From Chloroflexota bacterium (GTDB lineage: Bacteria > Chloroflexota > Dormibacteria > Dormibacterales > Dormibacteraceae), in the NCBI GenBank assembly GCA_005880175.1, contig VBJR01000219.1, forward strand, positions 7,717-51,891: a stretch of 44,175 nt of DNA. Direction: 5' to 3'. Below, piece after piece: positions 1 through 44,175 of this stretch. Every line of letters starts with the position of its first letter. Position 1 is the first letter of the stretch. The translations under genes and the position numbers were made by a program. Under the pieces are notes generated by a model that was not told where the DNA came from, made no database searches, and saw nothing but the letters and a program-made list of their open reading frames with translations.

Positions 1-394
1 TGCCGGCGTCATTGATCGCCATGAACCATGGCCCGGGCCCTCGTCGCGCTACGATGCGCTCGATGTCCGGCCAACGATTCACGAGTCGTACGAGAGCGCC
101 CCAAACGCTCAGATCCTTCTTGCCTGCCACCCAGAAGGCCCGTACACCGTGCTCGCGAAAGGCCAACAACTCCGCAGGTTTTGTCCTGATGCGACGATCG
201 CGCACGAGAACAACCCAATCGTTGGCCGCTGCCTTGGGTATCCAATCGGTATCGAGGATGCCGAGAGGAAACTCCGTGGCGATCATCGGATGTCCGACAT
301 GGATGCAATCACGGCGGGCGACCGCAATTGCCTTGCCGACGCCGAGCAGGCTCTCGTCGAAGTAGAAGCGGAGATTTCTCCGATCGGGCGGCAT
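1..394 (-). CDS. VapC45-like PIN-fold toxin (3' end cut by window)
   Basis: The protein starts MPPDRRNLRFYFDESLLG and reads on to the window edge, about 131 residues, so its C-terminus is missing. The early Asp (FDES), the VLVRDRRI strand and the FWVAGKKDLS stretch fit the DUF5615/VapC45 PIN-like fold, a presumed RNase toxin with acidic metal-binding residues. The ATG lies 12 bp after the stop of the DUF433 gene, the gene order of the Mycobacterium tuberculosis Rv2018-Rv2019 (VapB45-VapC45) pair. Alternative: a PIN-like protein with another nuclease role. The family assignment is fairly firm; toxicity is inferred. Confidence 0.75.
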   Translation of the reverse strand, partial: MPPDRRNLRFYFDESLLGVGKAIAVARRDCIHVGHPMIATEFPLGILDTDWIPKAAANDWVVLVRDRRIRTKPAELLAFREHGVRAFWVAGKKDLSVWGALVRLVNRWPDIERIVARRGPGPWFMAINDAG

Positions 395-406
395 CCGCTA
401 CCGGAC

Positions 407-1117
407 CTATGCGGCCGTTGGATTCTGCGACTTGATGCGTTCCCGCTCATAGCGTAGCGCCGCTTCGACATCATCACGTTCGAGCTCATAGAGGTCGGCG
501 ATCGATTCGACGCTGTCGCCCGCATCGAACAGCTCGGCGATCACTGCTGTGGGTACACTGCGAACCACAGGCTCCCCGAACTGCCGCAGTGGATCAACCA
601 CTACCGTATGGTTGCCAGTGAGAGGGTGAATCCTGTGGACGATCGGATCGTCATCGGACCCGTACTCGACCGATTGAAGGAAGTGATTGGCGGCGTCCGA
701 CAGCATGAGCTGCCCGCTGCGCACGACGACCATGACCAGCGCTCGTTCCAGCCCGACCGCCTCCTGCACCTTGAGGACGAGCTCTTTGCCATCGACGAAT
801 GGTCTTGCGTGGGCCAGCGGATATTTGCCGAACTCCTTGCGCAGTTCCATGATGGCGGGGCGCATCCTCACCATTGGAACGCCCTTGGTGCGATACTCCG
901 CCAGGAACCGTGCCTCCACGAACTCGCCCCACGTCACGATTTCGTCGCCAGTGGGTTCGAGCCGTATGACCGGATCGTACAGCCGACCTCGCCGTTGGTA
1001 TCCGTCGATCCACCGCTTCGCCGTCCGCGGAGGAAGGGCGAGCAGCCTGTCGACTTGTGGCATGCTGTAGAGAGGTCTCTCCAGCAAATCGATGACAGCG
1101 TTCATGGACTCGCTCAT
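407..1117 (-). CDS. VapB45-like DUF433 antitoxin
   Basis: This 236-residue protein has an N-terminal winged-helix or MerR-like segment (YSMPQVDRLLALPPRTAKRW), a central region, and a C-terminal DUF433-type helical domain (VPTAVIAELFDAGDSVESIA). Length and layout match VapB45, a large antitoxin that would bind the adjacent toxin and autoregulate the pair. I chose the ATG that gives MSESMNAVIDLL; an in-frame ATG at 1159 adds 14 unlikely residues and one at 1105 is also possible, since no start has a clear ribosome binding site. The gene precedes the toxin, the usual order for type II systems. Confidence 0.75.
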   Translation of the reverse strand: MSESMNAVIDLLERPLYSMPQVDRLLALPPRTAKRWIDGYQRRGRLYDPVIRLEPTGDEIVTWGEFVEARFLAEYRTKGVPMVRMRPAIMELRKEFGKYPLAHARPFVDGKELVLKVQEAVGLERALVMVVVRSGQLMLSDAANHFLQSVEYGSDDDPIVHRIHPLTGNHTVVVDPLRQFGEPVVRSVPTAVIAELFDAGDSVESIADLYELERDDVEAALRYERERIKSQNPTAA

Positions 1118-1208
1118 GATGACGCATGGAGGCAGGATGTGACAGGGTGGCGCGTGCATGCGCCGTCCCTACGAGACTAGCACCGCCGTCAGCTGCACAC
1201 CTGCCCCG

Positions 1209-1613
1209 TCAGGCCGGCGCGATGACCTCCACCTCGTTTCCGTCCGGGTCGTCCACGTAGAACGTCCGCACGCCCCTCAAGACCGGGTGCACCCCGCCCC
1301 GCACCTCCAGGCCCGCCTCCCCGCAGCGCCGCTGCAGGTCCTCGTACCGGTCCGCCGCGACGTTGAACGCCAGGTGGTGCAGCGGGCGCAGGGGTTTCTC
1401 GGCCGGGAAGGCGCCCGCCGGGTCCGGGTGTGGCACCAGCACGATCATCTCCGGGACCGGGCCCTCACCCGGGCCGGCGCGCAGGAAGCGGTTGGGCAGC
1501 TCCGGCGGCGAGATCACGGTCAGGCCGAACAGGTCCCGGTAGAACGCCAGCGACCGGTCCGTGTCCCGGACCCACAGGGTGATCTCGGCCAGATGCACGA
1601 CCGGTCCGCTCAC
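1209..1613 (-). CDS. VOC (glyoxalase/bleomycin resistance) family protein
   Basis: A 134-residue protein beginning HLAEITLWVRDTDRSLAFY and ending in FYVDDPDGNEVEVIAPA, both signatures of the vicinal-oxygen-chelate fold. Metal-ligand candidates are the N-terminal His, the His pair in LHHLAF and the Glu of NEVEV. The GTG start overlaps the stop of the upstream URO-D-like gene (GTGA), so the two are translationally coupled. VOC proteins can be glyoxalases, dioxygenases, epimerases or resistance proteins; the sequence does not say which. Coupling to a corrinoid-methyltransferase-like protein suggests a shared catabolic role, which is inference. Confidence 0.85.
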   Translation of the reverse strand: MSGPVVHLAEITLWVRDTDRSLAFYRDLFGLTVISPPELPNRFLRAGPGEGPVPEMIVLVPHPDPAGAFPAEKPLRPLHHLAFNVAADRYEDLQRRCGEAGLEVRGGVHPVLRGVRTFYVDDPDGNEVEVIAPA

Positions 1614-2599
1614 GCCGCGGCCGCCTCCATCATCGTGCGCAGGTTCACATCCGGCGCCTGCGGCGGCACCGAGCAGCCCGGCGCCAGCAGCAGGCCCCGG
1701 CCGCCGTCCGTCTCCGCCATCGCGTCGCGGACCTGGCCCACGATCGCGTCCGGGGGCCCGCCGACCAGCACCTTGCGCTGCTCCAGGCCACCCATCACCG
1801 CCTTGCCGCTGACCCGGCGCGCCTCGCCCAGCGACGGGTTGCCCTGGTTGTGGATCGAGTAGCTCACCGCCTGCACCGGCAGCTTCCGGCCCACCTCCAT
1901 GTTCACGTGCGACCCGCACAGGTGCAGCACGTTGAACCAGGCCCCGGCCGGCAGCGCCTCCAGGACCCTGAGGTCGAGCGGCAGGACCAGCTCGTCGTAC
2001 ACGGCGACCGGCATGGAGTCGGGCGTCGCGAAGCCCGAGATGGCGTAGAAGATCCCCGCCGCGCCCGCCTCCACCGACATGCGCGAGAAGTCGACCAGCG
2101 CGTCGGCGATGCGGTTCAGCGCGGGCAGCACGATCTCCGGGTTGGAACGCATCTCGCGCACCAGCCGCCGGTTCTCGCGGCCGACCAGGTAGGACGCGAC
2201 CGACAGCGGCGAGAACACCGTCTGCAGCACCGGCACCCGGTCGCCGAGGCCCTGGACCACCACGCCCAGCGTGCGCGCCTGCTCGTCCAGCACGTCCTGG
2301 TCCACGAGCCGCATGTCCTTCCAGTCGTCGAGCGTCTTCACCGGCGGCTCGTCGATCACCGGCGCGCGCAGCGCGTGGCCGGCCGGCCGGTACCGCGCGC
2401 CGAACGCCTCGGCGAAGAACGTCGCGCGCGGCTGGAACTTGACGAAGTCCCACCCGAACCGGGTGGCGCGGTCGATCGTCGCCTGGGCGAGCTTCTCGGG
2501 CGTCCACTCGTCGCGGTAGCGGTGCCCCCAGGCACCGGCGGGCGGCCGGTCCACATCGCCCCCGGCCAGGGCGGCTTCAACTCGGGCGCGGGAGTCCAC
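1610..2599 (-). CDS. Uroporphyrinogen decarboxylase / MtaA-CmuA-like protein
   Basis: The 329-residue protein has the URO-D TIM-barrel layout from residue 1 (MDSRARVEAALAGGDVDRPP). It carries His226-Leu-Cys228 and a later Cys309 (APGCSVPP), the H-x-C...C zinc-thiolate pattern of MtaA/MtbA/CmuA methyltransferases. Those enzymes move methyl groups from corrinoid proteins to a thiol or folate acceptor. True HemE enzymes work in heme synthesis and do not use this zinc site. No corrinoid protein gene is visible nearby. Start is GTG without a strong ribosome binding site. Family is firm; the methyltransferase reading over HemE is a moderate inference. Confidence 0.8.
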   Translation of the reverse strand: MDSRARVEAALAGGDVDRPPAGAWGHRYRDEWTPEKLAQATIDRATRFGWDFVKFQPRATFFAEAFGARYRPAGHALRAPVIDEPPVKTLDDWKDMRLVDQDVLDEQARTLGVVVQGLGDRVPVLQTVFSPLSVASYLVGRENRRLVREMRSNPEIVLPALNRIADALVDFSRMSVEAGAAGIFYAISGFATPDSMPVAVYDELVLPLDLRVLEALPAGAWFNVLHLCGSHVNMEVGRKLPVQAVSYSIHNQGNPSLGEARRVSGKAVMGGLEQRKVLVGGPPDAIVGQVRDAMAETDGGRGLLLAPGCSVPPQAPDVNLRTMMEAAAA

Positions 2600-2686
2600 C
2601 CGTCGAGTCTAAGCTCCCGTCGATCCGGGGACGCTGCCAGCGGCCACGTGGAACAGGCCGGCCGCCGCCGCCGTACGCAACCGGGC

Positions 2687-3214
2687 TCAGGTCGGTGTCA
2701 CGATGTCCGACGGTTCCGACCGCGCCTGCCCCGCGGCGTTGCGGGCCGTCACGACGATCGTGTAGGGACCACCGGCCACCAGGCCCATGACCTCCGCCGT
2801 CAGGTGCTGTCCCGGGACGGTCGTCGCGGCACGGCCCGGGAACGACACGGCCTCCAGGAAGAGGATCCGTGCGGGAAACCGATCGTCCGTGCACGTTACG
2901 GCGATGGGCACCGCCGCCTGCCGGGCGCACGTCGCCAGCGCGGCGCGCAGGCCGCCCCTGGCGAGCGATGGCGGCGGATGACTCGACACTGCGGCACGTA
3001 TGGCGACCAGCGCGTCCGCGAGATCGAGCCGGGCTTCGCCGAGGAGCTGGCGCAGCTCGTTGGAATCGTGCACGAGGGACTCGGCCAGCGCGATCCTTGC
3101 CCCCAGCGCCGGGAGGCTCTGCCGTGCGCCATCGTGAAGGTCCCGCATCAGGCGTAGCCGCTCCTCGGCAATGCCCTGACGTCTCGTGTCGCGACGTCGC
3201 GCGCGCATCGTCAT
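2687..3214 (-). pseudogene. Chimeric remnant: NarL-type histidine kinase N-part joined to FN3 C-end
   Basis: An open frame of 175 residues. Residues about 15-115 match a HisKA_3 dimerisation module: His27 in RDLHDGARQ, then the usual LARGGLRAAL and DDRFPAR segments just before the ATPase domain. Residues about 117-175 instead look like the end of a fibronectin type III domain (PGQHLTAEVMGLVAGG, TARNAAGQA, then VTPT). No HATPase motif (N, G1 or G2 box) remains. The ATG overlaps the haloperoxidase stop (ATGA). The simplest reading is a deletion that joined two unrelated genes, or an assembly join. It cannot be a working kinase. Confidence 0.65.
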
Positions 3215-4716
3215 ATCCGCACCGACGTGCCGTCGAACCTGGTGAGCGAGAAGTAGAAGGGCTCGTTGTAGGTTGCCTTCTGCTCCTCGAGGATGCCCAG
3301 AGCGACTGCCTCGCCCAGCTCCACCGACTCCGTGTAGTCGCTTCGCCAGTGGATGCCTGCGCCACTCCGGGCGATCGCGATGTTGGCGGCCAGCTTGTTC
3401 AGCTCGCCGCCCACGGTCAGCGAATCCCTGTCGACCCCGGCATACCTCACGCGGTCGCGGCCGGCCGCACCAGCGACCTGGGGACCGGCAACGGGAGCTG
3501 ACTCGTCGAACCACGCCTTGAGGATCGTGACGCACGCGCCGGCTACGGCGGCGTGGCCAGCGCCGTAGGCGGGATGGGTCGGCGAGCCCTCCGGGAACGC
3601 CTGCGGCAGGAGGTAGCTGCCATACCTGCCGTGCACCTCGTCGAGCGCCTTGGAGTTCAGGATCTCGGCGTCGATGGGATATGTGGCGCGTCGCGACAGG
3701 TGGTTGTCCACCAGCCCGCCGAACGCCTCCGGCCGCAGCCGCCGGTGCACGAACCACTTCTGGTACCAGACGGCCTTGAGGGCGCGCGTCGCCACCTCGG
3801 CCACGAGCGACAGCACGTGCGGGCCGCCGAAGGTCCCGCATCCGTCCTGCGTCGCGGACGTCGCGTAGGGATTGCCGGGATCGAGCGGAGCCCGCATGCC
3901 GACGAGGATCAGGCAGGCGTTGAGGTAGGCCTCGTACAGGGCGTCGCGGTGGACGTAGCTCGCCAGGTCGCGCAGATTGCGGGGGTAGCGGCGTTCGCCA
4001 TCGAGCTCGGGTGACTCGGCTGGCACGGCGCCGTTCTGGACCCGCAGCCACGCGTCGAACGACGTCAGGTAGTCGCGGTCGGCCACGACTGTCGCCTGCC
4101 GCTGGCAGATCAGCAGCGTCCCGTACGGCACGTCGCGCAGGAGGAACTGTGAGACGTACGGTCCCGCCGCGTCCTGCTCCGTGAAGCCGCGGAACAGTGT
4201 GGCCGGCGTCACCTTGCTCCCGGTCTGCGGGCCGCGGAAGTCGGTGAGCCGGTTGAGGTCCCGGACGGCCCTGTCCACGCGCGCGTTGGTCTCGTAGTCG
4301 GAGAAGTGGACGTCGCGCAGCAGTGCCATCCAGTAGAGCTCCGCGGCCTCTCCGGAGTTCTCGGCCGAGTCGATGCGGGGCGCCGGCGGAATGGCGAGGG
4401 CCTGCGCGTCGGGGCCCTCGAGGTCGAACGCCAGGCCCGCCTGCGGGTTGGTCAGCCGGCGACCTCCCGCCGTGCCCAGCGGGATCCGCTCGAAATCCGA
4501 CGGGAGACCGGACGAGAGGGCGCGTCGGAGGCCGGCGTAGGCGGCAGGATCGACGTGGCCGAGCGCGTCGTGTGGCAGCGCTTTGCTGTAGTTGGCGATG
4601 TGGCCAGCGAGCTGCTCCTCCTCGCCGTTGGTCTCCTGCAGGGCACGGTCGCGCAGGGACGCGATGCCGGCAGCCCCGTCGCGCACCTGCCGTGCTCGAA
4701 TCCGACGAATCGACAT
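3211..4716 (-). CDS. Vanadium-dependent haloperoxidase (PAP2 fold)
   Basis: The 501-residue protein shows all three vanadate-binding blocks: Lys320 and Arg328 in QKWFVHRRLRPE; Gly387-His388 in HPAYGAGHAA; and Arg450 with His456 in ARSGAGIHWRSD. Spacing matches algal bromoperoxidases (K to R eight residues, R to H six). Such enzymes oxidise halide with H2O2 to hypohalous species. The usual Ser of the SGH block is Ala386 here. An AGGAG lies 8 nt before the ATG. No clear signal peptide is visible. Halide preference cannot be read from sequence. Confidence 0.88.
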   Translation of the reverse strand: MSIRRIRARQVRDGAAGIASLRDRALQETNGEEEQLAGHIANYSKALPHDALGHVDPAAYAGLRRALSSGLPSDFERIPLGTAGGRRLTNPQAGLAFDLEGPDAQALAIPPAPRIDSAENSGEAAELYWMALLRDVHFSDYETNARVDRAVRDLNRLTDFRGPQTGSKVTPATLFRGFTEQDAAGPYVSQFLLRDVPYGTLLICQRQATVVADRDYLTSFDAWLRVQNGAVPAESPELDGERRYPRNLRDLASYVHRDALYEAYLNACLILVGMRAPLDPGNPYATSATQDGCGTFGGPHVLSLVAEVATRALKAVWYQKWFVHRRLRPEAFGGLVDNHLSRRATYPIDAEILNSKALDEVHGRYGSYLLPQAFPEGSPTHPAYGAGHAAVAGACVTILKAWFDESAPVAGPQVAGAAGRDRVRYAGVDRDSLTVGGELNKLAANIAIARSGAGIHWRSDYTESVELGEAVALGILEEQKATYNEPFYFSLTRFDGTSVRI

Positions 4717-4847
4717 GTCGCGTACTCCTTGTCTGTCATCCCGCGCCTGCCGGCGAAGTGCGTCGAGCTGTCGCGAACGAGGCCGCCGGTGGACTCGACG
4801 CTAGTGGCGAGGCGCTGCCGCGGGCATCGGGTGATTCCCCGACCCGC

Positions 4848-4875
4848 CGCGTCTGGGTGAAATCCCACAGACGCG
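4848..4875. promoter_or_regulatory. Inverted repeat between divergent genes
   Basis: CGCGTCTGGG and CCCACAGACGCG form a 10-bp stem with one bulged A and a 6-nt loop. It lies in the 271-bp gap between the divergent haloperoxidase and GRDP-like genes. It has no T-tract. It could be an operator for either gene or a relic terminator. Another weaker hairpin (TCGGG...CCCCGA) lies just upstream. Nothing else was recognised in this gap. Confidence 0.4.
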
Positions 4876-4987
4876 AATGACAAGGGTGCGTGACATCCAC
4901 GATGTGTGGCCGACTCCGGCGTGGCTACGCTGCCCGGCGGTGCGACGGCGCCGGCCGTCGGCGATTCAAGTTCTGGAGGTGATGACC

Positions 4988-5434
4988 ATGGCTTTGACGG
5001 AGGCGCAGGCTCGCGCGTTGATCGGTGTGGACGGGCTCGGAGGCACGCTGGATCTCCTGTACCCGATCGCGGAGGCGAAGGAGGCCGAGCCGGGGATCGA
5101 CGTCCGTGACGCCGAGATCTGCTACCGCAGGTTCCTGTACGTCTGCTGGTTCGGCTACCAGAGGGACGGGAGTGTCAAGCAGTCCGTGATCTGCGGGTGC
5201 GCGGACGCCGTGTGGCACCAGCACATCCTCGTGACGCGCCAGTACCGGGCGGACTGCGAGACCATCTTCGGACCGGGCGTCTACCTCAACCACGAGCCGG
5301 GGGACTTCGTGTACCAGGGCGTTGCGGTGGATCCGACGCAGACACAGGCGGCCGCTCTGCAGCTCTACCGAGATGCTGGCGTCTCGCCCTGCCCGCAGCT
5401 TCGCCACAAGTGCGCGTGGTGCATCACGCCATAG
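4988..5434 (+). CDS. GRDP-like (glycine-rich domain-containing-like) protein
   Basis: A 148-residue protein with the DxxWHxH signature (ADAVWHQHILVTRQY, residues 73-86) followed by a Cys-containing helix (RADCETIFG), characteristic of the GRDP-like family known from plants and widespread but uncharacterised in bacteria. The invariant Asp/His residues suggest a metal site. The ORF can be read from 4877, but GGAGGTG places the start at ATG 4988 (7 nt spacing) rather than ATG 4982 (2 nt). It is Cys-rich (eight Cys), with CAWC near the C-terminus. Function unknown. Confidence 0.75.
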   Translation: MALTEAQARALIGVDGLGGTLDLLYPIAEAKEAEPGIDVRDAEICYRRFLYVCWFGYQRDGSVKQSVICGCADAVWHQHILVTRQYRADCETIFGPGVYLNHEPGDFVYQGVAVDPTQTQAAALQLYRDAGVSPCPQLRHKCAWCITP

Positions 5435-5458
5435 CGTCTCGATCGACGCAGACGGTGA

Positions 5459-5487
5459 CCGTACGGCGCGCCGGGCGCGCCGTACGG
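5459..5487. terminator. Perfect 13-bp hairpin between convergent genes
   Basis: CCGTACGGCGCGC and GCGCGCCGTACGG pair perfectly around a 3-nt loop. It lies between the ends of the GRDP-like gene (+) and the LuxR-type gene (-), which stop 60 bp apart. There is no T-run on either strand. A bidirectional terminator or RNA-end stabiliser is the likely role. Confidence 0.65.
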
Positions 5488-5494
5488 CGCCGCG

Positions 5495-7792
5495 TCAACC
5501 CGAGCCTGGGACCAGCGTCCGCTTCATGAGCGCCACCGCGATCTCCGTTCGGTTGTTGCACGTCCACTTGTCGCAGATGTCGCTGATGTGCCTCTCGACC
5601 GTGCGGTCCTTGATGTGAAGGCGGGCCCCGATCTCCTTGTTCGTCATGCCCTTGGCCACCAGCTCGGCCACCTCGAGCTGACGAGCGGTGAGCACGTCCG
5701 AGGCCGGTTCACTCCGATCCTGCACGACCTCGGGCACCGGCGCCGGATCGCCCAGGGCGTGCGCGATCAGCGCTACGACGTCCATCGTGCAGCCCTCCTC
5801 GAACGTACGGCGCGTGTCCGGAGCCGTCGCCAGCGGCTGCAGGAGCACGACGTTCGGCTTTCGCATCGGGGCCCTGGCTGGCGGCCGTGCGCCCATCCGC
5901 CGCAGCAGGCCGGCTGCTCCGCCATACAGCCGCGCGGCTCGCGGTCGGTTCCCCTGCCGGAGCGCGACGACCGCCAGCGACTCCACGATCGGCACCGTAT
6001 GTCGAGGGAGGGCGAACTCGCGCACCCCCGAGAGGCTGCGGATCAGCACGGCCTCCGCGTCGTCGATCCGATCCTGTCGAAGACGCACACGGCCGAGGAT
6101 GAGCAGGGCGATCGCCTCCTGGTCGACCTGATCGTTCCGGGCGAACAGGTCGATCGCACGTCGAAGCGTCGTGTCCGCCTCGTCCAGGCGCCCCTCGACC
6201 AGCGCGACCTGCCCGAGCTGGAACAGACAGGCGGCGGCAAGGGGCCCGTCGGCCCAGCCAGCGCTGAGTCGGTGGGCATGCTCTGCGCACCTCCTGGCAG
6301 CGGCGGGACAGTTCGCGTCGAAGCTTGCCTGCGCCATGCGCACGAGGGACCAGGCGACGCCCGGCGAATCGTGGATCCGTCTGGCGACGTGAAAGGCCTG
6401 GCGGGCCATCCGAGCCGCCATGTCAGTGTCACCGCGGGCCCACGACAGCCGGGACAGGCCGTTGAGCGCCTGCACGACCGCCGGCGATCGAGGCAGTCCC
6501 GAGCGAACGATGACGTCCAGACGGTTCAAGCCCTCACCGAGCAGGCCGCGGAGATGCCAGTACGGCACGAGCGCAAGGGCCACCCGCAGCCGGTCGTCCG
6601 GGTCTGCCTGGTCGAGGGTCAGAACAGCACGCAGGTTGTCGAGCTCGACATCGAGCACCTGCAGCCAGCGCGGTCCGTCGCGGGTGGTCAGGTGGGACCC
6701 GGCGGCGGTGGCCAGGTCGGCGAAGTGGCGCACGAACCGCCGCAGCGTGGCGTCCACGTGCCCCGTCTCCTCCAGCTGGTTCATCGCGTACCGCCGGATC
6801 ACGCCCAGCATGCGGTACCTCGTGGGGCCTCCAGGGGCGGCCTGCATGGTCACGAACGATCGGTCGATCAGCTGCCTGAGCGCGGCCCGCGAGACGCCGG
6901 TGCCCTGCGCGCAGACCGCGTCCATCGCGTCCAGGTTCCATCCTGAAGGGAAGACGCTGAGCTCGGCGACCAGCTCCTGGCACTCGTGGTCGAGGCTCCG
7001 ATAGCTGGAGTCGATGGCGGCCCGCAGGCTCGAGTGCCGCGGGTCGCCTCCGCGATCTCCGTCCTCCAGGTCGTGAGGGTGGCGGCGCAGGTGTAGAAGG
7101 AGCTCGCCTGGAGACAGCGTGCCGGTCCAGGCCGCGGCGAGCTCCAGCGCGAGTGGAAGGCCGTCCAGGTAGCGGACGAGCCCGATGACGTCTCCGGCAC
7201 CGGACCGCTCGACGGCGAAGGCCTCGTCGCGCCGTCTGGCGCGCTCCACGAACAGCGCCACCGAGTCCATCGCTTCGAGCTGCGCGGCCGAGTAGTCGCG
7301 GTCCGCCTCGGGGAGATCGAGCGCCGGTACACGCCATTCGCGCTCGGCATCGATCCGGACCGGCCGCTTGCTGGTCGCGACCACCTTGAGGTCAGGGCAC
7401 TCGTGCACCAACCGCTGGACGACGGTCGCCAGCTGATCGACCACTCCTTCGCAGTTGTCCACGACCAGCAGGCACCGACACCCGTGGAGCGCCGCACACA
7501 GCCGCGTCAGAGGGTCGCTCCCATCGCTCGCGGCGACTCCGAGCACGCGGGCGAACGTGTCGGCGAGGGGGACCGACTGAGACGGGCTCGTCAGCTCGAC
7601 GAACCAGGCGCCGTCGCGAAAGTCGTGCTGGATGGTTTCCGCCAGGCGCAGCGCCAGCCGCGTCTTGCCGATGCCGACGGGCCCCAGCAGCGTGACGAGC
7701 CGGTGACGCCGGACCAGCCCGATGAGTTCGGCGATCTCCCGCTGCCGGCCCACGAACGACTTGTGCTGGACCGGCAGGTTTCCGCGCTCCAT
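5495..7792 (-). CDS. LuxR-family transcriptional regulator with N-terminal AAA/NB-ARC-type ATPase
   Basis: A 765-residue protein. It begins with FVGRQREIAEL, then a Walker A (GPVGIGKTR, residues 38-46) and Walker B (CLLVVDNCE), typical of LAL/AfsR-like STAND regulators. A helical TPR-like middle (about 400-620) follows. The C-terminal LuxR HTH (LTARQLEVAELVAKGMTNKEI...) occupies about the last 65 residues. Such proteins act as ATP-gated activators of secondary metabolism or catabolism. I chose ATG 7792 because AGGAGG lies 10 nt upstream; ATG 7828 is longer but lacks one. The target genes are not evident; the haloperoxidase and glutaredoxin-like genes are nearest. Confidence 0.88.
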   Translation of the reverse strand: MERGNLPVQHKSFVGRQREIAELIGLVRRHRLVTLLGPVGIGKTRLALRLAETIQHDFRDGAWFVELTSPSQSVPLADTFARVLGVAASDGSDPLTRLCAALHGCRCLLVVDNCEGVVDQLATVVQRLVHECPDLKVVATSKRPVRIDAEREWRVPALDLPEADRDYSAAQLEAMDSVALFVERARRRDEAFAVERSGAGDVIGLVRYLDGLPLALELAAAWTGTLSPGELLLHLRRHPHDLEDGDRGGDPRHSSLRAAIDSSYRSLDHECQELVAELSVFPSGWNLDAMDAVCAQGTGVSRAALRQLIDRSFVTMQAAPGGPTRYRMLGVIRRYAMNQLEETGHVDATLRRFVRHFADLATAAGSHLTTRDGPRWLQVLDVELDNLRAVLTLDQADPDDRLRVALALVPYWHLRGLLGEGLNRLDVIVRSGLPRSPAVVQALNGLSRLSWARGDTDMAARMARQAFHVARRIHDSPGVAWSLVRMAQASFDANCPAAARRCAEHAHRLSAGWADGPLAAACLFQLGQVALVEGRLDEADTTLRRAIDLFARNDQVDQEAIALLILGRVRLRQDRIDDAEAVLIRSLSGVREFALPRHTVPIVESLAVVALRQGNRPRAARLYGGAAGLLRRMGARPPARAPMRKPNVVLLQPLATAPDTRRTFEEGCTMDVVALIAHALGDPAPVPEVVQDRSEPASDVLTARQLEVAELVAKGMTNKEIGARLHIKDRTVERHISDICDKWTCNNRTEIAVALMKRTLVPGSG

Positions 7793-7830
7793 GCCGCGTG
7801 TCCCTCCTGACGACCACCAGGGAGACACGA

Positions 7831-7836
7831 ATTATG
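7831..7836 (-). promoter_or_regulatory. Candidate -10 box (CATAAT) for the LuxR-type gene
   Basis: On the minus strand CATAAT lies about 40 nt upstream of the ATG at 7792, leaving room for the AGGAGG. No convincing -35 hexamer is seen. The gap 7793-7969 also holds a GCCGGC-TGAC-GCCGGC hairpin (7881-7896). Confidence 0.35.
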
Positions 7837-7901
7837 ACACGTCTGCGTACTGGCGATTTGACACGCCCCGGTACGCGTACGCCGGCTGACGCCGGCGCTC
7901 A

Positions 7902-7974
7902 GCTCAGCCGGATTCCACCGCGCGAGCGGTAGGACCGGCCTGATCCGCGTGTCGTCGTGGGAATCCGGCTCAGC
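7902..7974. repeat. 15-bp inverted repeat at the 3' end of the glutaredoxin-like gene
   Basis: GCTCAGCCGGATTCC (7902-7916) and GGAATCCGGCTCAGC (7960-7974) are inverted copies with one mismatch and a 43-nt spacer. The right arm covers the last codons of the minus-strand glutaredoxin-like gene, so it may act in ending or protecting its transcript. The loop is too long for a classical terminator. Confidence 0.45.
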
Positions 7975-8212
7975 AGCCGATCCAGCCGACGAGCTGGTCC
8001 AGGCGCGTCCGGTCGAAGCCGCGCACGATCCGGTGCTGGTCGAGCACGAGCAGCGGAGTGACCTCGCCGTCCAGGTCCTCCCACTCCCGCCGCGCGCCCG
8101 GATCACCGTTGTCGATGTGCCGGACCCGGCAGCCGATGCTGAGCCCCCGCAGGTAATCCCGCATCACCTCGGAGTCGCTGTCGTCGGTTCTGCAGTAAAT
8201 GATCGCGTCCAT
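7970..8212 (-). CDS. Glutaredoxin-like monothiol protein
   Basis: An 80-residue thioredoxin-fold protein starting MDAIIYCRTDDSDSEVM. The active site reads Cys7-Arg-Thr-Asp10, so it is a CxxD monothiol variant of the CxxC motif. The cis-Pro loop (EVTPLLVL) is present. Monothiol members reduce glutathione- or mycothiol-mixed disulfides or carry Fe-S clusters; this short single-domain form lacks other clues. It stands alone on the minus strand, divergent from the gene at 8311. Confidence 0.75.
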   Translation of the reverse strand: MDAIIYCRTDDSDSEVMRDYLRGLSIGCRVRHIDNGDPGARREWEDLDGEVTPLLVLDQHRIVRGFDRTRLDQLVGWIGC

Positions 8213-8265
8213 CCCAATCCACTTTAGGACGCTTCGATGGATCGCGGTCCATGTATCGGAACAAT

Positions 8266-8279
8266 CTATGGTTCCATAG
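8266..8279. promoter_or_regulatory. Palindromic operator candidate CTATGGTTCCATAG
   Basis: Six-bp arms around TT, located where the -35 element of the plus-strand promoter (-10 TATGAT at 8297-8302) should lie and between two divergent genes. A second weaker repeat (ATGGA...TCCAT) lies at 8237-8252. Position suggests repressor control of the 8311 gene and glcD; the regulator is unknown. Confidence 0.4.
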
Positions 8280-8296
8280 CCACGCCAGGCCGGCGG

Positions 8297-8302
8297 TATG
8301 AT
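8297..8302 (+). promoter_or_regulatory. -10 box TATGAT of a leaderless transcript
   Basis: TATGAT ends 8 nt before the ATG at 8311, which has no ribosome binding site. This fits leaderless transcription of the small gene and glcD. The -35 region is overlapped by the 8266-8279 palindrome. Confidence 0.4.
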
Positions 8303-8310
8303 CCGGCCGA

Positions 8311-8652
8311 ATGGACATCGTCGCCGAGGCCGCCCGCCTGCGCGCCGAGGCGGAGGCCAGGCCGCTCCGGCTGCCGGTCAACCGCCGGATCGACGAGCGC
8401 CATCACCTCGTGACCGACGACGGGCTCGGCGTCTGGTTCACGGTCCAGCTGTCCCCCCGCCGGCGCATCCTGGAGGCCGTGTTCGAGCGAGAGGACGCGC
8501 GGCCCACCGACGCGGAGTGCCGGGCCTGGCTGCGCGAGCTCGTGCCGGACCGCGAGCCCGCCGAGGCCCCCGGTCTGCCCGACGCCCGCGCCCGCCGCTT
8601 CGAGGTCTTCGAGCCGGTCCCCGGCCTCCGGTACGGAGCGGCCGCACCCTGA
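8311..8652 (+). CDS. Hypothetical protein upstream of glcD
   Basis: A 113-residue soluble protein (MDIVAEAARLRAEAEARPLRLP) that I do not recognise. It has an N-terminal helix, a beta-rich middle (GLGVWFTVQLSPRRRILEAVF) and an acidic/proline-rich C-terminus. Its stop overlaps the glcD start (TGATG), so translation is coupled and it probably belongs to the glycolate oxidase operon. A leaderless start is likely. No function can be assigned. Confidence 0.65.
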   Translation: MDIVAEAARLRAEAEARPLRLPVNRRIDERHHLVTDDGLGVWFTVQLSPRRRILEAVFEREDARPTDAECRAWLRELVPDREPAEAPGLPDARARRFEVFEPVPGLRYGAAAP

Positions 8653-10091
8653 TGCCGCTGCCGCGCTCCGTCCTGGCGGACCTGCGGCGCATCGTCGGCG
8701 ACCACCACGTGGTCCACGACGCCAACGACCTGCGCATCTTCGAGCGCGACGGCTCCATCGCCGGCGCGGTCCCCGACGCGGTCGTGCTGCCCGCCAACCG
8801 CGACGAGGTGGTCCAGGTCGTCCGGCTGGCCGCGCGCCTCGGCATCCCGGTCGTGCCCCGCGGCGCCGGCACCGGCCTCTCCGGCGGCGCCATCACGCTC
8901 CGCGGCGGCATCGCGCTCCAGCTCAGCCGGATGCGCCGGATCGTGGAGATCGACACCCGGGGCCGGACGGCCGTCGTCGAGCCCGGCGTCGTCAACGCCG
9001 ACCTCCAGCAGGCGGCCGGCCGGCTCGGCCTCTTCTACGCCCCCGACCCCTCGTCCCAGAAGGCGTGCACGATCGGCGGCAACGCGGCCGAGAACTCCGG
9101 CGGCCCTCACTGCCTGTACTACGGCGTCACGACGAACCACGTGATCGGGCTGGAGGTCGTGTTCGCCGACGGCAGCGTCGAGTGGCTGGGCGGCGACGCC
9201 CCCGATCGCGTCGGCCTCGACCTGCTCGGCGTGCTGGTCGGCTCCGAGGGCACGCTGGGCACGATCACCCGGATCAAGGTCCGGCTCGTGCCCCTGCCCG
9301 AGTCGGTCGTGACGCTGATGGCCGCGTTTCCCACGATCGAGGCCGCCAGCCACGCCGTCTCGGACGTGATCGGCCACGGCATCGTCCCGGCCGCGCTGGA
9401 GATGATGGACCAGGTCACGATCGGGGCAGTCGAAGCCCACTACCGGGCCGGCTACCCGACCGACGCCGGCGCCGTGCTGCTGGTCGAGGTGGACGGGCTC
9501 CAGGAGAGCTGCGGCGAGCTGTCCGAGGCGGTCGAGCGCGTCCTCCGCGCCAACGAGGCGACGAACCTGCGGACCGCGGCCGACGCCGCCGAGCGCGAGC
9601 TGCTCTGGGCCGGCCGCAAGGGCGCGATCGGCGCGCTGGGCCGGATCAAGCCCAACTACTACCTGCACGACGGCGTCGTGCCGCGCACCCGGCTGCCCGA
9701 CGTGCTCCGGCGCGTCACCGAGATCGGCGAGCACTACCGGCTGCCGGTCGCCAACGTGTTCCACGCGGGCGACGGCAACCTGCACCCGAACATCCTGTTC
9801 GACCTCCGCGAGGCCGGGATCATGGATCGGGTCGGCGGCGCCGGCGAGGAGATGCTGCGCGCGGTCGTCGAGCTGGGCGGCACGCTGAGCGGCGAGCACG
9901 GCATCGGCGTCGAGAAGAACGCCTTCATGCCGTGGATCTACGCGCCGGACGACCTGGAGGCCATGCTCCGCGTGAAGCACGTGTTCGACCCGGCCGGCAT
10001 GCTCAACCCGGGCAAGATCTTCCCCGACCCGGAGCGCGACCCCCGGCTGGTCGTCCGCGCCGGCTTCTGCGCCGAAGCCAAGTGGTGGTAG
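8652..10091 (+). CDS. glcD: Glycolate oxidase subunit GlcD-like FAD enzyme
   Basis: A 479-residue VAO/PCMH-family flavoprotein. The FAD-binding segments are intact: VPRGAGTGLSGGA (about 74-86), ACTIGGNAAENSGG (about 138-151) and GSEGTLGTITRI. The C-terminal FAD-oxidase_C domain has the metal-binding NVFHAGDGNLHPN and the SGEHGIGVEK motif near the end. GlcD oxidises glycolate (or D-lactate / 2-hydroxyacids) and works with GlcE and GlcF at the membrane. It is followed by glcE with a few bases of overlap. D-lactate dehydrogenase is the main alternative substrate assignment. Confidence 0.92.
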   Translation: MPLPRSVLADLRRIVGDHHVVHDANDLRIFERDGSIAGAVPDAVVLPANRDEVVQVVRLAARLGIPVVPRGAGTGLSGGAITLRGGIALQLSRMRRIVEIDTRGRTAVVEPGVVNADLQQAAGRLGLFYAPDPSSQKACTIGGNAAENSGGPHCLYYGVTTNHVIGLEVVFADGSVEWLGGDAPDRVGLDLLGVLVGSEGTLGTITRIKVRLVPLPESVVTLMAAFPTIEAASHAVSDVIGHGIVPAALEMMDQVTIGAVEAHYRAGYPTDAGAVLLVEVDGLQESCGELSEAVERVLRANEATNLRTAADAAERELLWAGRKGAIGALGRIKPNYYLHDGVVPRTRLPDVLRRVTEIGEHYRLPVANVFHAGDGNLHPNILFDLREAGIMDRVGGAGEEMLRAVVELGGTLSGEHGIGVEKNAFMPWIYAPDDLEAMLRVKHVFDPAGMLNPGKIFPDPERDPRLVVRAGFCAEAKWW

Positions 10092-11102
10092 ACGGGCTGG
10101 AGCCCGGCCGCGTCGCCCGGCCCGAGAACGCCGAGCAGGTGGCCGAGGAGCTGCGCGACGCGGCGGCCAGCGGCCGCGCCGTCGTCCCGGTCGGAGGCGG
10201 CCGGGCGCTCGGCCTCGGCGACCCGCCCGAGCGGTTCGACGTGGCGCTGGAGACGCGGGCCCTGGACCGGGTCCTGGAGCTGAGCCAGGCCGACATGACG
10301 GTCAGCGTCGAGGCCGGCATGACGCTGGAGGCGCTGAACGCGACGCTGGCGCAGGTCGGCCAGTTCCTCCCCATCGACCCGTTCAACGCGCCCGGCCACA
10401 CGGTCGGCGGCGTGCTGGCCGCCGGGCTGAGCGGCCCGCTGCGCCTGCGCTACGGCTCGCCCCGGGACTTCGTGATCGGCCTCCGCGTGGCTTTGCCCGA
10501 CGGCCGGCTGGTCAGCAGCGGCGGCCGCGTGGTCAAGAACGTCAGCGGCTACGACATGAACAAGCTGCACCAGGGCGCCCTGGGCTCGCTGGGCGTGATC
10601 GTCGCCGCGTCGTTCAAGGTGTTCCCGCGGCCGCTGCACGAGGTCTCGGTGGAGACCCGCTCGGAGGACCCGTGGCGGGAGGCGGCCCGCGCCCTGGCGC
10701 TGCCGCAGGCGCCGGTGGCGCTGGAGCTGGCGAGCGACGGCCGGCTGCTCGCCCGCCTGGCCGGGACCACCTCCGGCGTGCGCCGCCTGGTCGCCGAGCT
10801 GGGCTGGACCGAGGCCGGTCCGGACGCGTGGGAGGAGCACGCGCGCCAGTCGGGGGCGGCGTGGGCGCGCGTCTCGGTCCCACCCGTGCGGCTGCGCGAG
10901 GTCGTGGACGGACTCCCGGCCGGGGCGCGCTGGTGCCGCCGAGCGGGCCGGTGGGTCGCTGGTGCTGCTGGCCGCGCCGGTCGAGCTCAAGCGGGCGGTC
11001 GGCGCGTGGGGCACGCCGCCGGCGGCCGCCGCCTGGATGACGCGCCTGCGGGACGCGTTCGACCCGAAACGGACCGTCTCGCCGGGCCGCTACGTCGTCT
11101 GA
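10085..11102 (+). pseudogene. glcE: Glycolate oxidase subunit GlcE-like, frameshifted near the 3' end
   Basis: The first about 283 codons encode a PCMH FAD-binding subunit: VPVGGGRALGLG, then HTVGGVLAAGLSGPLRLRYG, then GGRVVKNVSGYDMNKL. Near 10934-10940 the frame breaks. The expected C-terminus (ERAGGSLVLLAAPVELKRAV, ending in VSPGRYVV) continues in another frame to the TGA at 11100-11102. Total length is one base over a multiple of three, so one base is extra or two are missing in a CG-run. GlcE is required for glycolate oxidase activity, so a true shift would inactivate the complex. The start is GTG, overlapping the glcD stop. Confidence 0.75.
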
Positions 11103-11882
11103 GGCCGGCGCCCCCACGCGGCGACGATCAGGAACGAGCAGTCCACGATCGACGGGTCGGCGAGCGTCGCGGCGATCTCGTCCAGCTCCGCGGCGGTGAG
11201 CGCCGGCGGCGAGCAGGCCCGGCCCGGCGAGACGCACGGCCAGCGCCAGGGATCCGGCGAGGGCGGCGCCGCCGCGCATCACGGGCATCGAGACCTCCGC
11301 CGACGTCTCGACCAGGCCGGCCCGCTCCAGCGGCAGCGGGAACGTCCGCGCCCACCGCAGGTCGCTCCCCACCCGGCCCGTCGCCACCGACAGGAACGCC
11401 CCCTCGACGCGCCGCAGCGCCGGCGCCATCGCGAGCTCCGGGACGAACGTGGCGTCCTCGACGACCAGCCAGCCGCCGGGCGCCAGCCAGGAGGCGAGGC
11501 GCCCGAGGGCCTGGTCGCGGCCCTGGACGTGCTCCAGCACGAGCCGGGCGTGGATCAGGTCGAACTCGCCGCCGGGCGGCGGGTCCACCGCGACGTCGTG
11601 GCGCAGGACGCGGACGCCCAGCTCGGCCGTGCTCGCGAGGTGCTGCGGGAACAGCTCGGTCGCGGTGACACCGCTCGGACCGGCGCGCCGCCCCAGCCAG
11701 CGCGCGATCGAGCCGGCGCCCGCGCCGACCTCCAGGCAGCGCCAGCCCGCCGCCACGCCCGTGCGCTCCAGGTGCGCGACGGTCAGGGGGTCGTAGGCCC
11801 GCTCGAGGAGGGCCAGCCTGGCCTGCTCCTCCGACGTGCCCGCGGCCTCCCACTGCGCCCAGCTCCGCGGCTCGTCGGACAA
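11090..11882 (-). pseudogene. SAM-dependent methyltransferase (paralogue 1), frameshifted near the 3' end
   Basis: Class I methyltransferase with motif I LEVGAGAGSIA, acidic strand-2 end (TATELF), FDLIHARLVLEH and LAPGGWLVVEDATF. From the TTG start (LSDEPRSW) the frame is open to about 11203. The conserved C-terminus (LTAAELDEI, then SIVDCSF, then AAWGRRP) is then found in another frame, ending at TAG 11090. Alignment with paralogue 2 implies two lost bases in a GCG-CTC context. Its 3' end overlaps the convergent glcE end by 13 bp. Substrate unknown; a UbiE-like small-molecule methyltransferase is most likely. Confidence 0.7.
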
Positions 11883-11884
11883 GG

Positions 11885-12688
11885 TCAGCCCGCCGCGGGC
11901 CGCCGGCCCCACGCCACGATCGCCTGGAACGAGTAGTCGACCAGCGACGGGTCGGCGCACAGGTGGTAGACCTCGTCCAGCTCCGCGGCGGTGATCGTGC
12001 CCCCGGCGAGCAGCGCCCCGGCGCCGAGCCGGACGCCCAGCGCGATCGCGGCGGCCAGCGGCGTGCCCCCCCGCAGCGCCGGCATCGACAGCTCGGCCGA
12101 CGTCCCGGTCAGGCCGGCCCGCTCCAGCGGCAGCGGGAACGTGCGCGCCCAGTCCACGTCCGAGCCCATCATCCCGGCCGCCATCCGCACCCACGCCTCC
12201 TCGAGCTTGCGCAGCGCCGGCCGGGCCGCGATCTGAGGCACGTACGAGGCGTCCTCCAGCACCAGCCAGCCGCCGGGCGCCAGCCAGGAGGCGAGGCGCT
12301 CGACCACCTCGTCGCGAGTCCGGATGTGCTCCAGCACGAGCCGGGCGTGGATCAGGTCGAACTCGTCGCCCGGGGCCTCGTCCGCCGCCACGTCGTGGCG
12401 CAGCACGCGGACACCGAGGTCGGCCAGGCCGCTCAGGTAGTCGGGGTACAGCTCGGTCGCGGTGACGTTGGCCGCTCCGGCCCGGTGGGCCAGCCAGCCG
12501 GCGATCGAGCCGGCGCCGGCCCCCACCTCCAGGCAGCGCCAGCCCTCGGCGACACCGGTGCGCTCCAGGTGGCCGATGGTGAGCTTGTCGTACGCCTGCT
12601 CCATCAGCAGCAGGCGCCGGTGCTCGTCGGTCGTGCCCGCCACGGGCCACCGCTCCCAGCCAGGCGTCGACTCGGCCCGCTCGGACAT
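11885..12688 (-). CDS. SAM-dependent methyltransferase (paralogue 2)
   Basis: A 267-residue class I methyltransferase: motif I LEVGAGAGSIAGWL, TATELYPDYL, FDLIHARLVLEH, and LAPGGWLVLEDASYV. Highly similar along its whole length to the neighbouring paralogue, so a tandem duplication. ATG 12688 follows a GGGAGGG/GAGG ribosome binding site; the longer reading to 12922 is not supported. Paralogue 1 starts 3 bp after its stop, making a two-gene operon inserted between glcE and glcF. Substrate unknown. Confidence 0.88.
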   Translation of the reverse strand: MSERAESTPGWERWPVAGTTDEHRRLLLMEQAYDKLTIGHLERTGVAEGWRCLEVGAGAGSIAGWLAHRAGAANVTATELYPDYLSGLADLGVRVLRHDVAADEAPGDEFDLIHARLVLEHIRTRDEVVERLASWLAPGGWLVLEDASYVPQIAARPALRKLEEAWVRMAAGMMGSDVDWARTFPLPLERAGLTGTSAELSMPALRGGTPLAAAIALGVRLGAGALLAGGTITAAELDEVYHLCADPSLVDYSFQAIVAWGRRPAAG

Positions 12689-12770
12689 CCTCGTCCCTCC
12701 CCCAATTGAGTAGGCTCCTGACAGCAGCGACCAATCCTGCCACATCGGGCCTGGTAGGCTCGCTTCGACG

Positions 12771-13955
12771 GTGTTGGACATCCGCGATCCGTCCACGTTC
12801 AACGGCCCCGACGCGCCGTCCGACGACGACCTGTCCACCTGTGTCCACTGCGGCCTCTGCCTGAACGCCTGCCCGACGTTTCGCGTCACCGGTCTGGAGA
12901 CGGAGTCGCCGCGCGGCCGCATCTACCTGATGACCCAGTGGAAGCGGGGCGAGCTGCCGTTCACCGAGGAGCTGGCCCGCCACGTGGACCTGTGCCTGGG
13001 CTGCCGCACGTGCGAGGCGGTCTGCCCCTCGGGCGTGCCGTACGGCCGCATCATCGAGCACGGCCGGGCCGAGGTCGAGCGGCTGCGCCGGCCCAACCCG
13101 CGCAGCGTCCTCGTCCGGCAGGCGCTGCGCCGCCTGCTCGGGCACCCGGGACGGCTGCGCGCGGCCGGCGCGGCGACGCGCGTGGCCCAGCGGCTGCGGC
13201 TGACCGGGCTGGTCCCCCAGTCCCGGACGCTGCCCCGCCTGACCGGCGCCTACACGCCGCCGGCCGGCGAGGTGGCGTCCGCGATCGGGGAGCGGCGGTA
13301 CCGCGTCGCGTTCCTGCTCGGCTGCGTGATGCCGATCTTCTACCGCTCCGCCCACGAGGCGTCGGTCCGGCTGCTCCAGCTCGCCGGCTGCGAGGTCTGG
13401 TTCGCGCCCGGCCAGCGCTGCTGCGGTGCGCTGTTCGCCCACAACGGCGACCTGGCCGGCGCCCGCGAGCTGGTCGAGCACAACCAGCGGACGTTCGGGA
13501 TGGAGGGGTTCGACTACCTGGTGGTCAACTCGGCCGGCTGCGGCGCCCACCTCAAGGACTCGTCGCCGACGCTCGGCTCCCGCGTGCGGGACCTGACCGA
13601 GCTGCTGGCCGAGATCGGGCTGCCGGAGCCCCGGCGCGAGCAGCGGCTGCGCGTCACGTACCAGGACGCGTGCCACCTGGTGCACGCCCAGCGCATCCGC
13701 GCCCAGCCCCGGCAGCTGATCCGGTCGCTGCCCGGCGTCGAGCTGGTCGAGATGGCGCACCCGGACATCTGCTGCGGCTCGGCCGGCATCTACAACGCGA
13801 TCCAGCCCGAGATGTCGCGGCGGATCCTGGACGAGAAGATGGACGACCTGCTCGGGGCGGACCCCCAGATGGTCGTGACCGCGAACCCGGGCTGCCAGAT
13901 GCAGCTGCGTACTGACGGTTCGTTCTGGGAGGAAACGGGATGTCGCTGGCGATGA
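12771..13955 (+). CDS. glcF: Glycolate oxidase iron-sulfur subunit GlcF-like, C-terminus apparently lost
   Basis: A 394-residue protein. Two 4Fe-4S motifs are intact: Cys24/27/30/34 (CVHCGLCLNAC) and Cys75/78/81/85 (CLGCRTCEAVC). Two CCG domains follow (QRCCGALFAHNGD and DICCGSAGIYN). After ANPGCQMQLR the protein ends in an unrelated tail (TDGSFWEETGCRWR) instead of the usual roughly 25-residue GlcF terminus. The last codons overlap the next gene. GlcF passes electrons from the flavin subunits to the quinone pool. GTG start; divergent from the methyltransferase operon by 82 bp. It is separated from glcDE by that operon. Confidence 0.85.
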   Translation: MLDIRDPSTFNGPDAPSDDDLSTCVHCGLCLNACPTFRVTGLETESPRGRIYLMTQWKRGELPFTEELARHVDLCLGCRTCEAVCPSGVPYGRIIEHGRAEVERLRRPNPRSVLVRQALRRLLGHPGRLRAAGAATRVAQRLRLTGLVPQSRTLPRLTGAYTPPAGEVASAIGERRYRVAFLLGCVMPIFYRSAHEASVRLLQLAGCEVWFAPGQRCCGALFAHNGDLAGARELVEHNQRTFGMEGFDYLVVNSAGCGAHLKDSSPTLGSRVRDLTELLAEIGLPEPRREQRLRVTYQDACHLVHAQRIRAQPRQLIRSLPGVELVEMAHPDICCGSAGIYNAIQPEMSRRILDEKMDDLLGADPQMVVTANPGCQMQLRTDGSFWEETGCRWR

Positions 13956-14377
13956 CGCGCGAGGAGCGCGAGGTGTTCCTGGCGGACCTGCACGTGGGCG
14001 TGGTGAGCGTGCCCGGCGAGGACGGGCGGGCGCCGCTGGCCGTGCCGATCTGGTACCGGTACGAGCCGGGCGGGCTGCTGAGCTTCTTCACGGGCGGGGA
14101 GAGCCGCAAGGCACGCGCCCTGCGGGAGACGGGCCGGTGCACCGTCTGCGTGCAGGACGAGGCGCCGCCGTACAAGTACACGACGGTGGAGGGGCCGGTG
14201 GTGGCGATCGACCCGGTGGACGAAGAGGAGCGCCGCCAGATGGCCGCGCGGTACCTGGGCGCGGAGACCGCCGACGCCTACATCGCGGCGACCGCGGAGC
14301 AGGCGCGGCAGGAGGTGACGGTCCGGATGCGCCCCGAGCACTGGCTCTCCGCGGACTACAGCAAGCTCGGCGGCTGA
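13940..14377 (+). CDS. Pyridoxamine 5'-phosphate oxidase-fold (PPOX/FDOR) protein
   Basis: A 145-residue split-barrel flavin-binding protein: MTREEREVFLADLHVGVVSV, then PLAVPIWYRYEPGG, SRKARALRETGRCTVCV and PYKYTTVEGPV. This matches the PPOX/F420-dependent FDOR superfamily in actinomycetes. GGGAGG lies 8 nt before the ATG. It follows glcF directly, overlapping the aberrant tail of that gene. Flavin, F420 or heme binding cannot be told apart by sequence alone. It converges with the GT-C gene, whose end is 7 bp away. Confidence 0.85.
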   Translation: MSLAMTREEREVFLADLHVGVVSVPGEDGRAPLAVPIWYRYEPGGLLSFFTGGESRKARALRETGRCTVCVQDEAPPYKYTTVEGPVVAIDPVDEEERRQMAARYLGAETADAYIAATAEQARQEVTVRMRPEHWLSADYSKLGG

Positions 14378-14384
14378 CGCCCCG

Positions 14385-16091
14385 CTACTCCGGCCGGACG
14401 TCCCACCAGACGTCCACGCCGCCCGAGCGGACCGGGGGCCGGCCCAGCACCGACGTGAAGTACCGCACCATCCGGTCGTGGCCGGTGTCGGGCCCGACGA
14501 CGACGGTGTCCACCCCGAGCCGGGCCAGCTCGCGCAGCGTCTCGGTCCGGTCGGCGGCGGTGTCCGGCACGGGGACGCCGCCCTCCAGCGCCTCGAACGT
14601 GGTCCGGAGATGCGACGGCGGCGGACCCAGGCTGGGCCCGGGGACGAACGCCTCGCCCTCGGGCATCCGGAACCGGTAGCCGGCGGCGGCCTGCCAGAGC
14701 ATCGCCACCGACGAGAGGTGGTCCGCGTACGGCCCGATCAGCACCATGTCGCGGGTGGACAGCCGGGCCGCCTCGCCGCCCGGCTGGAAGAACGCCGGCA
14801 CCCGCGCCGGCGTCGAGGCGTACGGCCAGCGCGGCACCAGCGGCAGCAGGGCGACCGCGACCGCCGCGAGGGCGAGGCCGCGGCGGCGGCCGGCGCCGGC
14901 CACCAGGTCCGCCAGCGCCAGCCCGACCGCCAGGTACGCGAACAGCATCAGGCGGGACGGCACGGCGCTCTCGAGCAGGGGCACGCTGCCGGCCAGCGCG
15001 CCCGGGAGCGGCACGGGCAGGACGCGGCCGCCGGCGTGGAGGTGCGGCCCGAGCGAGAGCACCGCGGCCGCCGCCCCGACCAGCGCCGCCCAGCGGACCA
15101 GCGGCCGGCGCCGGCCCAGCCAGCAGGCCGCGGCCAGCAGCAGGAGCAGGGGCACGCCCAGGTACGCGTCGGTCTCCGAGATGTTGCCGGTGAACCCCTT
15201 CGTGAGCGCCGAGGTCGGCCCGCCGCTCAGCGCCAGCACGTCGGACGGGACCACGAAGCCGAGCAGGTCGTTCACGTACACGTCGGGCGGCTGCAGCACG
15301 CCCGAGACGCGCTGCGGCCCGAGGAACTGGAGCCAGAGTGGGTACGCCGCCAGGGCGGCGAACACGGCGAGCGCGGCGGCGAGGCCCGCCAGCACGCGGG
15401 GGCCGCGAGCCGCCACCTCCCCCGGGTGCAGCGCGGCCAGCACGAGGACGCCCAGGCCGCCGGCCAGCGCCGTGTACGCCAGGATCTCCTCGCCCGTCAG
15501 GAACTGCACGGCGGCGGCCACGCCGAGCAGGGCGCCGGCCAGGAGCGGGCTCCACCGCCGCCGTACCACCAGCTCGTGCAGGAGGATCAGCGCCAGCGGC
15601 GGGAGCACGGCGAGCGACACGTGGGGATGGCGCAGCGACTGGGCCACCATGTACGGGCTGAACCCGTAGACCAGGCCGGCCAGCGCCGCCGGCCCCTCGC
15701 CCGGCACCAGCCGCCGGGCGGCCAGGAAGGCGCACCAGGCCGAGAGCGCCACCGCGCCGCTGACCAGGACGTTGTAGGAGACGACCGGCCCGAGCGCCGC
15801 CGTGACCGGCCACAGGACGACCGCCGGGGCGACGACCGCGGTGTTCCACAGCAGGTTGACGCCGCCCGGCGCCTGCAGCACATCGGCGAACAGCGGGTTC
15901 CGCAGCGCCCCGAGCCGGTGCGGCGTCCAGCCCAGGTACCAGATGAACAGGTGCGGGTCGTCGCCGGCGCCGATCCACGCCGTGGCCGGGTGGACCCACG
16001 TCGAGGCGAACAGCAGCACCGCCAGCGCGGCGTAGGCGACCAGCGCGGCGGCCGGGGTCCACGGGCGGGCCCGCACCTCGATCCCCTCCAC
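14385..16091 (-). CDS. Polytopic membrane protein, GT-C glycosyltransferase-like
   Basis: A 568-residue integral membrane protein with about 10-12 hydrophobic segments and a soluble C-terminal domain (about 430-568). An acidic motif in the first periplasmic loop (GAGDDPHLFIWYLGW, residues 41-55) resembles the DD/DP loop of GT-C enzymes that use lipid-linked sugars. A second motif, HPHVSLAVLPP, lies in a later loop. It starts with GTG 3 bp after the GT87-like gene, so both likely form one operon for cell-envelope glycan assembly. Exact donor and acceptor unknown. Confidence 0.7.
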   Translation of the reverse strand: MEGIEVRARPWTPAAALVAYAALAVLLFASTWVHPATAWIGAGDDPHLFIWYLGWTPHRLGALRNPLFADVLQAPGGVNLLWNTAVVAPAVVLWPVTAALGPVVSYNVLVSGAVALSAWCAFLAARRLVPGEGPAALAGLVYGFSPYMVAQSLRHPHVSLAVLPPLALILLHELVVRRRWSPLLAGALLGVAAAVQFLTGEEILAYTALAGGLGVLVLAALHPGEVAARGPRVLAGLAAALAVFAALAAYPLWLQFLGPQRVSGVLQPPDVYVNDLLGFVVPSDVLALSGGPTSALTKGFTGNISETDAYLGVPLLLLLAAACWLGRRRPLVRWAALVGAAAAVLSLGPHLHAGGRVLPVPLPGALAGSVPLLESAVPSRLMLFAYLAVGLALADLVAGAGRRRGLALAAVAVALLPLVPRWPYASTPARVPAFFQPGGEAARLSTRDMVLIGPYADHLSSVAMLWQAAAGYRFRMPEGEAFVPGPSLGPPPSHLRTTFEALEGGVPVPDTAADRTETLRELARLGVDTVVVGPDTGHDRMVRYFTSVLGRPPVRSGGVDVWWDVRPE

Positions 16092-16094
16092 CGG

Positions 16095-17203
16095 CTACGC
16101 GGCGGCCGCGGCGGCCCTCGCCGAGCTGGCGATGAGGAAGCGGACGATCGCGACCACCAGCGCCGCGTTGCGGAGCGCGATCAGGACGAACAGGAAGCCC
16201 GGGTAGGGCGCGAGGTGGCCGGGCGGGCCCGGGTGCAGCGCCAGGTAGCCGAACGGGAACTCCGCCACCGTGAGCACGCAGACGGCCAGCCATACCGGGT
16301 CGAACCGGCGCAGCAGGATCGCGAGGAACGGCAGCACCCAGATCAGGTACTGGGGGCTCAGCACCCGGCCGGTGGCGATGACGACCAGCAGGCAGCCGGC
16401 GAACGCGGCGGTGAGCTCCAGCCGCCCGGCGGCCTGGCGGAGGTAGACCCAGACCAGGCCGGCGACCAGGGCCAGGTCGGCCAGCAGGCTGATGGGCGTG
16501 GACAGCTGCCCGACCAGGTTCGTCGAGCCGAACGACTTGTCCGGGCCGGTCGGGAAGCCGAGCAGGCCGCTCAGCCAGAGCAGGGTCGCCGGCACCGACT
16601 CGAGCTGGATCGGCCGGCCCGCGTTGTACGAGAACGGCCCCAGCCAGCCGGCCGGGTTGACCAGGAACGCGACCGCGAACCCCGCCGCCGTCAGCAGGCA
16701 GAACAGCCCGACGCCGGCGACCACGGCCCGCGGCGGCCGGGTCCGCAGGGGCACGCCACCGAGAGCGCGCCACTGCTCCATCGCGACGAGGGGGACGAAC
16801 AGCGCCGGGTAGAGCTTCAGCAGCACGCCCACCGCGAGCAGCGCGTACGCCGGGCCGAAGCGCCGGCGCCGCGCCGCCCACAGGGCGAGCACGGTCACGA
16901 AGGCGGGCACCAGGTCGTAGCGGCCCAGCACCGTGCCCCAGCCGGCGATCGCGATCGTGACCGCGAACACCTCCGCGACCCGCGGCGACTCCCGGCGGGC
17001 CAGGACGATCACGAACACTCCGCCGGGAGGGAGCGGTACGGCGGGTCGCCCGCCCAGAAGTCCCACGCGTAGCGGTCGTACAGGCTCTGGTCGCCGTGCA
17101 TGTTCGGCCCGTGCATGTACACGACGAGGGAGGTCAGCAGCGCCGCGACCACCAGCGTCAGTACGATCCAGGTGCGCCGAGGGAGCCCGAGTGCGAGAGG
17201 CAC
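16095..17203 (-). pseudogene. GT87-like mannosyltransferase/membrane glycosyltransferase, frame broken near the 5' end
   Basis: The first 60 residues (GTG start; VPLALGLPRRTWIVLTLV, then GDQSLYDRYAWDFWAG and RSLPAE) carry the N-terminal TM helix and acidic loop of a GT-C protein. The rest is in another frame from about 17025 (VFVIVLARRE onward) with many TM helices, GRYDLVPAFVT, LLKLYPALFVPLV and SPQYLIWVLPFLAI, as in GT87/PimE-like enzymes. The usual PAEYPPG junction is missing about 10 bases, which restores the total to a multiple of three. Coupled to the downstream GT-C gene. Possible role: polyprenyl-phosphate-mannose-dependent lipoglycan synthesis. Confidence 0.65.
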
Positions 17204-17210
17204 GCCAGGG

Positions 17211-18071
17211 ATGATGCCAGGCGCGCCCGGTTCGGGTTTCGTTTGGGAGGTTCCCCTGGCGGTCAGACCGGAGCTCCTGGTCGACATCCTCGACCTGGAG
17301 CGGATCGAGGTGGACATCTTCCGGGGCAGCAGTCCGGAGGAGGGCCCGCAGCGCGTGTTCGGCGGGCAGGTGGCCGGCCAGGCGCTGGTGGCGGCCGGCC
17401 GCACCGTGCCGGCCGAGCGGGCCGTGCACTCGCTGCACGCGTACTTCATCCGGCCCGGAGACCCCGAGGTGCCCATCGTCTACACGGTGGACCGCACGCG
17501 CGACGGGCGTTCGTTCAGCACCCGCCGGGTGACGGCGATCCAGCACGGCCACGCCATCTTCACGCTGTCGGCGTCGTTCCACCGGCCCGAGACCGGCCTG
17601 GAGCACCAGGTGCCGATGCCGGACGCGCCGGACCCCGACGGCCTGCCCGAGCGGTCCACGCGGCTGCGCCCGGTCGAGATCCGGTACGCGGGCGAGCCGC
17701 CGTGGGCGCGCGCGAGCGGCGACCGGGAGCCACGGAGCATGGTCTGGATGCGGGCGCGCGGGCCGCTGCCCGACGACCCGCTGGTCCACGTCTGCGCGGT
17801 GGCGTACGCCAGCGACATGTCCCTGCTCGACTCGGTGCTGCTGGCGCACGGGCTGACGTGGGACGCGGAGGGCCTGTCGGCCGCCAGCCTGGACCACGCG
17901 ATGTGGTTCCACGGCCCGTTCCGGGCGGACGAGTGGCTGCTGTACGCGCAGGAGTCGCCGGCGGCGTCGGGGGCGCGGGGCCTGGCCCAGGGCCGGATCT
18001 TCCGCCGCGATGGCCGCCTGATCGCGTCGGTGGTGCAGGAGGGTCTGGTCCGCTGGACTCCGGGGCGCTGA
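17211..18071 (+). CDS. tesB: Acyl-CoA thioesterase II (TesB-like)
   Basis: Double-hotdog thioesterase of about 286 residues. The N-terminal half has RVFGGQVAGQALVAA and LHAYFIRPGD; the C-terminal half has the LDHAMWFH motif with the catalytic Asp, and GRIFRRDGRLIASVVQEG at the end. TesB hydrolyses medium- and long-chain acyl-CoA. The start is uncertain: homologues begin close to ELLVDILDLE, and ATG 17211/17214 adds a short leader. A GGGAGG lies before a CTG at 17257. Divergent from the GT87-like gene. Confidence 0.88.
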   Translation: MMPGAPGSGFVWEVPLAVRPELLVDILDLERIEVDIFRGSSPEEGPQRVFGGQVAGQALVAAGRTVPAERAVHSLHAYFIRPGDPEVPIVYTVDRTRDGRSFSTRRVTAIQHGHAIFTLSASFHRPETGLEHQVPMPDAPDPDGLPERSTRLRPVEIRYAGEPPWARASGDREPRSMVWMRARGPLPDDPLVHVCAVAYASDMSLLDSVLLAHGLTWDAEGLSAASLDHAMWFHGPFRADEWLLYAQESPAASGARGLAQGRIFRRDGRLIASVVQEGLVRWTPGR

Positions 18072-18092
18072 ATCCGGCACGCTGAGTGGCTC

Positions 18093-18824
18093 ATGCGTCG
18101 AGGGAGGATCGAGCGTCTCGCCGACCGTGCCGGCCTGGGCGAGGTCGCTGCGGTGCACGGGCCGCGGATGGGGCCGCTGGTGGGGTTCGTGGCCGGCGTC
18201 GCCGTGTCACTGGCCGCGACCGCGCTCTGGCTGAGCTTCGGCGCGCCGCGGGACACCGGCCCCGGCCGGATCATCTGGCCGCTGGTCGGCCTGTCGCTCG
18301 CGGCCGTGTGCCTGGGCCTGGCGATCGCCACCGTCCTCGACCGGGGCCGCCGGATCGCGGTCTGCCGCGGGGGACTGCTGCACGTGCGGCGGTCGCGGGT
18401 CGAGGCGGTGCCGTGGAGCGAGGTGCGGCACCTGCGCCGGCGGGCCCGGACGGTCTACGAGCTGGACGCCGACGACGGCCCGAGCATCACGTGGAACGAG
18501 GAGCTGCGCGGCCACCGCGAGCTGTTCGACGAGATCGAGCGCCGGGTGACGCCGCTGCTGCTGGAGTGGGTGCGCGAGCGTCTGACGGCCGGCGACCACG
18601 TGGCGTTCGACGGCCTGGTGGTCACGGCGGCGGGGCTGACGGCGGAGGGGAGCCGCGACCCGCTGCCGTGGGACCAGGTCGAGTCGGTCACGTTCAGCCG
18701 GCTCGGTGAGGCGCAGGTGCTGCGGCAGGGCCACCCGGAGCCGTGGTTCGCCGGGCTGGTCCCGGACCAGGCCGTCTTCCGGACGCTGATGCACGACCTG
18801 CTGGCCCGCCCCGCGGAGCGGTAG
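18093..18824 (+). CDS. Membrane protein with two PH-like halves (DUF6585-like)
   Basis: 243 residues with two TM helices (about 28-50 and 63-85). Two repeated beta-rich segments follow: RIAVCRGGLLHVRR...AVPWSEVRHL and FDGLVVTAAGLTAE...PLPWDQVESV. The repeated PWxxV block is typical of DUF6585-like PH-fold proteins of unknown role. ATG start 21 bp after tesB, same strand, probably co-transcribed. The stop codon lies inside the left copy of a 19-bp direct repeat. Confidence 0.65.
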   Translation: MRRGRIERLADRAGLGEVAAVHGPRMGPLVGFVAGVAVSLAATALWLSFGAPRDTGPGRIIWPLVGLSLAAVCLGLAIATVLDRGRRIAVCRGGLLHVRRSRVEAVPWSEVRHLRRRARTVYELDADDGPSITWNEELRGHRELFDEIERRVTPLLLEWVRERLTAGDHVAFDGLVVTAAGLTAEGSRDPLPWDQVESVTFSRLGEAQVLRQGHPEPWFAGLVPDQAVFRTLMHDLLARPAER

Positions 18825-18841
18825 GCCGGCGTCAGGCGCAG
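18823..18841 (+). repeat. Left copy of 19-bp direct repeat (AGGCCGGCGTCAGGCGCAG)
   Basis: Identical to 19498-19516 over 19 bp with different bases on both sides. The two copies bracket the HicA-like cassette. This copy overlaps the stop of the upstream gene. Confidence 0.85.
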
Positions 18842-18849
18842 TGACGCCG
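18827..18849 (+). terminator. 8-bp hairpin after the tesB/DUF6585-like operon
   Basis: CGGCGTCA and TGACGCCG pair around a 7-nt loop, just past the stop at 18824. No T-run follows, so it is only a likely terminator. It overlaps the direct repeat. Confidence 0.45.
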
Positions 18850-18892
18850 CTGGTACCCGAGGAGTGGCTATCCAGGTATTCTCTACGTCCCC

Positions 18893-19111
18893 ATGGACGA
18901 CCTGACACAGCTCCTCCGCGCTCTTCGGAAGCGCGGATGGTCGGTCGAGCACGGCAAGCGCCATTGGATCTGCCGGGCACCGTCAGGAACCGGGGCTGTT
19001 ACGCTCTCGTCGACCCCCAGCGGATCTCGCTGAGTGTACGCTGCCCTGAGAGCTATCTGGGAGCTCGATCCCGGATTCGTGTTCCGAGGCCGAACAGGTC
19101 GGCAAAGGTGA
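18893..19111 (+). pseudogene. HicA-like toxin gene with in-frame TGA
   Basis: ATG opens MDDLTQLLRALRKRGW, then EHGKRHWICRAPSG and LSSTPSGSR: the HicA fold (dsRBD-like) with the catalytic-His segment (KxHW) and the TPS motif. A TGA at 19031-19033 stops it at 46 residues. The same frame stays open for 25 more codons (VYAALRAIWELDPGFVFRG...) and ends in a TGA that overlaps the next ATG (TGATG). That coupling suggests the full gene was 72 codons and the internal TGA is a nonsense change or a sequence error. HicA proteins are RNases; this one is probably inactive. Confidence 0.6.
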
Positions 19112-19488
19112 TGGAGATGACCTTCCTGGTAGGGGTCGAGACGGCACCTCTGGCAATGGTGGAGGCGGGCGAGTTGCCCTCCGTCAGCGAGGCATTGCTC
19201 GACGCTCTCGCTGCGAGCCGTTGGGCGCAGGATCCGGTGACGACCTTCAGGGACAACGACGGCGTGGTGGGTGCCCGCTTCTTCATCGAGGCCCAAAGCC
19301 TGTCGGAGGTGAACTGGTCCTCGCTGGTCTCCAACTTCCTCCGCTGCGTCGTCCTGGCGGTGAACGATGTGGTGCCAGGTGATCGCCTGCCCGTGGGCAC
19401 GACGTTCGAGTCGGGACCGGGCGAGATCAGAGCCGAGCCCGAGACGATGCTGGCCCGGGTCCAGGTCGAGCAGGCGCCGGCGGCCTGA
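19111..19488 (+). CDS. Unrecognised partner gene of the HicA-like cassette
   Basis: 125 residues (MEMTFLVGVETAPLAMVEAG), with ATG 19117 as an alternative start. It is acidic, with hydrophobic strand/helix alternation and no recognised DNA-binding tail. It does not look like a classical HicB. The start overlaps the stop of the extended HicA-like frame, so it is a translationally coupled partner and a candidate antitoxin by position only. Confidence 0.55.
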   Translation: MEMTFLVGVETAPLAMVEAGELPSVSEALLDALAASRWAQDPVTTFRDNDGVVGARFFIEAQSLSEVNWSSLVSNFLRCVVLAVNDVVPGDRLPVGTTFESGPGEIRAEPETMLARVQVEQAPAA

Positions 19489-19512
19489 CGGGCCGCCAGG
19501 CCGGCGTCAGGC
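19483..19512. terminator. Hairpin between convergent gene ends
   Basis: GCCTGACG and CGTCAGGC form an 8-bp stem, extended inside by GGCC/GGCC with a 2-nt bulge. It covers the stop codons of the cassette partner (+) and the GH5 gene (-). No T-run. The right arm lies in the right copy of the direct repeat. Confidence 0.45.
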
Positions 19513-19516
19513 GCAG
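19498..19516 (+). repeat. Right copy of 19-bp direct repeat
   Basis: Second exact copy of AGGCCGGCGTCAGGCGCAG. It contains the last codons and stop of the minus-strand GH5 gene. Removing one copy plus the 656 bp between them would restore a direct tail-to-tail junction of the DUF6585-like and GH5 genes. Confidence 0.85.
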
Positions 19517-21273
19517 CCGGTGAGCCGCGGCGGGGCCGCCGCCACCGTCACCGTGTACGCGCCGCCCAGCGGGCGCACGTGCAGCACCCGGCCGCCGGCC
19601 GCGTCCACATCCGCGCCAGTCAGCTCGGCCGCGCCGCCGGCCGATGCCTCGCCCCGGACCTCCGGCGGCACCACCACCAGCGTCTCAGCCGCGCCGGCCG
19701 GGGCCGTCGCGGCCAGGTGGAACGCGCCCGTCGCCGGGTCGTAGCCGTAGGACAGGCCGCTCCCCGCCGCGGCCGAGGGGTACACCCTGGCCAGCAGCCG
19801 CTCCCGGCCCGCCCGCAGGCAGCCGTTGGGCGGCTGCGGCCCGGTGTCGCGGGCGGCCGCCGGCTGGTCGTACGCGCAGCGCTGGTTCGGGCCGACCCCC
19901 GCGTACACGCCCCACGGCGCGCCCGGCGAGCAGTTCTCCTTCCAGATCCAGAACGTGCCCCCGACCCGGTGCCGCTCCTGCTCCAGCAGCTGGTTCGTCA
20001 GCAGGAGGCCGTCCTCGGACACCTCGTCGCCGAACTCGCCGACGAACAGCGCGGCCCCCATCGCCCGCGCCTCCAGCTCGGCCGCCGCGTATGACTGGTC
20101 GTAGCCGCCGAACGGGTACGGCGCGCGGTCGGGCGGCTGGCCCAGCAGCGCGTCCACGGTGTACTTGTGCGTGTACGCGTGGATCGACAGGACCACGTTC
20201 GGGTACGAGCTGACCGGCAGCGGCACGCGCGTCGGCAGGTCCACGATCTGCCGCCACAGCCCGGCGTCCAGGAAGACCAGGTGACGCCGGTCGTGGACGC
20301 CCAGGTCGGCGTGACCGCAGACCGGCAGCGCGGACGCGAACGCCGGGCAGGCCGCCCCGTCCGACGCCCCCGTGATCGCGTCGATGACCCGCCGGTAGAA
20401 CGGGTACAGCCACAGGTCGTCGAACGGCGGCGGCACGGCCCAGCCCGGCCACGGCTCGTTGTACAGGCTGTACCCGGCCACGGTGCTGTCGTCCCGGAAG
20501 CGCCGGGCCAGGGCGGCGACGGCCTCGATGTAGTGGTCCTGCAGGTGGTCGCGGTTCAGCCAGAAGCTGGTCGCGGCCTCGAACACGGCCGGGTCCACCT
20601 CGCGCTGGCCGAGGTAGTTCTCGAACGGCAGCCCGTCGCTGAACGTCGCCCACGCCGGTGCCCCGCTGTAGTCGCGCCGCGCCGGCCCCGTGCCGCCCGG
20701 CAGCGACGCCGAGGACGCCGGGATGAACCGTGAGTACGCGTTCTGGTGCATGTCGAGGATCACGTACAGCCCGGCCTGGCGGGCCCAGCCGACCACCTGC
20801 GCGATGCGGTCCAGGTACTTCTGGTCGACGACGCCAGGCCGTGGCTCCAGCAGGCTCCACGAGAGCGGCAGGCGGAGCACGTCGAAGCCGAGCGCGCGCA
20901 TCTGGTCCAGGTCCTGGCGGCACAGCGGAGGCACGCGGATGGTGGTCGAGTTGGCCGGGCAGCCGTCCACGTACGCGGCGGGGCCGATCGGGTAGTAGGG
21001 CGGCGGCGTGTCGAGGGCGGTGTCGGGGCCTGACCAGTAGTCGAGCAGGCCCGCCGCCGTCGCGCCCCGCAGGACCACGCGGCGACCCTCCGCGTCGGCG
21101 ATGTACGGGAGGCCGCCCCCGTCGCGCTGCACGTGGAGCCAGCCCGGCGGGGTGGCGCCGGCGAGCCCCATCCGGGCCCCGGCCAGCAGCGCGACGCCGG
21201 TGGCCGACGGGTAGCCCGCGACGACGGCCAGGGCCAGCGCCACGACGAACAGCAGCCGGCCCAGCCAGCGCAC
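19507..21273 (-). CDS. GH5 endoglycoceramidase-like secreted glycoside hydrolase
   Basis: 588 residues. An N-terminal hydrophobic segment (LLFVVALALAVVAG) looks like a signal peptide or anchor. The GH5 barrel follows: VLRGATAAGLLDYW, LRLPLSWSLLEP, ILDMHQNAYSRF. The acid/base is Glu273 (YSLYNEPW) and the nucleophile Glu413 (FVGEFGDE). The C-terminus is a beta-sandwich. It resembles endoglycosylceramidases and related beta-glycosidases acting on glycolipids. GTG start overlaps by 1 bp the TAG of the GH2 gene, so it is the third gene of a galK-GH2-GH5 operon. Substrate is not readable from sequence. Confidence 0.85.
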   Translation of the reverse strand: MRWLGRLLFVVALALAVVAGYPSATGVALLAGARMGLAGATPPGWLHVQRDGGGLPYIADAEGRRVVLRGATAAGLLDYWSGPDTALDTPPPYYPIGPAAYVDGCPANSTTIRVPPLCRQDLDQMRALGFDVLRLPLSWSLLEPRPGVVDQKYLDRIAQVVGWARQAGLYVILDMHQNAYSRFIPASSASLPGGTGPARRDYSGAPAWATFSDGLPFENYLGQREVDPAVFEAATSFWLNRDHLQDHYIEAVAALARRFRDDSTVAGYSLYNEPWPGWAVPPPFDDLWLYPFYRRVIDAITGASDGAACPAFASALPVCGHADLGVHDRRHLVFLDAGLWRQIVDLPTRVPLPVSSYPNVVLSIHAYTHKYTVDALLGQPPDRAPYPFGGYDQSYAAAELEARAMGAALFVGEFGDEVSEDGLLLTNQLLEQERHRVGGTFWIWKENCSPGAPWGVYAGVGPNQRCAYDQPAAARDTGPQPPNGCLRAGRERLLARVYPSAAAGSGLSYGYDPATGAFHLAATAPAGAAETLVVVPPEVRGEASAGGAAELTGADVDAAGGRVLHVRPLGGAYTVTVAAAPPRLTGCA

Positions 21274-23856
21274 TACGTGCGGCCGCTGATGCGCACCCGC
21301 CCGCTGGCCACACCGGGCAGCGTGAGGTCCACCTCCAGCTGGTGGTCGCCCGGCTCGAGCGCCTCGGGCAGCTCCACCAGCAGCTCGAGCTCGCGGCCGA
21401 CCGGCAGGTCGAGCCGCTTCGGCAGCGGCAGGCGCCCGGTCTCCGTCTGCACCAGCACGCGCGTGCCCTCCACGTGGCGGCCGTCCAGCCGCACGTCCTC
21501 GACCCGCGTCAGGACCGCCGGCCGCGTCAGGTTGCAGAGCGTGAAGCGGACGCCCTCGCGGTCGCCGCGCAGGCTGTCGCGCCGCACGACCCGCTCCGCC
21601 AGGTAGTCCGGCAGCATCGGGCGCCGCCGGCTCGTGGTCAGGCCCTCCGCCACCCGGAACCCGAACGCCGAGCGCACCGGCGGCTGGCCCGGCGGCCGCA
21701 GCTCGGCCTCCAGCACTCAGGCTGGTGACCTGCACCGCCGGCTCCGCCGCGGTCGGCAGGCTGAGGCTGGTGGAGCCGGAGTACGACTTGCGCCGCATCG
21801 CGTCGCGCAGCCAGCCCAGGCCGGCGGTCCGCTCCAGCGGCCGCTCCCGCCACACGGTCCAGCGCACCTCGGCCATCCCGGACAGGCGCGGCTCGTCGTT
21901 GACGACCACCAGCCGGATCGTCACCGGCTCGCCCGGCCGCCAGCCGGCGCCGCAGGGCTGGAGCGGGGTGAACCCGACCGGGTCGATGATCACCCGGGTG
22001 GGCGCGAACGCCTCGCGCACCACCTCCAGCGCCGAGCGCGGCACGCGGGCGCTGTCCACCAGGCCGAAGCCGATGCCCGCGAACGGGTCGGCGAGCTGGT
22101 ACACCAGCGCGCCCCAGCAGGGCTCGAACTTGCGCTTCCGGAGCTGGTCGATCGCGTAGCCCAGGAGCTGCGCCTGGTACTCCTGTCCGGCCGCCACGAA
22201 CTCCTCCAGGCTGGCGTGGTCCTCCGGCAGGCCGGCGCCGTGCTCGGCCCAGGCCGGGAGCTGGAAGCCCGCGAACAGCCACTGCGGGTCGTCCGAGGCG
22301 AGCGGCCAGCGGACGCCAAGCTCCTCCCACGCGGCCGACCCGACCGTGGGCGCGGCCTGGGCGCCGAACTCGCTGACGAAGCCGGGCAGCGCGTCCGCGT
22401 ACCGCGTCCAGTCGCCGTGGCGCCAGCCCAGCCAGAGGTGCTGGTCGTGCTCGCCCGAGGCGGCCAGCGCCGTCCGGGTGGGGTCCTGCGCCTCGATCAT
22501 CGCCTTGATCTCGTGGTCGATCGTGTACTTCTGGCGGACGGCGTGCACGTCGGCCAGCTCGGCGTTGGCGGCGACCCAGGGCGGGTCGTCGTGGGCGATC
22601 CAGAGCAGGAGCGACGGCCGGTTCTGGAGCAGCTCCACCATCTCCGGCACCTGGTTGCGGACCGCCGTCTCGAAGAAGCGGCCCTCCTCGGCGGTCGCGT
22701 GGTAGGCGTAGGAGAGCGTCAGCGGGAAGTCCGCGATGACGAGCATGCCCTCCTCGTCCGCCAGCCGGTAGAACTGGTCCGGCAGCACGTGGCCGTGGAC
22801 GCGCAGGGCGTCCAGGTTGCACTCGCGAGCCAGGCGCAGGTCGGAGCGGAACGTGGCTTCGGTGAGCTGGTCCAGGCGCAGGCCGGGCGTGTAGTTGGCG
22901 CCCCGCACGAACATGGGCTGGCCGTTGACCGCGACGTGCCAGCCCTCGTGGCTGGCGTTCACCGTCACGTCGCGGAAGCCGAACTGGTCCTCGACCCGGA
23001 CCGACTCCCGGCCGCCGAGCGAGGTGCCGATCACGCAGCGGTAGAGCACGGGGTCGCCGGCCCGCCACGGGTTCCAGCGGCGGGCGTTGGGCACGCTCAG
23101 CGTCATGTGGTTGGTCTGCTCGGTGCCGCCGGGGATCTGGAAGCGGCGGCTGATCCGCAGCGGCCGCAGCTCGGGGCCCGTCACCTCGACCTGGAGGTCT
23201 CCGCGCATCTCGCGGCCGTCCAGGTTGCGGAGCCGCACCTCGACGTCGAGCCGGCCGGCGTCGCCCGCGTCCAGGTTGGGCCGCAGCCGAACCCAGTCCA
23301 GCGACACGGCGCCCATGTACTCGAGCTCGACCGGCATCCAGAGGCCGACCGGCACCTCCCAGTGGTACGGCTCGGGCAGGCTGAACCAGGCCGATCCCGG
23401 GTAGGGCCGGCTGTCGCCGTCGTTGAAGATGCCCATGACGTGGCGCTTGCGCGAGAGGTCGGTCTCGATCGGCGACTCGCAGCAGATGACCAGCAGGTTC
23501 TGCTCGCGCAGGTGCGAGGTGACGTCGAAGCCGAACGGCGCGAAGTAGCCGTAGTGGGAGCCGAGCATGCGGCCGTTCAGCCAGACGTGCGTGGCCAGGA
23601 ACGCGCCGCCGATGCGGAGCAGGACCCGGCCGTCGTGGTCCGGCCGCGGGAAGCGGGTCCGGTACCAGATCGCGGAGCGGCCCTCGACCGCCGCCTGCTG
23701 GTGCGGCACCGCGACCGGGCGCCAGCCCTGGCCACGGCCCGACGGCAGCCCCTCCCCCTCGCCCTCGCCGAGGGGGAGCCACAGGCACTCCCACTGGCCG
23801 AGCGCCCGGATCCCCCCGGCCCCCTGGCGCAGCGGCAGGCTGAGGCAGTCGTTCAT
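21273..23856 (-). pseudogene. GH2 beta-glycosidase-like protein, frame broken near the 3' end
   Basis: About 712 codons form a GH2 protein: sugar-binding N-domain (THVWLNGRMLGSHYGYFAPF), Ig-like domain, then TIM barrel (FVRGANYTPGLRLDQLTE). The nucleophile is Glu496 (VSEFGAQ). Where the acid/base Glu normally sits (NE), the sequence reads His422-Asp423-Asp424 (LLWIAHDDPPW). After VQVTSL (about 21720) the C-terminal beta-domain (LEAELRPPGQPPVRSAFGF...) continues in another frame to TAG 21273. Two bases missing (or one extra) explains it. ATG overlaps the galK stop (ATGA). No signal peptide. Confidence 0.75.
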
Positions 23857-24767
23857 CGCACGTACGCACCGTCGGCGGTGCGGCAGAAGCGCACGGCCAC
23901 GTCCTCCAGCGCCCGGGCGAAGCCCGCCTCCGTGCCGGCGTCCAGCAGCGCCAGGATGCTGCCGCCGAACCCCGCGCCCATGATCCGGGCGCCCAGGCAG
24001 CCGGGCACGGCCCACGCCCGCTCGACCAGCGCGTCCACGGCCGGCGTCGAGACCTCGAAGTCGTCGCGCAGGCTGCGGTGGGACGCCTTGAGCAGCTCGC
24101 CCAGGCGGTCCCGCTCGCCGGCCTCCAGCGCCGCGGCGAACGCGCGCACGCGCTCCAGCTCGGACTCGACGTGGCGGAGGCGCTTCGGCATCCCCCGCTC
24201 GGCCTCCCGCCGGCGCTGGTTGTACGGCGTGTCGGCCAGCGAGCGGTGGACCCCCGAGTCGATCACCGCGATCACCAGGTCGTCCGGGAACGGGACCGGC
24301 CGGTGCTCGAGCGTCCCGCAGTCGAGCAGCAGCGCGTGGCCGCGGCGGCCGAGCGCGGACGCGAACTGGTCCATCACGCCGACCTGGACGCCCGTCGCCC
24401 GCTGCTCCGCGCGCTGGCAGGCCAGCGCCGCCGAGGCCCCGTCGAGGTCGGGCCGGAGCCCCGCCGCCACGGCGACCAGCAGCGCGGCGGAGGAGCTCAG
24501 GCCGGCGCCAGGGGGCACGTCCGAGGTCGCCCGCATGGCCTGGGCCGGCGCCCCCAGCTCGTGGCCGATGGCGTGCGCGTAGGGCAGGCCGTCCGGCACC
24601 TCGCTGACCAGCGACCACCGCTCGGCCGGCGCGCCCGTCACCGTCGTGAACCGGTCCACGGCCGCGGGCAGCACCAGGCCGCCCAGGTAGTCCACGTGCT
24701 CGCCGATCAGGTTGACCCGGCCGGGCGCGCGGCCCGTCCAGGCGCCGTCGTCGCTGCGGCCAGCCAT
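23853..24767 (-). CDS. galK: Galactokinase-like GHMP kinase, shorter than usual
   Basis: 304 residues with the galactokinase signature GRVNLIGEHVDYLGG, GHMP ATP loop PPGAGLSSSAAL, catalytic-Asp region VGVMDQFAS and C-terminal GARIMGAGFGGSILAL. Phosphorylates galactose (or a related sugar) at C1 in the Leloir pathway. Between YNQRRREAERG and RLRHVESELERV the usual 20-30 residue helix segment is missing in frame, and the protein is 50 or more residues shorter than typical GalK. ATG 24767 was chosen over ATG 24809. Grouped with GH2 and GH5, suggesting release and use of galactosides. Confidence 0.8.
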   Translation of the reverse strand: MAGRSDDGAWTGRAPGRVNLIGEHVDYLGGLVLPAAVDRFTTVTGAPAERWSLVSEVPDGLPYAHAIGHELGAPAQAMRATSDVPPGAGLSSSAALLVAVAAGLRPDLDGASAALACQRAEQRATGVQVGVMDQFASALGRRGHALLLDCGTLEHRPVPFPDDLVIAVIDSGVHRSLADTPYNQRRREAERGMPKRLRHVESELERVRAFAAALEAGERDRLGELLKASHRSLRDDFEVSTPAVDALVERAWAVPGCLGARIMGAGFGGSILALLDAGTEAGFARALEDVAVRFCRTADGAYVR

Positions 24768-24922
24768 CACCCGATTCGCCCCGGACAATGACGGAGCCGC
24801 CGGAAGCACGCGCTCCGCGCTGTGTCTGAGTCGGTCTTCCCGGCGCCGCCGGACGCTGGCTTCAGACCCGGAGGGATGCGCCGCAGGCGCCCCAGGCGTC
24901 CCTGATGGCGGGGGGGTTCCGG

Positions 24923-24943
24923 AAGGGGGGGCCTGCCCCCCTT
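24923..24943. terminator. 8-bp G/C hairpin downstream of the LOG-like gene
   Basis: AAGGGGGG and CCCCCCTT pair around 5 nt, 5 bp after the LOG-like gene stop (minus strand). No T-run. It lies in the 180-bp gap 24768-24947, which otherwise shows only GC-rich sequence without a gene. Confidence 0.5.
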
Positions 24944-24947
24944 GGCT

Positions 24948-25295
24948 CTAGTCACCGAGGGCCGCCCGCACCGCCTCCTCGGCGGAGATCGCGACCGGCA
25001 CCCCCTCGAGCGCGTTCGCCAGGACGGCGTTGCGGGCCTCGCCCAGCCCGGTGGCGATGGCGATGGTGAGGTGGGCATTGCCGCTCGCCCGGTCGGCGCC
25101 CGGGAGGATGCCGACGACCGTGCCGCCGGCGCCGGAGGCGCCTTCAGCCGCCGCCTCCATGACCCCACCGAGGCCGCCGCAGAGCACCACGGCGCCGGCC
25201 TCGGCGAGCCGCCGGCCCACCTCCCTGGCCAGCTCGCGCTGCTCGGGGTCCGGGTCCGAAGCGCCGCACACGGCGACGTACCGAGAGCGCTTCAC
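24948..25295 (-). CDS. TIGR00725/LOG-like Rossmann protein, lacking the central motif
   Basis: 115 residues: RYVAVCGASDPDPEQRELA, VVLCGGLGGVMEAAAEGA, GILPGADRASGNAHLTIAI and GLGEARNAVLANA. These match the TIGR00725/LOG family of nucleotide-binding proteins, which are about 160 residues. The expected block with the GGG-x-GTxxE motif is absent: the sequence jumps from VLANA to LEGVPVAISAEEAVRAA. So it is an in-frame deletion of about 40 residues that would remove the catalytic region. GTG start, divergent from the ncRNA promoter. Confidence 0.7.
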   Translation of the reverse strand: MKRSRYVAVCGASDPDPEQRELAREVGRRLAEAGAVVLCGGLGGVMEAAAEGASGAGGTVVGILPGADRASGNAHLTIAIATGLGEARNAVLANALEGVPVAISAEEAVRAALGD

Positions 25296-25337
25296 CGGAC
25301 CGGAGTCTAGAGCCAAGGAGAAGTGCCCTGCAGGCCC

Positions 25338-25343
25338 TATACT
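25338..25343 (+). promoter_or_regulatory. -10 box TATACT for the candidate ncRNA
   Basis: TATACT matches the consensus at 5 of 6 positions and sets a start near 25350. No clear -35 is present; AAGGAG occupies that place. There is no ORF with coding character between it and the terminator. Confidence 0.4.
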
Positions 25344-25349
25344 TATCGC

Positions 25350-25568
25350 GAAGTCCACAGCCCGTGAGGCAAAGGAGGTGAGGCGCAAGTTGGATCACCC
25401 TAGTCGTGGAGCCAACCGCCTTGATTGCCTGCCGGGAGTGTCGGAGGGTTCCCTCTAGACGCTGCCGAAATCCCTAGTCCGGCTCCCGGAGTCGGAGGCG
25501 GGAGGCTCTACGAGACCGTCCGTTTACGGAAGCAGAAGGGCCCGGCGCGAGCCGGGCCCTTCGCTTTT
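25350..25568 (+). ncRNA. Candidate structured noncoding RNA of about 220 nt
   Basis: Between the LOG-like gene and the thioesterase lies a gene-free stretch with a -10 box, several compatible helices and a strong terminator. Helices: GGTGA/TCACC (about 25377-25399); TCGTGGAGCC (25404-25413) with GGCTCTACGA (25504-25513), extended by CCGCCT/AGGCGG; CCGGGAG (25432-25438) with CTCCCGG (25483-25489); and an apical GAGGG/CCCTC hairpin. Long stem, internal bubble and apical stem recall 6S-like RNAs, but I cannot match it to a named family. A cis-acting leader of the thioesterase is possible, although the terminator would separate them. Confidence 0.5.
25536..25568 (+). terminator. Intrinsic terminator
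   Basis: AAGGGCCCGGC and GCCGGGCCCTT form a perfect 11-bp stem with a GCGA tetraloop, followed by TCGCTTTT. This is the best intrinsic terminator in the window and marks the end of the RNA that starts near 25350. Confidence 0.85.
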
Positions 25569-25608
25569 CACCGGTCGCGTCCGGCCAGCGAGTACGCTGG
25601 GGCCTCGA

Positions 25609-26028
25609 ATGATCGACGACCTGGCTTCGCACGTGAACGCCCTGCCGACCGGCTGGGTGCGGGAGATGGGGATCACGATCCTGGCGGCCACTCCGGACGA
25701 GGTGAGCTGCGAGTGGGAGGTCACCGAGAAGCACCACCAGGGCTACGGGATCGTCCACGGCGGGGTCCACTGCGGCGTGATCGAGACGCTGGCGTCGCTG
25801 GGCGCGGCGATCGTGGCCCGGCCCCGCGGCCAGCGGGTCGTGGGCCTGGAGAACAGCACGTCGTTCATCCGCGCGGTCCGGTCGGGCCGCCTGCTGGCCG
25901 TGGCCCGGCCGGTGACGCGGGGCCGGACGACGCAGGTCTGGGAGGCGTCGATCCGCGACGAGGAGGGCCGCCTGGTCGCCGAGGGCCGGGTCCGCCTGCT
26001 CTGCCTGGACGAGGGCCGCGAGCTCTAG
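25609..26028 (+). CDS. PaaI-type hotdog thioesterase
   Basis: 139 residues with the hotdog signature GYGIVHGGVHCGVIETLAS (HGG-x-H...ET) and a C-terminal strand WEASIRDEEGRLVAEGRVRL. PaaI/YdiI-like enzymes hydrolyse aromatic or acyl-CoA thioesters. The ATG lacks a clear ribosome binding site and may be leaderless, with a TACGCT box 11 nt upstream. It is a lone gene between the ncRNA terminator and a repeat-rich gap. Confidence 0.85.
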   Translation: MIDDLASHVNALPTGWVREMGITILAATPDEVSCEWEVTEKHHQGYGIVHGGVHCGVIETLASLGAAIVARPRGQRVVGLENSTSFIRAVRSGRLLAVARPVTRGRTTQVWEASIRDEEGRLVAEGRVRLLCLDEGREL

Positions 26029-26052
26029 CAAGCTGCCGCACATCGGGGCAGC

Positions 26053-26088
26053 CCCCTGAAGACCGGCGCGATGAAGGCCCGTCAGGGG
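26053..26088. terminator. Hairpin after the thioesterase gene
   Basis: CCCCTGA and TCAGGGG form a 7-bp stem with a 22-nt loop, 25 bp past the thioesterase stop. Weak terminator candidate. It begins the gene-free stretch 26029-26322. Confidence 0.3.
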
Positions 26089-26176
26089 CAACCGACCGGC
26101 CGCGTCTCCGCCATGAGGAGGGTGAACCGGGTCATGTGATGGTCGCAGGTGTGCCGCTGCCGTCCCGGATACGTCC

Positions 26177-26256
26177 GGGGAGGGGTTGAAGTGTCGGAAC
26201 TTCAACGTCTCCCGACCTCTTGAGGCGTGCAAGTATCGACACTTCAACCCTTCCCT
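26177..26256. repeat. Nested inverted repeat with TTGAAGTGTCG arms
   Basis: Outer arms 26177-26196 and 26237-26256 pair at 18 of 20 positions (core GGGTTGAAGTGTCG / CGACACTTCAACCC, 14 bp perfect). The left arm can also pair locally with ACTTCAA (TTGAAGT...ACTTCAA), so two folds are mutually exclusive. Its AT content is higher than its surroundings. It could be a miniature mobile element, a switch or a bidirectional terminator between convergent genes. The rest of 26029-26322 shows another GC hairpin near 26260-26296 and no gene. Confidence 0.6.
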
Positions 26257-26322
26257 CCTCGGGGGCTGCGGCGGAATCGCGCCGCGCTGCCCCCGGCGCG
26301 ATGGCCGACGCCCGGTCCTCGA

Positions 26323-26838
26323 TCATGGCCGGCGCCGTTCTCCATCGGCAGGGATGCGCCCCTGGCGCACCCCCCAGCCCACCGCGGCGCCGGTGTACGC
26401 GCCCAGCAGGGCCGGGACCAGGGCGACGATCGACTCGTACAGCGGCGCATGCCCCAGCACCTCCGGCCGGTACGACACCGCGTCCGCCCACACGCCCGAC
26501 AGCGGCACCGCCGCGAACAGCGCCAGCGCGAACAGCCAGGCGCGGCCGGGCCGGTGGGCGCCGAACCCGAAGCCGAACAGCAGCAGCGCGGCGGCCACCG
26601 GCTGCACGTCGTCCGTCGTGTGGAGGTTCAGCCAGCCGACCACGAACGCGGCGACCGCGAGCAGCCCGAGGCGCAGGAGCGGCCCGCGCCGCGCCTCCCG
26701 CGCGTGGGCGTCCAGCGCGCCCCGCACGACGTCCAACACCGTGCCCGGGCCTGGCGGCGTGCCCCGCAGGACGAGCGCGAACTCGTCGCCGTAGCGCTCG
26801 CGCCAGCGCCGGGGGTAGAGGCGGACCAGCGACCTCAT
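26323..26838 (-). CDS. PadR-associated membrane protein
   Basis: 171 residues. The N-terminus (LVRLYPRRWRERYGDEFALVL) is the permease-prefix-like motif common in proteins encoded next to PadR regulators. About four hydrophobic segments follow (GLLAVAAFVVGWL, AAALLLFGFGFG, WLFALALFAAVPL, ALLGAYTGAAVGW). The ATG overlaps the PadR stop (ATGA). A role in membrane stress or as a target of PadR control is suggested only by context. Confidence 0.7.
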   Translation of the reverse strand: MRSLVRLYPRRWRERYGDEFALVLRGTPPGPGTVLDVVRGALDAHAREARRGPLLRLGLLAVAAFVVGWLNLHTTDDVQPVAAALLLFGFGFGAHRPGRAWLFALALFAAVPLSGVWADAVSYRPEVLGHAPLYESIVALVPALLGAYTGAAVGWGVRQGRIPADGERRRP

Positions 26839-27158
26839 GCCTGCGCCAGCCGGCTGCGGCCGGCCGCCGTGACCCGCTCCAGCATCCCCAGGTGGCCCCG
26901 CAGCGCCTCGGCGCCCGGCGGCGTGAGCCGGTACGGACGCCGCCGGTCCTCCGACGGCACCAGCTCGATCAACCCGCGCTCCTCCAGCCGGGCGATCGCC
27001 CCGTACAGCGTGCCCGGGCCGAGCCGCACGCCACTCAGCTTCTCGACGTCCGCCGCGATCGCGTAGCCGTGCTTGGGGCGGTCCGCGATGCTGACCATCA
27101 CCAGCACGGCCGGCTCCGCGAACCGCCCCAGGCCGCCGATGCCCTCGTTCTGCTTCAC
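26835..27158 (-). CDS. PadR-family transcriptional regulator
   Basis: 107 residues with the PadR winged helix: PAVLVMVSIADRPKHGYAI, GPGTLYGAIARLEERGLIEL, then RPYRLTPPGAEALRGHL. These repressors sense phenolic acids, drugs or membrane stress and usually control their own operon. GTG start overlaps the upstream stop (GTGA), so three genes are coupled: membrane protein, PadR, membrane protein. The likely operator is the palindrome at 27740-27751. Confidence 0.88.
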   Translation of the reverse strand: MKQNEGIGGLGRFAEPAVLVMVSIADRPKHGYAIAADVEKLSGVRLGPGTLYGAIARLEERGLIELVPSEDRRRPYRLTPPGAEALRGHLGMLERVTAAGRSRLAQA

Positions 27159-27739
27159 ACCGGCCACCCCGCGATCCCGTGGAACGGGCTGCCCTCGCCG
27201 CCGATCTCGAACGTGCCCGGCCCCAGCTGACCGGCGCCCTCCGTGACCACGAAGCGGCTCCCGCGCACCGGCGACGGCACGCGGAACGTCAGTGGCACGT
27301 CCGTGTGCTCCCCGGGCTGCAGCAGCGTCCGCAGGCCGCTGGCGTCCAACGGAGCGACCTGACCGCCGCCCGGCACCTCCACGTACGCGCGGGCCAGGTT
27401 CGCGCGCATCGGCCGGCCGCGGCCCCGGTTCTCCACCCGCACGTCCACGAGCAGGTCGCCGGCCGCGTCGGGACGCGCCGCCACCATCGAGGCGCACCAG
27501 TCGTCGAAGCACTTGGTGTCGCCGGGCCGCAGCTCGCGGGTGCCGCTCACCAGGCCCGCGCCCACGAGCACGCTTCCGTACACGACGGCCAGGGCGCCGG
27601 CGGCGCCGCCGAGCACCGCCGCGGAGCGCCAGCGGCGGCGGACGAGCTGCACGGCGATCGACACGAGGAGGGCGACCAGGCCGGCGGCCGACAGGAGCAT
27701 GAGCAGGTCCGCCAGAGCGGAGACCGTCTGGATCGTCAC
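27155..27739 (-). CDS. Two-TM membrane protein with extracytoplasmic beta domain
   Basis: 194 residues. TM helices at about 10-30 and 42-63. A beta-sandwich-like domain follows with a Cys pair (KCFDDWCASM) and strands such as LLVDVRVENRGRG, as in DUF4352-like domains. First gene of the PadR operon. The GTG at 27739 directly abuts the ACGATATATCGT palindrome, so translation is probably leaderless. Function unknown. Confidence 0.65.
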   Translation of the reverse strand: MTIQTVSALADLLMLLSAAGLVALLVSIAVQLVRRRWRSAAVLGGAAGALAVVYGSVLVGAGLVSGTRELRPGDTKCFDDWCASMVAARPDAAGDLLVDVRVENRGRGRPMRANLARAYVEVPGGGQVAPLDASGLRTLLQPGEHTDVPLTFRVPSPVRGSRFVVTEGAGQLGPGTFEIGGEGSPFHGIAGWPV

Positions 27740-27751
27740 ACGATATATCGT
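27740..27751. promoter_or_regulatory. PadR operator candidate ACGATATATCGT over a -10 box
   Basis: A perfect 12-bp palindrome overlapping the minus-strand -10 candidate TACGAT (27752-27747), which lies 7 nt before the GTG start. A bound repressor here would block RNA polymerase. Autoregulation by the PadR encoded in the same operon is the natural reading. Confidence 0.5.
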
Positions 27752-27759
27752 ATCACGTA

Positions 27760-29127
27760 CTAAACGGCGATCGCCGGCGGCGGCGCAGCGGCCAGCAGCT
27801 CCCCGAAGAAGGGGGTGAGGAGGCGGTCGGCCGGGTCGTACCGACCCCGCACGACTTCAAATCGTGCGATCCGCTCCCCGAACGCCCGGTCCACGTGCGC
27901 CCGGGTCAGCAGGCTCGTCTGGTCGAGCAGCGGCACGCCGCCGAGCTCCGCGCCCAGGTCGTTGTACGCGCGCAGGAAGTCGTCCCAGCCCGCGCCGCCC
28001 GTCGAGACCGGGTCGATCGTGACGACCGGCCCGTCGAAGGACTGCGAGAGCAGCGAGCCCTGGTCGGCCTCGAGCCGGCGGCCGGCGGCGAGGAGGTCCG
28101 GGCGGTAGCCGTGCTCCCGCTGGTGCTGCCGCGCGAACTCGACATACCGGCGCACGCACAGGGCGTACCGCTCCTCCGGGAATGCCCACGTGCTGAACGT
28201 GCTCGCGGCCCCGCCGGCCGCCTGCTGCGCCGCGGCCGCCGTGCGCTCGCCCCGGACGGCGGTGGTCGCGGCCCGGACGGTCAGCCGGCTGGCCACGTCG
28301 GTGAGGACGTGCCGCGCGGGGCCGGCGGGGGCCACGCGGCGCACCAGGTGGCCGGCGCCCGGCGCCCAGCGGCCCCAGATCGCGTTCCGGAGCGGCCACG
28401 GCCCGTCCCCGACCTCGTGGCCGGCGAGGTCCTCCTGGTACGCGCGCCGCTCGACCAGCAAGGCGTCGGTGAACGGGTCGAGGTACAGCGTGATGGACTC
28501 GCCCCGCTCCCGCGGCGCGAGCAGCGCGCGTTCGAGGTCCGCCAGCCGGTGCCGCTCGTGGCGCACCCGCATCGGGACCTGCGGCCGGACCCGGAACGTG
28601 GCCTCGTACACGGTCCCCAGGAGGCCGTGGCTGGAGCGCGCCAGCCGCAGCAGCTCGGGGTCGGACTCCGTGATCTCGACCGGGTCGCCCGCCGGCGTGA
28701 TCAGCTTGATCGACGTCGCGTACGAGGCGGTCTGACCCGACTCGCCCGGCATCGACGAGTCCCTGGCCCCGGTGCACGCCGCGGCGCCGATCGTCAGGTC
28801 GCCCAGCTCCGGGTTGACGTGGAGCTGGAGGCCGCGCCCGCGCAGCTCGCGCGCCACGTCGCGGGAGCGCGCGCCCGCCTGCGCCGTGACGTGGTCGGCG
28901 CCGATCTCCAGGACGCGGTCCATCCGCCGCATCTCGATCAGCGTGCCGCCGGCGGCGGCGCCGCACGCCGTGGCCGCGTGGTTGGAACCGGCGGCGCGGA
29001 CCGGGTTGGGATAGCGCTCCCTGTCGCGCAGGATCGCCGCGATCTCCTCGGCCGTCTCCGCCTCCACGATCACCGCGGGCCGCGACCCGGCGTCGCCGAA
29101 CCAGTTGCCGACCTCGACCCCGCCCAT
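27760..29127 (-). CDS. FAD-linked oxidase (VAO/PCMH family; aldonolactone/alditol oxidase-like)
   Basis: 455 residues. The PCMH FAD domain has PVRAAGSNHAATA (the GSGHS loop, His50), LQLHVNPELGDLTIGAAACTG and SSHGLLGTVYEATFRV. The C-terminal part ends with the YDPADRLLTPFF motif that resembles the ALO domain end. Such flavoproteins oxidise alcohols or aldehydes with O2. GGAGG about 9 nt upstream of ATG 29127 decides the start. Last gene of the oxylipin-type operon, 38 bp after the lipase. A role in oxidising fatty alcohols or hydroxy-lipids is inference; a sugar-lactone oxidase unrelated to lipids is possible. Confidence 0.8.
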   Translation of the reverse strand: MGGVEVGNWFGDAGSRPAVIVEAETAEEIAAILRDRERYPNPVRAAGSNHAATACGAAAGGTLIEMRRMDRVLEIGADHVTAQAGARSRDVARELRGRGLQLHVNPELGDLTIGAAACTGARDSSMPGESGQTASYATSIKLITPAGDPVEITESDPELLRLARSSHGLLGTVYEATFRVRPQVPMRVRHERHRLADLERALLAPRERGESITLYLDPFTDALLVERRAYQEDLAGHEVGDGPWPLRNAIWGRWAPGAGHLVRRVAPAGPARHVLTDVASRLTVRAATTAVRGERTAAAAQQAAGGAASTFSTWAFPEERYALCVRRYVEFARQHQREHGYRPDLLAAGRRLEADQGSLLSQSFDGPVVTIDPVSTGGAGWDDFLRAYNDLGAELGGVPLLDQTSLLTRAHVDRAFGERIARFEVVRGRYDPADRLLTPFFGELLAAAPPPAIAV

Positions 29128-29165
29128 GCCTGCCGACCTCCCCCGCATGAATGTCGCGAGCCGGG

Positions 29166-30104
29166 TCAGGCCGTGCCCGACTGGCCCGGGAGCAGCTGCT
29201 GCTCCGTGATCCAGGCCTTGGTGTCGTCGCGGGCGCGCCGCATGACCTGGGCGATGACGTCCGGCGTGAAGTCGAAGCCCTTGACCGGCAGCTCGACCAC
29301 CGGCGGATGGATGTGGTGGATGATGCCCGCCCGGCCCATCCGGAGCTGCACGTAGTCCTGCTCCAGCCGGGAGGCGGCGTGCATCGCGATCGAAAACGCC
29401 TTGGTCATGTTGTCGAGCAGGTTCGTCGGCGCATGGAGGAGCTCGCCGTCGTAGCCGATCGCGCACGCGTAGATCGTCCCGCAGCCCGCCAGGGCCAGCT
29501 CCGAGAGCGGCTGGTTGTCCGCCACGCCGCCGTCCACGAGCAGGCGGCCGCCGATCGCCTTGGGCGGGAACACGCCGGGGATCGCGGATGATGCCACCAG
29601 CGCGTCGGCCACGTCCGCGTCGCCCGGGAAGCGGTAGCTCTCGCCCGTCAGGCGGTCGGTCGCCTTCACGATCAGCTCCGGCCGGCCGTCGCGCCCGAAG
29701 TAGTCGAACGTCAGCCGGTCCCGCCCCGCCAGGTCGTGGAACGCGTCCGCCAGCAGTCCCCGGATGGACTCGTTGCTGCCCAGGGCGAGCAGGTGCGTCC
29801 GATCGACGATGGCGTGCCCGAGCACCTGCAGCACGGTCAGGCCCAGCGAGCGGTTGCTGACCTGCTGCGTGCCGAGCGCGGCCGCGCTGATGCCGGCGCC
29901 GCCGACCGGGTCGATCGCGTGCGCGGCGGCGGCGATGGCGCCGGCCGACACGCCGACGATCACGTCCGGCCGGATGCCCAGGTCCACGAACGCCTGGGCC
30001 ACCCCGAGCTCGACGATCAGCAGGGGGCCGCCGCCCGAGTACGAGATGCCGACCCGCCGCCGATCCGCCGCGAGCTCCCGGTCGTGGAGGATCGGCTCTG
30101 GCAT
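29166..30104 (-). CDS. Patatin-like phospholipase/acyl hydrolase
   Basis: 312 residues. Oxyanion loop SGGGP (22-26), nucleophile Ser53 in GVSAG, and catalytic Asp191 in LVDGGVADNQPL: the Ser-Asp dyad of patatins is complete. No signal peptide, so cytosolic or membrane-face. It would release free fatty acids from phospholipids or other acyl lipids. Starts 4 bp after the second nitroreductase-like gene, so it is co-expressed with the heme dioxygenase genes. Supplying their fatty-acid substrate is the obvious hypothesis. Confidence 0.88.
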   Translation of the reverse strand: MPEPILHDRELAADRRRVGISYSGGGPLLIVELGVAQAFVDLGIRPDVIVGVSAGAIAAAAHAIDPVGGAGISAAALGTQQVSNRSLGLTVLQVLGHAIVDRTHLLALGSNESIRGLLADAFHDLAGRDRLTFDYFGRDGRPELIVKATDRLTGESYRFPGDADVADALVASSAIPGVFPPKAIGGRLLVDGGVADNQPLSELALAGCGTIYACAIGYDGELLHAPTNLLDNMTKAFSIAMHAASRLEQDYVQLRMGRAGIIHHIHPPVVELPVKGFDFTPDVIAQVMRRARDDTKAWITEQQLLPGQSGTA

Positions 30105-30108
30105 GGCG

Positions 30109-31402
30109 CTACCGCGCTCCGCCCGCGCCGTGCCAGAGCTCGTCGTGGCGAGCCTGGGTGCCGCTGTAGCCGTGCTCGAACAGGGAGTCGTAGTAGCCGA
30201 GGTCGGTGTGGTGCGCCTGCACCCAGATCCCGGGCACGAACATCGCGTCGACGTGGGCCGGGAACCGCCCGTACGTGTCCCAGATGTAGTTGCAGATGTC
30301 GCGTGTGCACTCGATGACCTCGGGCGAATAGTGCGGGACCTCCTCCAGGAACACCTCGCCCTTCCCGGGATGGAACACCTTCTTGAGGTCCGACGTCTCG
30401 CTGTACACGCCCGACTTCCCGTACTTGTGCTCGACCAGCGCGTCCACCGCCGCGGACATGCTCGGGTAGTACGGCGGGCAGTACCCCTCCAGTAGGCCGT
30501 CGAGGCCCACCGGGTTGGGGCGCCACGCGGGCAGCGGCGTGATCGGCTTCAGGAGCTTGCGCAGCAGGCCGGCGCGCGGCTCCTCGTACCGGAACCCCAG
30601 GCCCTTGCCGAACCGGGAGTACGTCGGGTCCGGGTCGCCGAGCAGGAGGGGACCGGGGAACGCGGCGTGCACCCAGCCGCCGAGCCCCATCGTCTGGATG
30701 GTCAGCAGCAGGTTCTGGACCAGCAGCTCCGCCTCGACGTGGATCCGGAACGTGCCCAGGAACCCGAGGGGCAGGGGCAGGCTCCTGTCGAGGAATCCCG
30801 ACTTGACCCACTTCTTGACCCCCGCGACCCGGTAGAAGTTCCAGTCGTCGATGGGCGTGGGCCGGGGGCCGTCGCGGTGGGACAGGACGAACATCAGCCC
30901 GTTGATGTACTGCCGGGTCAGGTCCACCACGAGGGAAGTCCAGCCGGTGGTCCAGCACCTTGACCTTGCACGACTCGGCGAGCGCGATCAGGGCCTCCGG
31001 CGTCAGCCCGTCCCGCCAGCGGTCCGGGTCGGGGTCCCCGGGCTCCCGCAGGAAGTACGTGCCCGAGTCGTTGATCATGAAGAAGTGCGTCGACTGGGCG
31101 TTGTCGGGGCTGCTGGCCGACCGCCCCGTCACCTCCAGCATCGGGGTGCCGGCGAGCTTCCTGCCGTCCGTTGTCGCGTATGGCAGGTCGGGCATCGTGA
31201 CCCCGGTGATGCCGGTGACCGCGATGAGGACGGCCTCCTCGAGCGGGGTCAGCGGCTCCGGCTTCCCGGCCGAGGTGTAGCTCAGCTCGCCGGCGGGGAT
31301 GGGACCGAGGCCCCTGCTGATCCGCCGCGACCGGCGATTGAGCAGCGCCGAGAAGAACGGGTAGTCGAGGGCCTCCTCGAGACCGCGCGCCCCGTCCGTC
31401 AC
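30109..31402 (-). pseudogene. Nitroreductase-like protein, paralogue 2 (internal deletion and frame break)
   Basis: Paralogue of the 34298-35686 gene. Conserved parts: NRRSRRISRG, LEEAVLIAVTGITGVTMPD, SPDNAQSTHFFMINDSGTY, QYINGLMF and NLLLTIQTMGLGGWVH. At about 30938-30945 the frame changes, and roughly 30 residues present in paralogue 1 (its residues about 157-188) are missing between LDHRLD and VVDLTRQYI. The GTG start overlaps the catalase-related gene (GTGA). If real, the gene makes only a truncated N-terminal protein. Confidence 0.65.
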
Positions 31403-32427
31403 GTCCAGTGCCCCTGCCCGGCGTCGCGGCCCCCGCGGAGGGCCTGGCTGGCCTCGTACACCCAGCGCCGCGCCCGGTTCATGCTGCCGAGCGGCCGCAG
31501 GCCCTCCACGCAGTTCCAGGGCGTGAAGTCGAGGCCGTCCACGTGCTCCGCCGCCCGCCGGCTCTCGTCCGTCGTCAGGTCCTGCCGCGGGATGACCAGC
31601 GTGGCGATCGTCTCCTGGGGACCGCTCGACTGCCACTGGACGGTGCCGTCCTCGATCGGGGTCGAGCGCTCGTCCACGAACCGCTGCACGCGGAAGCCGA
31701 ACCGGACCGGACCCCGCCCGAGCCGGTCCACCAGCTCGTCGCGGAGGTAGTCGTCGCCGGTCGCGCCGCCGGCGGGCGGGGCGGCGTCGAGCGGTTCCAG
31801 CACGTACTTCAGCGCGCAGGTGCCGAACGCGATGGGGCAGCGGCTCCAGAACCGCTCCGTGGCCAGGCTGCTCACGTGGCGCGAGGTCCCGGCGTTGAGC
31901 ACGCGGAGCACGCGCACCATCTCGAACGGCCCCAGCCCGACCAGCAGGTGCCAGAGGGTGCCGGCGAAGGACGAGCTCGCGAACGCCCGGGCGACGACCA
32001 TGAACTGGATCGGGTCGCGCGCATGCGACGCCGGCGCGTTGGTGCCGAGGAAATCCTGCATGGTGGACTCGCCCGCGTGCACCCGGATCGCCAGCCCTCG
32101 CAGGTCCCGCGCGGAGTCCGGCTCGACGAGCCCGTTGCAGTTCGAGAAGCGGACGGTCGCCGGGTACGTCGCGCCGGGCTCGAGCAGGCTGTTGCGCAGG
32201 TCGGCCGGGACGTCCTCGGCGACCTGGAACTCCGCGTTCGTGATGCCCGCCAGGATCTTGGCGTGCTGGCCGCGGCGGATGACCGGCGCGTGCTGGCGCG
32301 CCTGCACCAGCGACTGGATCTCGTTCATCGCGGCGGCGAAGCCCCGGATGAGCTCGTCCTCGCGGGCCTGGCTCCCGCCCAGGTAGACCTCGCGCCAGCC
32401 CTGGCCGGGCACCGTCTGCGCGCTCAC
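31399..32427 (-). CDS. Catalase-related heme protein (small clade; fatty-acid hydroperoxide type)
   Basis: 342 residues, much smaller than true catalases (about 480 or more). Distal His55 lies in GQHAKILAG. The heme-pocket block YPATVRFSNCNGL, then SARDLRGLAIRVH, and DPIQFMVVARAF follow. The proximal ligand motif R320xxxY324 is in NRARRWVYEAS near the C-terminus. The residue before the distal His is Gln54 (Val in catalases, Thr in coral allene oxide synthase). Small catalase-related proteins include allene oxide synthase and the mycobacterial peroxidase MAP-2744c. Coupled to both neighbours by GTGA overlaps. Predicted role: conversion of fatty-acid hydroperoxides. Confidence 0.85.
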   Translation of the reverse strand: MSAQTVPGQGWREVYLGGSQAREDELIRGFAAAMNEIQSLVQARQHAPVIRRGQHAKILAGITNAEFQVAEDVPADLRNSLLEPGATYPATVRFSNCNGLVEPDSARDLRGLAIRVHAGESTMQDFLGTNAPASHARDPIQFMVVARAFASSSFAGTLWHLLVGLGPFEMVRVLRVLNAGTSRHVSSLATERFWSRCPIAFGTCALKYVLEPLDAAPPAGGATGDDYLRDELVDRLGRGPVRFGFRVQRFVDERSTPIEDGTVQWQSSGPQETIATLVIPRQDLTTDESRRAAEHVDGLDFTPWNCVEGLRPLGSMNRARRWVYEASQALRGGRDAGQGHWT

Positions 32428-34250
32428 TGTCCGGGGCTCCCCGGCGACCGCTTCCACGGACCGAACGCGTTCTTGATCGAGCCCATCGCCTGGCGGAGCT
32501 CGGGGTGGTGGCGAAGGACGATCGTGCCCATGTTGTTGAACTCGACCCACTCGATCCCGACCTGCGTGTAGATCTTCGGCGAGAAGTCGGTCGACAGGAA
32601 GCGGTCGCTGCTCAGCCGGCGCGGCGCGGTCAGGACGAAGAGGTGGAAGGCCGTGTTGCTGAAGGCGAAGCCCGGCGGTCGCGGCTCGGCGTACATGCCG
32701 ACCAGCAGGTCCACCCGCTCGATGTCGCCCTTGTAGATGCGCCGGATCTCTTCGGCCCAGACCGGGTTGTCGGTGAGCGACTCGAAGTCCTTCGCCGGGG
32801 CCAAGTGCAGGAGGCGCCGCATCTCGTTGTAGCGAGGGACGCCCAGCTCGCGGCAGCGCAGGAGGTCCACCGAGGCGAGGTCCATGATCTTCCCGTCCGG
32901 CCGCTCGAAGTTCTGCAGGTGCCGCGGGTAGTTGTGCAGCGTGACCAGCCCGGCGTTCATCGTGCCGAACGTGTAGATGATGTCCGTCATCCGCAGCTGC
33001 CTCAGGACGGGGATGGCCGCGGGGCCCGAGATCTCCTGCAGCGTCGCCTGCTGCAGGGGCTGGTCGCCGGCGACGGACCGGAACTCGTAGTCGTCCGGGA
33101 TCATCTGGTGCATCCGGTAGATCGCGACGAACTCCTCGGTGATCGCGAAGGGGACGCCGTAGTGCTCCGTGGCCGCGCCGAAGGAGCCGCTGATCACCCT
33201 GCTGCCGCTGATGCGCCCGAAGTGGTTGTGGATCCACTTGCCGGCCGCGCCCCAGAAGTCGGCGTGCAGCGCGGCCCGCGTGGTGGGGTGGTTGATGACC
33301 TTCGGCGACCAGTCCACCGTGTGGATCTTGTTGATGAGGGCGGCGTTGATCAGCCGGGCCCGGGTGAACACCCGCTCGTCCGACCACGACGGGTACTCGG
33401 CGCGCAGCTTGTCGCAGATCGCGTTGTGCTCGCGGGCGAACAGCACCTGCATCATCCCCAGGCCGAGCCAGAAGCCAGGGACCAGCGTCGGGTTGTGGTC
33501 GGGGTCGGTCGGGAACGGCAGCAGGCCGTCGGCGTCGATGCGCAGCTTGCCGTCCTCGCCGGTGCGCAGGAACGCCTGCTCCTCCTTCGTGGTCCCGTAG
33601 ACCTGCTTGCCGTCCCACCAGTGCGCGTGCACGTTGACGTACGTCGGCGGCAGGTCGTCGCGGCCCTCCGGCCGCGTCGGGTCGGGCGGCGTGCGCATGA
33701 TCAGCATCGGGCGCTGCGGCCACGGGTCGTCGTCCTCGAGCTCGACCTCGAACGGGTGGTCCTTGGGGCTCGTGCCGTGACTGAACCCGCCGCGGATCAT
33801 GAACTGCAGCCACGCCGCCGTCAGGGCGTTCGCGGACGTCGCGGGCTGGAACGCGTGCTTGGTCATCAGCGCGCGGCTGACCTCGCGCGGGTTCGGGTCC
33901 ATCAGGGTCGTCGCGGACTCGTACTTGCGGTCGATGGGGACGTTGCGGCCGAACCGCGAGCCGGCCATCCCCATCGACGGCAGCGTCAGGTCGTTGTACG
34001 TGCCGTCGATCGTGCGGGTGTCGAGATCGGCGGGGTCGGACGGCCCGACAGGCGGCCGGTTGACCGCGGGCAGCTGCTCCGGGTCGTACAGGTTGCGTTC
34101 GCGCAGGACGACGCGTACGCCGAAGATCACGAGGAGGCCGAGCGGCGGGGGCAGGCGCTCCCAGCCGAGCCTGCGGTCGATCGCCATCATGGCGCTGCCC
34201 AGCGCGCGCCCGATCGCGGAGCTGCGTCGCTTCGGCACGCTCGTGCTCAA
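32424..34250 (-). CDS. Alpha-dioxygenase-like heme peroxidase, paralogue A (distal His replaced)
   Basis: 608 residues of the animal-peroxidase/alpha-dioxygenase family. The catalytic Tyr378 and proximal His381 (EEFVAIYRMH) are present. At the distal-His position, where the family has FMIHDW, it reads FMIRGGFSHG (Arg153). The carboxylate-binding pair is His310 and Ser315 (KIHTVDWS) instead of His/Thr. LFAREHNAICDKL and RRLSSDRFLSTDF match the family. Start is TTG 34250 with GGAGG 9-10 nt upstream. It may have lost peroxidase priming or act on another substrate; heme binding should remain possible. Confidence 0.88.
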   Translation of the reverse strand: MSTSVPKRRSSAIGRALGSAMMAIDRRLGWERLPPPLGLLVIFGVRVVLRERNLYDPEQLPAVNRPPVGPSDPADLDTRTIDGTYNDLTLPSMGMAGSRFGRNVPIDRKYESATTLMDPNPREVSRALMTKHAFQPATSANALTAAWLQFMIRGGFSHGTSPKDHPFEVELEDDDPWPQRPMLIMRTPPDPTRPEGRDDLPPTYVNVHAHWWDGKQVYGTTKEEQAFLRTGEDGKLRIDADGLLPFPTDPDHNPTLVPGFWLGLGMMQVLFAREHNAICDKLRAEYPSWSDERVFTRARLINAALINKIHTVDWSPKVINHPTTRAALHADFWGAAGKWIHNHFGRISGSRVISGSFGAATEHYGVPFAITEEFVAIYRMHQMIPDDYEFRSVAGDQPLQQATLQEISGPAAIPVLRQLRMTDIIYTFGTMNAGLVTLHNYPRHLQNFERPDGKIMDLASVDLLRCRELGVPRYNEMRRLLHLAPAKDFESLTDNPVWAEEIRRIYKGDIERVDLLVGMYAEPRPPGFAFSNTAFHLFVLTAPRRLSSDRFLSTDFSPKIYTQVGIEWVEFNNMGTIVLRHHPELRQAMGSIKNAFGPWKRSPGSPGQ

Positions 34251-34297
34251 TACGGTCCTCCCTCCGGTTGTCGTGCGGGACGAGGGTTCAGGCGATG

Positions 34298-35686
34298 TCA
34301 CGCCGGTCCGGCGTGCCAGTCGCGGTCGTGCGCTCGGTGCGCCTCGGTCAGCCCGTCGCGGAAGAACTCGTCGTAGTACTCCTCTTCGACGTGGTGCGCC
34401 TGGAGCCACACGCCCGGGACGTGGAGCGCCTCGCAGTGCGCCGGGAACCGCCCATGGGTCTCGTAGATGTACGTGCAGACGTCTCGGGTGCACGCGATGA
34501 CGTCGTCGGCGTAGGAGCTGGCCTCCTCGAGGTACTTCGCGCCGAACTCCCCCTTGTAGATGCGCGCGAACAGGGCCTCGTCGCGGTAGATGCCGTTCGG
34601 CCCGAACTTGTCGGCGATGACCACGTCCACCGCCTCGTTCATGTCCCTGTAGTAGGGCGGGCACATCGCCTTGATCAGGTACTCGCCGTCGTGCCGGAGC
34701 CCGACGGCGTTCGCCCGCAGCGTCGCGAACATCGGCAGCGGCACCTGCCAGCGCCAGATGTCGCCCAGCCGCCACTTCGGCGTGGCGAACTCGAAGTCGA
34801 GCATCGGGCCGTACTGGCCGCGGAACTTGGGGTCGCCGAGCAGGACCGGAGGCGACATCGACCCGTGGACCCACGCGCCGAGGCCCATGGCGTCGGCCGC
34901 GAGCACGAGATTCTGCAGGATGAGATCGGCCTCGATCTGCGTGCGCATCGCCCAGATGATCCCGAGCGGCAGCTTGAGGTCCTTGTTGAGGAACCCGTTC
35001 CTGACCCAGCGCTTGACGCCGGCCATCCGGTAGAAGTTGCGGTCGTCCACGATCGTCGGCCGCGCCCCCTCGGGCTGGGTCAGGATGTACATCATCCCGT
35101 TGATGTACTGGCGGGACAGGTCCACGACCGGGAACAGGATCGTCGTCCCGGGCAGGTTCGACAGGAACCGGTTGGAGTCGAGGTAGGCCGGGAAGTCGCG
35201 GTTGCCGTCGGGCACGTCGATCCGGTGGTCGAGGATCCGCACCTTGGACTGGTTGGCCCGGGCGATCAGCACGTCCGGGTCGAACGGCGACTGCCCGGCG
35301 TCCGGCGGCGGCAGCTTGCGCAGGTAGTACGTCCCGCTGTCGTTGATCAGCAGGAAGTGCGTCCCCTGGGCGTTGTCCGGGCTGCCGGCGGTCCGCCCGG
35401 CCATGTTCAGGTTGGGCTTGGCCATGATCGGCTTGCCGTCGCGCGGGTCGGCGAACGGGCGGTCCGGCATCGTCAGTCCGGTGCAGCCGGTGAGCGAGAT
35501 CAGGATCGCCTCCTCCAGCTCGGACAGCGGCGCGCGCTGGTGGGGCGACGTGTAGCTCATCGTGCCGGCCGTGATCGAGGTGCCGCGGCTGACCCGGTGG
35601 GTGCGGCGCCGCCAGATCGACTCCAGCAGCGGGCGGGTCGACAGCGCCGCCAGGCCCGCGTGCTCGTGCGTGGCCCGCGAGCTCAT
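34298..35686 (-). CDS. Nitroreductase-like protein, paralogue 1
   Basis: 462 residues of a family I cannot name with certainty. N-terminal WRRRTHRVSRG (25-35) and LSELEEAILISLTGCTG resemble the RRS and helix motifs of nitroreductase/SagB-type FMN enzymes. SPDNAQGTHFLLINDSGTYYL and LQNLVLAADAMGLGAWVHG (257-275) fit the second half of that fold. No known metal or heme motif is seen. It starts 4 bp after the alpha-dioxygenase B gene and ends 47 bp before A, with a second copy downstream. FMN-dependent reduction of a dioxygenase product is a hypothesis. Confidence 0.65.
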   Translation of the reverse strand: MSSRATHEHAGLAALSTRPLLESIWRRRTHRVSRGTSITAGTMSYTSPHQRAPLSELEEAILISLTGCTGLTMPDRPFADPRDGKPIMAKPNLNMAGRTAGSPDNAQGTHFLLINDSGTYYLRKLPPPDAGQSPFDPDVLIARANQSKVRILDHRIDVPDGNRDFPAYLDSNRFLSNLPGTTILFPVVDLSRQYINGMMYILTQPEGARPTIVDDRNFYRMAGVKRWVRNGFLNKDLKLPLGIIWAMRTQIEADLILQNLVLAADAMGLGAWVHGSMSPPVLLGDPKFRGQYGPMLDFEFATPKWRLGDIWRWQVPLPMFATLRANAVGLRHDGEYLIKAMCPPYYRDMNEAVDVVIADKFGPNGIYRDEALFARIYKGEFGAKYLEEASSYADDVIACTRDVCTYIYETHGRFPAHCEALHVPGVWLQAHHVEEEYYDEFFRDGLTEAHRAHDRDWHAGPA

Positions 35687-35690
35687 CGGC

Positions 35691-37502
35691 TCACACCGCG
35701 TCCCAGGGCGCGAACGGGTTGCGGCCCGCCTGGAGCGACGGCCGCAGGTCGGGGAAGTGGCGCAGGAGCACCGAGGCGAACCCGTTCTCCTCGATCCAGC
35801 GCAGGCCCTCGGGCGTGTAGACCTCGGACTTGAAGTCGGTCGTGAAGAAGCGGTCGCTGTTCAGGCGGCGCGACGCCATCAGGATGAAGATGCGGAACGC
35901 GGTGTCGCTGAACCCGAACCCGGGCGGCGGCGTCTCGGCGTAGAGACCGACCATCAGGTCCACCCGCTCCAGGTCGCCGCCGTACACGCTCTGGATCTGC
36001 TCGTTCCACTCGGGCTTGTCCGAGAGCTGGTCGAACCGCTTCAGCGGCGGCTTGTGCAGCAGACGGCGGAACTCGTTGTAGCGGGGCACGCCGCGCTCGC
36101 GCGAGCGCAGGATGTCGATGGCCGCCAGGTCGTTGAGCGAGCCGTCGTCCTCGTTCAGCCGCTGCATCGCGCGCGGGAAGTTGTGCAGCGTGATGGCGCC
36201 CGGGTTCGTCACGCCGAACGCGTACAGGGCGTCCGCCATGCCGACCTGCTCGAGCGCCGGCCGGACGCCCCGGAAGATGACCTGCGGCAGCTCGTACGTC
36301 ACGGGCTGGCGCTTGCCGCTCAGCGACGGGAACGGGAACTCGTCGCGGAGCAGCGGGTGCATCCGGTACACGGAGACGAACTCCTCGGTGATCGAGTACG
36401 GCACGCCGAAGTGATCTGGATCGGAGCCGACGATGCCGCCGAGCAGGTCGCCGCGTCCGATCCGGCCGACCGCCTCGTGCAGGCGCTGGCCCTCCAGGCC
36501 CCACCAGTTCGCGCGCAGGGCGACCCGGATCGTGGGGTGGGCCAGGATCGCGGGCGTCCACTCGACGGTGTGGATCTTGGCCATCAGCGCGGCGTTGACC
36601 AGGCGGGCCCGGTCGAACAGCTCCTGGTCCGACCAGTCCGGGTACTCCTCGCGCAGGCGGTCCGCGATCGCGTTGTGCTCCAGCGTGAACAGCGTGTGCA
36701 TCAGCTCCAGGCCGATCCACCAGTTGCCGCTGACGCCGGTCACGGGGACGCCCTGGGCGGGATCGAGCGGGAGCAGGCCGTCCTGCTGGATGTGCAGCCG
36801 GCCGCCCTCGCCGGCCCGCACCGTCTCCTGGGTCGGCTGGTCGCTGCCGTAGAGCTGGGAGGCGTCCCACCACGAGCTGGCGGTGTTCTGGAACGTCACC
36901 TGGCCGCCCTGGTCGTCCGGCCGGGTCGGGTCGCGGCGGGTGCGCAGGATGCGCATGGGCCGCTCCGGCCAGTCGTCCTCCTGGTCGACCTCGATGCGGT
37001 AGGGGTTGTCCTTCTCGTTCTTCCCGTGCGACAGCCAGTCGTGGATCATGAACTGGACCCAGGCCGCGGCATGCAGGTTGAGGGACGTGGCCGGGATGAA
37101 CTCGTGCCGGGTCAGCAGCTCGCGGCTGACGAGCCGCGGGCTGGGCTCCAGCAGCCGGTCGTCGGGCTCGGGGCGGGTGCGGTCCAGCGGCACGTTGCGG
37201 CCGAACCGGGTGTTGGCGCTGCCCATGGCCGGGAACGAGAGGTCGTTCCAGGTGCCGTCGGACGAGCGCGCGGTCGCCCGCCGCTCGCTGTCGGGCGGCG
37301 TCTCCCGCTCGCCGGTCGACGGCAGGTGCTCGGTGTCCTCGAGGTTGTGCTGGCGCAGCCGGATGCGGAGGCCGTCCAGCACGAACGCGCCCGGGTACGC
37401 CGGGAGGCGCCACCAGCCGATGGTCCGGTCCACCAGCGCGGCCCAGCTCGCGACGAGCCGGTCCGCCAGTGAGAGTCGGTAGGGCCGAAGCTCCGGGCTC
37501 AT
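35691..37502 (-). CDS. Alpha-dioxygenase-like heme peroxidase, paralogue B (canonical active site)
   Basis: 603 residues. All key alpha-dioxygenase residues are present with correct spacing: distal His154 (FMIHDWLSH), His311 and Thr316 (KIHTVEWT) expected to hold the substrate carboxylate, catalytic Tyr379 and proximal His382 (EEFVSVYRMH). Plant alpha-dioxygenases insert O2 at C2 of fatty acids to give 2-hydroperoxides. No signal peptide. ATG 37502 gives MSPELRPYRL; longer readings lack support. First gene of the seven-gene operon. Linoleate-diol-synthase-like or other peroxidase chemistry is the alternative. Confidence 0.9.
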   Translation of the reverse strand: MSPELRPYRLSLADRLVASWAALVDRTIGWWRLPAYPGAFVLDGLRIRLRQHNLEDTEHLPSTGERETPPDSERRATARSSDGTWNDLSFPAMGSANTRFGRNVPLDRTRPEPDDRLLEPSPRLVSRELLTRHEFIPATSLNLHAAAWVQFMIHDWLSHGKNEKDNPYRIEVDQEDDWPERPMRILRTRRDPTRPDDQGGQVTFQNTASSWWDASQLYGSDQPTQETVRAGEGGRLHIQQDGLLPLDPAQGVPVTGVSGNWWIGLELMHTLFTLEHNAIADRLREEYPDWSDQELFDRARLVNAALMAKIHTVEWTPAILAHPTIRVALRANWWGLEGQRLHEAVGRIGRGDLLGGIVGSDPDHFGVPYSITEEFVSVYRMHPLLRDEFPFPSLSGKRQPVTYELPQVIFRGVRPALEQVGMADALYAFGVTNPGAITLHNFPRAMQRLNEDDGSLNDLAAIDILRSRERGVPRYNEFRRLLHKPPLKRFDQLSDKPEWNEQIQSVYGGDLERVDLMVGLYAETPPPGFGFSDTAFRIFILMASRRLNSDRFFTTDFKSEVYTPEGLRWIEENGFASVLLRHFPDLRPSLQAGRNPFAPWDAV

Positions 37503-37598
37503 CGTCCGGACTGCCCCCGTTCGGTGATGATGCGGTGCCGCTCCCCTTCTACCCCGGCCATCGGCCCGAATCGTGACAGACCGTACGGCGGCCGGCAA

Positions 37599-37634
37599 GT
37601 GACACACAGTTACCTGGCGTGGGACAGGTGTCAC
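37599..37634. promoter_or_regulatory. GTGACAC/GTGTCAC inverted repeat upstream of the oxylipin-type operon
   Basis: Perfect 7-bp arms (37599-37605 and 37628-37634) separated by 22 nt, plus a third GTGACA copy at 37573-37578. They lie in the 154-bp gap before the first operon gene. This fits a dimeric regulator site, but no regulator gene is adjacent and no convincing -10/-35 pair was found. Confidence 0.4.
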
Positions 37635-37656
37635 ACGCCGGCGCGGCCAGCCGGGC

Positions 37657-39210
37657 TCAGCGCGCGGTCGCGTACGAGAAGATGATCTGGTCGATCAGGC
37701 GCTCGACGGGCGCCAGGTCGTCCGTGAAGACCTGGCCGTGGTACGTCGAGACACGCAGGTTGCCGTCGCCCGGGCCCACGGCGGTCGCCGCCACGTGGTC
37801 CACCAGCGGCTCGTGCGCCAGGGTCAGGTTGTGCAGCACGTCGTCGATCGTGGTCGGCTGGCTCGTGCCGAAGATCATCGTGTTGCTGAAGCTGGGGACG
37901 TCCACCAGGAAGATGCTCGGGTACACGGCCGCCATCGTGCTGGCGAGCGCCGCGACCAGCCGGTAGTCGGTCGCCGTCCGCCCGGCGTTCACCACCACCG
38001 TCCCGCCCGGCGTCAGGTGGTCGGCCGCCAGCTGGAAGAACTCCTTCGTGGTCAGGTGGAACGGGATGTACGGCTGCCGGTACGCGTCCATGGCGATGAG
38101 GTCGTAGCGGCCGCCCTGCGTGGCGAGCCAGTAGCGCGCGTCCTGGACCACGGTGTGGACGTTCGGCTCGTCCAGGTGGAAGTACCGGTGGGCGACGTCC
38201 ACGATGTCCGGGTCGATCTCGACCCCGGTGATGTCGACCGAGGTCCCGAACGCGGCCGTCATCTGCCTGGCCGACGTGCCGCCGGCCAGGCCCAGGATGG
38301 CGACCTGTTTGGGCCGCGGCTCCTGCGTCTGGGCCGGCCGGAAGTAGTCGCCGAGCATGAAGTAGTCCCAGGGGCCGCCGGTCACCAGCGACGTGGGGTC
38401 GTAGATGGAGTGGATCGCCTGGCCCTCGTTGAGGATCAGCTCGGTCTTGCTGCCGTCCTGGACGACCTGGATGTAGTGGTAGGCGGAGTCCTTCTCGTAC
38501 AGCAGCGTCCCCACCTCGGGCGGCTTGATGCCGTGGGGCAGGAGGTACGCGCCCACCAGCACGAGGATCAGGAAGGCGGCGAAGACCCAGCGCCGGGGCC
38601 AGAGCTCCGTGAGGGTCCTGGGCCACAGGCCGGCGACCGAGATGGCGAGCAGGCCGACGCTGAACATGATCATCGTCGGTCGCGTGCCGAACGTGGGGAT
38701 CAGCCAGAAGACGGGCAGGAACGTGCCCAGGATGCTGCCGGCGGTGCTGAGCGCGTAGACGGCGCCGGCGGTGTTGCCGCCGCTCTTCACGTCGGTCAGG
38801 AGGAGGCGGATCGCGAACGGCGACACGCAGCCGAGCAGGATCACGGGCACGGCGAAGAGCAGGACGACGGCGAGCAGGGTGCCGAGCACCAGTCCGATCG
38901 AGAGCTGCGCGAAGCCCTGCTGGGATTGGAGCAGGATGGGGTACGCGACGAGGGGGATCAGGCCGATCCAGAGGCCGGCCCAGGCGGTGAGCTGGAACAG
39001 GAGGTCGGGGCTCGGATGGCGGTCGGCGAGGCGACCGCCGAGGACGTAGCCGATGCTCAGGTAGATCAGCACGAGGCCGATCAGGACGCCCCAGACGTAG
39101 AGGCTGGTCCCGAAGTACGGCGCGAGCAGGCGCGACGCGCCGAACTCGACGCCGAGCGACGCCAGGCCCGACATGAACACGAGTGGCAGGAGCAGGCGGC
39201 GAGCGTTCAC
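37657..39210 (-). CDS. Membrane-fused spermidine-synthase-like protein
   Basis: 517 residues: about seven TM helices in the first half (PLVFMSGLASLGVEFGASRL, and GCVSPFAIRLL with LSTAGSILGTFLPVFWLI). The SAM-binding synthase domain follows (ILGLAGGTSARQM, GVEIDPDIVDVAHRYF, VVQDARYWL). The usual aminopropyltransferase gate motif is replaced by MDAYRQPYIPFHLTTKEFF, so it may not make polyamines. Common in actinobacteria and chloroflexi; function unclear. GTG start. Same strand as, and 154 bp upstream of, the oxylipin-type operon. Confidence 0.85.
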   Translation of the reverse strand: MNARRLLLPLVFMSGLASLGVEFGASRLLAPYFGTSLYVWGVLIGLVLIYLSIGYVLGGRLADRHPSPDLLFQLTAWAGLWIGLIPLVAYPILLQSQQGFAQLSIGLVLGTLLAVVLLFAVPVILLGCVSPFAIRLLLTDVKSGGNTAGAVYALSTAGSILGTFLPVFWLIPTFGTRPTMIMFSVGLLAISVAGLWPRTLTELWPRRWVFAAFLILVLVGAYLLPHGIKPPEVGTLLYEKDSAYHYIQVVQDGSKTELILNEGQAIHSIYDPTSLVTGGPWDYFMLGDYFRPAQTQEPRPKQVAILGLAGGTSARQMTAAFGTSVDITGVEIDPDIVDVAHRYFHLDEPNVHTVVQDARYWLATQGGRYDLIAMDAYRQPYIPFHLTTKEFFQLAADHLTPGGTVVVNAGRTATDYRLVAALASTMAAVYPSIFLVDVPSFSNTMIFGTSQPTTIDDVLHNLTLAHEPLVDHVAATAVGPGDGNLRVSTYHGQVFTDDLAPVERLIDQIIFSYATAR

Positions 39211-39261
39211 TTCCGGGGAAGCTTACGCCCGCCGGATGAGCGGCCTGCCGGAGGCCGGGCC

Positions 39262-39738
39262 CTACGCCCGGGCCGCGATCTCGCTCAGCGCGTCGAGCGC
39301 CTCGTGCACGTGGCGCTGGACGCCCGTCTGCGACGAGAACACGTGCCGCACCACCCCTTCCCCGTCGATCACGTACGTGACCCGGCCCGGGAGGATGCCG
39401 AACGTGGCCTTCACGCCGTACTCCTTGCGCACCCTGCCGCCGTCGTCGGCCAGCAGGATGAACGGGAGCCGGTGCTTCGAGGCGAAGCTCTCGTGCGACG
39501 TCACCGAGTCCGAGCTGACGCCCACCACCTCGGCGCCGGCCTCCTTGAACGCCTCGTAGCTGTCGCGGAACGTGCACGCCTCCGTGGTGCAGCCGGGCGT
39601 CTCGTCCTTCGGATAGAAGTACAGCACCACCGGGCCTCGCTTCCAGACGTCGCTCAGCCGCACCTGCTCACCCGACTGCGCCGGCAGCGTGAAGTCGGGC
39701 GCCGGGTCCCCCACCTCGACCGATCGCTTCGTTGCCAC
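39262..39738 (-). CDS. bcp: Peroxiredoxin Q / BCP thiol peroxidase
   Basis: 158 residues, PrxQ type: PAPDFTLPAQSG, then peroxidatic Cys50 (PKDETPGCT) and resolving Cys55 (TEACTFRD) five residues on, GVSSDSVTSHESFA and FGILPGRVTYVID. Reduces H2O2 and organic (including fatty-acid) hydroperoxides with thioredoxin. GTG start, 51 bp upstream of the membrane protein gene on the same strand. Its place near the lipid-peroxide operon may reflect protection from its products; this is inference. Confidence 0.93.
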   Translation of the reverse strand: MATKRSVEVGDPAPDFTLPAQSGEQVRLSDVWKRGPVVLYFYPKDETPGCTTEACTFRDSYEAFKEAGAEVVGVSSDSVTSHESFASKHRLPFILLADDGGRVRKEYGVKATFGILPGRVTYVIDGEGVVRHVFSSQTGVQRHVHEALDALSEIAARA

Positions 39739-39768
39739 GGGACCCGGTAACCGTACGTACCGGGACAG

Positions 39769-40665
39769 CTATTCCTGGGCCAGGCCCTCGGCCCAGTGCC
39801 GGGTCCGCTCGTCCATCGGCAGCGGCAGGCGCACGCGCACCTCCGCGTACAGGTCGCCCGCCTGGCCGCCAGCCTTGGGGTCCGGCAGGCCCAGCCCGCG
39901 CAGGCGCAGCTGCGTGCCGTTCTGCGTCTCGGCCGGGACGTTCAGCTTGACCCGCCCGCCCTTCAGCGTGGGCACGTCCACCTCGCCGCCCAGCAGCGCG
40001 GTCGCCAGCGGCACGGCCACCGGCACGCGCAGGTCCTTGCCGTCGCGCTCGAACAGCGGGTCCTTCGCCACCTGGACGCGGACGCGCAGGCCGGGCACGC
40101 GCAGCACCATGCCGTCCTGCACCCCGGCCGGCACCTTGACCTCCAGCCTGCGCCCGTCGGGCATCTCGACCTGGCGGGCCGTGCCCCGGAAGCACTCGGC
40201 CAGCGTCACCTCGACGGCCGCCTCCGAGTCCACCGCCGGCCGGGCCCCCGGCTCGCGGTTGAAGATCGAGTTGAAGATGTCGCCGAACCCGGACCGCGCC
40301 GAGCCCGCGCCACGGAGGATGTCCTCGAACACGTCGGGATCGATGTTCTGATATTGGACCCGAGGTCCGCGAGCCGCGCCTGGCCGGGCGCCGAACGGCC
40401 ACTGGGCCGCGTCGGGGTCCACGCCCGCCGCGCTGGCGGCCTGCCAGTCGGCCCCGAAGCGGTCGTACATCTTGCGCTTCTCCGGGTCGGACAGGACGTC
40501 GTGCGCCTCGGACACCTCCTTGAAGCGGCGCTCGGCGTCCTTGTCGCCGGGGTTGACGTCCGGATGGAGCTTGCGGGCCAGCTTGCGGAACGCGCTCTGG
40601 ATGTCCTTCTCGCTCGCGGTCCGGGGAACCCCCAGCACCTCGTAGTAGTCCCTCGTCTGCGACAT
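39769..40665 (-). CDS. DnaJ/CbpA-like co-chaperone
   Basis: 298 residues: J-domain ([19 protein letters not shown], His34-Pro35-Asp36), Gly/Phe-poor linker, then the two beta domains ([19 protein letters not shown] and [18 protein letters not shown]). No zinc-finger, so CbpA class. Between VLRVPG and [11 protein letters not shown] the usual Gly-rich GDL segment of about 12-15 residues is absent in frame. ATG 40665 (MSQTRDYY) is preferred over ATG 40680. Stimulates DnaK ATPase. Divergent from the lapA-like gene. Confidence 0.85.
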
Positions 40666-40715
40666 TGCCGGACTGTTCATACCAACTTGGCGGCCCCCGT
40701 AACCGGCCGAGATGG

Positions 40716-40744
40716 TTGCGCCCGCGCCCGCCCCGCGCTAAACT
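40716..40744 (+). promoter_or_regulatory. Promoter TTGCGC-17-TAAACT
   Basis: -35 TTGCGC and -10 TAAACT are spaced 17 nt. The predicted start is within a few bases of the ATG at 40755, which lacks a ribosome binding site, so the transcript is probably leaderless. Confidence 0.5.
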
Positions 40745-40754
40745 ACGGTTCGCC

Positions 40755-41162
40755 ATGTATCTGATACTCCTGCTGGTACTTTTCGTCCTAACGGGCGTGT
40801 TCGCCGTGCAGAACGCAGGCACTCAGGATTTCAACCTGCTCGGGTACACCTGGAACCTGCCCATCTGGGCTCCGACAGCGATCGGTGTCGCCATCGTCTC
40901 GCTGCTGCTCATGCTCCACATGAGCCACGCGGGCCTCGGCTCCCGGTTCCGCGAGCTGGGCCACGGGCGCGAGATCGACGAGCACCGCGGCCACATCGAC
41001 GAGCTCCGCGCCGAGAACGCCCGGCTCCGGGAGGAGCTCGCCGCCACGCGCGGCGAGGTCAGGGGCGCGGCGTCGACGGGCGCGGCGCCGCGGCGGTCCT
41101 GGATGGACGGAGTCCGGTCGATGGGCGACCGTGTGCGCAACCGGACCACCACCGCGAGCTGA
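40755..41162 (+). CDS. LapA-like (DUF1049) membrane protein with coiled coil
   Basis: 135 residues: two TM helices (about 2-20 and 37-57), the FAVQNAGTQDFNLLGY loop typical of LapA/DUF1049, and a C-terminal coiled coil (about 80-105, DELRAENARLREELAATR). In Gram-negatives LapA works in LPS assembly; in Gram-positive lineages its role is unknown. ATG 40755 with a leaderless promoter. Confidence 0.8.
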   Translation: MYLILLLVLFVLTGVFAVQNAGTQDFNLLGYTWNLPIWAPTAIGVAIVSLLLMLHMSHAGLGSRFRELGHGREIDEHRGHIDELRAENARLREELAATRGEVRGAASTGAAPRRSWMDGVRSMGDRVRNRTTTAS

Positions 41163-41186
41163 CGCGAACCGATACCCGCTGCGCGG

Positions 41187-41813
41187 TCAGCCACGCAGCG
41201 GGTACACCCGTGCCCGGACCTCCGAGTCGTAGATCTCCAGCATCCCGTAGGACGGCACGGGCCGGTCCACCCGGTGCCGGATCACCTGCAGCCACGTCCA
41301 CTCGAACCAGCTCGGATGGCGTGCCAGCCGGCGCCGCGCCTCCCGCTCGTTCACCTGGTAGACGGCGCCGGGGTTGAACACGAGCGTGCCGTCCACCAGG
41401 TCCACGCGAGCCTGGTGGGTGTGCCCGTGGATGATCACGTCCGCGTTCGGATGCAGCCGCTTCAGGTGGGCCTGCAGCCCCACCGCGGACCAGACCGTGC
41501 CCAGGCTGAGCGTGCCGACCAGCGTGGCCGGCTCCTCGATCAGCCGGGTCCGGTTGCCGTGCACGATGACCACCCGCCGGCCGCCGATCGCGACCTCCCG
41601 GCTCAGCGGCAGCTCGGTCATCGCGCCGTCGTGGTCGCCCCGCACGGCCTCGACCGGCGCGATCTCGCGCAGGCGGGCAAGGGTGGACGGGCCGCCCACG
41701 TCGCCCGCGTGCAGGATGTGGTTCACCCCGCGCAGGCCCTCGAGGAGGCCGGCCGGCAGCTCGTCGAGGAACTCCGGGCAGTGGGTGTCGGCGACGACAC
41801 CGATCCTGATCAC
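41187..41813 (-). CDS. YfcE/MJ0936-type metallophosphoesterase
   Basis: 208 residues. Metal ligands of a calcineurin-like phosphoesterase are present: GVVADTHCPE (D-x-H), ILHAGDVGG (GD), VRGDHDG (the GNHD block with Asp in place of Asn), VHGN and IIHGHTHQ. The GNHD Asn contacts metal, so its replacement is notable. Hydrolyses phosphodiesters; physiological substrate unknown. GTG start. Divergent from the DUF4097 gene. Confidence 0.85.
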   Translation of the reverse strand: MIRIGVVADTHCPEFLDELPAGLLEGLRGVNHILHAGDVGGPSTLARLREIAPVEAVRGDHDGAMTELPLSREVAIGGRRVVIVHGNRTRLIEEPATLVGTLSLGTVWSAVGLQAHLKRLHPNADVIIHGHTHQARVDLVDGTLVFNPGAVYQVNEREARRRLARHPSWFEWTWLQVIRHRVDRPVPSYGMLEIYDSEVRARVYPLRG

Positions 41814-41852
41814 GGTGCATATTGTGCCGTGGTGGCATTTTTCGGCAGACTC

Positions 41853-41882
41853 TTGACAATCTAGCAAGGTCTGGTTTCTAAT
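41853..41882 (+). promoter_or_regulatory. Promoter TTGACA-18-TCTAAT, leaderless
   Basis: A perfect -35 (41853-41858) and a near-consensus -10 (41877-41882) lie so that transcription starts at or beside the ATG (41890). It is the clearest housekeeping promoter in the window. The AT-rich surroundings stand out. Confidence 0.7.
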
Positions 41883-41889
41883 CTGCTCA

Positions 41890-42735
41890 ATGCAAGACGA
41901 GCGACGAGCGGTGCTGGAACGCGTCGCCCGCGGCGAGATCTCGCCCGCGGAGGCGGCGTCGCTGCTCGAAGAGATGGAAGCGGGCGCCGCCCCCGAGCGC
42001 GACCCGCGGGACTGGGCGGCCGACTGGGCCGAGCCGGGCGCGGCGTCCGCGGCGGGGACGCAGGCGGTGCCACCGCCGCCTCCGCCCGGGGGCGGCGCCG
42101 CCCGGATCCGCGTGGTCCGGAGCATCGGCACGGCGGACGTGGTCGGCGACCCGACGGTGCGCGAGGCCGTGGCCGACGGGCCCCACGTGGCCCGGCGCGA
42201 GGGCGACATGCTCGTCATCGAGGGCCAGGACGACTGGGAGATGGGCCCCGGGTTCCACTTCAACTGGGCCGAGGGCCGGCACGAGCGTCACATGCGGATG
42301 CGCCGGCGCCACCTCGGCGGCCGCTGGGGCGACATCGCCCCGCTGCGCGTCCGGGTCAACCCGGACCTGCCGCTGGAGGTGGACGCGTCGGCCGGCAAGC
42401 TCCGGATCCGGGGCGTGCACGGTCCGATCCGGGCCAACGTGCAGGCCGGGAGCCTGGACATGACGGACTTCCGCTCGCCGTTCGACCTGAACGTCCAGGC
42501 GGGCAGCGTGAACGCGCGCGGCCGGCTGGACCACGGGGCCTCGCACGTGAACTGCGAGGCCGGTGGCGTCCGCATCGTGCTGGAGCGCGGCTCGAGCGTG
42601 CGGGTCACCGCCCACACGACGCTGGGCAAGGTGGCGTTCGACGGCAGCGCTCGGTCGCCGTGGACGATCGGCGGCGGCGAGGCGACGCTGGACGTCTCGG
42701 CGACGATGGGCTCGGTGCGGGTCTCGGCCGAGTGA
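41890..42735 (+). CDS. DUF4097-family protein with SHOCT-like N-terminus
   Basis: 281 residues. Residues 1-30 (LERVARGEISPAEAASLLEEM) form a short SHOCT-like helix pair. A proline run (about 57-66) links to a right-handed beta-repeat domain of the DUF4097/adhesin type (LEVDASAGKLRIRGVHGPI, then NVQAGSLDM, NVQAGSVNA, TLGKVAF and TMGSVRVS). Often found with DUF2089 regulators, as here: the stop overlaps the next start (TGATG). Likely an envelope-stress related scaffold; function unknown. Confidence 0.8.
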   Translation: MQDERRAVLERVARGEISPAEAASLLEEMEAGAAPERDPRDWAADWAEPGAASAAGTQAVPPPPPPGGGAARIRVVRSIGTADVVGDPTVREAVADGPHVARREGDMLVIEGQDDWEMGPGFHFNWAEGRHERHMRMRRRHLGGRWGDIAPLRVRVNPDLPLEVDASAGKLRIRGVHGPIRANVQAGSLDMTDFRSPFDLNVQAGSVNARGRLDHGASHVNCEAGGVRIVLERGSSVRVTAHTTLGKVAFDGSARSPWTIGGGEATLDVSATMGSVRVSAE

Positions 42736-43112
42736 TGGCACGCCGGGATTCCCGTTCCGCCCCCCGCGACTGCCCCGTCTGCGGCGAGCGCCTGGCGCTC
42801 ACCCGGCTGAGCTGCCGGGCCTGCGGCACCGAGCTGTCGGGCGAGTTCGAGTCGTGCGAGTTCTGCTCCATCAGCCCCGAGGACCGGCAGGTGCTGCGCG
42901 TGTTCCTCGCGTCGCGCGGGAACATGAAGGAGCTGGAGCGCCACCTGGGCGTCAGCTACCCGACCGCCCGGGCCCGGTTCGACGCGCTGCTGGCCCGCCT
43001 GGGCCTCGCGCCGGAGCGGCCGGCGGCGAGTCCGAAGGTCGACCTGCTCGAGCAGCTCGCCAAGGGCGAGATCGACATCGAGCAGGCCATGCAGAAGCTC
43101 GACCAGAAATGA
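42735..43112 (+). CDS. DUF2089-family zinc-ribbon/HTH regulator
   Basis: 125 residues. Two Cys pairs (CPVCGERL and CRACGTEL) form a zinc ribbon, and a third Cys pair (CEFC) follows. An HTH region (LRVFLASRGNMKELERHLGVSYPTARAR) and a C-terminal SHOCT-like helix (LAKGEIDIEQAMQKL) complete it. The last helix matches the N-terminal helix of its DUF4097 partner, suggesting that they interact or share an evolutionary module. Probable transcription regulator of the pair. Confidence 0.85.
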   Translation: MARRDSRSAPRDCPVCGERLALTRLSCRACGTELSGEFESCEFCSISPEDRQVLRVFLASRGNMKELERHLGVSYPTARARFDALLARLGLAPERPAASPKVDLLEQLAKGEIDIEQAMQKLDQK

Positions 43113-43130
43113 CCGCGGTCGCGGCCGGCC

Positions 43131-43152
43131 GGCGCGGCGCCCGAGCCGCGCC
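43131..43152 (+). terminator. GGCGCGGC hairpin after the DUF2089 gene
   Basis: GGCGCGGC and GCCGCGCC pair perfectly around 6 nt, 18 bp past the stop. No T-run. It lies just before the P450 gene. Confidence 0.4.
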
Positions 43153-43175
43153 GCACGCCGCCCGCAGGCCATAGG

Positions 43176-44175
43176 ATGCGGGGCGTGAGCACCCACGCGC
43201 CGCTGCCGCTCGAGGAGGTCGACCTCGCCAGCCTGGACTTCTGGAACGCGGGGAACGACGTCCGGGAGGCCGGGTTCGCGACGCTGAGGCGCGAGGCGCC
43301 CGTGCGGTTCTTCGCGGAGTTCCCGGTCGAGGGGTTCCCGACCGGACCCGGCTTCTGGGCCGTGACGCGGTACGACGACATCGTGGAGGCGAGCCGCCGG
43401 CCGGACCTGTTCTGCAGCGGCCTGGGGACGAACGTCATCGACCTGCCCATCGAGATCGCGGAGTTCTTCGGCTCGATGATCAGCATGGACGACCCCAAGC
43501 ACGCGCGGCTGCGGGGCATCGTCCAGAAGGGCTTCACGCCGCGGATGGTGGCCCGGGTCGAGGGCTACGTGCGGGACAAGGCGCGGGCCCTGGTGGACCG
43601 GGCGCTGGAGGAGCACCCGGACGGGCGGTGCGACTTCGTCCAGGCGTTCGCGGCCCCGCTGCCGCTCCAGATCATCTGCGAGATGATGGGCATCCCGGCC
43701 GAGGACGAGCGGCAGATCTTCAACTGGACGAACGTGATCCTGGGCGCGGGCGACCCCGACTACGGGGGCACGTTCGAGCACCTGATGACGACCAGCTTCG
43801 AGATCTACGCGTACGCGCAGGCGCTGGGCGAGGACCGGCTGGCGAACCCGCGCGACGACATCACCAGCGGGCTGATGCACGCGGAGCTGGACGGCGAGCG
43901 GCTCACGGCCCAGGAGTTCGGCTCGTTCTTCATCCTGCTGGTGGTGGCGGGCAACGAGACCACGCGCAACGCGATCAGCCACGGCATGAAGGCGCTGACG
44001 GACTTCCCGGACCAGCGCCGGGCCTGGTGGAGCGACTACGAGACGGGCGCACGGAACGCGGTGGAGGAGCTGGTCCGCTGGGCGACGCCGGTCATCCACT
44101 TCCGGCGCACGGCGACGGCCGACACGGAGCTGCACGGGGTCCCGATCAAGGCTGGCGAGAAGGTCGTGTACTGGT
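43176..44175 (+). CDS. Cytochrome P450, CYP125/CYP142-like (3' end cut by window)
   Basis: 333 codons visible. LADLDFW-like start (VDLASLDFWNAG), GFWAVTRYDDIVEASR, MDDPKHARLRGIVQKGFTPRM, then the I-helix oxygen-activation motif VVAGNETTRNAISHG and the ExxR helix (VEELVRW). FRRTATADTEL follows; the heme-Cys loop lies beyond the window. Closest by motif to mycobacterial CYP125/142/124, which hydroxylate cholesterol side chains or methyl-branched lipids. ATG 43176 or GTG 43185 may be the start. Redox partners are not in view. Confidence 0.88.
   Translation, partial: MRGVSTHAPLPLEEVDLASLDFWNAGNDVREAGFATLRREAPVRFFAEFPVEGFPTGPGFWAVTRYDDIVEASRRPDLFCSGLGTNVIDLPIEIAEFFGSMISMDDPKHARLRGIVQKGFTPRMVARVEGYVRDKARALVDRALEEHPDGRCDFVQAFAAPLPLQIICEMMGIPAEDERQIFNWTNVILGAGDPDYGGTFEHLMTTSFEIYAYAQALGEDRLANPRDDITSGLMHAELDGERLTAQEFGSFFILLVVAGNETTRNAISHGMKALTDFPDQRRAWWSDYETGARNAVEELVRWATPVIHFRRTATADTELHGVPIKAGEKVVYW

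Follow-up and report, generated by a model that had tools for sequence, protein, structure and literature searches.

In plants, animals and fungi, defence and signalling are under oxylipin control. To our knowledge, few bacterial oxylipin routes are known. COX-like 10S-dioxygenases carry the motif YRWH. Lipoxygenase is a non-heme iron enzyme; the AOS-LOX fusion protein, identified from PDB names, is presumably that of coral. CLA-ER acts on oxidised fatty acids. Nostoc punctiforme possesses a linoleate 10S-dioxygenase and a catalase-related 10S-hydroperoxide lyase (PMC13049297, in its available part). Catalase-related/lipoxygenase fusions occur in Anabaena and Acaryochloris (PMC11719350, in part). 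CalDOX is an experimentally tested alpha-dioxygenase (alpha-DOX) with published heme histidine positions; for the tree in the same source, N-terminal extensions were trimmed and sequences >1000 aa dropped (PMC8720084, in part).

Operon and gene products

In the window (the whole stretch of 44,175 nt analysed, from a soil bacterium), the operon comprises seven co-oriented coding regions on the minus strand, from 37502 to 27760. Gaps between successive genes, computed by script, are 4, 44, -4, -4, 4 and 17 nt. The gap of 44 nt between NTR1 and DOX-A becomes 47 nt with the TTG start codon of DOX-A at 34250, which is preceded by a GGAGG-type ribosome site. All reading frames but that of NTR2 are open (six). 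The operon itself is real, with two corrections to the first-pass annotation: NTR2 is frameshifted and DOX-A is without the distal heme histidine. The earlier description of seven co-oriented genes with tight junctions holds for orientation and spacing, but not for the broken frame of NTR2. The families it named were recovered by Pfam search (PF03098 for DOX-B and DOX-A, PF00199, PF01734, PF01565) or, for the fold of NTR1, by a predicted model.

DOX-B (35691..37502, minus strand) is an alpha-dioxygenase-like heme enzyme of 603 aa (PF03098, 9.6e-110). Full-length alignment to plant alpha-DOX 4kvj gives 405.6 bits, versus 83 for lactoperoxidase and 53 for COX-2 (COX-type chains reach about 53 at best). 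Retained are 8/8 alpha-DOX positions checked; residues are distal H154, H311, T316, Y379, proximal H382 and R546, of which H311 and R546 are presumably carboxylate-binding. DOX-B is probably an alpha-dioxygenase adding oxygen to fatty acids; its alpha-regioselectivity is putative. The DOX of Calothrix sp. PCC 6303 is 51% identical to DOX-B over 581 aa, and its histidines 131 and 361 are the sites published for CalDOX (PMC8720084, in part).

DOX-A (32424..34250, minus strand) is an alpha-DOX paralogue of 608 aa with a TTG start (PF03098, 6e-95), 47% identical to DOX-B. Its distal histidine motif is gone, RGG replacing HDW (QFMIRGG); catalytic Tyr, proximal His and substrate His and Arg are present (motif string RGGHSYHR). 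Because of the Arg at the distal histidine position, DOX-A is classed as alpha-DOX-like only, so that its earlier naming as a second alpha-dioxygenase-like enzyme stands for the family, but not for the distal histidine. Arg or Lys occupies this position in 117/120 DOX-A homologues among the matches listed, DOX-A's own entry included, and the substitution therefore seems a lineage trait rather than decay. DOX-A is probably a diverged paralogue that is activated differently.

CAT (31399..32427, minus strand) is a catalase-related heme protein of 342 aa (PF00199, 6.8e-10, covering residues 46-149 only). A profile built from 30 CAT relatives aligns with 3e4w (6.8e-22), covering positions 34-328 of 329. 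H55, N130 and Y324 are retained; distal His and proximal Tyr are kept in 75/75 aligned CAT-bearing frames. The residue preceding the distal His is Gln in the window CAT and Phe in 65/75 aligned relatives; true catalases have Val there. By its length, distal His and proximal Tyr, CAT is a short catalase-related heme protein; its hydroperoxide-metabolising type and organic-peroxide specificity are putative.

NTR1 (34298..35686, minus strand) is a flavoenzyme-like protein of 462 aa with a nitroreductase fold, for which a predicted model gives support. The nitroreductase-like proteins matched no Pfam or NCBIfam model at E <= 0.01, and a 46-row NTR profile gave no convincing sequence match among solved structures (best E 0.066, unrelated). 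N-terminal R27, R28, T29 and R31 are invariant and resemble a presumed phosphate-binding motif; FMN binding is putative. NTR2 (30109..31402, minus strand) is a disrupted nitroreductase-like gene, its first approximately 155 codons and last 273 codons lying in different frames. The two parts match NTR1 residues 19-157 (51% identity) and 187-459 (45%); NTR1 residues 158-186 have no counterpart, a loss of about 29 codons near 30934. A second nitroreductase-like protein had been announced; the similarity to NTR1 is there, but the gene is frameshifted and shortened. Either pseudogenisation or faulty assembly may account for the break; NTR2 probably has no activity. A phage or viral origin was rejected: NTR relatives were absent from viral_contigs (46 pattern matches, 0 confirmed) and from phages (0 in 50,697 records).

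The patatin-like lipase (29166..30104, minus strand) has 312 aa (PF01734, 2.8e-23), matches PlpD 5fqu at 2.1e-11 and shows in translation the motifs GxSxG (GVSAG) and DGG (VDGG). The FAD_binding_4 oxidase/dehydrogenase-like protein (27760..29148, minus strand) has 462 aa (PF01565, 1.7e-17). It is 36.6% identical over 459 aa to the FAD protein of a Qingshengfaniella plasmid, the gene of which is divergent from a DOX gene.

Conserved linkage, fusion and distribution

NTR loci were found through the nitroreductase-like protein; since the set consists of the best 80 of 117 and Streptomyces is heavily represented, the 80 are not independent. They span Actinomycetota, Pseudomonadota and Chloroflexi. 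DOX lies near NTR in 80/80 of these best loci and CAT is also near in 78/80. Linkage of DOX, CAT and NTR is more than chance, and the co-occurrence search proposed with the first-pass annotation thus bore out synteny for these three. The order DOX-NTR-DOX-CAT-NTR was found in 0/80 (best 80 of 117). Linkage is looser when started from DOX: CAT is near 5/17 and NTR near 2/17 full-length DOX places. In a second type of DOX locus, the partners are benzoylformate-decarboxylase-like and FAD-linked oxidase genes, which fit the needs of 2-hydroxy to 2-oxo to aldehyde chemistry.

CAT is separate in the window, its gene overlapping that of DOX-A by 4 nt; in most relatives it is fused to DOX. CAT and DOX form a single open frame in 74/78 CAT-bearing loci (among the best 80 of 117 NTR loci). 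The fusion test was negative in L010, L028, L034 and L053, in L034 only as the CAT match begins 15 nt ahead of the called gene start. L136 (one genome) has the DOX-CAT fusion in reverse order; in L138 the genes are adjacent and separate. The occurrence of both fusion orders speaks for a catalase-related unit acting on what DOX makes, and CAT probably processes this product.

A thiamine-diphosphate (TPP) enzyme, missing from the window, occurs in 47/80 NTR loci (best 80 of 117) at 57-77% identity. It scores 258 bits to BbmA, 175 to pyruvate oxidase and about 133 to HACL. Annotation of a Phyllobacterium plasmid gives, co-oriented, patatin, TPP enzyme (split in two), peroxidase and two hypothetical proteins, which are the NTR match. 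The window patatin was matched in 1/96 other loci and the window FAD protein in 0/96 (E <= 1e-8, low-complexity filter on); turning the filter off brought up weak, partial matches to the FAD protein in L126 and L141 (30-32% over 186 aa). The patatin of L028 is 65% identical to that of the window. Pfam annotation of 132 near neighbours in 32 loci, from which DOX, NTR and TPP genes were excluded, puts patatin first among the families (6 members; Lipase_3, 2).

The PrxQ, spermidine-synthase-like and DnaJ neighbours of the operon had 0 matches in 96 other loci (80 NTR and 16 DOX) at E <= 1e-8. PrxQ was therefore rejected as a member of the system, and the protective role once proposed for it is unsupported. 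The spermidine-synthase-like neighbour is 85% identical to a protein labelled Candidatus Dormibacteraeota, which is no more than a hint at the host.

Distribution is patchy and partly plasmid-borne. Of 110 genomes in the class of G009, G009 alone had an NTR match at E <= 1e-60; in the class of G281, 21/299 genomes gave distant NTR matches only (best 1.6e-49).

Proposed pathway and alternatives

The operon rather probably encodes a lipase-fed pathway of fatty-acid alpha-oxygenation, of which the substrate, the chemistry of every step and the biological role are inferred. The patatin would free a fatty acid. DOX-B would then convert it to a 2-hydroperoxy acid, its heme generating a tyrosyl radical and O2 adding to the alpha carbon. 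CAT would next act on the 2-hydroperoxide by reduction, dehydration or cleavage, yielding a 2-hydroxy acid, 2-oxo acid or chain-shortened aldehyde. Completion of the product would fall to the flavin enzymes, NTR1 and the FAD oxidase, joined in relatives by the TPP enzyme. The idea of a pathway running from patatin through alpha-DOX and the catalase-related protein to the flavin enzymes is strengthened greatly by the conserved synteny and the CAT-DOX gene fusion. The pathway of the first-pass annotation is upheld to that extent and amended in three points: NTR2 is broken, DOX-A lacks its distal His and PrxQ is unlinked. Points that weigh against lipase-fed alpha-oxygenation are the frequency of DOX places lacking NTR or CAT, the absence of a TPP enzyme from the window, the scarcity of matches to its patatin and FAD protein, the interdependence of the 80 loci and the decay of NTR2. 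Only tentatively can the view be widened to an unrecognised, mobile bacterial oxylipin pathway, possibly making a signal, common to Streptomyces, rhizobia and Chloroflexi-related soil bacteria. It would have a catalase-related/alpha-DOX fusion as its core and TPP and nitroreductase-fold partners. Starting from membrane lipid, it would pass via alpha-hydroperoxides and end in alpha-oxo acids, aldehydes of shortened chain or acyloins (alpha-hydroxyketones).

The score of DOX-B to alpha-DOX, far above that to COX-type chains (405.6 versus about 53 bits), and the retained H311 and R546, presumably carboxylate-binding, argue against attack at a different carbon or on something other than a free fatty acid (polyketide, lipid head), with CAT as a Nostoc-like position-specific hydroperoxide lyase or allene-oxide-type synthase. 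This is unlikely, even with the precedents of the Nostoc tandem of linoleate 10S-dioxygenase and catalase-related lyase (PMC13049297, in part) and of catalase-LOX fusions that work mid-chain (PMC11719350, in part). Decidedly unlikely is a protective set that, instead of making a signal, clears away free fatty acids, fatty-acid hydroperoxides and peroxide from lipid damage. CAT is indeed catalase-related, and a di-heme cytochrome c peroxidase-like gene occurs in 6/80 NTR loci (best 80 of 117); dioxygenases, however, produce hydroperoxides, the patchy, partly plasmid-borne occurrence is unlike housekeeping protection, and PrxQ is unlinked.

A biological-conflict or cell-death module, with a membrane-damaging lipid as product, is very unlikely. 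Caspase-like (4), trypsin-like (8) and subtilase (4) genes among the 80 loci (best 80 of 117), the patatins nearby and PADLOC profile matches to a few of the 132 neighbours would suit it, but the peptidase neighbours vary by clade and are confined to a minority of loci, 22/25 PADLOC families shown (of 36) match one neighbour each, and the operon itself contains nothing comparable. The mostly single PADLOC matches led to rejection of a defence system. There is equally little likelihood that the window copy is a decaying, largely non-functional duplicate. The NTR2 frameshift and the missing distal histidine of DOX-A point that way; against it stand six open frames, the examined active-site residues kept in DOX-B, CAT and patatin, and the Arg or Lys substitution shared by 117/120 DOX-A homologues among the matches listed.

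The conserved, sometimes plasmid-borne cluster, in which a domain of hydroperoxide-processing type is fused to an alpha-DOX, suggests that Streptomyces and Rhizobium make a dedicated product; as these can be cultured, the matter is open to direct testing. Travel of related gene sets among very different bacteria hints at little-explored bacterial oxidised-lipid synthesis. One-pot production of fatty aldehydes or hydroxy acids is a conceivable use of the CAT-DOX fusion enzyme. The bacterial subfamily with Arg or Lys for the distal His would probe tyrosyl radical initiation without that His.

Comparison with described systems

The first-pass annotation knew of no described operon of this composition. 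In open-licence literature, no description of this gene cluster was found, but Nostoc punctiforme is known to pair a heme dioxygenase with a hydroperoxide lyase of catalase-related type (PMC13049297, in part).

With the plant and cyanobacterial alpha-DOX (OsDOX, AtDOX, CalDOX, LepDOX; PMC8720084, in part), DOX-B shares full-length alignment, distal and proximal His and catalytic Tyr. It differs in its operon setting, among CAT, NTR, lipase and FAD genes, as well as in the catalase-related fusion of relatives; the window DOX-A differs in lacking the distal His. NTR1 resembles the FMN nitroreductase superfamily, CLA-ER (4qlx) included, in its predicted fold, but NTR proteins are of about 460 aa versus 163-250 aa for most matched nitroreductase chains. 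HACL1, the 2-hydroxyacyl-CoA lyase of mammalian alpha-oxidation (PMC11271303, in part), is likewise a thiamine-diphosphate enzyme; the TPP enzyme of relatives is nearer BbmA and pyruvate oxidase, and the window has none.

The nearest known systems are the Nostoc tandem and the catalase-lipoxygenase fusions. As here, the heme dioxygenase and the catalase-related protein of the Nostoc tandem form a pair of separately encoded proteins. The dioxygenase is a COX-like 10S enzyme there and alpha-DOX-like here, both window DOX proteins having YRMH, not YRWH; the available part of PMC13049297 mentions no NTR, TPP enzyme or lipase. The fusions of coral, Anabaena and Acaryochloris, as described in part, likewise join a catalase-related domain to a fatty-acid dioxygenase, the partner being lipoxygenase and not heme alpha-DOX.

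Operon composition

Seven genes span positions 37502–27760 on the minus strand, in the order DOX-B (alpha-dioxygenase-like heme enzyme, 603 aa), NTR1 (nitroreductase-like, 462 aa), DOX-A (second alpha-dioxygenase-like enzyme, 608 aa, TTG start at 34250), CAT (catalase-related heme protein, 342 aa), NTR2 (nitroreductase-like, disrupted), patatin (312 aa) and, last, an FAD_binding_4 protein (462 aa). Intergenic spacings, calculated by script, are 4, 44, −4, −4, 4 and 17 nt; the NTR1/DOX-A spacing becomes 47 nt when DOX-A begins at the TTG. Since all seven are located in this order and on this strand, the gene set and order of the first-pass annotation stand. Two of its details do not. The NTR2 frame shifts near 30934, and the stretch matching NTR1 residues 158–186, covering 13 residues invariant in an alignment of 46 rows, is missing; DOX-A carries QFMIRGG.

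A fused MFS/spermidine synthase at 37657–39210 is 85% identical to a Candidatus Dormibacteraeota protein, a hint as to the host. A 568-aa minus-strand reading frame at 14385–16091 has no NCBIfam match at E ≤ 1e-5 and may be no gene.

Dioxygenases

DOX-B matches plant alpha-dioxygenase 4kvj at 405.6 bits (residues 9–602) and, among the matches listed, other heme peroxidase and COX chains at no more than 83 bits. H154, H311, T316, Y379, H382 and R546 are all present. Calothrix sp. PCC 6303 carries, on a plasmid, a 584-aa DOX that is 51% identical to DOX-B over 581 aa and has His at 131 and 361. The same numbers are given for the heme ligands of the Calothrix parietina enzyme CalDOX in PMC8720084, so the plasmid enzyme is probably CalDOX or a near copy. 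The plasmid gene is followed downstream by co-oriented genes for a GMC oxidoreductase and a patatin (L180:12228–15910).

DOX-A is 47% identical to DOX-B. Its distal-site motif contrasts with QFM(I/V)HDW of DOX-B and plant enzymes. Among the best 120 of 4851 DOX-A homologues (P0125–P0244, its own database entry counted), the distal site reads RDW in 95, KDW in 15, RGG in 4, RDG in 2, RYW in 1 and HDW in 3. Arg or Lys thus replaces the distal heme His in 117 of these 120, and the loss is therefore shared by many relatives, all of which keep Tyr, proximal His and Arg. PMC8720084 describes the distal histidine as only 'partially conserved'. Because the Nostoc 10S-dioxygenase likewise departs from COX at this position (PMC13049297, excerpt), DOX-A need not be inactive.

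Linkage in other genomes and plasmids

The NTR-family scan of genome_contigs gave 117 relatives; the best 80 were taken as loci, each with at most 10 kb of flanking sequence to either side. DOX is present in all 80 and CAT as well in 78. Streptomyces is heavily represented; locus titles name at least 16 genera, among them Streptomyces, Nonomuraea, Actinomadura, Geodermatophilus, Rhizobium, Mesorhizobium, Sphingomonas, Roseibium/Labrenzia and Bradyrhizobium, plus one Chloroflexi and one gammaproteobacterial assembly. HDW is kept by 79 of 79 aligned DOX frames. Gene order and strand differ between loci; in some Streptomyces the CAT-DOX gene lies kilobases off on the opposite strand, with a thiamine-diphosphate (TPP) enzyme gene in between.

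CAT and DOX form a single open frame of about 930–1300 aa in 74 of the 78 CAT-bearing loci; L010, L028, L034 and L053 do not pass the fusion test, L034 falling short by just 15 nt at the start. Lacking CAT, L013:5654–8293 and L061:2943–5507 encode DOX with an N-terminal membrane-helix-like stretch in its place; by eye, this resembles the small gene that separates DOX from NTR in Roseibium (L075:9310–9978).

The TPP enzyme occurs in 47 of the 80 loci, is 57–77% identical across phyla and, in 45 of 46 cases among called genes, sits within 600 nt of the NTR/DOX/CAT module. Among 132 other near neighbours in 32 chosen loci (DOX, NTR and TPP genes excluded), patatin is the commonest family (6), with DAO and Trypsin_2 at 4 each and Lipase_3 at 2. 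The patatin adjoining the module in L028 is 65% identical to that of the window. Caspase-FGE-sulfatase, trypsin-like and subtilase genes lie near the cluster in some clades (L015:11981–14080, L036:14140–16194, L077:11413–13053).

NTR relatives at E ≤ 1e-50 occur in 16 of 72,556 plasmid records, one being an 11.9-Mb Nonomuraea record. A Phyllobacterium plasmid carries patatin, TPP enzyme, peroxidase and NTR genes, in this order and co-oriented; both the TPP gene and NTR are divided into two pieces, and the NTR pieces are labelled hypothetical proteins. A conjugative plasmid of Rhizobium phaseoli (L175, NZ_CP013583.1) carries a variant, its genes running peroxidase (CAT-DOX), cytochrome c, small protein, NTR.

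Linkage is looser when the search begins with DOX instead of NTR. DOX was found in 20 of 396 genomes of one phylum (E ≤ 1e-60, up to 3 candidates scored per genome), at 23 places, 6 of them contig-end fragments and 17 full. The full places include three CAT-DOX fusions (L103, L117, L125), one reverse fusion and one adjoining CAT. In the reverse fusion, L136:7481–10393, a single 970-aa frame places DOX ahead of CAT; in L138 the two are separate genes 15 nt apart. The other 12 have neither CAT nor NTR in the 9–18 kb fetched. NTR lies near 2 of the 17, and none was found inside the 18 kb fetched around the G148 fusion. Distant NTR matches, the best at E 1.6e-49, occur in 21 of 299 genomes of one class.

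DOX occurs with benzoylformate-decarboxylase-like, FAD-linked oxidase and hydrolase genes in L126 and L141 (two of the 12 lone places), L128 and a Streptomyces plasmid. L182, L128, L141 and L126 represent a second DOX cluster type, the oxidase being GlcD-like. The FAD protein of the window has weak matches in L126 and L141; on a Qingshengfaniella plasmid, the genes that accompany DOX encode an FAD protein with 36.6% identity to it, an alpha/beta hydrolase and a RoxA-like cytochrome. A GlcD-like FAD oxidase at 8298–10091 of the window (plus strand), 17 kb from the operon, clusters with the family beside DOX in L126, L128 and L141.

Proposed pathway and known systems

Linkage and catalytic residues are observed; the chemical steps are all drawn from knowledge of the families. 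The lipase would free a fatty acid, DOX-B would make its 2-hydroperoxide and CAT would convert this. The FAD protein would fit as the following enzyme for a 2-hydroxy acid, and the TPP enzyme of relatives for a 2-oxo acid or aldehyde; NTR would reduce or oxidise some intermediate. The outline from lipase through DOX-B and CAT to further enzymes is held with moderate confidence, and any particular end product much less firmly. A fusion of catalase-related protein and alpha-dioxygenase, with the four-gene neighbourhood, was not found in searches of an open-licence library, and papers outside it may exist. Already in print are cyanobacterial alpha-dioxygenases (PMC8720084), the Nostoc tandem of 10S-dioxygenase and catalase-related lyase (PMC13049297) and catalase-LOX fusions (PMC11719350).
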